The notes below the pieces were generated by a model, which saw only the letters and a list, made by a program, of their open reading frames with translations, did no database searches and was not told where the DNA came from. A stretch of 49,128 nt of DNA from Spirochaetia bacterium (GTDB lineage: Bacteria > Spirochaetota > UBA4802 > UBA5550), in the NCBI GenBank assembly GCA_009885955.1, contig VFJS01000060.1:1-49128 (forward strand). The letters are read 5' to 3'. The position numbers and the translations under genes are program-made. This document shows positions 1 to 49,128 of the stretch, one piece after another. Positions within the stretch are counted from its first letter, which is position 1. Each line of letters opens with the position of its first letter.

Positions 1-62
1 GGAGGATTGATTGATCATTTCATTGTTAAATAAGAATATCAGATATAGTTCCCAATTTAATT

Positions 63-87
63 CTCTGTGTCTCCGTGCCTCTGTGGC
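63..87. repeat. Single arm of dispersed 25-bp repeat
   Basis: This is one copy, in the CTCTGTGTC...CTGTGGC orientation, of the 25-bp arm found seven more times in the window (32180, 38451, 38562, 40463, 40564, 41709, 41826). A partner arm may lie left of the window edge. It sits about 60 bp upstream of the first gene. Confidence 0.85.
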
Positions 88-144
88 AAATAAAACGGTA
101 TAAATATTTCTTATTATTTTTATTAATTTAAAGAGGTGGTACGC

Positions 145-600
145 ATGAATAAAAAGAAAACATTAAAAGAACGCATAGAAGAACATATAGAAGTTAAACA
201 TGCAATATTTCTTACTTTATTGGCAGTTTCAACAATTGCTATGTTATTCTTTTTTATTTTTTTACCAATTGTAAATATTGGTGGCAGTCCTTTTTTGGAT
301 ACATCTAAAAATATTGAATGCGGTAAAAATATTCAAGATGCTCTTCATACTTTTAGTCAAAACATGAGCATGCCTTATAAAATTGAACCAGAAGAATATA
401 AAATTATTTTTGATAAAGGTCAAATTCAAAAGGAGTATAATCGAGATGGAATAAATTACATAGCATATTTTAATCTTAACATAACAGAAAAAGGGTGTAA
501 TTTAAAATATTTTAAAAGAGGCAAATCAGAACCAGGTAGTCGGGAAACTACTTTAGGAAATTATGGCAGTATTGTGTTAACAATGTGCCAATGCAAATAA
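145..600 (+). CDS. Single-pass membrane protein of unknown function
   Basis: This encodes about 151 residues. I chose the ATG at 145 over an in-frame GTG at 136 because AAAGAGGTGG at 130-139 is a good ribosome binding site for it. A charged N-terminus (many Lys and Glu) is followed by one hydrophobic segment at about residues 20-45, then a soluble domain with three or four Cys. The topology suggests a short cytoplasmic tail and an exported C-terminal domain. The gene is very AT-rich, like its neighbours up to about 8.8 kb, and I recognise no family. It is flanked by a dispersed repeat arm on the left and a hairpin-rich spacer on the right. Confidence 0.6.
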   Translation: MNKKKTLKERIEEHIEVKHAIFLTLLAVSTIAMLFFFIFLPIVNIGGSPFLDTSKNIECGKNIQDALHTFSQNMSMPYKIEPEEYKIIFDKGQIQKEYNRDGINYIAYFNLNITEKGCNLKYFKRGKSEPGSRETTLGNYGSIVLTMCQCK

Positions 601-890
601 TAGTTAAATGAGAAATGAATAAAATAATATTACTATTATCATTTGGCTCATCGTCCTGTATTCGCTGAACTTATACTATAGCACCCCATATCATATAACA
701 TGATTTATGTTTTCGGTTCACGAAAGGACTCACTTGGCCTTACCATGATAGAACTGGCTCGGCACATTGCGCAAAAGGCCGCCCAACGTTACATACACCA
801 GGCACTTTATATGTAACGGCGTGCTTTATTATATATTATATTGCGGCCGTCCTGGCCGCTTTGTAAAAATTATATTTATAGTGAGGTATT
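601..890. other. Non-coding spacer with inverted repeat and GC hairpin
   Basis: No gene is seen. The spacer contains GCCCAAC (781-787) overlapping a perfect 9-bp inverted repeat, CGTTACATA (787-795) and TATGTAACG (810-818), with a 14-nt loop. A second hairpin, GCGGCC/GGCCGC with a 5-nt loop, lies at 843-859. GCCCAAC fits the RYYYAAC core of integron attC sites, but no matching GTTRRRY partner is visible, so the attC reading is only a suggestion. The GC hairpin resembles the one upstream of the RsgA gene at 2157-2174. Confidence 0.45.
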
Positions 891-1483
891 ATGCATAAAC
901 GTATTACTTTAATCATTATAATTTCAGTTATAATTGGTTTATATAACATTCATGAATTAATCGCATACATACATTGTTGTGGAAATGAATGTGTTCTATA
1001 TGAAGAGAAACATAATACAAAATTAACAAAAACTGAATGCGATAAAATAATTAATCGTTGTTATAATTGGTGGAATGAAGGTTTTATTAATGCTAGAATT
1101 AACAAGATGAAACAAATTGATAAACCACCCATTAATAATAAAGCAATTGAAAATTTAAATGAATCATTTTCAATATCTATCGAACAATTTATAGGTGAAT
1201 ATTATGAAGGGAAAGAACTTACTGAAAAAAAATATAAGAACCAAATTCTAAAAATATCTGGAAAAATTGTAGATTTATATCCAAAAGAAAATATTATTTC
1301 AATAAGTTATGGTGATTTATATTCTATAAATACAGTTACTTGCAACGATGTGGTTACTGATATTCTTAATAAGCTAAAAATAAATAATGAAATAAAGATT
1401 AAAGGTTTTTTAAATCAATTTATGAAGCTGGTCCTTATAAAGTTAAGATATTTTATTTTACAAGATGTATAATTGAAAAGTAA
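891..1483 (+). pseudogene. Exported OB-fold (tRNA_anti-like) protein, 3' frameshift
   Basis: The uninterrupted frame ends at 1472 and gives 193 residues. An N-terminal hydrophobic segment (residues 5-28) is a signal peptide or membrane anchor. From about residue 90 the pattern of a helix, then K-Y-K-N-Q-I-L-K-I-S-G-K-I-V, then beta strands resembles the tRNA_anti-like OB-fold family, often found in exported proteins. Near position 1421 the reading frame appears to lose one T. Restoring it gives a continuation that reads YEAGPYKVKIFYF and stops at TAA 1481-1483, matching how that family ends. The break may be real decay or a base-calling error in an AT-rich stretch. Family assignment is by pattern only. 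Confidence 0.5.
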
Positions 1484-2059
1484 AAAATATTCTTATTCCT
1501 GAAATTGGTTATGGAAGGAATGCTCAAATTTTCAGAGACAGCGGAAAAGCTGTAACAGTGATTGAGATATCCAAAACTGCTATTGTAATGGCGAGAAAAC
1601 ATTATGGCACAGAAATGAACATCTATCATGGATCAGCAGCTGATATGCCATTTAACAATTGCCAATATGATGGCATATTTTGCAATGCTTACATTCATTT
1701 ATTGGACGGTGGTGAAAGCATGAAACTAATCCGTGACGGCTGCAATCAACTGGCAGATAATGGTTACATGGTATTTGCAGCCATCTCGAAAGACGCACCT
1801 GCTTATGGCAAAGGTAAATTTATGAGTAAGGACCGTTATGAAATATTCCATGGAGTTAAAATGTTTTTTTATGATAGAGAATCAATTAACGCAGAGTTTA
1901 ATGAGTAGGATTATTAAAATCAAAGAAATTAGTGAAAATTATCCATTCTTTCTGATTAAATGTATAAAAGATGCTTTGAATGATGTATGTTTTAATGACA
2001 CTGTGCCAGGTGAAATAGACTTGCAATCTTTTATGTTTAAATCTATTTTTGAAAAATGA
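1477..2059 (+). pseudogene. Truncated and frameshifted class I SAM methyltransferase
   Basis: The frame is open from 1477 with no start codon near it and begins directly in a nucleotide-binding motif I, I-P-E-I-G-Y-G-R-N-A. It continues with I-E-I-S (motif post I) and D-G-I-F-C-N-A-Y-I-H (motif IV region). The usual N-terminal 40 or so residues are absent; the preceding OB-fold gene abuts instead. At about 1905 the frame stops (TAG 1906-1908), but the adjacent frame continues with R-I-I-K-I-K-E-I-S-E-N-Y-P-F-F-L-I-K-C, the typical C-terminus of this methyltransferase group, to TGA at 2059. So there is a 5' truncation plus a frameshift. It is very unlikely to make an active enzyme. Confidence 0.7.
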
Positions 2060-2112
2060 AAACAGAACTGGCTATTCAAATTTATATATTCCCGTTGTCT
2101 TGAGGTCAAAAT

Positions 2113-2180
2113 GTTACCTATGTCCTTATGTCGGATCCGCCACTTTATTGGGATAAGCCGCCCTCCTTGGCGGCAATAAA
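2113..2180. other. Spacer module with GC hairpin before RsgA gene
   Basis: A stem-loop GCCGCC/GGCGGC (2157-2174, 6-nt loop) lies 26 nt upstream of the next start codon. The spacer also carries GTTACCTA (2113-2120) and CACTTTAT (2141-2148). The same three elements in the same order, with different spacing, occur upstream of the gene at 891. The function is unknown; it may be a degenerate recombination site or a leader structure. Confidence 0.4.
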
Positions 2181-2200
2181 AAAATTTTATAGGACCAAAA

Positions 2201-3277
2201 ATGCAATTGATTGATTTAGGCTGGAACTCATTTTTTGAAGCTCATTTTGAACTATATCGAAACGAAAATTATTCTGCTATGAGAATAATCCGGGAGAATC
2301 GAGAAAAATATGTTGCTTATGGTGAACTAGGAGAATTAATATGTGAAATATCAGGCAAGTTTAGATTTGACACTGATAGTAAAGCAAATTTTCCCGCAGT
2401 AGGAGATTGGGTCGTCGGTAGTGTTCGCCCTGAGGAAAGGAAGGCTACCATCCATGTACTTTTACCCAGAAGGAGTGTCTTTAGCCGTAAAGTTGCAGGT
2501 CAAATTACTGATGAACAAGTCGTTGCAGCTAACGTAGACACGATATTTATCGTTACTGGTTTGGATTTGAATTTTAATTTAAGACGAATTGAAAGATATC
2601 TAACTATGGCATGGAATAGCGGAGCCATGCCTGTGATTATTTTAAATAAATCTGATCTTTGTTCTGAAGCTGAATCCCGAAAATGTGAAGTCGAATCGAT
2701 TGCATCAGGAGTTGATATATATACTCTTAGTGCAACTCATAATCTTGGTATGGAATTATTGAATAAATATATTCATACAGGGAAAACAGTAGCTTTTTTA
2801 GGTTCATCAGGTGTTGGAAAGTCTACTATAATAAATACACTTCTCGGTACAAATAGACTTAAAGTAAATGAAGTTAGTGAATTAGGAAGCCGAGGAAGAC
2901 ATACAACAACTTTTCGTGAATTAATAGTACTTCCTGATGGTGGGATTGTTATAGATACTCCGGGAATGCGGGAATTGCAAGTATGGGGTGATGAAGAAGG
3001 ATTAAAACAGGTATTTGATGAAATTGAAGTATTAGATTCAAGCTGTCGTTTTAAAGATTGTAGTCATGAAAATGAGCCAGGCTGTGCTATACTAGAAGCA
3101 GTAAAAAATGGTACTCTCGATTCCGGTCGTTTAGAAAGTTTTTATAAGTTAAAAAAAGAATTTTCTTACTTAGCAGATCGTCAAACGATGAAAGCCAGCG
3201 CTATTGAAAAAGCACGTTGTAAAACAATCAGTAAGTTATCAAAAAAATATTTTAAAGATTATAAAGATATATTATAA
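2201..3277 (+). CDS. rsgA: RsgA-type circularly permuted ribosome GTPase
   Basis: The protein has 358 residues, the usual RsgA length. RsgA binds the 30S subunit and uses GTP hydrolysis during its maturation. An N-terminal OB-fold (about 1-100) precedes a circularly permuted GTPase domain with motifs in the order G4 NKSD (149-152), G1 GSSGVGKST (201-209), G3 DTPG (252-255). A zinc-binding C-terminal segment has C282, C287, H289 and C295. All key residues are present, so the gene looks functional although both its neighbours to the left are broken. It is monocistronic in an AT-rich accessory zone and may be a second, mobile copy rather than the housekeeping one; that is inference. Confidence 0.92.
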   Translation: MQLIDLGWNSFFEAHFELYRNENYSAMRIIRENREKYVAYGELGELICEISGKFRFDTDSKANFPAVGDWVVGSVRPEERKATIHVLLPRRSVFSRKVAGQITDEQVVAANVDTIFIVTGLDLNFNLRRIERYLTMAWNSGAMPVIILNKSDLCSEAESRKCEVESIASGVDIYTLSATHNLGMELLNKYIHTGKTVAFLGSSGVGKSTIINTLLGTNRLKVNEVSELGSRGRHTTTFRELIVLPDGGIVIDTPGMRELQVWGDEEGLKQVFDEIEVLDSSCRFKDCSHENEPGCAILEAVKNGTLDSGRLESFYKLKKEFSYLADRQTMKASAIEKARCKTISKLSKKYFKDYKDIL

Positions 3278-3508
3278 ATTTTAGAATGATTAACATACTG
3301 AGCCACTTCCTCTGCCATCCATTGGTCTGACCGTTTTTCTGCAATATAATTTGTACTTGAAATATATGTTATTGCAATATAGTATCCATTTCACCCCAGT
3401 ATGCAACGGATTACTTTCGGGGATGTCGCGAATAACGGGAATGTTACATGAAAGGGGTGTGCTCTTTTTGAAGCACCGGATACTTTTAATAATCATCAGG
3501 AGATACAT

Positions 3509-3946
3509 ATGCAGCGAATACATTGGGGGAAATGTTTATTTCTATCTGCCATTTTTTGCCATCCAATTAATCTTTGGGCAACCCGCGGGGCGGATGATTA
3601 TGGTATTATGATGACGGTAATGTTCATGATCTATTCATTCCCGGTTGGATTACTCCTTGTCTGTTTCATTATCTATTTAATCGTGAAATTGAGGAGTGCA
3701 GAAAAACCCCGCGCGGATCAGGGGAAAACCATTTTAATCATATCGATTATCTTGATAATTCCGACGGTGATAATCCCTATATTCCTGATGTATAAGGCGG
3801 GTTGGCATCCTTTAATGATTGAAGTAATGTTAGCTGATTTTATACCAATACTCCTGTTGTCTATAACTTCTGCTGTATTATCCATGCGTGTAAAGAAACG
3901 TTCGCTTTACAGAAATAATGATGAGAAGGGAGAAAAAATTAATTAA
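3509..3946 (+). CDS. Small multi-pass membrane protein, unknown
   Basis: The product has 145 residues. The ATG follows CAGGAGATACAT, a good ribosome binding site. The N-terminus (1-24, ending near L-W-A-T-R) looks like a signal peptide. Three hydrophobic segments follow at about 34-60, 74-94 and 105-124, then a basic tail (K-K-R-S-L-Y-R). I recognise no family and no catalytic motif. The upstream 230 bp hold no gene I can support. Confidence 0.55.
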   Translation: MQRIHWGKCLFLSAIFCHPINLWATRGADDYGIMMTVMFMIYSFPVGLLLVCFIIYLIVKLRSAEKPRADQGKTILIISIILIIPTVIIPIFLMYKAGWHPLMIEVMLADFIPILLLSITSAVLSMRVKKRSLYRNNDEKGEKIN

Positions 3947-4312
3947 TTTTTTCAAGTAGACGTTAGTTTCATATCAAGCCCAACTTGATATCATGCCCGC
4001 CGCCCATGGCTGTATCATAGGGGATATGATAAGATAAATACCACGGTAATAAAATGGTGCGTTGCCTTTGCCCAGGTGGAAATTACAAATGAATTTAGAG
4101 TGGATACTTGAAAGTTCGATGATTGACAATCCAACATATCAAATGTATACGTTAAAAAAGCCTAAGGTATGATGAAGGTTTGGAGAATGAATAACCAGGC
4201 AATGGTTTTATCAATTGAAAATATTCTTGATTTTTATTATAAGAATGAAAAAATACAATGACATGGTAAATTCTGGTTGTAGAGGCATCAATTAATTTAT
4301 CAGGAGGATAAT
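3947..4312. other. Intergenic region with inverted repeat and peptide remnants
   Basis: No convincing gene. A perfect inverted repeat, ATATCAAG (3971-3978) and CTTGATAT (3984-3991), encloses another GCCCAAC heptamer (3978-3984). From 4089 to about 4255 two short overlapping frames (27 and 30 codons) look like the remains of one decayed reading frame, but I cannot name a parent family. Confidence 0.35.
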
Positions 4313-4786
4313 ATGAGAACACTACTTTTAATAACATTGGCAAATTTAATTTTTTTGTCAGATGTACATGCGGATTGTATTATGAACATAGCCCGGCCTT
4401 CCTTATTCATAACAAAGGCTCAAAAGGGCAAAGAATCAGATAAAAATCCGGTGTATGTTACACAGGAGGGTGATTATATTTTAACTGAAAAAATAAATTG
4501 CGCAAAATATAAAATCTATTATTCATTTTATTCAAGTCATTATGCCCTCGATTACGGCACCGGAGAGGTGAGAATAGAATTTTATCATAATGACAGGTTA
4601 ATTGACAGTAAAATATTTTCTATTAAGAAGCAGATAACGAACTGGCGCGATCTGAATAAAGTTGATACCATGGAGTATTTTAATGGGGATATCCAGGTTC
4701 CGGGTGAATGGAATATCATGAAACTATTTGTCAAACCGGGAAATTGGGCCGTTATCATAAAAGATTTAAAAATTACCGGTGAATAA
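4313..4786 (+). CDS. Secreted hypothetical protein with signal peptide
   Basis: The product has 157 residues. The start is supported by AGGAGGATAAT just upstream. Residues 1-21 form a typical Sec signal peptide with likely cleavage after V-H-A. The mature part is about 135 residues, rich in beta-strand patterns (for example V-R-I-E-F-Y-H-N-D-R-L) and containing two Cys. No lipobox is apparent. I do not recognise the family. Its stop lies at the exact boundary of the headless DUF3795 frame that follows. Confidence 0.6.
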   Translation: MRTLLLITLANLIFLSDVHADCIMNIARPSLFITKAQKGKESDKNPVYVTQEGDYILTEKINCAKYKIYYSFYSSHYALDYGTGEVRIEFYHNDRLIDSKIFSIKKQITNWRDLNKVDTMEYFNGDIQVPGEWNIMKLFVKPGNWAVIIKDLKITGE

Positions 4787-5283
4787 AACAACCGGCGGCC
4801 GGTGCATCAAAGTGTCCAGGATGCGGCGGACCTGACTTTCATTTAAAACATCCGGCGTGTGCAGTTATTTCCTGCAACAGGAAGCATGATAATGTCGAGT
4901 ATTGCTTTCAATGTTCTTCATATCCCTGTAATAGATTTAGTGAGTGTAACCAGGTTGATTCATTTATCACGTATAAAAATGTTATTTTTGATTTTGATAA
5001 AGCCCGGAAAAACAGTATTCAACAATATCAGGATGAATTGAATAAAAAAGTAAAAATACTTGAGTATCTAATTGCAAATTTTAATGACGGAAGAAGAAAG
5101 GGCTTTTATTGTCTGGCAGTAAATCTCATCTGTTTCCCTGACTTGGAAAAAAGTATGAAAAGAATTGTTACTGAAATAGATAAATCCGGTATGGACAAAA
5201 TAAAAAAAATTAAATGTATCATTGAATTGTTTGAATCAATTGCTGAGAAAAAGAAAATTGAATTAAAATTACGTAAACAATAA
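4783..5283 (+). pseudogene. 5'-truncated DUF3795 protein
   Basis: The frame is open from 4783 without any ATG, GTG or TTG before 5038. It reads C-P-G-C-G-G, then C-A-V-I-S-C-N-R-K, then Y-C-F-Q-C-S-S-Y-P-C, the cysteine pattern of the DUF3795 family. A helical part follows with R-R-K-G-F-Y-C-L-A-V-N. The first Cys cluster of the family (near C-G-x-x-C-x-x-C-P-A-Y) is missing and replaced by the end of the preceding secreted-protein gene. Translation from TTG 5038 would give only 81 residues lacking all metal-type cysteines. I read it as a decayed gene. Confidence 0.65.
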
Positions 5284-5438
5284 AATTATGTGAGGCATGC
5301 TCATGGCAGGTTGTTCCGGTTATTCTAGGTGAATTGATGAGTGACCCGGATCCTCAAAAATCGGGAAAGGTTATGGAGGCTATGCTTAAAATGATAAAGC
5401 TTGATGTTGAAGCATTAAAACGGGCATATAATGGATAA
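5283..5438 (+). pseudogene. C-terminal remnant of PhnB-like VOC protein
   Basis: The frame reads S-W-Q-V-V-P, then [12 protein letters not shown], then [12 protein letters not shown], and stops at TAA 5436-5438. This is the characteristic C-terminus of the PhnB-like / '3-demethylubiquinone-9 3-methyltransferase' vicinal-oxygen-chelate family. The remaining ~100 residues of the family are absent. It follows directly on the truncated DUF3795 gene, so two remnants are stacked end to end. Confidence 0.65.
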
Positions 5439-5538
5439 ATCTGTATAAGCGGTATATCGACAAAAAATGAAAACCATGCTCCCTGAACTTTCTGATTTTT
5501 CAAGGGACGGGTTTTAAAAAATATTTCCGGAGGATCAC

Positions 5539-6024
5539 ATGAAGTATGATAATTTATTAGGCGAATTTTTAAAAGGCCCTGATTTATTAAAAGATAAGAT
5601 TAAGAATGTATCAATCGATTTATTGCTGTTTAAACCATTGGTTGATAATGCATGGACCATTAAAGAACATGCAATCCATATCGTAGATTCAGAAATTAAT
5701 AATTTTATCAGATGGAAATCGATTCTGGCTCAGCCATTTTCAAAATGTTTTGTGATTGATGAGGAAAACTGGACTAAAAACCTGAATTATGAACAGGAAG
5801 ATATGGACAGGTATTTAGATGTTTTTACGTTACTCAGAGTGATTACCTATGATTATTTAAAAACAATACATGAAGACAGATGGAATCAAGATTATTATGT
5901 ACACGAGCATGATGGGAAAACAAACAATATTACTTTAGAAAAAACTATTGAAATATATACAAAACATCTCTACCGGCATTTTGAATATATTGACAGAAAT
6001 ATTAAACTATGGGAAAGCAGATGA
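5539..6024 (+). CDS. DinB-superfamily protein
   Basis: The product has 161 residues and follows CCGGAGGATCAC. It shows the four-helix DinB/YfiT pattern: A-W-T-I-K-E-H-A-I-H-I-V-D-S-E near residues 38-52, and Y-T-K-H-L-Y-R-H at 140-147. H47, H143 and H147 are the likely metal-binding triad. DinB-fold proteins are metal-dependent and include thiol transferases; the substrate here is unknown. The stop (6022-6024) is 4 nt before the next gene, so the two are probably co-transcribed. Confidence 0.8.
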   Translation: MKYDNLLGEFLKGPDLLKDKIKNVSIDLLLFKPLVDNAWTIKEHAIHIVDSEINNFIRWKSILAQPFSKCFVIDEENWTKNLNYEQEDMDRYLDVFTLLRVITYDYLKTIHEDRWNQDYYVHEHDGKTNNITLEKTIEIYTKHLYRHFEYIDRNIKLWESR

Positions 6025-6028
6025 TCAA

Positions 6029-6604
6029 ATGAAAATGAGTTCAGATCCAAAAAATAAAATCTGTCCTGTTGAGCATGCCGGTGTATTGGATATCAGTATC
6101 CGCAAAATATTTCATAACCCGCGTAAAATATTACAGCCCTATATTACCGATGGAATGACAGTACTTGATCTGGGCTGCGGCCCAGGATTTTTTACAATAG
6201 AGATGGCGGAACTTGCTGGCATTTCAGGAAAAGTAACAGCTGCCGACTTACAGGAAGGAATGCTTGAAAAAGTGCTTGTAAAAATCAGGAAATCAGGCAT
6301 TCAGAATTCTATAGAATTGCATACATGCCTGAAGGATAGAATAGGCTTATCGCAAAAGTTTGATTTTATTTTAATGTTTTATATGCTTCATGAGATTCCA
6401 GATATACCAGTACTTTTAAATGAAATCAAGAGCATATTAAAATCAGGTGGGAAAGTTCTCATTGTTGAACCAAAATTTCATGTTTCAAAAAATAATTTTA
6501 ATAATTCGATTGAAATAATAAAGAGTGCAGAATTTGATATTATTGAAAGACCAAAAATTTTGTTCAGCAGGGCAATTGTCATAAAAATCGTCAAAAAAAC
6601 ATGA
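6029..6604 (+). CDS. Class I SAM-dependent methyltransferase
   Basis: I start at ATG 6029 (191 residues), directly after the DinB stop; an upstream in-frame ATG at 5948 would overlap DinB by 77 bp. Motif I V-L-D-L-G-C-G-P-G-F-F-T is intact, with A-A-D-L post I and D-F-I-L-M-F-Y-M-L-H at motif IV. The N-terminal C-P-V-E-H-A-G segment is typical of a small ubiE-like methyltransferase group often found in mobile regions. The substrate cannot be told from sequence. It probably shares an operon with the DinB gene. Confidence 0.85.
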   Translation: MKMSSDPKNKICPVEHAGVLDISIRKIFHNPRKILQPYITDGMTVLDLGCGPGFFTIEMAELAGISGKVTAADLQEGMLEKVLVKIRKSGIQNSIELHTCLKDRIGLSQKFDFILMFYMLHEIPDIPVLLNEIKSILKSGGKVLIVEPKFHVSKNNFNNSIEIIKSAEFDIIERPKILFSRAIVIKIVKKT

Positions 6605-6800
6605 TGGTTATTGTGAAAGTGTATCCGGGCAAATTGAATTTTTTTATGTGTTTTCAGGTTATCTGATGTCTTTCATCCCGGCTCCGGAACGTGCACGGAA
6701 AAAAGCTGTATCATTTGGGGTGCCATTGCCGTCACAGGTTTTGAAAGTGAAATTTTATAATTTTTTTGAATAATAACGTGAGGTATACCAAATCAATTAT

Positions 6801-7508
6801 ATGGATAATATTATCAATAACATACGGAAAGATCTGAAACAAAACAGTGATGAAAAGACCAGGACCTCGGGCGGTCATTTTTTTAAAGAAGTGATAAAAC
6901 TGCATGGAGTGAAATCAGCGGTTGTAAAAAAAATAGGAAAAGAATACTTTAAAGGCATCAAGGATAAAAAGAAATCAGAAATTTTTAATTTGTGCGAAGA
7001 GCTTTGGCAGTCAGGATATATTGAAGAATCTTTTATTGCATGCCACTGGTCCTATTTTGTGCGCAAGGATTATGAGCCCGGGGATTTTAATGTTTTCAAA
7101 AAATGGGTGAATACCTTTGTCACGAATTGGGCATCATGCGATACGCTGTGCAATCATACAATCGGGTTCTTTGTGGAAATGTATCCCGGATATTTATCAG
7201 AATTAAAAAAATGGGCTGAGTCAAAAAACCGCTGGATGCGCCGCGCATCTGCGGTATCTCTTATTATCCCTGCAAGGAACGGGAAATTTTTACATGAAAT
7301 TTTTGAGATATCAGAAATCCTGCTTTTGGATCAGGATGATCTGGTGCAGAAAGGTTATGGGTGGATGCTTAAGGCTGCCAGCAATAAACACCAGAAAGAA
7401 ATATTTGATTTTATCATCAAGAAAAAATCAACAATGCCGAGGACAGCGTTGAGATATGCAATTGAGAAAATGCCCGATGAACTTAAGAAAAAAGCAATGG
7501 AAAAATAA
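6801..7508 (+). CDS. AlkD-like DNA alkylation repair protein
   Basis: The product has 235 residues, made of helical HEAT-like repeats. Segments typical of the family are G-Y-I-E-E-S-F-I-A (about 74-82), W-A-S-C-D-T-L-C-N (about 113-121), N-R-W-M-R-R-A-S-A-V-S-L-I (about 145-157) and V-Q-K-G-Y-G-W-M-L-K (about 184-193). AlkC/AlkD relatives excise alkylated bases without base flipping. The Trp and Asp of the W-x-x-C-D segment are the residues usually tied to catalysis in AlkD. The start has only a weak GTGAGG upstream. It is monocistronic, with a 196-bp spacer to the left that holds nothing I recognise. Confidence 0.8.
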   Translation: MDNIINNIRKDLKQNSDEKTRTSGGHFFKEVIKLHGVKSAVVKKIGKEYFKGIKDKKKSEIFNLCEELWQSGYIEESFIACHWSYFVRKDYEPGDFNVFKKWVNTFVTNWASCDTLCNHTIGFFVEMYPGYLSELKKWAESKNRWMRRASAVSLIIPARNGKFLHEIFEISEILLLDQDDLVQKGYGWMLKAASNKHQKEIFDFIIKKKSTMPRTALRYAIEKMPDELKKKAMEK

Positions 7509-7711
7509 GGAATTCACTTTGTCTCCGGCAATATACCGTTGAACTCTTAAATGTTGAATGCAATTGATATGCTTGAATATCTATAGCGTAGACAATTAAA
7601 TGAATCAAAAAAAAGTATGAACATATAGGTACATATCGATAAAATACGGCAGCTGATTCCGGACACCGTGCAACAAACTCTTTCAAATTAAATGACTAGG
7701 AGTGAGAACGT

Positions 7712-8029
7712 ATGAGTTGGCTATATCTGTTTCTTGCAGGAATCTTTGAAATCGGCTGGCCATTAGGATTAAAGCTTTCACAGACAATGGCTGATAAAGC
7801 TGCTGGAATCATAATTGCCATACTATCAATCGGATTGAGCGGCCTGTTCCTGTGGATGGCTCAAAAAATAATTCCAATAGGTACTGCTTATGCTGTCTGG
7901 ACAGGCATTGGGGCTGCAGGAACATTCATCGTAGGTATTTTGCTGTTCAGGGACCCATTTAATGTTTTTCAAATTATGTCAGTATTGCTGATAATTATAG
8001 GAGTAGCCGGATTAAAACTTTTTCATTAA
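7712..8029 (+). CDS. SMR-family exporter, SugE/Gdx type
   Basis: The product has 105 residues and four transmembrane helices. E13 in helix 1 is the coupling residue of the small multidrug resistance family. The I-G-W-P-L-G-L-K segment after it and A-Y-A-V-W-T-G-I-G-A in helix 3 are typical of the SugE/Gdx branch, which exports guanidinium in characterised members. Single-gene SMR exporters work as antiparallel homodimers. AGGAGTGAG lies upstream as a ribosome binding site. I looked for a guanidine riboswitch in the 200 bp upstream and saw none of the ACGR-loop hairpins. Confidence 0.9.
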   Translation: MSWLYLFLAGIFEIGWPLGLKLSQTMADKAAGIIIAILSIGLSGLFLWMAQKIIPIGTAYAVWTGIGAAGTFIVGILLFRDPFNVFQIMSVLLIIIGVAGLKLFH

Positions 8030-8101
8030 ATACACTGTTTCTATTATTGTGTATGAATAAAAAACAGGCAAGATTTAATGAAAAATTACTGGAGATAATT
8101 C

Positions 8102-8830
8102 ATGTCAGTTAAAGAACATTACGACAATCATCTTGGAAGTTTTTACACCTGGATGACGGGCAATTTCCAGGATAGACAGCTGGAGTTTCAGAGTTTTCTG
8201 GAAAAAAATTGTCTTCATCCGCAATCAACGAAATCTGCCCTGGACCTGGGGTGCGGGAATGGGATTCAAAGCGTTTCCCTTGCAAAAGTAGGTTTTGATG
8301 TTATCGCGGTCGACTTCAGCAGGCAGCTGCTATCTGAAGTGGAACTGAACCGGAAAGAGCTCCCCATCAAAATTATCGAGGATGATATTCAGAATGTCAG
8401 GAAGTATCACCATGCCCGTCCTGAACTCATCGCATGCTGCGGTGATACCATCTCCCATCTTGACGGTATGGACAGCATAAACCGGTTTATTGCAGACTGT
8501 TCATCCATTTTACCCCTGCAGGGGAAAATTATTCTCTCCTTCCGCGACTATTCGATCCCCCTATGCGGAGACAGCCGTTTTATTCCTGTCAGAAGCGATG
8601 ATTCAAGGATTTTAACCTGCTGCCTTGATTTTGAACAGGCAAGGGTCAGGGTTACAGACATTCTGTATTCCAGAACAGGTAATTCCTGGATTCAGAAAGT
8701 CAGCTCCTATTATAAAGTCCGTCTCATTCCTGTTCAGATTGAATCAGTCATTTTAGAGCAGGGACTGAATGTGATATATAATCAAATCATATCAGGGATG
8801 ATAACAATCATTGCAGTAAAAAAAACATGA
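8102..8830 (+). CDS. Class I SAM-dependent methyltransferase
   Basis: The product has 242 residues. Motif I A-L-D-L-G-C-G-N-G-I-Q-S lies near residues 45-56, A-V-D-F-S at post I, and A-C-C-G-D-T-I-S-H-L at motif IV. The N-terminal Y-D-N-H-L-G-S-F-Y-T-W-M segment and the C-terminal beta-rich part resemble small-molecule methyltransferases of the glycine-sarcosine type, but the substrate is not determinable. It lies 72 bp after the exporter gene in the same direction. Confidence 0.82.
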   Translation: MSVKEHYDNHLGSFYTWMTGNFQDRQLEFQSFLEKNCLHPQSTKSALDLGCGNGIQSVSLAKVGFDVIAVDFSRQLLSEVELNRKELPIKIIEDDIQNVRKYHHARPELIACCGDTISHLDGMDSINRFIADCSSILPLQGKIILSFRDYSIPLCGDSRFIPVRSDDSRILTCCLDFEQARVRVTDILYSRTGNSWIQKVSSYYKVRLIPVQIESVILEQGLNVIYNQIISGMITIIAVKKT

Positions 8831-8866
8831 TGTATTCCATAATGGTAAGCGGCTGGAGAAAGTGTG

Positions 8867-9976
8867 ATGGATTCTCCCGGTAATGACATGGTAATGGGAC
8901 TGAGGGCCGGCGGGCGGGAACGGAACGTGGCGCTCACGGGCATCCTTGAACACACGGAACTCCCGCTGGCGACCGGGGTGCTTGAAGAATTGACGGAGTG
9001 CATCAATGATACCGCCTACGGCAACAACCGCCTGGCTGCGGATATTTTTCAGTACCTTTCCTCCAGCGGTTTCGATATCGGCCAGGCAATCCCCCTGCTT
9101 CTGGTAAAGGCAAGGGATAACGATGGATTCGGCCGCAGGGTACAGGGGATACTGCTTTCCTTTGCCGGGAAAAGCCTTCAGAATGCCCGGACGCTCAGGG
9201 ACCAGGCGGTGAAGGCCGGTTTCATCATGGAGCCGAGGCCTGCTGGATATAAAACAAGCGGATTCCTTCCCTACGATGAACCGGGATTCGATGAGCCGGT
9301 GTTTGAGGACCCGGCAGGGTGGGTCACGGAATTAAACGGCATCATTGAAAAATCGGTGCAGCCAAGGACATTGAGATGGCCTCCCGGTTACGGTGTGAAA
9401 ATTGGAGGAGGGAAACTGCAATGGTTTGCCGATGGGGGAGGCGGCTATTCCCAGGCCTATGACGAATTTCTCGTGAACGGGCCCCGGAGATTATGGATCG
9501 ACAGGGCAATGCCCGGGGAATGCCGCGTGGAAATATATCAAACCCTCGGCGCAGAGGCACCGGCGGTAAAACCGATCCCTGAACGGTGCCGGGAGATGGA
9601 TCAGATGTTTTCCGCCTGGGACAGGAGATACGGCCGCGGGAACCCGGAGTGCGAGAGCTGTTCGCTGATTCCGCCATGCTCATGGGAAACCAGGATTGAC
9701 GGGTTGTTTGTGGGCGGAGAGAAGGGGCTGCCCGGATCCCGGCACCGGTTTGTGGATATTCTACTGTTCAATGCCGGCACCGTTTCCGGCTGTCCCGAGT
9801 GCGGCAGGCTCTACGTACAGTCGCGGGAACATTACCGTGATGTATACCTGCCTGACGAAGATACGGAATACCTGGAAAAATATGATTCCGGGACAATCCT
9901 CGAACTGGTGCTGAAGCACGTGAGGGAGAATGAACCCTATGAGATCCTTGCATCAATTCCCGAAATGGAAAAATAG
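8867..9976 (+). CDS. Cysteine-rich protein of unknown function
   Basis: The product has about 369 residues. GGAG at 8855-8858 suits ATG 8867 better than the adjacent GTG 8864. The gene is clearly more GC-rich than the AT-rich genes to its left, so it marks the edge of the accessory zone. The N-terminal half is helical. The second half has two cysteine pairs, C-E-S-C...C near residue 265-275 and C-P-E-C-G-R-L-Y-V near 310-320, that could form a zinc ribbon-like site. The C-terminus is acidic. There is no signal peptide or membrane segment. I do not recognise the family. Confidence 0.6.
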   Translation: MDSPGNDMVMGLRAGGRERNVALTGILEHTELPLATGVLEELTECINDTAYGNNRLAADIFQYLSSSGFDIGQAIPLLLVKARDNDGFGRRVQGILLSFAGKSLQNARTLRDQAVKAGFIMEPRPAGYKTSGFLPYDEPGFDEPVFEDPAGWVTELNGIIEKSVQPRTLRWPPGYGVKIGGGKLQWFADGGGGYSQAYDEFLVNGPRRLWIDRAMPGECRVEIYQTLGAEAPAVKPIPERCREMDQMFSAWDRRYGRGNPECESCSLIPPCSWETRIDGLFVGGEKGLPGSRHRFVDILLFNAGTVSGCPECGRLYVQSREHYRDVYLPDEDTEYLEKYDSGTILELVLKHVRENEPYEILASIPEMEK

Positions 9977-10049
9977 CTGAATAGGAATGCGCATCGCCTC
10001 CTGCTGCTATTTTCAGGGGCCGGGAAAAAGCGTGCCCTGTTCCAGTGCC

Positions 10050-11324
10050 CTAACCAAGGCCATAGAGCCTGTATTCGCCGGTTTTCCCTTTAATGCTGAT
10101 ATGTGCATAGGGCTTGATGGTCAATTGTTTATTCAGTTTCAATGCCACTGCTTCGGAGATCAGGATATCCTCGTTTACGGTTTTGCATGAACTTTCGATA
10201 CGGCTGGCCATGTTGACAGTATCGCCAACCACTGTGTATTCCAGCCTGTCTTCACTGCCGATATTCCCGACAATGACAGGGCCGTAGTCTATTCCCAGGC
10301 CATGGTGTATTGTGAAGGCTCCCCGCTTGGAACGTGTTTCATTGAACTCAATGAGTGCCCGGCGTATTTTCAATGCTGCGAGTACGGCATTTTCAGCATC
10401 ATTTCCCGATGAATTGGGAGTCCCGAAAGTTGCGAGTATTCCGTCCCCTATAAATTTATCCAGGGTCCCGTTGAATTCAAAAATTATTGAGACCATAAAC
10501 CTGTGATATTCTGAAAGAAGAGTGAGTATCTCCTCCGTGGCATGAGTTTCGCATAACATAGTAAAGTCCCTGATGTCGCTGAACATAACCGCAACATCCT
10601 GTTTTTTTCCGGCGAGCAGTGATAATTCAGAATCCTCCTTCATAATGAGTTCAGCAACATCCGGGGAGAAATACCGTGACAGCTGGCTGTTTTTCACCTC
10701 GTTCTGAGCAGACTTGATTATGGTCCTTCTTGCGGTAAGAGCTATGAAAGAGAGGGTTATTCCGCAAAGAAGTATCACGATGACCGTGGAAAAATAGAGG
10801 AACAGGTTTATTGAAGGCCCGAGTATGGTCTCGCTGATATTGTCGGACAGTGTAAATCCAGGGCCCATGGCAGCATAAAAAAACAGCCCGGTCATGTAGA
10901 ATCCTGATGCAATAGAAAGAATAAGCGGGTACGCCGGCTTAAGTGCAAGGGTATTGACCGCCAGGAGAGAAAATATAACATAGGGGAGTGCCGTTTTAAG
11001 AAGATATGTGCGCGGAAGCGCTCCGGAATTTTCCGAATCATACCATATAAAGGGGATCACGGCAATAATGGTTATGTCTATTGCAAGGGAAATGTAGCCG
11101 GTAATTCTGACGCCCCTGTTTTTCGAGAGATAATATGCCGACACCGAGAGAATGACTGTGCACGGGATCAGGATAACGAAAATATGCATAATCTCCGCGT
11201 GGTCATGGATGTTTATCATCTGCATAACAATCATAATGATAAATAACAAAATTTTACCATATGTGGAAACAGTGGCTCCATTTTTTTCCTTCTCTCTTAT
11301 TAAATCCTCGCTTCTCTGAAACAT
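10050..11324 (-). CDS. Membrane-bound class III adenylate cyclase
   Basis: The product has 424 residues. About six hydrophobic segments (roughly 24-215) form a membrane module, followed by a class III cyclase domain (about 235-424). The metal-binding aspartates are in M-F-S-D-I-R-D-F-T and K-F-I-G-D-G-I-L. The Lys of D-K-F-I-G-D and the Asp of V-V-G-D-T-V-N-M-A-S-R are those expected for ATP selectivity, and the transition-state Asn and Arg (V-N-M-A-S-R) are present. It should make cAMP in response to a membrane or envelope signal. It is the first minus-strand gene and stands alone, convergent with the cysteine-rich gene. Confidence 0.9.
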   Translation of the reverse strand: MFQRSEDLIREKEKNGATVSTYGKILLFIIMIVMQMINIHDHAEIMHIFVILIPCTVILSVSAYYLSKNRGVRITGYISLAIDITIIAVIPFIWYDSENSGALPRTYLLKTALPYVIFSLLAVNTLALKPAYPLILSIASGFYMTGLFFYAAMGPGFTLSDNISETILGPSINLFLYFSTVIVILLCGITLSFIALTARRTIIKSAQNEVKNSQLSRYFSPDVAELIMKEDSELSLLAGKKQDVAVMFSDIRDFTMLCETHATEEILTLLSEYHRFMVSIIFEFNGTLDKFIGDGILATFGTPNSSGNDAENAVLAALKIRRALIEFNETRSKRGAFTIHHGLGIDYGPVIVGNIGSEDRLEYTVVGDTVNMASRIESSCKTVNEDILISEAVALKLNKQLTIKPYAHISIKGKTGEYRLYGLG

Positions 11325-11708
11325 AACTGCTCCATGTTTAAAATTATTTTAAGTTACAGGCACTTCAAAAAAGTAGATTATTCATCCCTCTGTATATTTC
11401 CATCCTGAATTTGATGTCATGTGATATCAAATTTAAATTATATTCCCGATATATTTCATGAGTCAACTGTTTAATTCTTAAAATTTATCCATAGGTAACG
11501 GGTATGATGTTGCAAATTATATTTACTGGAAATTCAGGAACACGGAATGGATATAGAAAAAATGCTCGACATATCAGCCAGAACTCTGATATGTTACGGG
11601 GAATAAAGCTCAAGACATTAATGCTGAAAGCTTGTGATCAGCCCTGCAAACTCCAGATTAACCCTGTCATGTGATGAAAAGTTCGCTTGATTGGAAAGGA
11701 TAGGTATT
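11325..11708. other. Divergent intergenic region, nothing recognised
   Basis: This 384-bp AT-rich spacer separates the divergently transcribed cyclase and GGDEF genes. It must carry both promoters, but I cannot pick either with confidence. No RNA gene, repeat or terminator is evident. Confidence 0.4.
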
Positions 11709-12575
11709 ATGGGTGAAGGAATTAATAGTATGAATGTAATTCTGGGAAATTTTCGCAAGATGAACAAGCATTTTAATTTTTGTATCATGGTTGTTCTTGT
11801 TCTGTTCATTGGATTTGTAGATGTTGTAACCGGATACGAATTATCCTTTGATATTTTTTATCTGATTCCGATTTCACTTTCTATTTACTTAATTGATTTT
11901 AAATCCGGATTTATAATTTCAATAGTATCTTCGATAAGCTGGTACTTGGCCGATATCCATGGGGGTCACGCATATACCAGTTATATAATTCCTGTCAGCA
12001 ATTCAATTATGCGATTAGGATATTTGATTCTTCACTCCTACCTTTTCTCAAAATTCCTGGAATTGTACAGGAAAACAAAGCTTGAATCATTGACAGATGC
12101 ATTAACACATATTTATAATATGCGGTATTTTCATAAATTATTTGAGCGGGAACTTCTGACATCCAGGCGGACAGGGAGTGAATTTACCCTGATATATATT
12201 GATCTTGATAATTTTAAAATCGTGAATGACACCTACGGACATTCAGCCGGGGATAGTGTATTAAAATCATTTTCAAAAATGGTAACTGAAAGCATCAGGC
12301 CCTCTGATATATTTGCCAGAATGGGCGGCGATGAATTTATTTTACTGCTGCCAGGAACAGGGTATTATGAATCTGATATATTAATTGATAGAATTAAAAA
12401 AAAATTTGAAAATGATAAGATTAGTAACGGCAAATTAATCAGTTTAAGCATGGGTGTGATAACATATAAATCCTTTAATCTGACCATAGATGAAATGATA
12501 AAAAACGTTGATGAAATCATGTACATGGTTAAGAAAAGCGGCAAAAACAGTATTGAACATATCGTGTGGGAATGA
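11709..12575 (+). CDS. Membrane diguanylate cyclase (GGDEF)
   Basis: The product has 288 residues. I chose ATG 11709 (AAAGGA 8 nt upstream) over the in-frame TTG 11691. Four or five membrane segments lie in residues about 10-120, including the V-T-G-Y-E-L-S-F-D-I-F-Y-L-I-P-I signature common to a membrane domain of GGDEF proteins. The cyclase domain (about 125-288) has M-G-G-D-E-F intact, and an inhibitory I-site R-P-S-D exactly five residues before GGDEF. It should convert two GTP to c-di-GMP and be product-inhibited. No EAL domain is present. Confidence 0.92.
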   Translation: MGEGINSMNVILGNFRKMNKHFNFCIMVVLVLFIGFVDVVTGYELSFDIFYLIPISLSIYLIDFKSGFIISIVSSISWYLADIHGGHAYTSYIIPVSNSIMRLGYLILHSYLFSKFLELYRKTKLESLTDALTHIYNMRYFHKLFERELLTSRRTGSEFTLIYIDLDNFKIVNDTYGHSAGDSVLKSFSKMVTESIRPSDIFARMGGDEFILLLPGTGYYESDILIDRIKKKFENDKISNGKLISLSMGVITYKSFNLTIDEMIKNVDEIMYMVKKSGKNSIEHIVWE

Positions 12576-12649
12576 GAATCAGAATAATTGTTTCCCGGAT
12601 GAACCGCATAAATTTTTTTTCATGAAAATCCTGCTACCTGGATAATAAT

Positions 12650-14014
12650 TTGGCTTATAAAAACAGTTCTGGAAATTTTACTGCCGGTAGCCTCTGGACC
12701 AATATTATTGACATGTCCTGGCCGATACTGGTCATCATGCTCCTGAATTTTTTTGTGGGCATTGTGGATGTCTATATCGCCGGACTCCTGAGCCCGGAAA
12801 TCCAGGCAGCAGTGGGATTCGTGAGCCAGCTTTCATTTTTGACAATCGTAATTGCCAATGCCATCAGCATAGGCGGCATTGCACTCATCTCCAGGGCGGC
12901 AGGAGCGGGTAATTTCGAAAAAGGGATTGAGATAGCAAGGCAGATACTCATTTTCGGCGGCGCGGTTGCCTTCTTAGTGATGATCCCCGGCCTGTTCTTT
13001 TATAGAGAAATGGTGGCTATTACCGGCTTCCCGGTTGAGATTCGGGAGACCGCGGGAAATTTTCTCAGGGTCTATTCCCTTGCCATGGGTTCCAATTATC
13101 TCCTGATAATATCCAACTCTATTTTCAGGGCAAACGGAGAGGTCAAAAAACCGCTCATCACCATGAGCATCGTAAGTGCCCTGAATGTGGCACTGAATTT
13201 TATTCTTGTTTTCGGGATATTTTCCTTCAAGGGGCTGGGGTACATCGGAATAGCAGCTGCATCATCAATTTCCGTGACGGCCGGTACGGTAATCAATCTT
13301 GTTTTTTTATCACGGGGGAGATGGGAAGGCTTATACAGGCGTCCATGGGGCTTCTCGCTTGACATAATCAAAAAAACAGTATCGTTAAGCTGGCCGGCTG
13401 CCCTTTTGCAAGTAGCCTGGAACGCAGGGAGCATAATCATCTATAATATCCTGGGCCGGCTCGGCAGTGAATCCATTACAGCGCTTGCGGCCATTACCAA
13501 CGGTTTCAGGATTGAAGGGCTGATATTTCTTCCGGCCTTTGCCCTCAACATGGCCGCCTCTGTTCTCATAGGCCAGAACCTTGGGGCAGGCAATCCTGAA
13601 AGGGCGGAACGCATGGGATGGAAGATCGCTTTGACCGGAGCCGGTGTAATGAGCGTTATGGCCATCATTATATTCATCTTCGCTGGGGATATTACCTGGG
13701 CATTTACCGGAAACCCGGCGGTCCATGCTGAAACGGTGCGGTATCTCAGGATCAATATGATCTCTCAGCCTTTCATGGCCATGAGCGTTGTGCTGGGCGG
13801 CGGGCTCCAGGGGGCAGGGGACACACGCGGAGCCATGTGGGTAGTGGGAACGGCAATGTGGTTCATACGGCTTCCCCTGGCCTGGCTTTTTGCCATGGTG
13901 CTTGGTTTCGGTGCACGGGGGGTGTGGGCGGCAATGGTGATATCCATGGCGATACAGGGGAGCCTTATGGCAATACGGTTCCGCGGAGGGAAGTGGAAGG
14001 CCATGAAAATATAG
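12650..14014 (+). CDS. MATE-family multidrug/cation efflux transporter
   Basis: The product has 454 residues with twelve predicted helices, the normal size for MATE. The start is TTG 12650; no ATG lies nearby that keeps the conserved N-terminus. N-I-I-D-M-S-W-P-I-L, the helix 1 P-x-x-x family pattern, and the second-half G-R-L-G-S-E-S-I-T-A-L-A-A-I and G-Q-N-L-G-A-G-N-P-E-R-A segments are typical of the NorM/DinF-like group. It would export organic cations with Na+ or H+. It lies 99 bp before the ArsR gene in the same direction, but the operator between them suggests separate control. Confidence 0.92.
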   Translation: MAYKNSSGNFTAGSLWTNIIDMSWPILVIMLLNFFVGIVDVYIAGLLSPEIQAAVGFVSQLSFLTIVIANAISIGGIALISRAAGAGNFEKGIEIARQILIFGGAVAFLVMIPGLFFYREMVAITGFPVEIRETAGNFLRVYSLAMGSNYLLIISNSIFRANGEVKKPLITMSIVSALNVALNFILVFGIFSFKGLGYIGIAAASSISVTAGTVINLVFLSRGRWEGLYRRPWGFSLDIIKKTVSLSWPAALLQVAWNAGSIIIYNILGRLGSESITALAAITNGFRIEGLIFLPAFALNMAASVLIGQNLGAGNPERAERMGWKIALTGAGVMSVMAIIIFIFAGDITWAFTGNPAVHAETVRYLRINMISQPFMAMSVVLGGGLQGAGDTRGAMWVVGTAMWFIRLPLAWLFAMVLGFGARGVWAAMVISMAIQGSLMAIRFRGGKWKAMKI

Positions 14015-14079
14015 GCACGCAATGCATTGCAAGTGAACCTGCTGCAGATGATTTTTTTGTAAAAATATGCTTAAAAAGG

Positions 14080-14110
14080 TTGACATGTAATACCGAAATA
14101 TTATCATGTC
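14080..14110 (+). promoter_or_regulatory. Inverted-repeat operator before ArsR gene
   Basis: GACATGTAATA (14082-14092) and TATTATCATGTC (14099-14110) form an inverted repeat around a 6-nt centre, with one extra base in one arm. TTGACA (14080-14085) overlaps the left arm and could be a -35 box. The arm contains ACATGTAA, also found in the palindrome before the following methyltransferase gene. The repeat ends only 3 nt before the ArsR start, so it is well placed for autorepression. Confidence 0.55.
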
Positions 14111-14113
14111 GAT

Positions 14114-14422
14114 ATGATTAAACATATTGATAAAAAAGATGTCCCAATGGAAATTATCATTACCATGCTCGATGCGCTGAAAGACAGTACACGGCAGGAT
14201 ATACTGTATCTTTTCAGACAAAAAAGTGAGTATTGTGTGAACGATATTGCCGGCTCCTTCAAACTGAGCAGGCCGGCAATATCCCACCATCTCAACATCA
14301 TGAAAAGGGCTAAGATCCTGAGTTCAAGAAAGGAGGGGAAATTCATCTATTTTTCTTTCAATAAAAAGTATGTGGTGGGGATGCTTGAGCAGTTTCTTCA
14401 TTACATTAAAGACTGCTGCTGA
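14114..14422 (+). CDS. ArsR-family winged-helix repressor
   Basis: The product has 102 residues. The winged-helix core reads L-D-A-L-K-D-S-T-R-Q-D-I-L, then C-V-N-D-I-A, then the recognition helix L-S-R-P-A-I-S-H-H-L-N-I-M-K, then the wing S-S-R-K-E-G-K-F-I-Y. The classical alpha3 metal site C-V-C is reduced to a single Cys, and the C-terminus ends in C-C, so a thiol- or metal-responsive role is possible but unproven. No ribosome binding site precedes ATG 14114; a leaderless transcript or a start at ATG 14147 are alternatives. It likely controls itself and the methyltransferase gene downstream. Confidence 0.88.
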   Translation: MIKHIDKKDVPMEIIITMLDALKDSTRQDILYLFRQKSEYCVNDIAGSFKLSRPAISHHLNIMKRAKILSSRKEGKFIYFSFNKKYVVGMLEQFLHYIKDCC

Positions 14423-14434
14423 AATTTTTTTTAT

Positions 14435-14446
14435 TTTACATGTAAA
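14435..14446 (+). promoter_or_regulatory. Palindromic operator candidate TTTACATGTAAA
   Basis: A perfect 12-bp palindrome lies 35 bp upstream of the methyltransferase start and just after the ArsR stop. Its core ACATGTAA is shared with the operator candidate upstream of the ArsR gene. I infer that the ArsR protein binds both sites. Confidence 0.5.
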
Positions 14447-14481
14447 CGTGCTTAAACATATTAAAATAAGGAGATATACAG

Positions 14482-15282
14482 ATGAAACGGAAAGGAATGT
14501 ACATACCCACGATTGAGGATGCCATTGAAATAAGCGGCATCGAGACCCTTCATCCCGGGGGATTTCTTCTCACCAGAAGGACAGGGGAGATTGCCGGGCT
14601 GATGAAGGGGATGAAGATACTCGATGTTTCAAGCGGCCGGGGTACTCAGTCGATTTACTATGCCAGGGAATTCAGCGTTGATGTCACCGGCATTGATATC
14701 AGTGAGGACATGGTGAGAACCGCCCGGCAAAAGGCTGCAGAGGAAAATCTTCAGGAGAGGGTCAGGTTTCATCATGGTGATTCCCAGTCACTCCCCTTTG
14801 CCGATGGTTCATTCGACGCAGTCATTAATGAATGTGCTGTGGGAATTCCTGATGACTCACAGAAAGTCCTGGATGAAATGCTCCGGGTGGTCAGGAAGGG
14901 CGGGACGGTCGTAATTCATGAGTCAACCTGGAAGAAAAAATTGCCCGATACTGAAAAGGAAGAGATTGCCGAGAGGTATGGGACGACTCCACTTGATCTC
15001 TCCGAATGGAGGAACATGCTTGAACGTGCAGGTGCAATAAATGTATACACTGAATTTGAAGAGTGGTCAAAACCTGAAATGTTCTGGAAAATAAGAAAGG
15101 ACCGCCATGTGAGGCACTGGTTTTTCATCATGAGCATCCCTGAAAAGATCCGGACAATGTTCAGGATATTCTCCAGGTACGGGATACGCGGCATCATCAA
15201 CATCCTGAAAAATGAAAATGTATTTTTCAAATCTGTACTTCATGGGAAACTGGGCTATGCCCTATACAAAGGCGTGAAATAA
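14482..15282 (+). CDS. SAM methyltransferase partner of ArsR regulator
   Basis: The product has 266 residues and follows AAGGAGATATACAG. Motif I I-L-D-V-S-S-G-R-G-T-Q lies near residues 47-57, with G-I-D-I-S post I and I-N-E-C-A-V-G-I-P-D-D at motif IV. The S-S-G-R-G-T-Q variant and the C-A-V-G-I-P-D segment mark a group of methyltransferases commonly sitting beside ArsR-type regulators. It lacks the cysteine set of ArsM arsenite methyltransferases, so arsenic methylation is not supported. The C-terminal third is basic and may lie on the membrane surface. The transcript ends at the strong terminator at 15330. Confidence 0.85.
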   Translation: MKRKGMYIPTIEDAIEISGIETLHPGGFLLTRRTGEIAGLMKGMKILDVSSGRGTQSIYYAREFSVDVTGIDISEDMVRTARQKAAEENLQERVRFHHGDSQSLPFADGSFDAVINECAVGIPDDSQKVLDEMLRVVRKGGTVVIHESTWKKKLPDTEKEEIAERYGTTPLDLSEWRNMLERAGAINVYTEFEEWSKPEMFWKIRKDRHVRHWFFIMSIPEKIRTMFRIFSRYGIRGIINILKNENVFFKSVLHGKLGYALYKGVK

Positions 15283-15329
15283 ATTTCAGGCTCCCTTCTC
15301 AGGCCAATGACTATTTATCATTTCCCATA

Positions 15330-15380
15330 ACAGAAAAAACCTGGTATTTCATGGGCAGAAATCCCAGGTTTTTTCTGTTT
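15330..15380 (+). terminator. Rho-independent terminator
   Basis: A perfect 15-bp stem, ACAGAAAAAACCTGG (15330-15344) with CCAGGTTTTTTCTGT (15364-15378), extends inward through ATTTC/GAAAT after a one-base bulge on each side. A-rich and T-rich flanks would let it work in both directions. It ends the ArsR-methyltransferase unit. Confidence 0.85.
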
Positions 15381-15439
15381 CTGCTGCACATCACCGGACC
15401 GCATAATTGAAAAAATGTTCAATATATAATATTTTGTTC

Positions 15440-15468
15440 TTGAAATGTTTATCCAATTATTGTAAATA
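15440..15468 (+). promoter_or_regulatory. Sigma-70-type promoter candidate for cheW
   Basis: TTGAAA (15440-15445) and TAAATA (15463-15468) are separated by 17 bp, 45 bp before the cheW start. This is a plausible housekeeping promoter judged only by consensus match in an AT-rich spacer. Confidence 0.4.
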
Positions 15469-15512
15469 TAACACAAATATGGTAAAAGTAAGGTTTTATA
15501 AGGTTATGATAG

Positions 15513-15977
15513 ATGGCTGTTAAAAACGAAAATTTTTCCAATTCATTGCAGATTGTCTGCTTTAAGATAGGCAGAGAGATATACGGCATTGACATTCTCA
15601 AGGTGCAGGAGATTCTGAAGCTTCCGAAGATCACAAGGCTCCCTAAATCCAGCTCCTACATCATCGGTGTGATTGATTTAAGGAGCAAAGTGATACCCAT
15701 TGCCAATCTGGGCCTGAAATTCGGCATCGATACAGGAAAAATTGAAGACTGTACCAGGGCAATAGTAGTTGATATCGCCGGAAAGAAGGTCGGCCTTGCC
15801 ATTGATTCAGTGAGCCATGTAATTAAGATTAAATCCGAGGATATTGAACCTCCGCCGCCCATTGTAAAGGGTATATCAGGCAAATATATCGTGGGAATCG
15901 CAAAACTGGAAGAGGGCTTTGTTGTCATACTTGATGTAAGCCAGATTTTCTCAGTCCAGGAGGTTAAGGAAATGTAG
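15513..15977 (+). CDS. cheW: Chemotaxis coupling protein CheW
   Basis: The product has 154 residues, the normal size. CheW bridges chemoreceptors and the CheA kinase at the receptor array. Conserved segments are Q-I-V-C-F-K-I-G-R-E-I-Y-G-I-D-I (13-28), V-Q-E-I-L, P-x-x-I-I-G-V-I-D-L-R-S-K-V-I-P-I (about 50-65) and G-L-A-I-D-S-V-S-H-V (about 91-100). It is a lone cheW, not next to cheA or a receptor gene, and converges on the gene at 15987 with a 9-bp gap. Confidence 0.95.
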   Translation: MAVKNENFSNSLQIVCFKIGREIYGIDILKVQEILKLPKITRLPKSSSYIIGVIDLRSKVIPIANLGLKFGIDTGKIEDCTRAIVVDIAGKKVGLAIDSVSHVIKIKSEDIEPPPPIVKGISGKYIVGIAKLEEGFVVILDVSQIFSVQEVKEM

Positions 15978-15986
15978 CCGGGTCTT

Positions 15987-17150
15987 CTAATAGGCTGCCA
16001 CAAGTATTGTTTCTATCTCATTGGCATTAAGCGGCCTCGGAGCATTTTCATGGAAAGGGTAGGTCATTGCCAGCGTTGCAATCTCGCCAAACAGGAATTT
16101 CGGCACGGAATACTGCGACAGTTTCTGGGCCACGTCGGTATCCATTTCAATTTTTCTAATTGCTTCAACTGCCTTGATGGCGGCTTCGATAACCGTTATA
16201 TCCTTCACATCCTCTCCCATAACCTTTGACATCTGCACATATTTACCCGGCGATGTTGTGAGGTTGAATTCCATTATGTGGGGAAGAATTACGCTCATGG
16301 CATTTTCAATTGATATTTCTGTCTTCGATGCCAGGGCCATGGATATGGACAGGGTTATTGAAAGATAAGCTATTGAGAATGCAATCCCGGACATTGCCGA
16401 TGCCGTTGCAAGATACACCCTTGGAAGCACATTCTGCGGCTCCCTGTATGATGAAGGGAGGTTTCTGAAAATCATGTCTATTGACTTAAGCGCAAAGGTA
16501 TTGATAATGTCGTTGTTCATGGTGGAAATAACCGATTCCGAAGCAATGGCCAGCGTGGCAATTGAACACTTTATCGCTTTCTCTTCACTCATTTTAATCG
16601 ATAAAATCGGATCTACTATCGCAGCAACCGGATAGAGAAGCTGATTGAAATAGGTTTTTTTAATCCTGTCATGTATGTCATTTAAGAATAACATCGGCGC
16701 GATTTCCAGGCCGAAGACCGGATGGGCAGGCATGGTTATCAGCGGGATAGCGGGCTGTGAAAGCTCCCCCTTTGAAAACAGATCGTAACAGAAGATATAA
16801 TTATTGGTCAGCAGTGATATGGCCTTGCCTGCGTTTATGGATTCAACCCCGCCGAACCCGATTATGGCGTCGCAGTTGGTTTTTTTAACAAAGGATACGG
16901 CAAAGTCAATGTTTTCCGTATTTGGATACTGGGGGAGGTCGTCATAAATGATGCATCCGATTCCCGCTTTTTTAAGCGATTTAGAAATCTGGTCTATGAC
17001 CTCGTAATATATCTCAAAGTCTGATGATGTTGTGACAATAATAAAACGGGAGCCGAATTTCGACACAATCCCCGAAATATCACTTAATATATTTTGACGG
17101 ATATAAATCTCTGTGGGGAGATGAAAATCGGGGGTTATTGAACCTTTCAA
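15987..17150 (-). CDS. Iron-alcohol-dehydrogenase fold protein lacking metal ligands
   Basis: The product has 387 residues, collinear with group III iron-containing alcohol dehydrogenases, and can be aligned without gaps around the active site. All ligand positions are replaced. The Asp and His of D-A-L-x-H become A198 and I202; the three His of the H-x3-H...H-G region become L267, M271 and I281. The cofactor loop G-G-G-S-x-x-D is G-G-V-E-S-I-N (100-106). Structural landmarks such as L-P-H-I-M-E-F-N (289-296) remain. The frame is intact over 1.16 kb, so this is likely a maintained non-catalytic homologue with a sensory, scaffold or regulatory role, not a decayed gene. That role is inference. 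Confidence 0.8.
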   Translation of the reverse strand: MKGSITPDFHLPTEIYIRQNILSDISGIVSKFGSRFIIVTTSSDFEIYYEVIDQISKSLKKAGIGCIIYDDLPQYPNTENIDFAVSFVKKTNCDAIIGFGGVESINAGKAISLLTNNYIFCYDLFSKGELSQPAIPLITMPAHPVFGLEIAPMLFLNDIHDRIKKTYFNQLLYPVAAIVDPILSIKMSEEKAIKCSIATLAIASESVISTMNNDIINTFALKSIDMIFRNLPSSYREPQNVLPRVYLATASAMSGIAFSIAYLSITLSISMALASKTEISIENAMSVILPHIMEFNLTTSPGKYVQMSKVMGEDVKDITVIEAAIKAVEAIRKIEMDTDVAQKLSQYSVPKFLFGEIATLAMTYPFHENAPRPLNANEIETILVAAY

Positions 17151-17183
17151 TGCTTTTCCGCCATTGTTTCTATTTTCCGGCCA

Positions 17184-17215
17184 TAAAAAAAGCGGACATA
17201 TATTTATCTCCGCTT
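17184..17215 (-). terminator. Rho-independent terminator after flgM
   Basis: On the minus strand a 7-bp stem, AAGCGGA and TCCGCTT, closes a 12-nt loop and is followed by a run of T. It lies about 40 bp beyond the flgM stop and ahead of the dehydrogenase-like gene, separating the two transcripts. Confidence 0.65.
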
Positions 17216-17256
17216 CTTTGGATATATTTCCTGCGAAATATATATTACGGTATCGC

Positions 17257-17547
17257 TTACCTTAAAAGATAATTAGCAATTCTACTGGCCACCATTTCAA
17301 GTATCTTCGGATCATCGAAGTTATAGGAGCCGTTGTGTATCCTTTCCTTTATTTCGCTTACTCTGTCGGCTCGTATATCCGGGGCCTGATTGACTAACTG
17401 GATATCCTTTGACAATTCAGCAGCTTTCTTCCCTTCAGAAGAAATCTGTATGGTATCATTCTTATTGATTTCTTTTGTCTCAGACACCGATTTTGTCTTT
17501 TTCGGTTCAATGATATTGTTGATGTTTCCTATTTTATCTATAACCAT
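17257..17547 (-). CDS. flgM: Anti-sigma-28 factor FlgM
   Basis: The product has 96 residues, typical for FlgM. FlgM holds sigma-28 (FliA) inactive until the hook-basal body is finished and then is exported. The disordered polar N-terminus (Ser, Lys, Thr, Asn-rich) and the C-terminal helices with P-D-I-R-A-D-R-V-S-E-I-K-E-R-I-H-N-G-S-Y (about 55-74) match the family. A sigma-28-type promoter lies just upstream, giving the expected feedback loop. No other flagellar gene is next to it. Confidence 0.92.
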   Translation of the reverse strand: MVIDKIGNINNIIEPKKTKSVSETKEINKNDTIQISSEGKKAAELSKDIQLVNQAPDIRADRVSEIKERIHNGSYNFDDPKILEMVASRIANYLLR

Positions 17548-17576
17548 TTTGTTAACCCTTTCTCTTTGTATAATAT

Positions 17577-17603
17577 TTATCGGTTTCTTATATGATTACT
17601 TTA
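17577..17603 (-). promoter_or_regulatory. Sigma-28 (FliA-type) promoter for flgM
   Basis: On the minus strand the sequence reads TAAAGTAA, 11 bp, ACCGATAA. The enterobacterial FliA consensus is TAAAGTTT-N11-GCCGATAA, so 13 of 16 positions match with exact spacing. It starts about 30 bp before the flgM start codon. Confidence 0.8.
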
Positions 17604-17772
17604 GCCAAATATTACAGACACTTGCAAAAATCTGAATTTTAATTTATAAAATGTCAAAATTCGGTTTTTTCAAAAATTTATGTTTACAAAGGAACTCACT
17701 AATTTAATACTTAAAGTCCCCCCTTATAATAGTAATAATTTATTTAGAGGCATTATAAATATCAAGTAAAAT

Positions 17773-18474
17773 TTACTTTTCCTGGCCATTTAATATTGCC
17801 AGGGTAAATTCTCCCTTTTCCATAATATCATCGATATTTTCGTAAATGCCGTTTATTCTGCCTGAATAGAATTCTTCATATATTTTTGTCATTTCCCGGC
17901 CTATTATTATCTCCTTTTCAGGAAAGATATCATGAATAATTCTGAGCATTTTTTTTATTCTGTATGGGGATTCATAAATAACAATGATTCCCTGGAAATT
18001 TCTTAGATTTTCAAGCTCCCTTACGATTTTACCCTCTTTTTTGCTTAAAAATCCGGCAAAAATTACTCTTTTTTCACTGAAACCCGATACAGATAAAATC
18101 GCAGATAGCGCCGACGGCCCTGGAATGGGAATTATTTTAATCTCCTTATCCCTGGCAAATCTTACAAGCCTGCTTCCCGGGTCTGAAATACCCGGTGTAC
18201 CGCTGTCTGTCATATAGGCTATGGAGAGCCCGTTTTTTATATTTCCCAGGGCTTCTTCAATCCTGGTATCGGAGGAGTGGGCGTGAAGAGACTTTAGCTT
18301 TGCTTCGATGCCGTAGTGATTTATGATTTTTCTGGTTTGCCTGGTATCTTCGCAATATATGTAGTCCACTCTGTTTTTTAATATATCAACTGCCCTGAAG
18401 GTCATGTCTTCCATGTTCCCGATAGGCCCAGCGACAATATATAGAGTCCCCTCATCCATGGCGTTATTTTCCAT
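17773..18474 (-). CDS. rsmI: 16S rRNA (cytidine1402-2'-O)-methyltransferase RsmI
   Basis: The product has 233 residues and a tetrapyrrole-methylase fold. Diagnostic segments are T-L-Y-I-V-A-G-P-I-G-N (11-21), C-E-D-T-R-Q-T-R-K (about 41-49), T-D-S-G-T-P-G-I-S-D-P-G (about 84-95) and P-G-P-S-A (about 111-115). RsmI 2'-O-methylates C1402 in the decoding centre of 16S rRNA. It is slightly short at the C-terminus compared with E. coli RsmI (286 residues), like many minimal forms. Two start codons are possible (18474, or the Met five codons later). Confidence 0.95.
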   Translation of the reverse strand: MENNAMDEGTLYIVAGPIGNMEDMTFRAVDILKNRVDYIYCEDTRQTRKIINHYGIEAKLKSLHAHSSDTRIEEALGNIKNGLSIAYMTDSGTPGISDPGSRLVRFARDKEIKIIPIPGPSALSAILSVSGFSEKRVIFAGFLSKKEGKIVRELENLRNFQGIIVIYESPYRIKKMLRIIHDIFPEKEIIIGREMTKIYEEFYSGRINGIYENIDDIMEKGEFTLAILNGQEK

Positions 18475-18802
18475 GTATCGATAAAAATGTAAATAATAAT
18501 TTCATAGTGGAATATAATTGACATGAGACGGTAATTCAGGTAATTGTGGGATGGTTGGCAGAGTAATGTTCCGCCCTGGTCCAGAATAAAAAGGCATGGA
18601 AAGACCTTGAAAAATTTTTCCCGATCCCCTCGGTCCTCTAAGATAAAATTAAAGAGGAGATTGATATAAAAGGCTCAGAAGCGTAGAAAAAAATTGACGG
18701 GAAGGATCTGATTCAAAATTCCTCTGATATCAAAAAGGGGATAAAGGGGAAGTTGAAATAACAGATGCCTGGAATAATAATAGAAAGGATTCATATAGCC
18801 CA
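18475..18802. other. Intergenic region, possible decayed frame
   Basis: No intact gene. From about 18590 to 18780, + strand segments such as W-K-D-L-E-K-F-F-P-I-P-S and D-K-I-K-E-E-I-D-I-K-G-S-E-A are broken by stops at ordinary spacing. This could be a remnant, but I recognise no parent. Confidence 0.3.
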
Positions 18803-19291
18803 ATGAAAAAATCCATACAACTGGTTAAAAGGGGTGAAATATTTATCAGCGGTATCGACGTTCTGAAAACAATAATCAGCACCTGCGTCTCAATATGCTT
18901 CTACCATTCCGGGTCCGGTCTGGGCGGCATAACCCATATATCGCGATCCAGGCGGGATGATGCCACTCCAAGCGGCAGGTTTGTGAAATTCGACGGTTAT
19001 TATTATGCCGACAGGGCAATTCCCGGCATCATTGAAATGATGAGGATGAATGTATCGGGGCTGAGGGAAAAGAGCCTGCAGGTAGTGGTTGTCGGCGGTA
19101 TGAATGGGGAAGGGCCGGTAGCGGAAACACTGGTGGAGCTTGGAAAGCATGATTTTAAAACAATCGGGAAGGATATAAACTCCAATTTTCAGAGGTATGT
19201 CACTTTTACCCCTTCGATGAGGAGCGTTCATGTGAAGCGGAAGGTCTTATATGGCGCAGCTGAAGATGATCTTGATTTCAAGTTTTCCTGA
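18803..19291 (+). CDS. cheD: CheD-like chemoreceptor deamidase
   Basis: The product has 162 residues, the usual CheD length. CheD deamidates glutamines in chemoreceptors and in some bacteria interacts with CheC. The catalytic Cys lies in S-T-C-V-S-I-C (C28) and the His in G-G-I-T-H-I (H45), with the expected spacing. The family motif T-x-G-L-G-S-C is changed to K-T-I-I-S-T-C, so the catalytic Thr would be one residue off register (T23). Later conserved parts, Y-A-D-R-A-I and V-V-G-G-M-N, and D-I-N-S-N-F-Q-R-Y-V-T-F-T-P-S, fit. It is likely CheD but possibly with altered activity. No cheC or receptor gene is adjacent. Confidence 0.78.
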   Translation: MKKSIQLVKRGEIFISGIDVLKTIISTCVSICFYHSGSGLGGITHISRSRRDDATPSGRFVKFDGYYYADRAIPGIIEMMRMNVSGLREKSLQVVVVGGMNGEGPVAETLVELGKHDFKTIGKDINSNFQRYVTFTPSMRSVHVKRKVLYGAAEDDLDFKFS

Positions 19292-19341
19292 TTTTTCGGG
19301 TTCCTGAAACGTCCGGCGTGTGCCGAATCCTGCCGCACCTA

Positions 19342-19869
19342 TTAATTTTCGATCCCTTTCCTGGCTTCAACCCCTGAGTTATAATAGTGTTTTATCTCCC
19401 TCATTTCGGTTATCAGATCACAGTAGGGATGGAGTTCCGGCGGGTTCCCCCTGCCGGTGATAATGAGCTCCCTGTCAGCAGGCCTGTTTTTTATTATATG
19501 CAGTATCTCATCGGCAGTAGTCAGTTTAAACAGGAGGGTCGTCACGATCTCATCCAGGATGACAATGGAGAAATTATTATCGGTCAGTGCTTCAAGGGAC
19601 CTGTCCAGCCCCTTTCTGCAGAGGTCATAGTGCTCCTGGAAATCTGGGCCATCGGGCCTGCAGAACTTCGTGCTTCCATACTGCTCAATGGTGATGAATT
19701 CCTTCATTGATTTTGATGAATCCAGTTCGCTGTAGTGCTGCCCCTTCATGAACTGTATTATGATTGTTTTTAGTCCGGAGCCCGCAGCCCTGAATGCCAG
19801 CCCCAGTGCCGCAGTAGTTTTCCCCTTGCCGTTCCCTGTGTACATCTGAACATATCCTTTTTCAATCAT
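19342..19869 (-). CDS. cobA: Cob(I)alamin adenosyltransferase, CobA/BtuR type
   Basis: The product has 175 residues. The P-loop G-N-G-K-G-K-T-T (12-19) and segments A-L-G-L-A-F-R-A-A-G-S-G, I-V-I-L-D-E-I and I-I-T-G-R-G-N-P-P match CobA/CobO. It transfers the adenosyl group of ATP to cob(I)alamin or corrinoid precursors, giving adenosylcobalamin. This is the cofactor of IcmF encoded about 3 kb away. It is the only cobalamin synthesis gene in the window, consistent with corrinoid salvage, though the rest may be elsewhere. Confidence 0.94.
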   Translation of the reverse strand: MIEKGYVQMYTGNGKGKTTAALGLAFRAAGSGLKTIIIQFMKGQHYSELDSSKSMKEFITIEQYGSTKFCRPDGPDFQEHYDLCRKGLDRSLEALTDNNFSIVILDEIVTTLLFKLTTADEILHIIKNRPADRELIITGRGNPPELHPYCDLITEMREIKHYYNSGVEARKGIEN

Positions 19870-20217
19870 TGTTCCAGGTATCCCTCGCTTTAGAAAAACG
19901 TATCAGCCTCAGGCGGCTTCAGCAAGTAAAATTTCTTTTTGCCGTCGCCAGTCTAAATATCTTTTTCTTCATGTCTATCCAAAATTTAATAAAAATGGTT
20001 GAAAATTTGTATTATATTATGTAAATTTTGTAACAGCAACGTTGATAGAGCGGTTTATCAATCCTTTATTATTATTTACGGGCATGGGGATTGTTTCCAT
20101 GGGCATCAATAATATTTTCACGATATTTCCGACCTCCGGGATTAACATTTTTGTGTTGCTTGATTTATTTATTTGCCTGGAGAAGATTGATTTTTGATAA
20201 AATGCGGGGAAAAGAAT
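19870..20217. other. Divergent intergenic region, no gene supported
   Basis: This 348-bp AT-rich region lies between the divergent cobA and hemerythrin genes. Open frames on both strands here lack a start with a ribosome binding site and resemble no family. No cobalamin riboswitch (B12 box) was found. Confidence 0.4.
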
Positions 20218-20670
20218 ATGGATAAAAAAATTGAAGGCAACATAGAAAAATTCATCTGGACCGAAAATTACTGTACCGGGATCGAAGTAATAGACAACCA
20301 GCACCAGGAGCTCTTTAGGAAATTCGACAAATGTTCCTTGGCCATATACAAAGGTGAAGGGAAATCTATATTAAGGGAGATTATATCCTTTATTGATATT
20401 TATGTGAATGATCATTTCGATGATGAAGAGAGGCTGATGACAATTAATAAATATCCAGATTATTACAAGCATATTGAATTTCACAAGAATTTCAGGGGCA
20501 TCTTCAACAGCTTTAAAAAAGATTTTGAACAGAGGGGCGGTGACGCATACCTTGCACTTCAGCTTGAGAAGGAGATCAGGAACTGGTGGAAAAACCATAT
20601 ACTCACCATTGACATGCTGTATGTACCATACATTAAAATTAAAAGCAGCGGGAAGAGCCAGGTGGAATAA
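20218..20670 (+). CDS. Bacteriohemerythrin
   Basis: The product has 150 residues from ATG 20218, preceded by GGGGAAAAG; an in-frame TTG at 20194 is less likely. All seven di-iron ligands of hemerythrin are in place: H29 (D-N-Q-H-Q-E-L), H66 and E70 (H-F-D-D-E), H85 and H89 (H-I-E-F-H), H127 and D132 (H-I-L-T-I-D). It would bind O2 reversibly at a non-heme di-iron centre, for oxygen sensing or delivery. Single-domain hemerythrins are common in motile, microaerobic or anaerobic bacteria. The next gene starts 8 bp after its stop. Confidence 0.95.
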   Translation: MDKKIEGNIEKFIWTENYCTGIEVIDNQHQELFRKFDKCSLAIYKGEGKSILREIISFIDIYVNDHFDDEERLMTINKYPDYYKHIEFHKNFRGIFNSFKKDFEQRGGDAYLALQLEKEIRNWWKNHILTIDMLYVPYIKIKSSGKSQVE

Positions 20671-20677
20671 AAGAAAC

Positions 20678-21481
20678 ATGGATTACCCGGAATTACGATT
20701 CTTCGACAACATTTTAATACACAGGACAGCAAGGGATATCATCCGGAACAGGTCGACGAACAGGAATGATGTCCGGGACGAAGCCCTTTCGGGGCTTCGT
20801 CTTGATGGAGTGGTGAATGTACTGGACATCGGATGCGGATTCGGGTTCATGGCTGAGAAATATGCAACGATGATTTCTCCCGCAGCCCGGGTAACCGGTA
20901 TCGATTTATTTGAAAACAATAGGTCCCCCTTTGAAGAGATAATCCGCGGATCAGGGAGAGTTCCTGAATTTCTCTGCCGGGAGATTACGACTTCACTCCC
21001 CTTTGACGATAGAAGCTGTGACCTTGTCATTGCATCCTATTCGCTCTATTTCTTCCCCTATGTCCTTCCAGAGGTTTCCAGGATCATGACCGATGACGGT
21101 ATGTTCATTTCCATCACCCACAGTGAAAATTCCTTCACCGGGCTCTACCAGGTAATGGGGCTTACAAGTGAGAATTCTCTGCACCCGGAACTTTTGAAAA
21201 AATTTTCCACGGAAAATGGGCTTGAAAAGCTGAAGCCCTATTTCAGAAATGTATTCATGAAGGAATACCGTAACTCCCTGATTTTTGAAGAGAAACATGC
21301 TCATGAGCTTCTCACCTATGCCCTGTTTAAACTCCCCCTTCTGCTGAAAAATATCGATGCGGATAACAGGCTGCCGCGGAATTTAGAAAAAAATGTTCAA
21401 AAAAACCTGGAAGAAAAAAAATGTATAATAATAGAAAAGAATGATGCCATTTTTCACTGCAGGGGGCCCCTTTGCCGCTGA
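20678..21481 (+). CDS. Class I SAM-dependent methyltransferase
   Basis: The product has 267 residues from ATG 20678, just after the hemerythrin stop; GGTGGAATAAAAG overlaps that stop and can serve as ribosome binding site. Motif I V-L-D-I-G-C-G-F-G-F-M-A lies near residues 47-58, G-I-D-L-F at post I and L-V-I-A-S-Y-S-L-Y-F-F at motif IV. The C-terminal helical third is unusual and has no recognised function. The stop overlaps the next start (TGATG), indicating translational coupling with the Nudix gene. The coding sequence contains a perfect 10-bp stem hairpin at 20777-20801. Confidence 0.85.
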   Translation: MDYPELRFFDNILIHRTARDIIRNRSTNRNDVRDEALSGLRLDGVVNVLDIGCGFGFMAEKYATMISPAARVTGIDLFENNRSPFEEIIRGSGRVPEFLCREITTSLPFDDRSCDLVIASYSLYFFPYVLPEVSRIMTDDGMFISITHSENSFTGLYQVMGLTSENSLHPELLKKFSTENGLEKLKPYFRNVFMKEYRNSLIFEEKHAHELLTYALFKLPLLLKNIDADNRLPRNLEKNVQKNLEEKKCIIIEKNDAIFHCRGPLCR

Positions 21482-22458
21482 TGCAGAAATATTGTACCCA
21501 GTGCTCCGGTGCCGTGGAAGAGATTTCGGTTGAGGGGAAGCTCAGGATTGTATGCGGGAAATGCGGAACCATTTTTTACAGGAATCCTCTCCCCATAGCT
21601 GCTGCCGTTGTACTGAATTCAGAAAGAAATGTCCTGTTGGTGAAACGGAAGAATGAACCGCGAAAGGGGCTCTGGTGCCTTCCCATCGGTTTTGCTGAAA
21701 TAGGCGAGACAATAGGTGATGCGGCCATTCGTGAGCTGAATGAGGAGGCCGGCATCTACGGCAGCCTTGTGAGGCTTCTCGATGCCCGTTCAATGGTGAT
21801 GGACATATATGGAGACGTCCTTGTAGTTACCTTTGAAATTGTGAAAACAGGCGGCGAAGAAACTGCCGGTGACGATGCCGAGGAGGTCGGCTATTTTCAT
21901 CCCGACAGCCTCCCGCCCCTTGCATTCGATGTTAACGTTCACGCTATCCATAACTGCCTGAAGGAGCATGAGACAGAATGGGCCATCCAGGATTCCTTCC
22001 ACCGCCTCGAGTCCGATGAAAGGGAGAACCTTCTGTCCGATTCACTGGTATCATTCATCCGGTTAAATGCCCCTGTACTTACCGATCTCTGGTTCAGGGA
22101 GGTATGCAGTAACCCGCTCACGGCATCCTTTTCAATGGTACAGCCGGTTTATCTTAAAAACAGGACAATGACCGAGCTTGCCCATTTCAGCGACTGGCTC
22201 CTTGACCCGCAATACAGGAACGACATGATGATTTTTTACCGGACCCTTGGTCTTGAGAGGAGCAGGATGGGTTTCGGGCTGCACGAGGTGATTAGCGCCA
22301 TGACAATCATGAGGAAGATTGTCCTTTCCTATGCCCATGATCACGGCATATGGGACAGGGCTATTGATGCATACCGGGTACTGGAACTGGACAGAAGGAT
22401 CATGCTTTTTTACGACGAGGCCATATACTACATGGCCAGGGGATTCGAGGACGAATAA
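21481..22458 (+). CDS. Zinc-ribbon Nudix hydrolase with RsbRD-like C-terminal domain
   Basis: The product has 325 residues from ATG 21481, which overlaps the upstream stop; TTG 21472 with AGGGGG 5 nt upstream is an alternative. An N-terminal zinc ribbon (C5, C8, C25, C28) precedes a Nudix domain with an intact Nudix box: G70, E76, R84-E85, E88-E89, G91. This part resembles NudC-like or ADP-ribose pyrophosphatases. From about residue 175 to the end a helical domain (W-F-R-E-V..., then L-G-L-E-R-S-R-M-G-F-G-L-H-E-V) resembles the RsbRD N-terminal sensor domain. I do not know this fusion; it may couple nucleotide hydrolysis to a signal. The C-terminal assignment is tentative. Confidence 0.85.
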   Translation: MQKYCTQCSGAVEEISVEGKLRIVCGKCGTIFYRNPLPIAAAVVLNSERNVLLVKRKNEPRKGLWCLPIGFAEIGETIGDAAIRELNEEAGIYGSLVRLLDARSMVMDIYGDVLVVTFEIVKTGGEETAGDDAEEVGYFHPDSLPPLAFDVNVHAIHNCLKEHETEWAIQDSFHRLESDERENLLSDSLVSFIRLNAPVLTDLWFREVCSNPLTASFSMVQPVYLKNRTMTELAHFSDWLLDPQYRNDMMIFYRTLGLERSRMGFGLHEVISAMTIMRKIVLSYAHDHGIWDRAIDAYRVLELDRRIMLFYDEAIYYMARGFEDE

Positions 22459-22463
22459 TGCCT

Positions 22464-25400
22464 CTACATGTTGCGCCTGTATTTTCCCCCAACCTGGTAG
22501 AGGAGACGTGTTATCTGGCCAAGGCTCGCATACCTTGCAGTGTTCATCAGCTCGGCAAATATATTCCCTCCTGAAAGGGCTGTCTCTTTCAGGGTTTTGA
22601 ATGCGGCTTCAGCCTCTTTTTTATGAGCTTTCTGGTATTTTATAAGATTCCTGTACTGTGCCAGTTTTTCATTTTTGCCTGCCCTTGAAAGGGTTGTGGG
22701 AGGACGCTCGTAGCTTTCTGACATGGCCCCGGGGTTCATAAATGTGTTGACCCCGATAATGGGATATTCGCCTGAATCCTTTTTAAATTCATAGTAAAGC
22801 GATTCGTCCTGGATCTTGCCCCTCTGGTAATGGGACTCCATGGCTCCAAGTACGCCGCCCCTCTGGCTTATGGAATCGAACTCTTTGAGGACCGCTTCCT
22901 CAACAATATCGGTAACCCTGTTTATGATAAAACTCCCCTGGAGGCTGTTCTGGTTTTTGAATATACCGTACTCCTTGCTTATGATGAGCTGAATGGCCAT
23001 GGCCCTCCGCACCGATTCCTCCGTGGGCGTGGTGATGGCTTCATCGTAGGAGTTGGTATGGAGCGAGTTGCAGTTATCGTTAAGGGCCATGAGGGCCTGG
23101 AGGGTAGTTCTGATATCGTTGAACTGGATCTCCTGCGCGTGAAGTGACCTTCCCGATGTCTGGATGTGGCACTTGAGGCGCTGGCTCTGTTCATTGGCCC
23201 CGTACTTGTATTTCATGGCTATGGCCCAGATCCTCCTTGCCACGCGTATCAGGACATTGTATTCAGGGTCCATTCCGCTTGAAAAGAAGAATGAAAGGTT
23301 GGGCGCGAATTCATCGATTTTCATCCCCCGGCTCAGGTAGTATTCAACATAGGTAAAGGCGTTTGACAGGGTAAGGGCGAGCTGGGTGATCGGGTTTGCC
23401 CCTGCTTCGGCTATGTGGTATCCGCTGATGCTCACCGAGTAGAAATTCTGAACATCGTTGTCAATGAAGTACTGCTGGATATCCCCCATCATCTTGAGCC
23501 CGAATTCAGTTGAAAAGATGCATGAGTTCTGCCCCTGGTCTTCCTTTAAAATGTCCGCCTGGATTGTTCCGCGTATGTTTTTAAGGACGTCCTTTTTTAA
23601 TTTTTCCCGTTCCCCCGAATCGGGATCCCTTCCGGTTTCGGCTTTGAATCTGTCTGCCTGCTGGTCTATGGCTGCATTAAAGAAGAATGCAAGCATCACC
23701 GGAGCAGGCCCGTTGATTGTCATTGAGATGCTTGTCCTGGGAGAGCAGAGGTCGAAGCCTTTATAAAGCTTTTTCACATCATCAAGGGTGCAAATGCTTA
23801 CGCCGCTTTCGCCGATTTTGCCGAAGATGTCGGGCTCTTCGCTTGGATCATGGCCGTACAGGGTGAGCGAGTCAAAGGCGGTGCTCAGCCTCTTCGCATC
23901 GTCATGCTCCGAGAGATAGTGGAAGCGCCTGTTTGTCTTTTCCGGCGTCCCTTCCCCTGCGAACTGCCTCTTGGGATCCTCTCCCTCTCTCCTGAAGGGG
24001 AAAACACCGCAGGTGTAGGGGAAATGCCCCGGGATGTTCTCCCTCCTCATCCAACGAACGATATCGCTCAGGTTTCTATAATCGGGAAGGACGACTTTCG
24101 GGATTTTCAGCTTTGACATCGATTCAAAGTAGAGATCGTTTTTAATTTCACGGTCTCTCACCCTTGTGACAACCTGTTCTCCGGAATATTCAACCTTCAT
24201 GGTGTCCCATTTTTTAATGAGATTTTTTATTTCATGATCAATTTTTGAATCAGCCTCGCTTAATTTTACATTGTATTCGGTTCCTGATAGAAATTCCCCG
24301 GCGGTTTTCAGTGACTCGAATTTCCGTACATGTTCAGCTTCACTGTCCGTTTTTTTATGGTAATCCCGCACGGTCTTTGAAATCTCTCCCAGGTAATATT
24401 CCCTCTCGGTGGGTATGATTGCCAGCCGTGATGAGTCCCTGGGCGAGTATGTCTCGAGTTCTGGGGTCTCCCAATCGATGGCCCCTTTCTTTTTCATGGT
24501 ATTCATGACAAGCTGGAAAAATACATTGAGTCCCTGGTCATTGAAGTTGCTCGCCACGGTGCCGAGGATGGGAAGTTCGTGATCGGGCAGGTCAAAGGCG
24601 TTATGGTTCCTCCGGTACTGCACCCGTACGTCCCTCAGTGTGTCCAGGGATCTCTTGTGGTCGAACTTGTTGATTACGATGATGTCAGCAAAATCGAGCA
24701 TATCGATCTTTTCGAGCTGCGTGGGCGAACCGAACTCCGAGGTCATGACATAGAGGGAGACATCGCAGTATTCCGTTATCCCCGTATCACCCTGGCCTAT
24801 CCCCGGGGTCTCCACTATGATGAGATCGAATCCTGCAGCCTTTAAAATAGCTATGGAGTCCTTTATGGCGATCGTGAGCTCGGTCTTGGATGTCCTTGTT
24901 GCCAGGGACCTCATGTAGATGTTTTCAGGACTTATGAAGTTCATCCTGAGCCTGTCGCCCAGGAGCGCCCCGCCGGTCTTCTTCCTGGTCGGGTCAATGG
25001 CAAGGACCGCGATTCTGCGCTCGGGGTAAAAGTCCTGGAACCTCCTCATGAATTCGTCTTCAAGTGAGCTCTTGCCCGAACCCCCGGTGCCCGTGATCCC
25101 CAGAACCGGGGTATTCTCATTCATGGCCCGTATCTCCTTGCCGATTGTTGAGTAGACAACTTTTTTGTCCTTGTATTCCTTTTCCGCGATGGAGATGAGC
25201 TGGGTTATAACAAAATCATCCCTCTCCCTGAGCTTCTCCATCCAGTTGTCCGGAAGTGGAGGCATCTCCACTTCGCCTGTTTTTTTCATCATGTCGTCTA
25301 TGATCCCCATGAGGCCCATCCGCTGGCCGTCTTCCGGGGAGTAAATTTTTGTAATACCATAGGCCTCGAGTTTCCGTATCTCGTCAGGGACAATAACACC

Positions 25401-25703
25401 TCCGCCTCCGCCGAAGATCCTGATATATTCCGCCCCCTTATCTTTCAGGAGGTCTCTCACATATTTGAAGAATTCCATGTGACCGCCCTGGTAGGAGCTC
25501 AGGCAAATCGCCTGCACGCCTTCCTGAATTGCGGTGAAGACGATCTCCCTGGCTGACCTGTTATGGCCCAGATGGATTACCTCTGCCCCGGCCTGCTGAA
25601 GGAGCCTGCGGATAATGTTTATGGATGCATCGTGCCCGTCGAAAAGGGTTGTGGCGGTTATGAACCTGAGGATTTTATTGTCGCTATCCTTATTTGCTGT
25701 CAT
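22464..25703 (-). CDS. icmF: Fused isobutyryl-CoA mutase IcmF
   Basis: The product has 1079 residues, normal for IcmF. It interconverts isobutyryl-CoA and n-butyryl-CoA using adenosylcobalamin. The N-terminal B12-binding domain has F-D-G-H-D-A-S-I-N (H24 as the lower cobalt ligand) and L-G-H-N-R-S. A MeaI-type G-protein chaperone domain has P-loop G-T-G-G-S-G-K-S-S (205-213), N-K-F-D and D-P-T-R-K-K-T-G-G-A-L-L-G-D. The C-terminal two thirds are the mutase substrate domain with G-P-A-P-V-M-L-A-F-F and G-Y-H-I-A-E-A-G-A. Related fused mutases can act on other acyl-CoAs, and I did not assign substrate specificity. It converges with the Nudix gene and has a tandem repeat upstream. Confidence 0.95.
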   Translation of the reverse strand: MTANKDSDNKILRFITATTLFDGHDASINIIRRLLQQAGAEVIHLGHNRSAREIVFTAIQEGVQAICLSSYQGGHMEFFKYVRDLLKDKGAEYIRIFGGGGGVIVPDEIRKLEAYGITKIYSPEDGQRMGLMGIIDDMMKKTGEVEMPPLPDNWMEKLRERDDFVITQLISIAEKEYKDKKVVYSTIGKEIRAMNENTPVLGITGTGGSGKSSLEDEFMRRFQDFYPERRIAVLAIDPTRKKTGGALLGDRLRMNFISPENIYMRSLATRTSKTELTIAIKDSIAILKAAGFDLIIVETPGIGQGDTGITEYCDVSLYVMTSEFGSPTQLEKIDMLDFADIIVINKFDHKRSLDTLRDVRVQYRRNHNAFDLPDHELPILGTVASNFNDQGLNVFFQLVMNTMKKKGAIDWETPELETYSPRDSSRLAIIPTEREYYLGEISKTVRDYHKKTDSEAEHVRKFESLKTAGEFLSGTEYNVKLSEADSKIDHEIKNLIKKWDTMKVEYSGEQVVTRVRDREIKNDLYFESMSKLKIPKVVLPDYRNLSDIVRWMRRENIPGHFPYTCGVFPFRREGEDPKRQFAGEGTPEKTNRRFHYLSEHDDAKRLSTAFDSLTLYGHDPSEEPDIFGKIGESGVSICTLDDVKKLYKGFDLCSPRTSISMTINGPAPVMLAFFFNAAIDQQADRFKAETGRDPDSGEREKLKKDVLKNIRGTIQADILKEDQGQNSCIFSTEFGLKMMGDIQQYFIDNDVQNFYSVSISGYHIAEAGANPITQLALTLSNAFTYVEYYLSRGMKIDEFAPNLSFFFSSGMDPEYNVLIRVARRIWAIAMKYKYGANEQSQRLKCHIQTSGRSLHAQEIQFNDIRTTLQALMALNDNCNSLHTNSYDEAITTPTEESVRRAMAIQLIISKEYGIFKNQNSLQGSFIINRVTDIVEEAVLKEFDSISQRGGVLGAMESHYQRGKIQDESLYYEFKKDSGEYPIIGVNTFMNPGAMSESYERPPTTLSRAGKNEKLAQYRNLIKYQKAHKKEAEAAFKTLKETALSGGNIFAELMNTARYASLGQITRLLYQVGGKYRRNM

Positions 25704-25774
25704 GGGGGAACCTTCTTGTTATCTTCAGATTTTTTTCCGGGTTTCTTGAATAATCTGCCCGGGGTGCTCATGGG

Positions 25775-25939
25775 ATCCGGAAAATGCTGCTCAGAGCACT
25801 TTGTTGGACCCAGAAAATGATGCTCAGAGCACTTTGTTGGAACCAGAAAATGCTGCTCAGAGCACTTTGCTGGACCAAGAAAATGTTGCTCAGAGTACTT
25901 TGCTGAACCAAGAAAATGCTGCTCAGAGTACTTTGCTTA
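25775..25939. repeat. Five tandem copies of a 33-bp repeat
   Basis: There are five contiguous 33-bp units (25775, 25808, 25841, 25874, 25907), differing at a few positions. Each contains TGCTC-A-GAGCA or a close variant, an 11-bp palindrome. The array lies 70-235 bp upstream of the icmF start. The unit length is a multiple of three, and a frame stays open through the array on each strand, but neither has a start codon with a ribosome binding site. It may be an iterated operator or a remnant of a repetitive gene. Confidence 0.9.
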
Positions 25940-26061
25940 CGCCTAAATTTTTACATATACATAATATTTACAAATAGTAATTATTTATAAAATATCTATT
26001 TTGTCAAGTATATATCTATGAAATTTTGTCTCATAACAGATTTTTGGGATACTGATAAATT

Positions 26062-26104
26062 ACGAAAATTATAAAAAATTATAAAAAATTATAAAAAATT
26101 TTTA
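26062..26104. repeat. Short AT-rich tandem repeat
   Basis: About four copies of a 10-bp unit (AATTATAAAA-like) lie just downstream of the histidine kinase stop. The minus-strand poly-T character could aid transcript ending, but there is no clear stem. Confidence 0.6.
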
Positions 26105-26121
26105 TGAAGAAACAAACTACA

Positions 26122-28593
26122 TCACTTCTCAAATTCCAATACTATTCTTGTTCCATTTTCACGTTCAATCCGGATATTTCCATTTAACTGGTTTGTCATC
26201 ATTGCTATAAGCTCCAGTCCAAAACCGGTTGAATTTTCAAAGTTAATTGAAGGCGGCAATCCAATCCCATTGTCCTGAACCACAAAAGAAGCAGTGCTGC
26301 CATTTCGCAAAGATGCCTCAACAACAATCAATCCGTCACTTCGCCCGACAAATGCGTATTTCATAATATTGGTTAAAATTTCATTTATTGCAATTCCGAT
26401 GGTTTGAAGCCGTTTTGTGTCTAAAATAAAGTCATCAATTTTTTTTATAATTTTTACCGACTTACTGTTCGGGAAATTTGCAAGTATCTCATCAATCAGG
26501 GAAGCGACATAGTCCATTACAGAAATATTTTGAACATCTGCAGACTTGTACAATTTATCATATAACACTGCCATGCTCTGTACACGGCTCCCTGCGTCAT
26601 GTAATGCTGCTATGGCAGCCGGGTCAGTTAAAATCTGGGACTGAATGTTTAAAAGGGAATAAATGATATTCATATTATTTTTAATTCTGTGGTGGACTTC
26701 TTTGAGGATGATTTCTTTTTCTGACAGGAGCGTTCTGATTTTGTTTTCGGCAAGCTTCCTGTCTGTGACATCATCAAAGGTAACGGCAAATCGCCCCCTC
26801 AGCAGACTGAAAACAACTCCTTCAAAATATTTATTATTCAGTTCAGAGAATTGTTCATACTGTTTCGGTTTGCCCGTGATGGCTACCTCACCGAAACTAT
26901 CCAGCCATTTTTTTAATTCTGCCGGCGGTAACATAACACTTGCCCGTTTACCGGTAATATCTTCTTTCCGGACATTCAGGTTTCGCACATAAGACCTGTT
27001 CACATCCAGAGTAATATAGTCGATTGGCATTCCTTGTTCATCTAAAATAAATTCCTGGATACTGCAGGCCGGCAGCATTTCTGAAAACAGGCTTGTAAAT
27101 TGTTCCTCTACAAGTTTCCGTTCAGTAATATCATTGAATACTGTGATTACAGCAGGTTTGTCATCGTAAAGGCAATTCATCGCCACAACTTCCGCATCGA
27201 ATACAGTACCATTGAATTGTAGCAGCTTTTCTTCAATTAAGGGGGCGGTGATTTCTTCTCGAGATGTCAGCTGCTGAAACCGGTCGGTTACTATATTGCG
27301 ATAATCAGGGTGAATCCGCTCAACTATTGGTGTTGTAATGAGATCTTCAGGAGTGTTGAACCCAAAGAGTTTTGCGCTGGACTTATTTGCCAATAGTATC
27401 TTCCCATCCCTATGAACCAGTACTCCAACAGGTAAAACATCTATTAATGTTCGATATTTCTCTTCGCTTTTTTTCAGGGCATCTTCCCGCATTGACAAAG
27501 CTTCAAGCAGATGGTTGAAGCCCCCGATGAGCTGGCCCACTTCGTCCTGTTTAACAACGGGCAGGGGAATTACCGGCAGGTTTGATTCCGATATCGTACT
27601 TAACGTTTTTAAGGTATTAAACACAGGTGAAAGCTGGCGTTTCAATAACCACCAGACCAGACCGCCTGCCAGAAGAGTCAGAATGACTGCGGCAAGATAC
27701 ATGCGATTCTGCATGGCCTGGACAGGAGCAAATGCCTCTTTCACAGGAATTCTTGCTACAATTATCCAGCCTGCAGCGGGGATCTGTTTCGCAGACGATA
27801 ACACTTCCTGGCCGCGTGAATCCACGATTCTGCCGGAACCCTCGAAACCCTGCAGGTAACGGTCCATTAAGGGATTGATTCCGGGTGCTGGTATGGGCTG
27901 CATGATGCGGCTCTTATCTGAGGCGGTGACAATCAGCTTGTGCTGCGGTGCAATCAGGATATACCCACCCGACTTGCCATAACGGTTATCTGTGATCTTA
28001 TCCAGGAAATTCGGTTTGCTCAGGTCTATTACTCCCGCTAAGGTACCGGTAATTATACCTGCTGCATCGCGTATAGGTGCTGCTATGGAGACAACCGGAG
28101 AAAGGAGCAGCTTGCCTATAACCGGTTTACTGATTGTGGTATTACCCATCTTGAGTGCGCTGAATATGTGATCTCTTTCTATAAAATTGACACCTCTGCG
28201 GTTAGCCGAGAGTGGAATTGAGGCTATGGCAGTGCCGTCAATTCCAGTGATAAAGGCTCCGCCGTTAAACATAAAACCGAGAGATAGATGATCTTCAAGT
28301 AACGTCTGCATTAATGCAGCATTTCCCAGAATGGCCGGAATTATTTTTAACGCAGTTTTTTCCAGCAATTCCATCCTGTCATTTAATTCTGTATTGATGT
28401 CTGATGCTATGATGGAAACAGTCGTAAACTGTTGTTCGTGCAGCAGTTGTGTTATGTCCTCACGAAGCATCCTGCTGGCGAAGGACGTTAAGGACCAGAT
28501 GCTGGCCAGGAAAATGGTCAGGGTGAAAAGAGTCACTTTTGACTTTAGCGACCAATGGTGAAAGTAATGAGTTTTCATAAAATTCCTTTTCAC
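26122..28593 (-). CDS. Cache/PAS sensor histidine kinase (HisKA_2 type)
   Basis: The product has 823 residues. TM1 (about 15-36) and TM2 (about 296-316) enclose a large extracytoplasmic dCache-like domain. A HAMP-like linker and two PAS domains (about 375-490 and 500-615) follow. The phosphoacceptor His is in L-K-E-V-H-H-R-I-K-N-N-M-N (about 634), the HisKA_2 signature, with N box N-E-I-L-T-N, G1 D-N-G-I-G-L-P and G2 T-G-F-G-L-E-L in the ATPase domain. No response regulator is adjacent, so it is an orphan kinase. Cache domains usually bind small organic ligands. Confidence 0.92.
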   Translation of the reverse strand: MKRNFMKTHYFHHWSLKSKVTLFTLTIFLASIWSLTSFASRMLREDITQLLHEQQFTTVSIIASDINTELNDRMELLEKTALKIIPAILGNAALMQTLLEDHLSLGFMFNGGAFITGIDGTAIASIPLSANRRGVNFIERDHIFSALKMGNTTISKPVIGKLLLSPVVSIAAPIRDAAGIITGTLAGVIDLSKPNFLDKITDNRYGKSGGYILIAPQHKLIVTASDKSRIMQPIPAPGINPLMDRYLQGFEGSGRIVDSRGQEVLSSAKQIPAAGWIIVARIPVKEAFAPVQAMQNRMYLAAVILTLLAGGLVWWLLKRQLSPVFNTLKTLSTISESNLPVIPLPVVKQDEVGQLIGGFNHLLEALSMREDALKKSEEKYRTLIDVLPVGVLVHRDGKILLANKSSAKLFGFNTPEDLITTPIVERIHPDYRNIVTDRFQQLTSREEITAPLIEEKLLQFNGTVFDAEVVAMNCLYDDKPAVITVFNDITERKLVEEQFTSLFSEMLPACSIQEFILDEQGMPIDYITLDVNRSYVRNLNVRKEDITGKRASVMLPPAELKKWLDSFGEVAITGKPKQYEQFSELNNKYFEGVVFSLLRGRFAVTFDDVTDRKLAENKIRTLLSEKEIILKEVHHRIKNNMNIIYSLLNIQSQILTDPAAIAALHDAGSRVQSMAVLYDKLYKSADVQNISVMDYVASLIDEILANFPNSKSVKIIKKIDDFILDTKRLQTIGIAINEILTNIMKYAFVGRSDGLIVVEASLRNGSTASFVVQDNGIGLPPSINFENSTGFGLELIAMMTNQLNGNIRIERENGTRIVLEFEK

Positions 28594-28715
28594 TTGACCT
28601 ATCCGTGGACTGCTTAAAAAAAAGCACGATGATTTTCACTGATTCCTGCCGGATTATAGTCTGATAGCAGCATAGAGTAAAGAAAAAATCAACTTTAAAT
28701 CTTATATAACCCTTT

Positions 28716-29546
28716 CTATTTAATATGATTCTTCATCATCGAATAGAGGCAGGCAATCACCTTTGACTGGATCTGAAACTTATTATCTATCATTACATTG
28801 AAGGAGACTATCAGGATGATCTCATTATTCTCCATGTCCAGGTAGACATCAATTGGATCTTCGCCGCCGAGGGCTTTTTTGAGACTGGCTTTCAGATGTG
28901 AAAATGTTTTATCCAGATTTTCCGGCAGGCTCTTCAGCCTGATCTTCACATTCTGCACTATCTCGTTCCCGCTGCCGTAGTCGATTATCGGTTTGTCCAG
29001 CAGTATTTTGTTGGGAAGCTTTATGATATTATTGTCAGGGCTGTCGCGCTTGATGCTCAGAGTAGTGAAGAAGGTGCCGATCCTTACGATGGTCCCCTTT
29101 ACCTCGCCGTGCACAATGTAGTCTCCGATTCTGAAAGGTTTCTTTGCTATGATTATAAACCATACAAAGTAGGATATGAGTATATCCTTCAGGGCAAGTG
29201 CAAGGCCGGTTGCTATGAATCCGATGAACAGGGTTATGCTGTTGACTGAGAGCCCCAGCCTTGACATTATGATGGCTATCACGATAATGTGTATCAGTGT
29301 CTTGTAAATTTTTGTTATGAATATCCTCTGTTCAATGTCAATTTCGTCCCGGAAAAAGCGGAAGACCCTGTTCTCCGTGAATTTTATGACAATATTCGCG
29401 ATGAGCAGAAGTATGAGGGCTATGAGAATTACCTGGGACCCCTTGACAAAGGAATCGGGTATGGGGAGATGGCCGTATTTACTTAAGAATATTACCACCA
29501 GATATATAATCAGCAGGAGCAGCAGAATGAATATCCTTCTGTTCAT
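28716..29546 (-). CDS. MscS-family mechanosensitive channel
   Basis: The product has 276 residues from the ATG at 29546, preceded by AAAGGAGAGG. A longer start at 29585 would overlap mutS2 by 4 bp, which is possible, but its ribosome binding site is poor. Three membrane helices lie at about 4-26, 35-55 and 80-140, with the pore-lining helix containing G-F-I-A-T-G-L-A-L-A-L-K. The beta domain has P-F-R-I-G-D-Y-I and G-T-I-V-R-I-G-T-F-F-T-T-L, both typical of MscS. It would release solutes on hypo-osmotic shock. It probably shares a transcript with mutS2. Confidence 0.92.
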   Translation of the reverse strand: MNRRIFILLLLLIIYLVVIFLSKYGHLPIPDSFVKGSQVILIALILLLIANIVIKFTENRVFRFFRDEIDIEQRIFITKIYKTLIHIIVIAIIMSRLGLSVNSITLFIGFIATGLALALKDILISYFVWFIIIAKKPFRIGDYIVHGEVKGTIVRIGTFFTTLSIKRDSPDNNIIKLPNKILLDKPIIDYGSGNEIVQNVKIRLKSLPENLDKTFSHLKASLKKALGGEDPIDVYLDMENNEIILIVSFNVMIDNKFQIQSKVIACLYSMMKNHIK

Positions 29547-29581
29547 AAACCTCTCCTTTTTTCTTCTTTCAATTTTCGGCG

Positions 29582-31996
29582 TCATATCCTCAGCCTTACA
29601 ATAGTCACTCCATCCTGGCCTTCGCCCTGGTTTCCCGGCCTGAATCCATCGGAATAGGGGGACATCTTCAGATTTTCCCTGACCGCTTCTTTCAGGGCGC
29701 CTGTGCCATGGCCATGGATGACAACGACCGGGCTTATTCCCTGGCGCATCATCCTGTCAAAGGAGTCCTCCATGTGCTTTAGCGCGCCTGATACCTGCAT
29801 TCCCCTGAGGTCTACGGTGTTGTAGCTGGTCTGGAAAGCCGGCCCGATCTCATCATTATGGATAACGGGAAGTTCATTTTTTGCAATGATTTTTTTTTCT
29901 TTCCCGGCGGTTTTTTTCAAGGGCCCCGAGGAGAGCAGTTCATTAAGCCTGAACCTGGCCCGGTAGGATCCGCCGAAATGGATATGTGCCATGGTCCCCG
30001 AGGCATCGATGCTCTCCACAACCCCGTATATCTCCAGTGCCGGAACAAAGACTTTCATGCCAGGTTCAGCATCACCTTGGTCAATGGGGGAGAGCCCTCC
30101 GGGATTCACCGCTCCGATGTCCTTTTTTATTTTTCCGGTAACGTCTTTCTGAATTTCGATGATCTCTTTCTGCACATCGCCCAGCTGTTTCATGCCGGCC
30201 TGCCGTATCTCCATCATCTTCCCTGCAAGGTCTTTCCGGTATTCCTTCAGCTCGTCAAGGAATTCCATCCCCCTTTCCATTTTTATCTCCTGGATCATCC
30301 TGTTGAGGCCGTCCTCTTTTTTTCTGAGTATTGCCTTTTCAGTGTCCAGGTCTTTCTTCATGGAATCCGTTAATTTTTTTTCTTCCTCAATTTCCTGCCG
30401 GCGGCGCTGGATTTCCTCGAGCATGGCCTCGGTGTTTCCCTCGATTCCGCTGATGAGCTCCCGCGCCCTTGATATGACGCCGCTGCTCAGACCGCAGAGC
30501 CCCGCTATCTCCAATGCGTAGCTTACGCCCGGATAGCCGGTGACGAGCTCATAGGTGGGCTTGAGCGTGTCCAGGTTAAAGAAGACCGACGCATTCATGT
30601 ATCCCGGGTCTGCAGCGGCCATCTCCTTTAACGAGGAGTAGTGGGTCGTTACGGCCATCCTGCACTCTGTCTTCATGAGCTCCTCGATGATTGCCCTGGC
30701 AAGGGCAGCGCCCTGGCCGGGGCTTGTGCCCACGATGATCTCGTCAATGAGTATGAGCGAGTCGTTCCCCGCGCCGGAAAGGATTTCATTGATCACCATG
30801 ATCTGTCCTGAGAACGTGGACAGGGACATGGCCATGTTCTGGTCGTCGCCGATGTCGGCAAAGATTCTGCCGAATATTCCAAGGCTTGAATCCGGTGCAG
30901 CGGGAATGTGAAGGCCGTGGGCGGCAAGGAGGGAAATGAGCCCCATGGTTTTGAGGAGTACGGTTTTTCCTCCGGTATTGGCTCCGGATATGATGAGGCA
31001 GTTGTAGCCGATGCCCAGTTCTATGTCATTTTCCACGACGGCGCCCTTTTTCATCAGATGGAGTAGCGGGTGCCTGGCCTTCATGAGTTTCAGGTGGGGA
31101 ACCGGTGTGATTCCGGGCTCGCATCCGTCGTAATCGATGCTCAGCCTGGCTGCAGCGGTGAGAAAGTCAAGGCGGGCAATGGCAGCAAGGTTCTCCATCA
31201 ACCTGCCGGAATCCTTTCCAATTTCCCTCGAGAGCATAGCAAGGATGATGTTCACCTCGTTCTGAAGCTCAAGCTGGAGCGTTATAAACCTGTTGTTGAG
31301 CCCCCTTACCTGGTCAGGCTCAATATAGGTGGTGGCACCGCTGGCCGATATGCTGTGAACAGTCCCTTTTATCCTCTCCTTCATTGATGTCTTGACAGGG
31401 AGCACATGCCGCTGGTTGAAGGTGGTGAACATCTTTTCTTGAAGTATCTCTGCCATGTACCTGCCGTTCATCAGCCTGGTCATCGTTTTTTCGCATTCCA
31501 GCCGTGCGGCATATATTTTTTCCCCGAGCTGTTTCAGGACAGGGTACTTTTCCGTGTTCAGCTCACTGCTTTCGGTGATTGATGAAAGGAGGAGGTCTCC
31601 ACTCTCTTTAAGAGAGTCAATATTCACGAGTTCCCCGCCGATTGCCGGATATGCAGCTTTGCATCCATTCAGGAATTTTATAATCCCCCGGGAAGCCAGG
31701 ATGAACCGCCTGATGACCGCAAGCTCCTGAAGGTCAAGGGCAGATCCCTTCATGGCCCTGCCGGCCAGGGCGCTGATGTCGGTGATGCCGGCGAAGTCCA
31801 TGGACTCGCCCTTCAGGAGGAGCTCTTTCAGCTGGGAGATTTTTTTCATCCTGATTTTTATCTCATCATGGGGGAGAGGCTCTATGGATGCGGCCTCCGC
31901 GGCACCCGGTTCCGATGAACAGCGGGTTTTGAGATGCGCCAGCACGCCGTCCCATTCAAGAATTTCAAGGACATGGCGGGATATGAGGCTATTCAT
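29582..31996 (-). CDS. mutS2: MutS2 (RqcU-type) ATPase with SMR endonuclease domain
   Basis: The product has 804 residues, normal for MutS2. It has the MutS core and lever (about 1-320), an ATPase with Walker A G-A-N-T-G-G-K-T (338-345) and Walker B L-I-L-I-D-E-I, a long charged coiled coil (about 510-610), and a C-terminal SMR domain from about 728 with V-D-L-R-G-M and H-G-H-G-T-G. The loop after Walker B reads V-G-T-S-P where MutS2 usually has A-G-T-D-P. MutS2 acts on branched DNA and, in Bacillus, splits collided ribosomes. Its start overlaps the stop of the kinase remnant on the same strand. Confidence 0.95.
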   Translation of the reverse strand: MNSLISRHVLEILEWDGVLAHLKTRCSSEPGAAEAASIEPLPHDEIKIRMKKISQLKELLLKGESMDFAGITDISALAGRAMKGSALDLQELAVIRRFILASRGIIKFLNGCKAAYPAIGGELVNIDSLKESGDLLLSSITESSELNTEKYPVLKQLGEKIYAARLECEKTMTRLMNGRYMAEILQEKMFTTFNQRHVLPVKTSMKERIKGTVHSISASGATTYIEPDQVRGLNNRFITLQLELQNEVNIILAMLSREIGKDSGRLMENLAAIARLDFLTAAARLSIDYDGCEPGITPVPHLKLMKARHPLLHLMKKGAVVENDIELGIGYNCLIISGANTGGKTVLLKTMGLISLLAAHGLHIPAAPDSSLGIFGRIFADIGDDQNMAMSLSTFSGQIMVINEILSGAGNDSLILIDEIIVGTSPGQGAALARAIIEELMKTECRMAVTTHYSSLKEMAAADPGYMNASVFFNLDTLKPTYELVTGYPGVSYALEIAGLCGLSSGVISRARELISGIEGNTEAMLEEIQRRRQEIEEEKKLTDSMKKDLDTEKAILRKKEDGLNRMIQEIKMERGMEFLDELKEYRKDLAGKMMEIRQAGMKQLGDVQKEIIEIQKDVTGKIKKDIGAVNPGGLSPIDQGDAEPGMKVFVPALEIYGVVESIDASGTMAHIHFGGSYRARFRLNELLSSGPLKKTAGKEKKIIAKNELPVIHNDEIGPAFQTSYNTVDLRGMQVSGALKHMEDSFDRMMRQGISPVVVIHGHGTGALKEAVRENLKMSPYSDGFRPGNQGEGQDGVTIVRLRI

Positions 31997-32137
31997 TTTC
32001 CCCTGATCTCAGATGGAGCCTGACGGTTGTTCCGCTGCCGCCTTCGCCACCGGCATTTGTCTGAGAGAGGACTTCTATGGTGCCGCCGTAAGTGTCCACA
32101 AATTTTTTTATCAGGGGCATGCAGAATCCTGTACCTA
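31989..32137 (-). pseudogene. C-terminal remnant of histidine kinase ATPase domain
   Basis: On the minus strand the frame reads I-G-T-G-F-C-M-P-L-I-K-K-F-V-D-T-Y-G-G-T-I, then G-G-S-G-T-T-V-R-L-H-L, and stops at TAG 31989-31991 inside the mutS2 start. This is the G2 box and last strands of a HATPase domain, about 48 residues. Everything upstream is missing. A dispersed repeat arm (32180-32204) lies just beyond the break, and a kinase sensor without kinase domain lies beyond that at 32311. Confidence 0.8.
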
Positions 32138-32179
32138 TTCGCCGAATTTACTTATTGATGTCTAAAAAAAGAAAAATTT

Positions 32180-32204
32180 GCCACAGAGACACAGAGGCAT
32201 AGAG
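32180..32204. repeat. Single arm of dispersed 25-bp repeat
   Basis: This GCCACAGAGACACAGAGGCA-type arm lies between the two parts of the broken histidine kinase gene. No opposing arm is seen within 200 bp. It resembles the arms at 38451, 40463 and 41709. Confidence 0.9.
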
Positions 32205-32310
32205 AAATAGTAATAATATACACAGAATATAATAACAAAAATATGATAGTATGTCAAGATAAATGTTGAACCAGTACTATTGATTTTTTAATATTCAATG
32301 GTACACCTGA

Positions 32311-32967
32311 TTAATAATAGTATTCAGATTCAAAGAATTTTTTTGCCATGGATATACATAAAAATGATGAAATAATTGAACATACCATAATCATGATAAG
32401 GGAACCAATCAAGAAAGGCATATTTTTCAAAAGTTCATCATGCTTTTCACCGGCAATTACCTTATCCGGCAGTCCGAGTATAACAGAACCGAGCCTCCTG
32501 TTTCCGAATCGGTCGTTGACAGCAATAGAAAAATCATGTATCATCTCTCCTGTTTTTTCCAGGGGGTAAACTGTTTTCGCTGCCTGCCTGCCGCTGTCAG
32601 GCAGTTTTCTGCCGGGTATATCGCTCAATGCCCTGCCGGACTCATGCCTGCCTCTCCTGTCAAAGTACTGAACAATCATATTTTTATTATCAAGGACAAA
32701 GAGATAAGCATAGGCATTGTTTTTTTTCAGCCTGTTGACATAATTTATCAGCATCAGCTCATCAACGCCGATTGAATCAGCAGTAATATCCGCAAGGTCT
32801 GCCAGGTCGCTTTCAGCTTTCCGGATAATTTGGTCCTCCCTGCTGTTCATGATGCTGTTCATGTAATAGGCCGACAGGGTACCGCCGGTAAGCAGGAACA
32901 GGGCAAAGGAGATAATTGCGGACCTGACCCATAGACGGAGAATGTCGCCTGAAATGTCAAAGTTCAT
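32311..32967 (-). pseudogene. Histidine kinase sensor part, kinase domain lost
   Basis: This has 218 residues from ATG 32967, preceded by GGAGGG. TM1 (about 12-36) and TM2 (about 188-212) enclose a single extracytoplasmic sensor domain (A-Y-A-Y-L-F-V-L-D-N-K-N-M-I-V). The frame ends 7 residues after TM2, exactly where HAMP and kinase domains would begin. The ATPase tail of a kinase lies 170 bp downstream on the same strand. I read these as two ends of one gene that suffered an internal deletion of perhaps 200-300 codons. The truncated sensor may still be translated and membrane-inserted. Confidence 0.75.
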
Positions 32968-33061
32968 AAAGGGCCCTCCAAACTGAATTGGGATAATTTT
33001 ATCAGGCCGTATAAAAATGAAAGAATAAAATCTGCTTGATAATTTCATTTGTGAAAAATAT

Positions 33062-33799
33062 ATGTCAGTATATGAGAAAATGGATTTAATGAAAACAGAT
33101 AAAAGAGATATTGACGGCCCGGACGGTGCCGGGATACAAAAGATGTTCAACGAAATCGCCGGGAGCTATGACCTGCTTAACCGGATACTCAGCTTCGGCA
33201 TCGACAACAGGTGGAGGAGGAAAGGGCTGTCAATGTTTAACAGGAGGGCCCCCCTCAGGCTCCTGGACCTGGGCTGCGGAACTGGCGACCTCTCCAGGCT
33301 TTCATTCAGGTTCGGTTTCACCAGTGTGGTCGGGGCCGACTTCAGCATGGAGATGCTGCTTAAAGGAAAGCCCGGAAACAGGGATTTCAGCGGCATCTCC
33401 CTTTGCGCAGCCGACGCAGGGAGGCTGCCATTCAAGGATTCTTCGTTTACTTCGTGCTGCATCGCCTTTGCCGTCAGAAATTTTCAGGACCGCGGCGGCG
33501 CCCTGAGGGAAATATCCAGGGTCCTGGACGACAGTGGGGAGCTCATGATTATTGAATTCTCCATGCCCGGGAGCAGGCTGATACGGTTCATGTATAACAT
33601 CTACTTCTTCCATATACTCCCGGTTATTGGATGGGCAGTATCGGGCAATTACCGGGCGTACAAATACCTCCCCCAGTCCGTGGGGAAATTTCCCTCCGTG
33701 GAGGATTTTTCAGAGCTCATTCTCGGGAGCGGTTTTTCCAGGGTCCGTGCCGCCAGGCTCACCCTGGGGATTGCCCATATATACCTGGCTGTAAAATAA
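33062..33799 (+). CDS. ubiE: Demethylmenaquinone methyltransferase
   Basis: The product has 245 residues (also called menG). It performs the last step of menaquinone synthesis, C-methylation of demethylmenaquinone. Signature parts are F-N-E-I-A-G-S-Y-D-L-L-N-R-I-L-S-F-G-I-D (29-48), motif I L-L-D-L-G-C-G-T-G-D-L-S (about 67-78), A-F-A-V-R-N-F-Q-D (about 135-143) and the C-terminal Y-x-Y-L-P-Q-S-V-G-K-F-P. The menA gene follows after 18 bp, so they form an operon. It diverges from the kinase remnant. Confidence 0.94.
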   Translation: MSVYEKMDLMKTDKRDIDGPDGAGIQKMFNEIAGSYDLLNRILSFGIDNRWRRKGLSMFNRRAPLRLLDLGCGTGDLSRLSFRFGFTSVVGADFSMEMLLKGKPGNRDFSGISLCAADAGRLPFKDSSFTSCCIAFAVRNFQDRGGALREISRVLDDSGELMIIEFSMPGSRLIRFMYNIYFFHILPVIGWAVSGNYRAYKYLPQSVGKFPSVEDFSELILGSGFSRVRAARLTLGIAHIYLAVK

Positions 33800-33817
33800 A
33801 GGAAGGGGCGTCCCCGT

Positions 33818-34708
33818 ATGAACGACTCAAAATTCAGTATATGGATGATGGCCGTCAGGCCGAAAACCCTGGGCGCAGCAGCGGCTCCGGTAATCATAGC
33901 CGTTTCACTTGCCTGGTCCTCAGGGGCCTCCGACTGGGGCGTTTCCCTTACTGCCCTGTTTTGCGCGCTCATGCTGCAGGTTGGCGCTAATTTTGCCAAT
34001 GACTATTTTGACTTCATCAAAGGCGCAGATACGGTGGAGAGGACAGGGCCTGTACGGGTGACCTCTGCCGGACTTGTAACGCCGCAGGAGATGAAACTTG
34101 CCATGGTCATGGTTTTTGCGCTTGCCGTTATCCCGGGCATTTACCTCATATACAGGGGCGGGATACCTATCATGATAATCGGAGCGGCATCGATTCTTTC
34201 GGCAATCCTCTACACAGGAGGGCCCTATCCCCTGGGGTACCATGGACTGGGCGATCTCTTTGTCCTGATATTTTTCGGTTTTGCCGCAGTGTGCGGGACC
34301 TACTATATCCATGCAGGGGAGATAACCTTTGAGTCCCTTGCCGCAGGCCTGGCTACCGGCCTCTTTTCAACTGCCATACTTACGGTGAACAACCTGAGAG
34401 ACATGGAAACAGACGGCAAAACAGGAAAGCGCACCCTGGCCGTACGGTTTGGAAAAAATTTTGCCAGGCTGGAATATCTTGCATGCATTGCAATCCCCTG
34501 CATCATCCCTATGGTAATGTATGTCAAAACCGGCCTTCACCCCTTTTCAATGGCATCGGCCCTTGTCTTTATTCCAGCTGTCCCTCTGATACAGAAAATA
34601 TTTTATGAGAATCCGGGCCCCGGATTTAACAAGGTCCTCGGGGATACGGGGAGGCTCCTGCTCATATACAGCCTGTTATTTGCCTTGGGAAGGGTTCTGC
34701 CCGGGTAA
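33818..34708 (+). CDS. menA: 1,4-dihydroxy-2-naphthoate polyprenyltransferase
   Basis: The product has 296 residues and eight to nine membrane helices. It attaches the polyprenyl chain to 1,4-dihydroxy-2-naphthoate, giving demethylmenaquinone, the substrate of the preceding gene's product. The first Asp-rich motif N-D-Y-F-D-F-I-K-G-A-D (about 67-77) and the second N-N-L-R-D-M-E-T-D (about 191-199) bind the Mg-diphosphate. Y-T-G-G-P-Y-P-L-G-Y-H-G-L-G-D is typical of MenA. Together the two genes indicate respiratory menaquinone. Confidence 0.94.
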   Translation: MNDSKFSIWMMAVRPKTLGAAAAPVIIAVSLAWSSGASDWGVSLTALFCALMLQVGANFANDYFDFIKGADTVERTGPVRVTSAGLVTPQEMKLAMVMVFALAVIPGIYLIYRGGIPIMIIGAASILSAILYTGGPYPLGYHGLGDLFVLIFFGFAAVCGTYYIHAGEITFESLAAGLATGLFSTAILTVNNLRDMETDGKTGKRTLAVRFGKNFARLEYLACIAIPCIIPMVMYVKTGLHPFSMASALVFIPAVPLIQKIFYENPGPGFNKVLGDTGRLLLIYSLLFALGRVLPG

Positions 34709-34743
34709 GTTGAATGATACTTTCGGCATCTTCCGGAATTTTT

Positions 34744-34843
34744 GACCTCACCCCCCGGCCCCCCTCTCCTGGCAAGAGAGGGGGTGAAGATTGTCTTATC
34801 AAACACCCCCCTCTCCGATCCGGAGAGGGGACGGGGGTGAGGT
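34744..34843. repeat. GC-rich inverted repeat with CCTCACCCCC arms
   Basis: Arms beginning GACCTCACCCCCC (34744) and ending GGGGGTGAGGT (34833-34843) are inverted. Inside are two hairpins, CCCCTCTC/GAGAGGGG-like at about 34760-34784 and CCCCTCTCC/GGAGAGGGG at 34808-34830. Such CCTCACCCCC...CTCTCC repeats occur in many unrelated bacterial genomes. Here it lies just after menA and may also end its transcript. Confidence 0.8.
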
Positions 34844-34925
34844 TGAAGTCGTTTAAGGAGGAGGTCGTTCTTGAGATCGATCCGGAGGGGTGAGCGGGAA
34901 TCTAATAGAAAAATATTTATTTTTA

Positions 34926-35948
34926 TCAATTATTTTCCACGGACAATTCCCCGCACTTCTCTATCCGGTACCCGCTGAGGAAAGGGTACTTTCCCTTCAG
35001 ATATTCAATGTTTCCGTGCCTGTATCCTATATACTCCTCCTTCTGCTCCCATGGTATTACAATGGTTACCGGTTTCATGGTGATCCCTTCAGGTGAAGAA
35101 AAATATCTATCAAGGAAACTCTCCATGGCAGCCCTCTTTATCCTGGACTTGACGAAAAAACCGAAGGAGGGATGGTACGGGCCGGCAATAATATTGTGCA
35201 GCTCCTTTCCATCCACGGGATGAAGCCCGGTTCTAATAACAGGAATATTCCGTTCTGCCATGATTCCATGGATCTTCCTGCACAGCTCCACCGCCTCCTC
35301 CATGGAGAGGGGTGTGTAAAGACCCTTCCCGTACAGGTCCATGAGCTCAGTGTCCCTCACGACAACGGCAGGATATATGCGCACCCCTGCAGGGGCAAGT
35401 AGGGCTGCTGCTGCTGCGCTTTTCAGGGACCTCTCCTCCGAGTCCCCGGGGAGCCCGGGCATGAGCTGAAGTATGAAACTGAACCCGTATTTTTTCAGGA
35501 GTTCCACGGCATTGAAAATATCTTCAGGGCCATGGCCCCTTTTCGATGCGTTAAGGACTTCCGCTGAAAAGGACTGCACTCCCAGCTCAACCATGTACAC
35601 GCCATATTTTTTAAGAAGATCGAGCTTTTGAGGTGTGATATAATCGGGGCGTGTGGAAACGCGAATTCCGTGAATTCTTCCCTTGATAAGATATTCATGG
35701 ACAGGGGCAAGAATTTTTTCCTGTATCGCCATGTCAATGCCGGTGAAGCTTCCCCCGAAAAAGGCCGTTTCAATACGCTCTACAGAGGAGGGTATATTCA
35801 TAAGATGGGTATCGATTTTATTTTTTATGTATTCCGCGTCAAGATTGCCGGCTGAACCGCCTGTGTGCCCCTGGTTGCAGAAACAGCATTTATGCCGACA
35901 GCCCAGGTGGGGGATGAAAATAGGTATTGTTACCTGCTTTTTCGGCAT
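34926..35948 (-). CDS. Radical SAM protein, Elp3-like N-terminal type
   Basis: The product has 340 residues. The radical SAM cluster is C-R-H-K-C-C-F-C (about 17-24; CxxxCxxC). F-F-G-G-S-F-T-G (about 62-69) and V-E-L-G-V-Q-S-F (about 119-126) are the Gly-rich and post-beta4 motifs. The arrangement P-I-F-I-P-H-L-G-C and V-S-T-R-P-D-Y-I matches the Elp3-like branch, but the acetyltransferase domain of true Elp3 is absent. Substrate unknown; tRNA modification is a guess by family. It is convergent with menA. Confidence 0.85.
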   Translation of the reverse strand: MPKKQVTIPIFIPHLGCRHKCCFCNQGHTGGSAGNLDAEYIKNKIDTHLMNIPSSVERIETAFFGGSFTGIDMAIQEKILAPVHEYLIKGRIHGIRVSTRPDYITPQKLDLLKKYGVYMVELGVQSFSAEVLNASKRGHGPEDIFNAVELLKKYGFSFILQLMPGLPGDSEERSLKSAAAAALLAPAGVRIYPAVVVRDTELMDLYGKGLYTPLSMEEAVELCRKIHGIMAERNIPVIRTGLHPVDGKELHNIIAGPYHPSFGFFVKSRIKRAAMESFLDRYFSSPEGITMKPVTIVIPWEQKEEYIGYRHGNIEYLKGKYPFLSGYRIEKCGELSVENN

Positions 35949-36237
35949 GGATTTAATTATTTTTACTCTGAGCAGTCATTTTTATATTCAAAAGTCATCT
36001 CAGTTCCCATGTCAACCATATTTGTCATGAAAGGAGGGCCTGTTTTTTTTATCATCCCCCGCATTTTACCGCGCTTTCTTTAAATATTCTAAAAAAATAA
36101 TTTGACTTGGATTCAGGGGGATAAATTTATGTTTACAGGATATAAGTATGTAACAAAGAATGACCCTGTGATTCAAAATTAATGAATGATATGATAATGT
36201 CTGATATAAATTATTATTTACCTAGAGGAGTTTGAAA
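35949..36237. other. Divergent intergenic region, nothing recognised
   Basis: This 289-bp AT-rich region lies between the divergent radical SAM and FmdB genes. I see no RNA gene, repeat or clear promoter. Confidence 0.35.
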
Positions 36238-36519
36238 ATGCCAACCTATGAATACGAATGCCTGGAGTGCAGGCACAGATTTAATGTATTCCAATCGATG
36301 AAAGATAAAGCCGTTAATGAGTGTGAAAAATGCGGCAAGGAAGTGAGGAAAATATACGGCGCAACAGGGATAATTTTCAAAGGAAACGGCTTTTACGTTA
36401 ATGATTATAAGAAAAACGGCTGTTCCACTACTGCCAAAGAGACCGTTCCTTCAAAATCGGGAGACACCAAGGCCTCATCACCATGCTCCAGCTGCGAGTC
36501 ATGCCCGGCTTCTTCCTGA
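36238..36519 (+). CDS. FmdB-family zinc ribbon protein
   Basis: The product has 93 residues from ATG 36238, with AGAGGAG 7 nt upstream. The N-terminal P-T-Y-E-Y-E-C-L-E-C and C-E-K-C-G-K form a Cys4 zinc ribbon of the FmdB (CxxC_CxxC_SSSS) family. F-K-G-N-G-F-Y-V-N-D-Y is a further family hallmark. The C-terminal tail is Ser- and Cys-rich (C-S-S-C-E-S-C). Its biochemical role is not established. It converges with the gene at 36521 with no gap. Confidence 0.9.
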   Translation: MPTYEYECLECRHRFNVFQSMKDKAVNECEKCGKEVRKIYGATGIIFKGNGFYVNDYKKNGCSTTAKETVPSKSGDTKASSPCSSCESCPASS

Positions 36520-36520
36520 T

Positions 36521-38374
36521 TCATGGCTTTTTTCTTGCCTTTTTCTGCCTGTTAATATTCAAGAGGTATTTTTCAATGGTCATCATGGCTGATGGGGGAA
36601 TGACGTCTTCCTTCAGCTTGAATCCTGCCATGTTTTCGGTGAATTCCCTTATTGTGTCAGCATCATTTACCAGGTTCGGGTCCACGAGCAGGTATTCCAC
36701 GTCGGCCATCAGCAGTTTCTGGCTCCTCTTCGGGTAGAGATTGGCCCTGGCGTTATATATCGGTATGACAGTCTTCAGGTTATTTCCCCTGAGTTCCGAT
36801 ATTATTTTTTCAATAACAGGTTCGTTATCAGGAATTATTTGAATATAATCTGACAGCGGTATGATAGGTGAATTGAGCAACCTGATTTCATTGTAAAAAT
36901 TCTTTGTCTCCCTGGAGAATTTACTGCTTACCGCGGATTCATCAAGCTTTGCCGGATTCACTTTGAATTCCTCGGCTTTTCCCCCGGTGAAAATAGATAG
37001 AATGAAATCCAGGATCCTCCTGATAATTGATTTTTTCTCTGTTTCGAAATATACTGGAGGTTCTTTTTCAGAAACAGCCTCTTTTTCTCCCGACTTTTTC
37101 CTGGCCAAATCATAATTATCGAGAATGGACTTTAATCTTTTTTTCCCTTCATCATCGGCAAGTATTGTTTTCATTCTGGCATCCGATTTAAACAGGTACC
37201 TGCCGATTTTACTGAGCATTTCCATGAGGTTGTAATAATCGCGCCTCTCGTTGTAGCCCAGTTTTGAGTACTTCTCCCTGTCCAGGAATATCAGATTGTA
37301 AAGTTCGGTTATTTTGTCGAGGTAAATTTTCCCGTCTATATACATGGCCTCGGAATTCCCGTCCTTAAAGGAAAAAATCCTGTTCTTATCCATGTTTTCT
37401 TCCGCCCATTTCCCAAGGGACTCTGGAGTCATGCTGTGAAAAATGGAAATGATGTCCGATTCCTTGCATATTCCCGAACTTTCGATATAACTCTGGATAT
37501 CACTCCCGAGCATTATTGCCGGGTCAATGACCTTCTCCATGTCGATTAGGCATTTGCGCAGGGAATCGAAGTTCTTGATTTCCACAAGCTCCTTTTCTGA
37601 AAGGGAAGACTGTATTTCTTGAAGTATAATGTTTAAAATATAATCGAGCTTTGACTCCCGGTAATCAGTAAAGTCGGTGTTAAGTATTCCGAATTTTTTC
37701 AACCGTCTTAATATTGCCTCCAGGTGAGCATTGATTATCCCCTTGAGATTATCGGGATTCAGTTTTCTCCTCACTGCGTCATAATTCTTCAGGTGGAAGC
37801 AGTAGTCCTCGGTGTTAATGTAGTTTTTGTCACCCAGCTCATGGTTTTTGAAGACGAAGATACTTTTTCCGGTTTCATATGCAATAATTTCTTTTAACGC
37901 ATCCCTGTTTTTCGCCCTGTTTATCAGTTTTGAAAGATTGAAGAGTCTGAACCTTATGAGTATCTCAGTGAGGCTTTTAACCGATTTCATATCCCTTTCT
38001 GCTTTAATCTCCCGTATCTGTTCATCTTTCAGTGATACGGTGAACTCTTTTTTTTCGTTTATGGTGAATTTTTTTGTTTCCGGTTCAATATTGAAATCGA
38101 AGGATATGATGGTTTTAATATGATCCGGGTAATTCTTCATGAGGAGTTCAATGAGATAGTTAATATTTTTTTGCCTCAGGTTGTTGAATGGTATTTTTAT
38201 GTTTCTCGAGGCATATAAATCATCATAGGATATTAAGTTCCCGCTCTTATTCTTAACGACCTGCTGTTGAAAGAGATAGATCTCATCTAAAATTTCATAG
38301 ATAGACTGTTCCCTGGCAATACTGGGTTCAACGAATCTGAATTTGTCTGCAAGATCTCCTGAAGGGTTTGTCAT
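36521..38374 (-). CDS. Large cytoplasmic protein of unknown function
   Basis: The product has 617 residues, mostly helical and highly charged. There is no signal peptide. A hydrophobic patch at about 455-470 (I-L-D-F-I-L-S-I-F-T-G-G) may bind membrane. Near residues 420-450 there is a Glu/Lys-rich linker. The last 100 residues (I-Y-N-A-R-A-N-L-Y-P-K-R-S, then Y-L-L-V-D-P-N-L-V) look compact. I recognise no domain. The size and uniform codon use suggest a real lineage-specific gene. It is monocistronic with an inverted-repeat element just upstream. Confidence 0.75.
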   Translation of the reverse strand: MTNPSGDLADKFRFVEPSIAREQSIYEILDEIYLFQQQVVKNKSGNLISYDDLYASRNIKIPFNNLRQKNINYLIELLMKNYPDHIKTIISFDFNIEPETKKFTINEKKEFTVSLKDEQIREIKAERDMKSVKSLTEILIRFRLFNLSKLINRAKNRDALKEIIAYETGKSIFVFKNHELGDKNYINTEDYCFHLKNYDAVRRKLNPDNLKGIINAHLEAILRRLKKFGILNTDFTDYRESKLDYILNIILQEIQSSLSEKELVEIKNFDSLRKCLIDMEKVIDPAIMLGSDIQSYIESSGICKESDIISIFHSMTPESLGKWAEENMDKNRIFSFKDGNSEAMYIDGKIYLDKITELYNLIFLDREKYSKLGYNERRDYYNLMEMLSKIGRYLFKSDARMKTILADDEGKKRLKSILDNYDLARKKSGEKEAVSEKEPPVYFETEKKSIIRRILDFILSIFTGGKAEEFKVNPAKLDESAVSSKFSRETKNFYNEIRLLNSPIIPLSDYIQIIPDNEPVIEKIISELRGNNLKTVIPIYNARANLYPKRSQKLLMADVEYLLVDPNLVNDADTIREFTENMAGFKLKEDVIPPSAMMTIEKYLLNINRQKKARKKP

Positions 38375-38450
38375 AAGTCAATTTTTTTACATTTATATGT
38401 ATTTTGTCAATAATTTTATAACTCTGAGATTTAAACATCCAAAAAAATCA

Positions 38451-38586
38451 GCCACTGAGACACAGAGGCTCAGAGTATGATAAATTTTAAACAATGTATT
38501 TTGAAAATTAACTCAATAATATTAATTCAAATTTTTCGTTATGAATAATTTATTGCCATTTCTCTGTGTCTTTGTGCCTCTGTGGC
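38451..38586. repeat. Inverted-repeat element A (MITE-like)
   Basis: Two 25-bp arms, 38451-38475 and 38562-38586, face each other across an AT-rich 86-bp centre. The left arm starts GCCACTGAGACACAGAGGC; the right arm is its near-complement. Total length is 136 bp, without coding capacity. It lies between the unknown 617-residue protein gene and pcm. Confidence 0.88.
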
Positions 38587-38646
38587 ACTATTTTTCAGTT
38601 TATCAATAGACTCAATTTTATGATAAATCATTTTTCAAAAACTGGT

Positions 38647-39369
38647 CTATTTGCCATGAATCATGGGCACAAACCTTACATAGGTGATAATCTCCCTGTT
38701 TGTCTGGCCGTTGATTTTTTTTATCCTTACAAGCCTCTGCACATAATCCCCCTCCGGTGCAACAAGAATGCCCCCTTCGGCAAGCTGGTCAATAAGGGCC
38801 TTTGGTATTTCCGGAGGGGAAGCAGTGAGAATTATTACATCAAAGGGCTGTTTTTCAGGCCAGCCCAGGTATCCATCTCCTATTTTTACCGAGACATTGC
38901 CGTAGCCCTGTTCTTTAAGCCTTACTGCGGCAATTTTTCCCAGGGGTTCCACAATCTCAATGCTGTAAACTTCTTTGGAAAGCAGGGAGAGAACAGCCGC
39001 CTGGTAACCCGACCCAGTGCCAATCTCCAGAACCTTTTCATTCCCGTCCAGTTCGCACAACTCAGTCATGAGCGCTACTATGTAGGGCTGGGATATCGTC
39101 TGCCCGTAACCGATGGGGAGGGGGTGGTCGTCATAGGCACTTGACTCGTCCATGGTGTTGATGAACTTATGCCTCTCCACACTCTTCATGGCATTGAGAA
39201 CTCTTTCATTGGAGACACCCCGCGATTCTATCTGGGTTTTAACCATCTTCTCGCGTAATTTTTTCATTGGGCTCACTCCTTTATCACTGTTGCTGCAGTA
39301 GGTAACGGGATTGACAGAAAGGGATAAAATCAGAAAAAAATTTGTAATGTTTAAACTTTTACCAATCAT
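38647..39369 (-). CDS. pcm: Protein-L-isoaspartate O-methyltransferase, possibly exported
   Basis: The frame gives 240 residues. The enzyme domain has V-L-E-I-G-T-G-S-G-Y-Q-A-A-V-L (motif I) and P-L-P-I-G-Y-G-Q-T-I-S-Q-P, typical of Pcm, which repairs isoaspartyl residues in aged proteins. Residues 1-34 include a hydrophobic stretch N-F-F-L-I-L-S-L-S-V-N-P-V that looks like a signal peptide. An internal start at 39267 (residue 35) has a good AAAGGAG ribosome binding site and would give a cytoplasmic form of normal length. Either an exported form, a cytoplasmic form, or both may be made. Confidence 0.92.
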   Translation of the reverse strand: MIGKSLNITNFFLILSLSVNPVTYCSNSDKGVSPMKKLREKMVKTQIESRGVSNERVLNAMKSVERHKFINTMDESSAYDDHPLPIGYGQTISQPYIVALMTELCELDGNEKVLEIGTGSGYQAAVLSLLSKEVYSIEIVEPLGKIAAVRLKEQGYGNVSVKIGDGYLGWPEKQPFDVIILTASPPEIPKALIDQLAEGGILVAPEGDYVQRLVRIKKINGQTNREIITYVRFVPMIHGK

Positions 39370-39665
39370 GGCTCACGTATGTGTGAATCTTAAAATTTTA
39401 TATTTTCATTCACCGGCATAACCGGGAATCTTCAAAGGGCATATTAACTGCCATTCCTTTTATGATAATATAATATATGCCTCTGTTTTTTTCAAGTGGC
39501 CGCTGTGATTCCGGTAAATTTACGCAACCACAGATCCATGGGTAGGGATTATCATCCATTTACTTCCCGATCCCCTGCATGGAGATGCGCCTGATGCCGG
39601 TAATGCCGGCCCCCCCTGCAATTCTGTCTGCCGGGAACTGCACTGTGGTTTATCATTTCATGGAA
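39370..39665. other. Intergenic region, nothing recognised
   Basis: This 296-bp stretch contains short imperfect GC-rich repeats (GCCGGTAATGCCGGCC near 39594) but no gene, promoter or terminator I can support. Confidence 0.3.
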
Positions 39666-39890
39666 TCATGCCGCGTATAAATCAACCGCTTTTATGTCGG
39701 AAAGGGGTATCCGCTTCTCTTTTTTTCCCTTTTCGATAATTACAATCATGTCGTCGATAATCATCCTGTTTTTATCGAGGAGAATCTCACTGCCGTCGCT
39801 CATTTGAATAATAATGTCGAGCCCTCTTATCTGAAAATACATTTCCAGCATTTCCTTAAAGGATTTTATTTTTTTCCCTGATTTTCTCAT
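39666..39890 (-). CDS. Small conserved-looking protein, unknown
   Basis: The product has 74 residues, preceded by GGAGGTCACAT, a strong ribosome binding site. A basic N-terminus (M-R-K-S-G-K-K-I-K) is followed by beta-strand patterns (D-I-I-I-Q-M-S-D-G-S-E-I-L-L and M-I-V-I-I-E-K-G-K-K-E-K-R-I-P-L-S-D-I), as in a small beta-barrel or LSm/SH3-like fold. It has no recognised family and stands alone on its strand. Confidence 0.6.
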   Translation of the reverse strand: MRKSGKKIKSFKEMLEMYFQIRGLDIIIQMSDGSEILLDKNRMIIDDMIVIIEKGKKEKRIPLSDIKAVDLYAA

Positions 39891-40125
39891 ATGTGACCTC
39901 CATTCCCGGTTTTTGATGTGACATAATACTTTTCGGGAGTTTTCCGGATTTTTTTGATAACTTTTTTTATTAAGCCTGAATTTTTTTTATCCGGCTATAT
40001 ATTCTTCAAAAAAATCTTTATTTTATTGACAGCAGAAAGGGGGATGAAAATATTTTTAAGGCGCTGAAGTATCATGGGAACCGGCCGTTCTCAGGGATTT
40101 TATGAAATAGTACTGAGGTTTTCTG

Positions 40126-40407
40126 ATGAAGAATCTGACATTTGATGAGAAGAAGAAGCTCAAGGCAATGGCCCACCATATGAAGCCCATGATACAGGTG
40201 GGCCACAAGGGGATCAGTGATAACCTCATAACCGCGATTGATGAGGCCATAGAATCAAGGGAGCTTGTAAAGATAAAATTTATCGGCAGCAAGGAGTTGA
40301 AGCACGAACTGTCTGAGGAGATTGCTGAAAGGAGTTCCAGCGCGCTTGTAGGGCTCATTGGAAATACCGCTATTTTATACAGGGAGAAGGGGACTGCGGC
40401 GGAATGA
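40126..40407 (+). CDS. yhbY: YhbY-type CRM RNA-binding protein
   Basis: The product has 93 residues, one CRM domain. H-H-M-K-P-M-I-Q-V-G-H-K-G-I-S (17-31), E-L-V-K-I-K-F (about 46-52) and the Gly-rich G-L-I-G-N-T-A-I-L-Y-R (about 75-85) match the family. YhbY binds pre-50S particles and assists assembly. The start ATG has TACTGAGG upstream. Element B lies 36 bp after its stop. Confidence 0.94.
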   Translation: MKNLTFDEKKKLKAMAHHMKPMIQVGHKGISDNLITAIDEAIESRELVKIKFIGSKELKHELSEEIAERSSSALVGLIGNTAILYREKGTAAE

Positions 40408-40443
40408 AGAGGCCGGGCTGCCCATATGAGCAATCAGGCCTTT

Positions 40444-40615
40444 GGGACTGTCTAAAAAGTCAGCCACGGAGACACAGAGGCACGGAGTATAGCAATATTA
40501 AATTGAAAAAATCTCAATAAATTGATAAACAATTTATTCATTTTATATAATTAACAATTGTTTCTCTGTGACTCTGAGCCTCTGTGGCAAAATTTTTTTC
40601 TTTTTGGACAGTCCC
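40444..40615. repeat. Inverted-repeat element B with nested outer arms
   Basis: Inner 25-bp arms of the dispersed family lie at 40463-40487 and 40564-40588. They are enclosed by a second pair, GGGACTGTCTAAAAA (40444-40458) and TTTTTGGACAGTCCC (40601-40615), 15 bp with one mismatch. The total is 172 bp. The outer arms are absent from elements A and C, so two repeat systems are nested here. It separates yhbY and asd. Confidence 0.88.
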
Positions 40616-40664
40616 TCGGTGTACAGGAAAACAGGAAATATTTATAATTCAGGAGACAGGTAAG

Positions 40665-41678
40665 ATGAAAAAGTTCAATGTAGTAGTCCTGGGAGCCACC
40701 GGCGCCGTGGGGATTGAATTCAGGAAAATTCTTCTTGAGCGGAAGTTTCCAATCGACAGGATAAGGTTCCTGGGCTCAACAACTGTGGGCAATGAGATAG
40801 ATTTCGGCGGTTCGAAAGTGAGGGTAGAGCCTGTGACAGACGACTGCTTCAAAGGGTTCCACCTTGCCCTTTTTTCAGCCGGTGCAGACATAAGCAGGAA
40901 AGTGGCAAAGAGGGCTGCGGAATCGGGCTGTGTGGTTGTTGACAACTCCTCGGCCTGGAGGATGGACCCTGATGTGCCCCTTGTCGTTCCCGAGGTGAAT
41001 CCCGGGGATGTAAAAAAACATAAAGGTATCATAGCCAATCCAAACTGCTCTACGATACAGATGGTGGTTGCGCTTAAACCCATACACGATGCCGCTGTGA
41101 TCCGGAGGGTGGTTGTGAGCACGTACCAGGCCGTTTCCGGAACCGGTATCAAGGCAATTCAGGAGTGCATGGACCAGGCAACGGATATTGTAAACGGAAA
41201 ACCTGCGCGGGAGGCCAGGGTCTATCCTTACCAGATTGCCTTCAATGCCATTCCCCAGATCGATGTTTTTCTTGAGAACGGGTATACCAAGGAAGAGATG
41301 AAGATGGTACATGAGACCGTTAAGATCATGGGAGATGCATCAATAAAAGTTACCGCAACCACGGTGAGGATCCCTGCAATTTACGGGCATTCGGAATCGG
41401 TGAATATAGAAACCGGGAAAAAGCTGACCGCAGACAGGGTGAGGGAGATCCTCAGAAAGGCCCCTGGAGTGGTTGTGCAGGATGATCCCGGGAAGAAAGA
41501 GTACCCCATGGCGATTAACGCTGCAGGAAAAGACGGGGTTTTTGTCGGCAGGATCAGGGAGGATGAGTCCATTGAAAACGGGATAAACATGTGGATTGTT
41601 TCTGACAACATCAGAAAAGGCGCCGCCCTTAATGCCATCCAGATTGCCGAAGTACTGGCCCGTGAGGGGCTTATATAG
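40665..41678 (+). CDS. asd: Aspartate-semialdehyde dehydrogenase
   Basis: The product has 337 residues from ATG 40665, preceded by AGGAGACAGG; an upstream in-frame ATG at 40584 falls in the repeat element. It makes aspartate semialdehyde for lysine/diaminopimelate, threonine and methionine. V-V-L-G-A-T-G-A-V-G (5-14) binds NADP. The catalytic Cys is in N-P-N-C-S-T-I-Q (about 126-133), and the His is in R-I-P-A-I-Y-G-H-S-E. It stands alone between repeat elements B and C. Confidence 0.96.
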   Translation: MKKFNVVVLGATGAVGIEFRKILLERKFPIDRIRFLGSTTVGNEIDFGGSKVRVEPVTDDCFKGFHLALFSAGADISRKVAKRAAESGCVVVDNSSAWRMDPDVPLVVPEVNPGDVKKHKGIIANPNCSTIQMVVALKPIHDAAVIRRVVVSTYQAVSGTGIKAIQECMDQATDIVNGKPAREARVYPYQIAFNAIPQIDVFLENGYTKEEMKMVHETVKIMGDASIKVTATTVRIPAIYGHSESVNIETGKKLTADRVREILRKAPGVVVQDDPGKKEYPMAINAAGKDGVFVGRIREDESIENGINMWIVSDNIRKGAALNAIQIAEVLAREGLI

Positions 41679-41708
41679 CGGCTTGTCCATGTACATGCAA
41701 TGATAATA

Positions 41709-41850
41709 GCCGCAGAGACACAGAGGCACGGAGTTTTATGGAATTTGTAATAAAATTCATTATTTGCAGAATAATGCCGGATATGTTGATTTTTACATAT
41801 AAATAATTCATATTTTCTAATATTTCTCTGTGTCTCTGAGCCTCTGTGGC
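41709..41850. repeat. Inverted-repeat element C (MITE-like)
   Basis: Arms 41709-41733 and 41826-41850 are inverted copies of the 25-bp family around a 92-bp AT-rich centre. Total length is 142 bp. It lies in the 303-bp gap between asd and fapA; the rest of that gap shows nothing recognisable. Confidence 0.88.
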
Positions 41851-41981
41851 AGGAATTTTATTTTTTTTTACACCGATATTCAGTATTTTAAGTTAATACT
41901 ATGGGTATTTTTTTACGAAAATTAATAATGAATCAATATAACTTAAAAGGCTGGAATGGGTTCCTTGCACCTTAATAGAAG

Positions 41982-43709
41982 ATGAAAAAATTAGTTTTTT
42001 ATTTTGATAACAGTGTAAATAAAATTTTTACCGAGGGTGTTGATGAAAAGGGTGAGAAGATCCTTGTAATTTCCTCGGGTAAAAATTTTGTCGCGCGGGC
42101 CGAAGTAGTGGCTGAAGTGATAGAGGTCAATGATGAGAATGATGATATTAAATCGAAACTCAGGCCGGGTACCGATTATTATAATGTGACCGATTTCAAG
42201 CAGGTCAAGGCCGACCTTGGCATATATTTCGATTCCGAGGCCAGGGCCTACAAGGCATCATTTTACGGCTTTGTGGTCTATGCCAATGGTGTTATACGCA
42301 TACTGCAGTGCATAACCTATACCAAGGACAAGCTGAAGGCCAAGTTTCTCGTGCATCCGACAAAATCGGGATATATTCCATCCTATACTGAAATTGAAGA
42401 GGAGATGAAGCAGAATAAGATCAGGGCAGGTATAGGTGAAAAGACCATCACGGAACAGCTTGAGAAGATAGACCGCAAAGAGTATAAACTGACAAAAATG
42501 CTTATAGCCAGGGGAAAGGAGTCTGTAAACGGCCACGCGGAATATTTTATTCCCCTTTTAAGTACAAAAAAGAAAGCCGGCGAGATTAAATCTGACGGCA
42601 GCATGGACTTCAAAGAGGTCGGGTCCATCATCCAGGTGTCAAAGAACCAGGAGGTTCTGAAACGGATCCCGGCTGTAAAATCGGTGAACGGTTTTGACGT
42701 GTTCGGAGACAAGATCGTGGCTGGAATCGAGGAGGTTGAAGGGTACAGGAGAGGGGATAACATTGTACAGTCCGGCCATGACGAGAACATCTACTGTTCA
42801 TCAATTGACGGATCCCTTATAATAGACAACAAACTTATTTCAGTACTCCCGGTTGCCTATATCAACGGCGATGTGAATTACGACACCGGGAATATAGACT
42901 TCAAGGGTTCGGTACATATACGGGGGTCGGTCCTTGCGGGATTTACCGTCCGCGCAACCGGTGACATAACCGTGGAGAAAACCGTGGAGGATTCCATTAT
43001 CCTTGCAGACGGCGACATAACCGTGAAGATGGGTGTCGTGGGAAAGGACATGGTGAAGCTCATTGCCGGAGGGTCCCTCAACTCCAAGTATCTCCTCAAT
43101 GCGCGGGTGGAGGCTGCCGGGGAGATCATAGTCCAGGACTCGATAATAAACTGCAATGTATTTTCAAATGACAGGATCTCCGTTGTGGCAAAATCGGGGA
43201 AGATAATCGGCGGTGAAACAATAGCGCTCCATGAAATAATCGTGAAGGTTGCAGGGGCGCCCAATGAAACCGAGACCATACTTAGAGTGGGGAGGAACCT
43301 ATTCATAGAAAGGGAAGTCAAGGAATTGAGGAAAGATATAGACAGGATTCGGGAGTCCGTTAACGAGGTTGTACGGCTTTTAAAAACGAATTTTGGAGAG
43401 GGAGTCTTTGAAGACCCCAAGAAATACCTGGCAATTCTTCCTGCGATTAAGAAGAAAAAGTGCCTGGAGCTGCTGAAAGAGCTGAGCGCCGGCAACAAGA
43501 GCCTCAAGGATCTTATTGATAAAAGCGCTGAAGTACAGAAGGGGATTCAGCTTAAGAGCGACCCTGTTATTATTGTCCTCGATAAAATTTACCCGGGTAC
43601 AGTGCTGAATATCAAAAAGAGCATCAGGAAGATCGATTCAGTCAATGCCAATGTGAAGTTTTATGAAGACCCCGAGGAAAAGGCCATACGGTTTGTCCCT
43701 GCAGTATAG
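41982..43709 (+). CDS. FapA (DUF342) family protein
   Basis: The product has 575 residues. The N-terminal part (about 1-245) contains the mixed alpha-beta region with G-V-R-I-type strands. Residues about 265-430 form the repeated beta-helix core with V-A-Y-I-N-G-D-V-N-Y-D-T-G-N-I-D-F-K-G-S-V-H-I and A-T-G-D-I-T-V-E-K-T-V-E, typical of DUF342/FapA. A C-terminal coiled coil (about 430-520) follows. FapA-type proteins are usually linked to flagella, polarity or cell-envelope signalling; the exact role is unsettled. It is apparently monocistronic. Confidence 0.9.
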   Translation: MKKLVFYFDNSVNKIFTEGVDEKGEKILVISSGKNFVARAEVVAEVIEVNDENDDIKSKLRPGTDYYNVTDFKQVKADLGIYFDSEARAYKASFYGFVVYANGVIRILQCITYTKDKLKAKFLVHPTKSGYIPSYTEIEEEMKQNKIRAGIGEKTITEQLEKIDRKEYKLTKMLIARGKESVNGHAEYFIPLLSTKKKAGEIKSDGSMDFKEVGSIIQVSKNQEVLKRIPAVKSVNGFDVFGDKIVAGIEEVEGYRRGDNIVQSGHDENIYCSSIDGSLIIDNKLISVLPVAYINGDVNYDTGNIDFKGSVHIRGSVLAGFTVRATGDITVEKTVEDSIILADGDITVKMGVVGKDMVKLIAGGSLNSKYLLNARVEAAGEIIVQDSIINCNVFSNDRISVVAKSGKIIGGETIALHEIIVKVAGAPNETETILRVGRNLFIEREVKELRKDIDRIRESVNEVVRLLKTNFGEGVFEDPKKYLAILPAIKKKKCLELLKELSAGNKSLKDLIDKSAEVQKGIQLKSDPVIIVLDKIYPGTVLNIKKSIRKIDSVNANVKFYEDPEEKAIRFVPAV

Positions 43710-43836
43710 ATTATCATTATACACGGCAATTCTCTGTTTTTTATCAAACAAATAATTTTTTTTATATTCTATTTGACAAATTGTGCCAATCGCACCATTT
43801 ATCCTATAATTTACTATTCGCATTGGAGGTATTAGG

Positions 43837-44052
43837 ATGAATCCATATTTAGCTGCACCGAACCTCGCTTTTATTGGCGGTTTGGGTGTTCCGGAACTGA
43901 TAATAATATTTCTTATTGTACTGGTCCTGTTCGGAGCCGGGAAGATCCCGAAAATAGCCAAGGATATCGGAGGCGGAATCAAGGAATTTAAAAAGTCGAT
44001 GAATGAGGAGCCCAAGTCTCATGATGATGACAAGAAGATCCCCCATGCATGA
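43837..44052 (+). CDS. tatA: Twin-arginine translocase subunit TatA/TatE
   Basis: The product has 71 residues. A single N-terminal membrane helix (P-E-L-I-I-I-F-L-I-V-L-V-L-F-G) is followed by the hinge F-G-A-G-K-I-P and an amphipathic helix I-A-K-D-I-G-G-G-I-K-E-F-K-K, and then an acidic tail. TatA oligomers form the path for folded proteins. GGAGG lies upstream of the start. No tatC is nearby. The stop overlaps the next possible start by 4 bp. Confidence 0.93.
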   Translation: MNPYLAAPNLAFIGGLGVPELIIIFLIVLVLFGAGKIPKIAKDIGGGIKEFKKSMNEEPKSHDDDKKIPHA

Positions 44053-44321
44053 CCGGAACCGGTTTAAATTATTATAAGAGCCTACGGGACGGGTCAGGGA
44101 GGGATGGTTCCGTAAGTGAAAGTTTTTTTTATCATTTCAGGGAAGATTTTCACTTTTTTTTTCTACGAACAGATCACAAACAGCATTTAATCAACCGGTC
44201 AGATGGATTTTCAATTATCAACTGCGCTTCAATAGGTGAAAGTCACTATACCCTCAATTCTATTTTTTATAATAAACCCATTGTAAAAATAAACCACTGC
44301 CCGGCAGGTAAACGTCAATGA
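44049..44321 (+). CDS. Possible small protein, 90 residues, unknown
   Basis: The frame starts with an ATGA overlap with tatA and ends with an ATGA overlap with the reductase gene, suggesting translational coupling at both ends. The protein is rich in Phe, His and Ser (F-R-E-D-F-H-F-F-F-L-R) and matches no family I know. Its poly-T stretches are also what non-coding DNA would give, so it may be spurious. Confidence 0.35.
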   Translation: MTGTGLNYYKSLRDGSGRDGSVSESFFYHFREDFHFFFLRTDHKQHLINRSDGFSIINCASIGESHYTLNSIFYNKPIVKINHCPAGKRQ

Positions 44322-45175
44322 TTCTTCTATTTGGTCCGGAAAGCATAATAGGCGAGGAACTCCTGGGATTAATAAAAGGAGAGGGGATGGCAATTTCTGC
44401 CGGGAGCGGGACAAACATTGAAGATAATGACACTTTAATAAATCAAATAAACCAGACAGCCCCTGAAATTATAATCAACTGCCATGAATATGGAGATATA
44501 GTTAATTGTGAATATGAAAGGGGTATTGCCTATAGAATTAACGGCGAGGCTGTAAGAAATTTAGCAGGGATATGCAATGAAAGGGGGATTTATTTTATCC
44601 ACCTCAGCACCTCCTATATTTTTGACGGGCATTCAAGTGAACCCTTCTCCGAGGATTACCTGCCGAAACCCCTGTCGGTTTACGGCGACTCAAAACTTCT
44701 CGGTGAAATGAATGCCGTTGAAACAGGCTGCCGCTGTCTCATCGTACGGGTTCCCGATGTGTACAGTTACCGGGATTCCCTTCTTCAGAGCATAATGAAA
44801 AGGACAAGAAAATACGGCAGGATAAATGTGGTCAGGAAGCAGTCTTTATCGCCATTGTCGGCCCTCGATGCGGCAAGGGGCATATTTGAGCTTATAACAA
44901 GGGGTATTGAGGCGAGGGTGCATATAGCACCTTCGGGACATGCCACTGCTCTGGAGTTCATCAAAACGGCAATGGACCTTTTAAACGGATTGGGAAGGGA
45001 GCCTGTCAATTATCAAATAAATGAGCTGGATTACCGGGAGTATCCAATTATTGCGGACAGGCCGCTATTTAATGTTCTTGATAATTCACGTTATGAAAAA
45101 TATACCGGTATAAAAATGAAGGGCTGGAAAACTTCATTGGAGGAATATATTATGAAGTATGGAGACAGGATATGA
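44318..45175 (+). CDS. RmlD-like NAD(P)-dependent sugar reductase
   Basis: The product has 285 residues of the extended short-chain dehydrogenase type. L-L-F-G-P-E-S-I-I-G lies at the nucleotide-binding site (the Gly pattern is weaker than usual), S-T-S-Y-I-F-D-G holds the catalytic Ser/Thr, and Y-G-D-S-K (about 126-130) holds Tyr and Lys. It resembles dTDP-4-dehydrorhamnose reductase RmlD. No other rhamnose genes are near, so the substrate is uncertain. Its stop overlaps the Lrp gene by 4 bp (ATGA). Confidence 0.82.
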   Translation: MILLFGPESIIGEELLGLIKGEGMAISAGSGTNIEDNDTLINQINQTAPEIIINCHEYGDIVNCEYERGIAYRINGEAVRNLAGICNERGIYFIHLSTSYIFDGHSSEPFSEDYLPKPLSVYGDSKLLGEMNAVETGCRCLIVRVPDVYSYRDSLLQSIMKRTRKYGRINVVRKQSLSPLSALDAARGIFELITRGIEARVHIAPSGHATALEFIKTAMDLLNGLGREPVNYQINELDYREYPIIADRPLFNVLDNSRYEKYTGIKMKGWKTSLEEYIMKYGDRI

Positions 45176-45678
45176 TTAACTACAAAATCGATGAAACCGG
45201 GATTTCAATCCTGGAGATTCTGACAGAGAATGCCAAGGCCACTGCGGAGGATATAGCGAAACAGCTGGATATCCCGGTAAAATCTGCGGCCAGGTATATT
45301 AAAAAATTTGAGGATGACAGGATAATACTGGGCTACAGGGCGAATATCAACTGGCAGAGGATCAGGCAGCACGAAGTTGTCGCCCTGATTGAAGTCAAGG
45401 TTACTCCGGAGCGCAAGGTGGGATTTGATTCCGTTGCCGAGGCGATATACAAATTCCCCGAAGTACTTTCGCTGTCGCTCCTCTCTGGAGGGTATGACCT
45501 CCTGGTACAGGTGACCGGGGAGAACCTCAGGGAGGTGGCCCTCTTTGTTTCCGAGAAGCTGGCAACAATACACGGCGTCCAGTCCACGGTATCGCACTTC
45601 ATCCTGAAAAAATATAAGGAAGACGGAATCATTCTTGTGGATCAGCCCAACTCAAAACGGCTGCCGCTGTCACCATAA
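45172..45678 (+). CDS. Lrp/AsnC-family transcriptional regulator
   Basis: The product has 168 residues. An N-terminal helix-turn-helix (D-E-T-G-I-S-I-L-E-I-L-T-E-N-A-K-A-T-A-E-D-I-A) is followed by a RAM ligand-binding domain with I-E-V-K-V-T-P-E, G-G-Y-D-L-L-V-Q-V and F-V-S-E-K-L-A-T-I-H-G-V-Q-S-T. Such proteins sense amino acids or related metabolites. The start overlaps the reductase stop, and GGAGACAGG precedes it, so the two are coupled. Confidence 0.9.
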   Translation: MINYKIDETGISILEILTENAKATAEDIAKQLDIPVKSAARYIKKFEDDRIILGYRANINWQRIRQHEVVALIEVKVTPERKVGFDSVAEAIYKFPEVLSLSLLSGGYDLLVQVTGENLREVALFVSEKLATIHGVQSTVSHFILKKYKEDGIILVDQPNSKRLPLSP

Positions 45679-45696
45679 ACTCGTTTTTATCTACGA

Positions 45697-45739
45697 ATGT
45701 GTAAAAAGGGGGATGGGGGAACCCCTGAATCTTACACAT
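45697..45739 (+). promoter_or_regulatory. Hairpin between lrp-type gene and purL
   Basis: ATGTGTAA (45697-45704) pairs with TTACACAT (45732-45739); inside, GGGG (45715-45718) can pair with CCCC (45722-45725). No T-run follows, so it is more likely a leader structure or binding site than a simple terminator. Confidence 0.4.
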
Positions 45740-45810
45740 GAAAAATTTGTGAAAAAGTCAGTTTAATAAATTACAATCAATGTAAAGCACAGGCATTCAG
45801 CATACGGTAT

Positions 45811-48801
45811 ATGGAAAAAGCTAAATTCAGGATAGAGGTATATTACAAATCCAGTGATCCCAGGGGGCAGACGCTCAGGAGGAGGCTGACCATGCTGGGG
45901 TTCGGGGTTGATGCCCTCTTTATCACAGACAACTACCTCATCAATGCCGATATTTCCATAGAAGATGCCGGGAGGTGCGCAGCAATCCTGAAACAGCCGG
46001 TGACCCAGGACTTCCTGGTAAATTCCCCCTATGACCCCGGGGATTTTGATTACGCGCTGGAGATAGGCTTTCTTCCGGGCGTAACCGATAATGTGGCCCA
46101 CACCGTCCGTGAATCCCTGGAGGATCTCCTTGCCGTCAGCCTGGATTACGAAAAGAGCATCTATACCTCCTTCACCTATTTCATAAAGGGCGGATTAACC
46201 ATGGATGATGCAGTCCTGATAGGAAGGGAACTGCATAACCCCCTTATCCAGAGAATAAAAATACTCTCCCGCAACAGCTATGTTCATGAAATGGGCATGG
46301 GGATGGATATCCCGGTGGTGAGCATATCGGAGAACCCGACTGTCAGCGAGGTTGAGATAAACCTCCCTGAAGCAGATCTTTTGGAACTCGGGAGAAACGG
46401 GATCCCCGACCTGGACGGCACCAGGAGGGGCCCTCTCGCCCTGGACCTGGCGTCCCTGCAGGCCATCCGGAATTATTACAACAATATCGAAAAGAGAAGG
46501 CCCACGGACATTGAGCTTGAATCAATAGCGCAGACATGGAGCGAGCACTGCAAACATACCATATTCGCCGCGGACATGGACGATGACGTGAAGGGCGGGA
46601 TTTACCGGAAGTATATAAAAGAAGCTACTCTCCGCATTCGGAGGGATAAGGGTGATAAAGATTTCTGCCTGTCGGTCTTTTCCGATAATGCCGGAGGGAT
46701 TGATTTTGACGATGACTATATCATAGCGGACAAGGTTGAGACGCATAACAGCCCCAGCGCCCTGGACCCCTTCGGCGGTTCCATAACCGGGATAGTGGGC
46801 GTGAACAGGGACATTATCGGTTTCGGCCTCGGGTCAAAGCCCGTGGCAAACAGGTACGGGTTCTGTTTTTCAGACCCCTTCCATGACAGGCCCCTTTACC
46901 GGAGCAGGGACAGAGAGTCAAGGCTTCTGCCGTCGAGAAGGATCATGGAAGGTGTTATACGGGGTGTGAACGCAGGCGGCAACCAGTCGGGTATTCCCAC
47001 TCCCCAGGGATTCGTCTACTTTGACGAAAGGTATCGGGGGAAGCCCCTTGTTTTTGTCGGGACCCTGGGCCTCATGCCGAAGATAGTGAATGGCAGGAAC
47101 ATGGTGATGAAAAAGGCCATGCCCGGGGACAATATTGTGGTGATAGGCGGAAGGGTGGGACGGGACGGGATCCACGGGGCCACCTTCTCCTCTGAAGCCC
47201 TCAGTTCAGGGAGCCCGGCATCGGCAGTTCAGATAGGAGATCCCATAACCCAGAAGAAGCTTTCGGACGCGGTGGTAAAGGAGGCCAGGGACCTGGGGCT
47301 CTACAACTCCATAACCGACAACGGGGCAGGAGGGCTCTCGTGCTCAGTGGCCGAGATGGCCAGGGAGTCGGGCGGCTTTGAAGTGGACCTGGAAAAAATT
47401 CCTTTGAAGTATCCGGGACTTTCACCCTGGCAGATATGGGTCAGCGAATCCCAGGAGAGGATGACCCTGTCGATTCCCGACGTAAACCTGGGAAAATTTC
47501 TTTCACTCATGAATAGAAGGGGCGTCCACGGGGTGAGCATCGGCAGGTTCAACGGCTCGGACAGGGGAACGGTGAGGCTTAACGGAGAAGTGATATTCAG
47601 CCTGGATATGAAATTTCTCCATGACGGGCTGCCGCAGAAGCATTTAAAAACAACGTATATAAAAAGGGAGAATCCCGAACATGTATTCCCCCAACCCGGG
47701 GACATGAACGGTATCTATGGGGAGATGCTGGAAAGGATGAACCTCTGCAGCTATGAATTCATCTCGACCCAGTACGACCACGAAGTGCAGGGGAATTCTG
47801 TCATAAAGCCCCTCCAGGGGAAGGGGAGGGTGAACGGCAATGTGTCGGTTATACGGCCGGTGGCCGGATCAATGAAGGGAGTCATCCTGTCCCAGGGGCT
47901 CTATCCGTCATACAGCGAGATAGATCCCTACGGGATGGCTGCATGCTCCATTGACACTGCGGTGAGGAACGTCATCTCTGCTGGCGGGACAATGGAGAAG
48001 ATTGCCCTTCTCGACAACTTCTGCTGGTGCGATTCGAACAATCCTGAAAGGCTCGGGCAGCTTAAGGAGGCGGCCAGTGCCTGCTACGATTATTCCGTGG
48101 CCTATGGGACTCCGTTCATCTCGGGCAAGGACAGCATGTTCAATGACTTCAAGGGGTACGACTCCGGTTTCAACGAGGTTTTTATATCCGTCCCACCGAC
48201 GCTGCTCATATCGTCCCTTGGAATTATGGAAGATATTTCCCTGGCCGTGAGCATTGATATCAAGTTTTCCGGCGACCTTATATACATCCTCGGGCTTACC
48301 GGAAGCCGGATCGGCGGGAGCGAATACCTGGCGCATGTCAGCGGGAAAGCCGTCGGAATTGAACCGTTAACCGGAAACCTGCCGGAAGTTGATGCAGCCC
48401 TGAATGCAAAGCTCTACCGGGCCTATGAGAAGGGTGTGAGAATGGGCCTCATATCTTCGGGCATCAGCATAGAGAGGGGCGGGCTGGGCATCGCTGCCGC
48501 GAAATCCTCTGTTGCTGGAATGCTCGGGTTTTCAATTGACCTCTCGAAGGCGCCTGTTAAGGATGATGTAAGGGATGATATCATCCTCTTCTCCGAATCA
48601 CAGGGGAGGCTCCTTGTTACCGTGGACCCGGTGAAACAGGGCGATTTTGAGTCGCTCATGAAAGGGAATTCATTCGGCCTGCTTGGCCATGTCAGCGCCG
48701 GCGGCAGGGTAGAGGTGTTCGGGCGGGATGGCAAACTGATTATTGATACTGACGTGCGCCGCCTGTCTGATGCGTACAGGAAGACTTTCAGGGAATTTTA
48801 G
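45811..48801 (+). CDS. purL: Phosphoribosylformylglycinamidine synthase, PurS-PurL type
   Basis: The product has 996 residues. FGAM synthase makes formylglycinamidine ribonucleotide with glutamine and ATP, the fourth step of purine synthesis. Residues 1-165 look like the PurS-like N-terminal domain of large PurL. The synthetase core has W-S-E-H-C-K-H (243-249) and K-V-E-T-H-N-S-P-S-A (308-317), with D-P-F-G-G after it. The chain ends without the C-terminal glutaminase domain of the ~1300-residue form, so a separate PurQ should exist outside the window. It is longer than the ~740-residue small PurL because the PurS-like part is fused. Confidence 0.9.
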   Translation: MEKAKFRIEVYYKSSDPRGQTLRRRLTMLGFGVDALFITDNYLINADISIEDAGRCAAILKQPVTQDFLVNSPYDPGDFDYALEIGFLPGVTDNVAHTVRESLEDLLAVSLDYEKSIYTSFTYFIKGGLTMDDAVLIGRELHNPLIQRIKILSRNSYVHEMGMGMDIPVVSISENPTVSEVEINLPEADLLELGRNGIPDLDGTRRGPLALDLASLQAIRNYYNNIEKRRPTDIELESIAQTWSEHCKHTIFAADMDDDVKGGIYRKYIKEATLRIRRDKGDKDFCLSVFSDNAGGIDFDDDYIIADKVETHNSPSALDPFGGSITGIVGVNRDIIGFGLGSKPVANRYGFCFSDPFHDRPLYRSRDRESRLLPSRRIMEGVIRGVNAGGNQSGIPTPQGFVYFDERYRGKPLVFVGTLGLMPKIVNGRNMVMKKAMPGDNIVVIGGRVGRDGIHGATFSSEALSSGSPASAVQIGDPITQKKLSDAVVKEARDLGLYNSITDNGAGGLSCSVAEMARESGGFEVDLEKIPLKYPGLSPWQIWVSESQERMTLSIPDVNLGKFLSLMNRRGVHGVSIGRFNGSDRGTVRLNGEVIFSLDMKFLHDGLPQKHLKTTYIKRENPEHVFPQPGDMNGIYGEMLERMNLCSYEFISTQYDHEVQGNSVIKPLQGKGRVNGNVSVIRPVAGSMKGVILSQGLYPSYSEIDPYGMAACSIDTAVRNVISAGGTMEKIALLDNFCWCDSNNPERLGQLKEAASACYDYSVAYGTPFISGKDSMFNDFKGYDSGFNEVFISVPPTLLISSLGIMEDISLAVSIDIKFSGDLIYILGLTGSRIGGSEYLAHVSGKAVGIEPLTGNLPEVDAALNAKLYRAYEKGVRMGLISSGISIERGGLGIAAAKSSVAGMLGFSIDLSKAPVKDDVRDDIILFSESQGRLLVTVDPVKQGDFESLMKGNSFGLLGHVSAGGRVEVFGRDGKLIIDTDVRRLSDAYRKTFREF

Positions 48802-49026
48802 GAATTATAAATGAATTTCGCTACCGGATTACAGGGGAAAAAATAGCTCACGGATTGGCACGGATCAGCTTTAATATAGATGATATAGATATATAAAAAA
48901 TTAATCAATTGCCAATTCATGCGTAATATAAGAATGGTTTAATATTGATTCCAGGGATAAAACCTGAATTGAGCGGGAATGGCAATGTATACAATATTTA
49001 TCGATAAAAAAATCCGTGTTTATCCG
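48802..49026. repeat. Inverted repeat with CACGGATTGG arms
   Basis: No gene is seen. CACGGATTGGCACGGAT (48850-48866) faces ATCCGTGTTTATCCG (49012-49026) across an AT-rich interior of about 145 bp. Such 'CACGGATT/AATCCGTG' repeats are common in bacterial intergenic DNA. The right arm seems to be cut off by the intron-like sequence at 49027. Confidence 0.65.
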
Positions 49027-49128
49027 GTGCGCCACGAGGCGCTGAAAATACCAGTCGGTGGAAATCCGTCACGAGTAATTGGTCTTTCACTCGGAAGATG
49101 ATAAAACAGCCTGACCGGTGACGGGAAA
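49027..49128 (+). mobile_element. Probable group II intron 5' end (partial)
   Basis: From 49027 the sequence begins GTGCGCC, matching the GUGYG consensus of group II intron 5' ends. A GCGCC/GGCGC hairpin follows, and then CGGTGGAAATCCG, a small GGUGGAAA-type stem found in domain I of bacterial group II introns. The start interrupts the right arm of the preceding repeat. The intron body and any reverse transcriptase gene would lie past the window end. Confidence 0.5.

Follow-up and report, generated by a model that had tools for sequence, protein, structure and literature searches.

The iron-dependent alcohol dehydrogenases (Fe-ADHs) of group III, which include DhaT (3bfj), FucO (1rrm) and the Bacillus methanolicus methanol dehydrogenases (8zwd/8zrl), are characterised by one Asp and three His metal ligands and by the cofactor motifs GGGSxxD and TTxGTxSE. 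The FlgM/FliA (sigma-28) checkpoint of flagellar gene expression is a second point of reference for the protein described here, which shares its genetic setting, and we know of no partner of this checkpoint that has a dehydrogenase fold. The Fe-ADH fold is known and regulatory relatives have precedent in ErcA, an alcohol dehydrogenase-like regulatory protein and Fe-ADH relative which, as cited in PMC12997753, is reported to be regulatory in Pseudomonas ethanol use. Among spirochaetes, a review describes the FlgM of T. denticola as unusual in that it stabilises FliA, with FlgM loss lowering flagellin expression (PMC12655853), and the FlgM of Leptospira is still only a prediction (PMC4863578). 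A pairing with flgM is without description in the literature that we searched: for flgM with an alcohol dehydrogenase, and for Fe-ADH pseudoenzymes, nothing relevant was found in a search with few subscription journals in its scope.

Here we describe a metal-less Fe-ADH-fold protein, referred to as ADH-like, encoded beside flgM in a Spirochaetia bacterium (contig VFJS01000060.1 of assembly GCA_009885955.1; the whole stretch of 49,128 nucleotides that was analysed is called the window). The features of the locus are collected in Table 1. The ADH-like frame begins with a TTG codon and contains 0 internal stops, and its product is matched by the Pfam models Fe-ADH (4.1e-28) and ADH_Fe_C (1.6e-26) (PF00465/PF25137), which jointly cover residues 12-387. 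The scores, 98.5 and 93.7 bits against curated cut-offs of 31.3 and 27, place the protein at full length in the Fe-ADH superfamily. An AlphaFold2 model built from a 20-sequence alignment has a mean pLDDT of 92.9 and a pTM of 0.90 and predicts the two-domain Fe-ADH fold, with a Z of about 52 to FucO and DhaT across ~380 residues. With Foldseek and VIA-align, the full-length matches of the model are DhaT, FucO and other Fe-ADHs at a TM of about 0.92-0.93 (0.93 to 3bfj) and a Z of about 52; among the sequence hits no metal-less solved structure was recognised, the best matches bearing enzyme names. The open frame, the Pfam assignment, the full-length match to DhaT and FucO and the high pLDDT bear out the intact Fe-ADH homologue that a preliminary description of this DNA had claimed.

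Table 1. Features at the ADH-like locus, in window coordinates
Feature	Position	Strand	Details
cheW	15513..15977	(+)	PF01584 3.3e-37; tail to tail with the ADH-like gene
Metal-less Fe-ADH-fold protein (ADH-like)	15987..17150	(-)	387 aa; lost ligands A198, I202, L267, I281; lost extra His M271
Hairpin and T-run, terminator-like	17184..17215	(-)	MFE -13.3 kcal/mol, z -2.87 on a 51-nt stretch
flgM, anti-sigma-28 factor	17257..17547	(-)	PF04316 3.9e-13; directly upstream of the ADH-like gene, 106-nt gap
rsmI-like gene, tetrapyrrole-methylase family	17773..18474	(-)	PF00590 3.7e-26; upstream of flgM, usual third member of the order

The ADH-like protein shares fold and length with the group III Fe-ADHs at 20-25% identity, but is without their metal ligands and extra active-site His, has a changed NAD loop and is linked to flgM. 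ErcA (NF041833) is its top-scoring NCBIfam model, at 2.6e-46 and 158.5 bits; this lies far under the curated cut-off of 550 bits, and membership was rejected. Compared by profile score and gene setting, the two are both Fe-ADH relatives, the gene for ErcA lying beside a histidine-kinase gene and that for the ADH-like protein beside flgM.

The phmmer alignment of the window protein with DhaT (PDB 3bfj) is nearly gap-free, and in it the four metal ligands fall on A198, I202, L267 and I281 and the extra His on M271, an exact match to the replacements previously claimed. The cofactor loop is changed, as had also been claimed, reading GGVESIN in place of GGGSxxD and AHPVFGLE in place of TTAGTASE. 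The set of one Asp and three His is missing from the orthologues too, and other lineages do not retain the cofactor motifs as a set. None of the four DhaT ligands survives in 150 of the aligned homologues, one does in 33, and two or three do in 3. All four are present in 16 sequences, which are DhaT itself and canonical paralogues taken both from the same genomes and from others. Repetition of the ligand-less state in 150 aligned homologues excludes a sequencing accident or chance as the source of the loss. Every flgM-linked homologue inspected lacks the ligand set, with no replacement set conserved at the ligand positions; at the columns strongly conserved for metal and cofactor in canonical enzymes (G102, S103, D106, T142, K164, D198, H202, H267, H281 and G282), the metal-less proteins share no one substitute residue. 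In these proteins the glycines at the start of the cofactor loop are partly retained (G100 at 0.98, G101 at 0.85), and inside the window's order the altered loops show conservation of their own, as GG-x-(E/D)-S-(I/L)-N and P-x-F-G-F-E. R332, R/K343 and E294, in the C-terminal part, are conserved in the metal-less family and not in canonical enzymes, and are candidates for a binding surface. Judged from its residues, the emptied pocket is unable to hold a catalytic metal, and NAD(H) binding in the usual mode has probably been lost.

Almost all of the Spirochaetota families examined have orthologues without the metal site. When 98 related genomes were searched, almost all of those in the window's order yielded one strong orthologue each (48-68% identity), and weaker orthologues turned up across the phylum. 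Among the matches listed in a scan of genome contigs, the named records (Leptospiraceae, Turneriella, Brevinema/Brevinematales and Spirochaetes MAGs) place the family in Spirochaetota, and the non-spirochaete matches listed are only canonical enzymes. In a tree of 118 sequences, obtained by a short search with no outgroup root and with a midpoint root for drawing only, the metal-less set occupies one side of a branch that separates it from the canonical paralogues with an SH-aLRT of 100, which makes a single ancestral loss the simplest reading. The best explanation of these relationships would be that the pseudoenzyme originated once, near the base of Spirochaetota.

Loss of every ligand would, taken alone, fit a decaying pseudogene. 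However, the frames are intact, none of the listed matches in the phylum being broken by an internal stop, and dN/dS (Nei-Gojobori) is 0.02-0.09 in 30 pairs, values that are rough since many of these pairs have a dS >1; the closest pair has a dS of 0.22 and a dN/dS of 0.02. Decay was rejected on these grounds and is scarcely credible. That the protein is still an active dehydrogenase, with its metal site moved, might be favoured by the high fold similarity to active enzymes, but is very improbable and was likewise rejected, as no His, Asp, Glu or Cys is newly conserved at or near the metal site across the metal-less set; the conserved acidic residues of these proteins, D180 and E205, are common to canonical enzymes, and the NAD loop is changed. 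Metal-site loss together with purifying selection is well supported. Indeed, the non-enzymatic role kept by selection that the preliminary description had proposed gains strong support from the intact orthologues across the phylum, the low dN/dS ratios, the one origin in the tree and the intact fold.

We located flgM with a profile built in this analysis. In 118 genomes, spread over 42 families, it is the gene immediately preceding the ADH-like gene and has the same orientation; the unlinked exceptions number 19 genomes. We propose a FlgM-linked Spirochaetota ADH-like family, into which the window protein falls both by this gene position and by its grouping with the metal-less homologues in the tree. 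The usual order, rsmI-flgM-ADH-like, is ancestral-looking, and rsmI is as conserved on the other side of flgM. In four diverged lineages (f13, f40, f55 and f56) the ADH-like copies were identified by their position downstream of flgM, and the flgM-linked copy scores low or under the canonical paralogues. The gene is retained away from flgM in Brachyspira-like, Brevinematales, T. denticola-like and f34/f44 lineages; loci with the metal-less gene away from flgM are L153, L063, L067, L136 and L156-L159. Immediately downstream of the ADH-like gene, 14 loci from several families carry a larB-like gene (AIR carboxylase family) at a median gap of 4 nt (for example L032:6226-7011, (-) strand), and 9 of these loci have an additional same-strand gene that is larC-like by eye.

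The preliminary description had named cheW and flgM as neighbours and had seen in them a hint of signalling. Both neighbours are real, flgM being the phylum-wide one, whereas cheW adjoins the ADH-like gene only in the window's own order and was rejected as a functional partner because of that confinement. The hint of signalling is supported via flgM, through deep conservation of gene order and absence of the ADH-like protein where FliA and FlgM are missing, and is not supported via cheW beyond the window's order; the ADH-like protein may act in signalling. Elsewhere in the window, positions 18803-19291 (+) give a weak CheD match (2.4e-4, below the cut-off) and could hold another chemotaxis gene near cheW and flgM.

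Co-occurrence was followed in two families, f49 and the Borrelia-like f39. FliA was found above the family cut-off in none of 12 f49 genomes and none of 6 f39 genomes, and neither family is among those with FlgM matches. In the five f49 genomes checked, the Fe-ADHs keep the canonical ligands; the exceptions are a fragment and a small number of glycerol-dehydrogenase-like rows with unclean alignment. There is no strong ADH-like match in f39, one of its genomes (G113) giving none at an E of 0.001, and Borrelia is described in review as being without sigma-28 (PMC12655853). The ADH-like protein is not needed everywhere, since a 1.1-Mb Treponema-type genome (G096) has FliA and keeps rsmI-flgM (L245) with no ADH-like match. 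In a mirror-tree comparison of between-genera distances, with RsmI as the single control gene, ADH-like distances have a partial rho of 0.43 with those of FlgM (RsmI controlled) and of 0.12 with those of RsmI (FlgM controlled), a modest signal that is suggestive only.

In the window's order a hairpin of the form AAGCGGA...TCCGCTT followed by a T-run separates flgM from the ADH-like gene at 44 of 45 loci by pattern, the 45th (L039) being near-identical by eye; a simple scan misses it because of the scan's loop limit of 8. This terminator-like element means that the two genes are maybe not on one transcript there, and they may be partly uncoupled in transcription; the hairpin could also act as an attenuator. 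Its presence throughout the order led us to reject a simple flgM-ADH operon everywhere. In other lineages the gap between the two genes can shrink to 4-20 nt, with the hairpin missing.

The reading that we prefer, at a probability of roughly 0.55, is that the ADH-like protein is a pseudoenzyme that works together with the FlgM/sigma-28 (FliA) flagellar switch and has been retained in that role. This reading draws on the kept fold, the single loss of metal chemistry, the strong constraint and the place just downstream of flgM that the gene holds in most of the phylum; a dead enzyme was probably co-opted for flagellar control. Retention of the gene away from flgM in several lineages is a point against it, as are the Treponema-type genome with FliA and flgM but no ADH-like match and the hairpin between the genes in the window's order, and gene order can be conserved without joint action. 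Under the proposed mechanism, the metal and NAD sites of an Fe-ADH-fold protein would have disappeared a single time, near the Spirochaetota base, while the two-domain fold stayed, and the protein would act by protein binding rather than catalysis. It would hold, stabilise or present FlgM, or the FlgM-FliA pair, and this handling of FlgM would set the time at which late flagellar genes are released. Gene order and co-occurrence suggest that the ADH-like protein acts on FlgM; direct contact with either FlgM or FliA is inferred, as is the sign of the effect.

Two other explanations leave the loss of metal chemistry in place and assign the protein a different job. In one, the emptied pocket binds a small molecule or nucleotide, so that the protein either senses a metabolite and relays nutritional state to FlgM/FliA or is an enzyme that works without metal. 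The kept fold, the surviving first glycines of the cofactor loop and the conservation of the changed loops in the window's order are all compatible with such a pocket, and ErcA is a precedent as a regulatory Fe-ADH relative, but phylum-wide no polar set is conserved where the cofactor and metal residues were lost, a pattern that does not resemble a common site for catalysis or ligand binding, and we consider this explanation unlikely while giving it real weight. In the other, the conserved function of the protein lies outside flagella, and its place behind flgM is retained ancestral gene order. To our knowledge rsmI has no flagellar role, and its equal conservation beside flgM fits this explanation, as do the persistence of the gene in several lineages once unlinked and the larB-like gene that directly follows it at 14 loci. 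It is weakened by the absence of the ADH-like protein from f49 and f39, the families without FliA and FlgM, by distances that follow FlgM better than RsmI and by a tie to flgM that spans 42 families despite very diverged proteins; we hold it doubtful, and slightly more so than a ligand-binding pocket.

The partnership with FlgM can be put in a stronger form, in which the dead dehydrogenase is a dedicated ancestral partner of FlgM and a phylum-specific element of the sigma-28 checkpoint, with a pocket that possibly senses a metabolite, and is usually lost together with the checkpoint. We advance this form tentatively, at a little under even odds. Spirochaete flagella are internal, and the control of their late genes is poorly understood; the ADH-like protein, whose gene comes after flgM in most of the phylum, may be a component of the sigma-28 switch that has so far been missed. 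Its Pfam match means that it is probably annotated as an alcohol dehydrogenase. If the partnership is true, it would show cleanly how an entire dehydrogenase fold can be taken over for regulation, and canonical paralogues are at hand for comparison.
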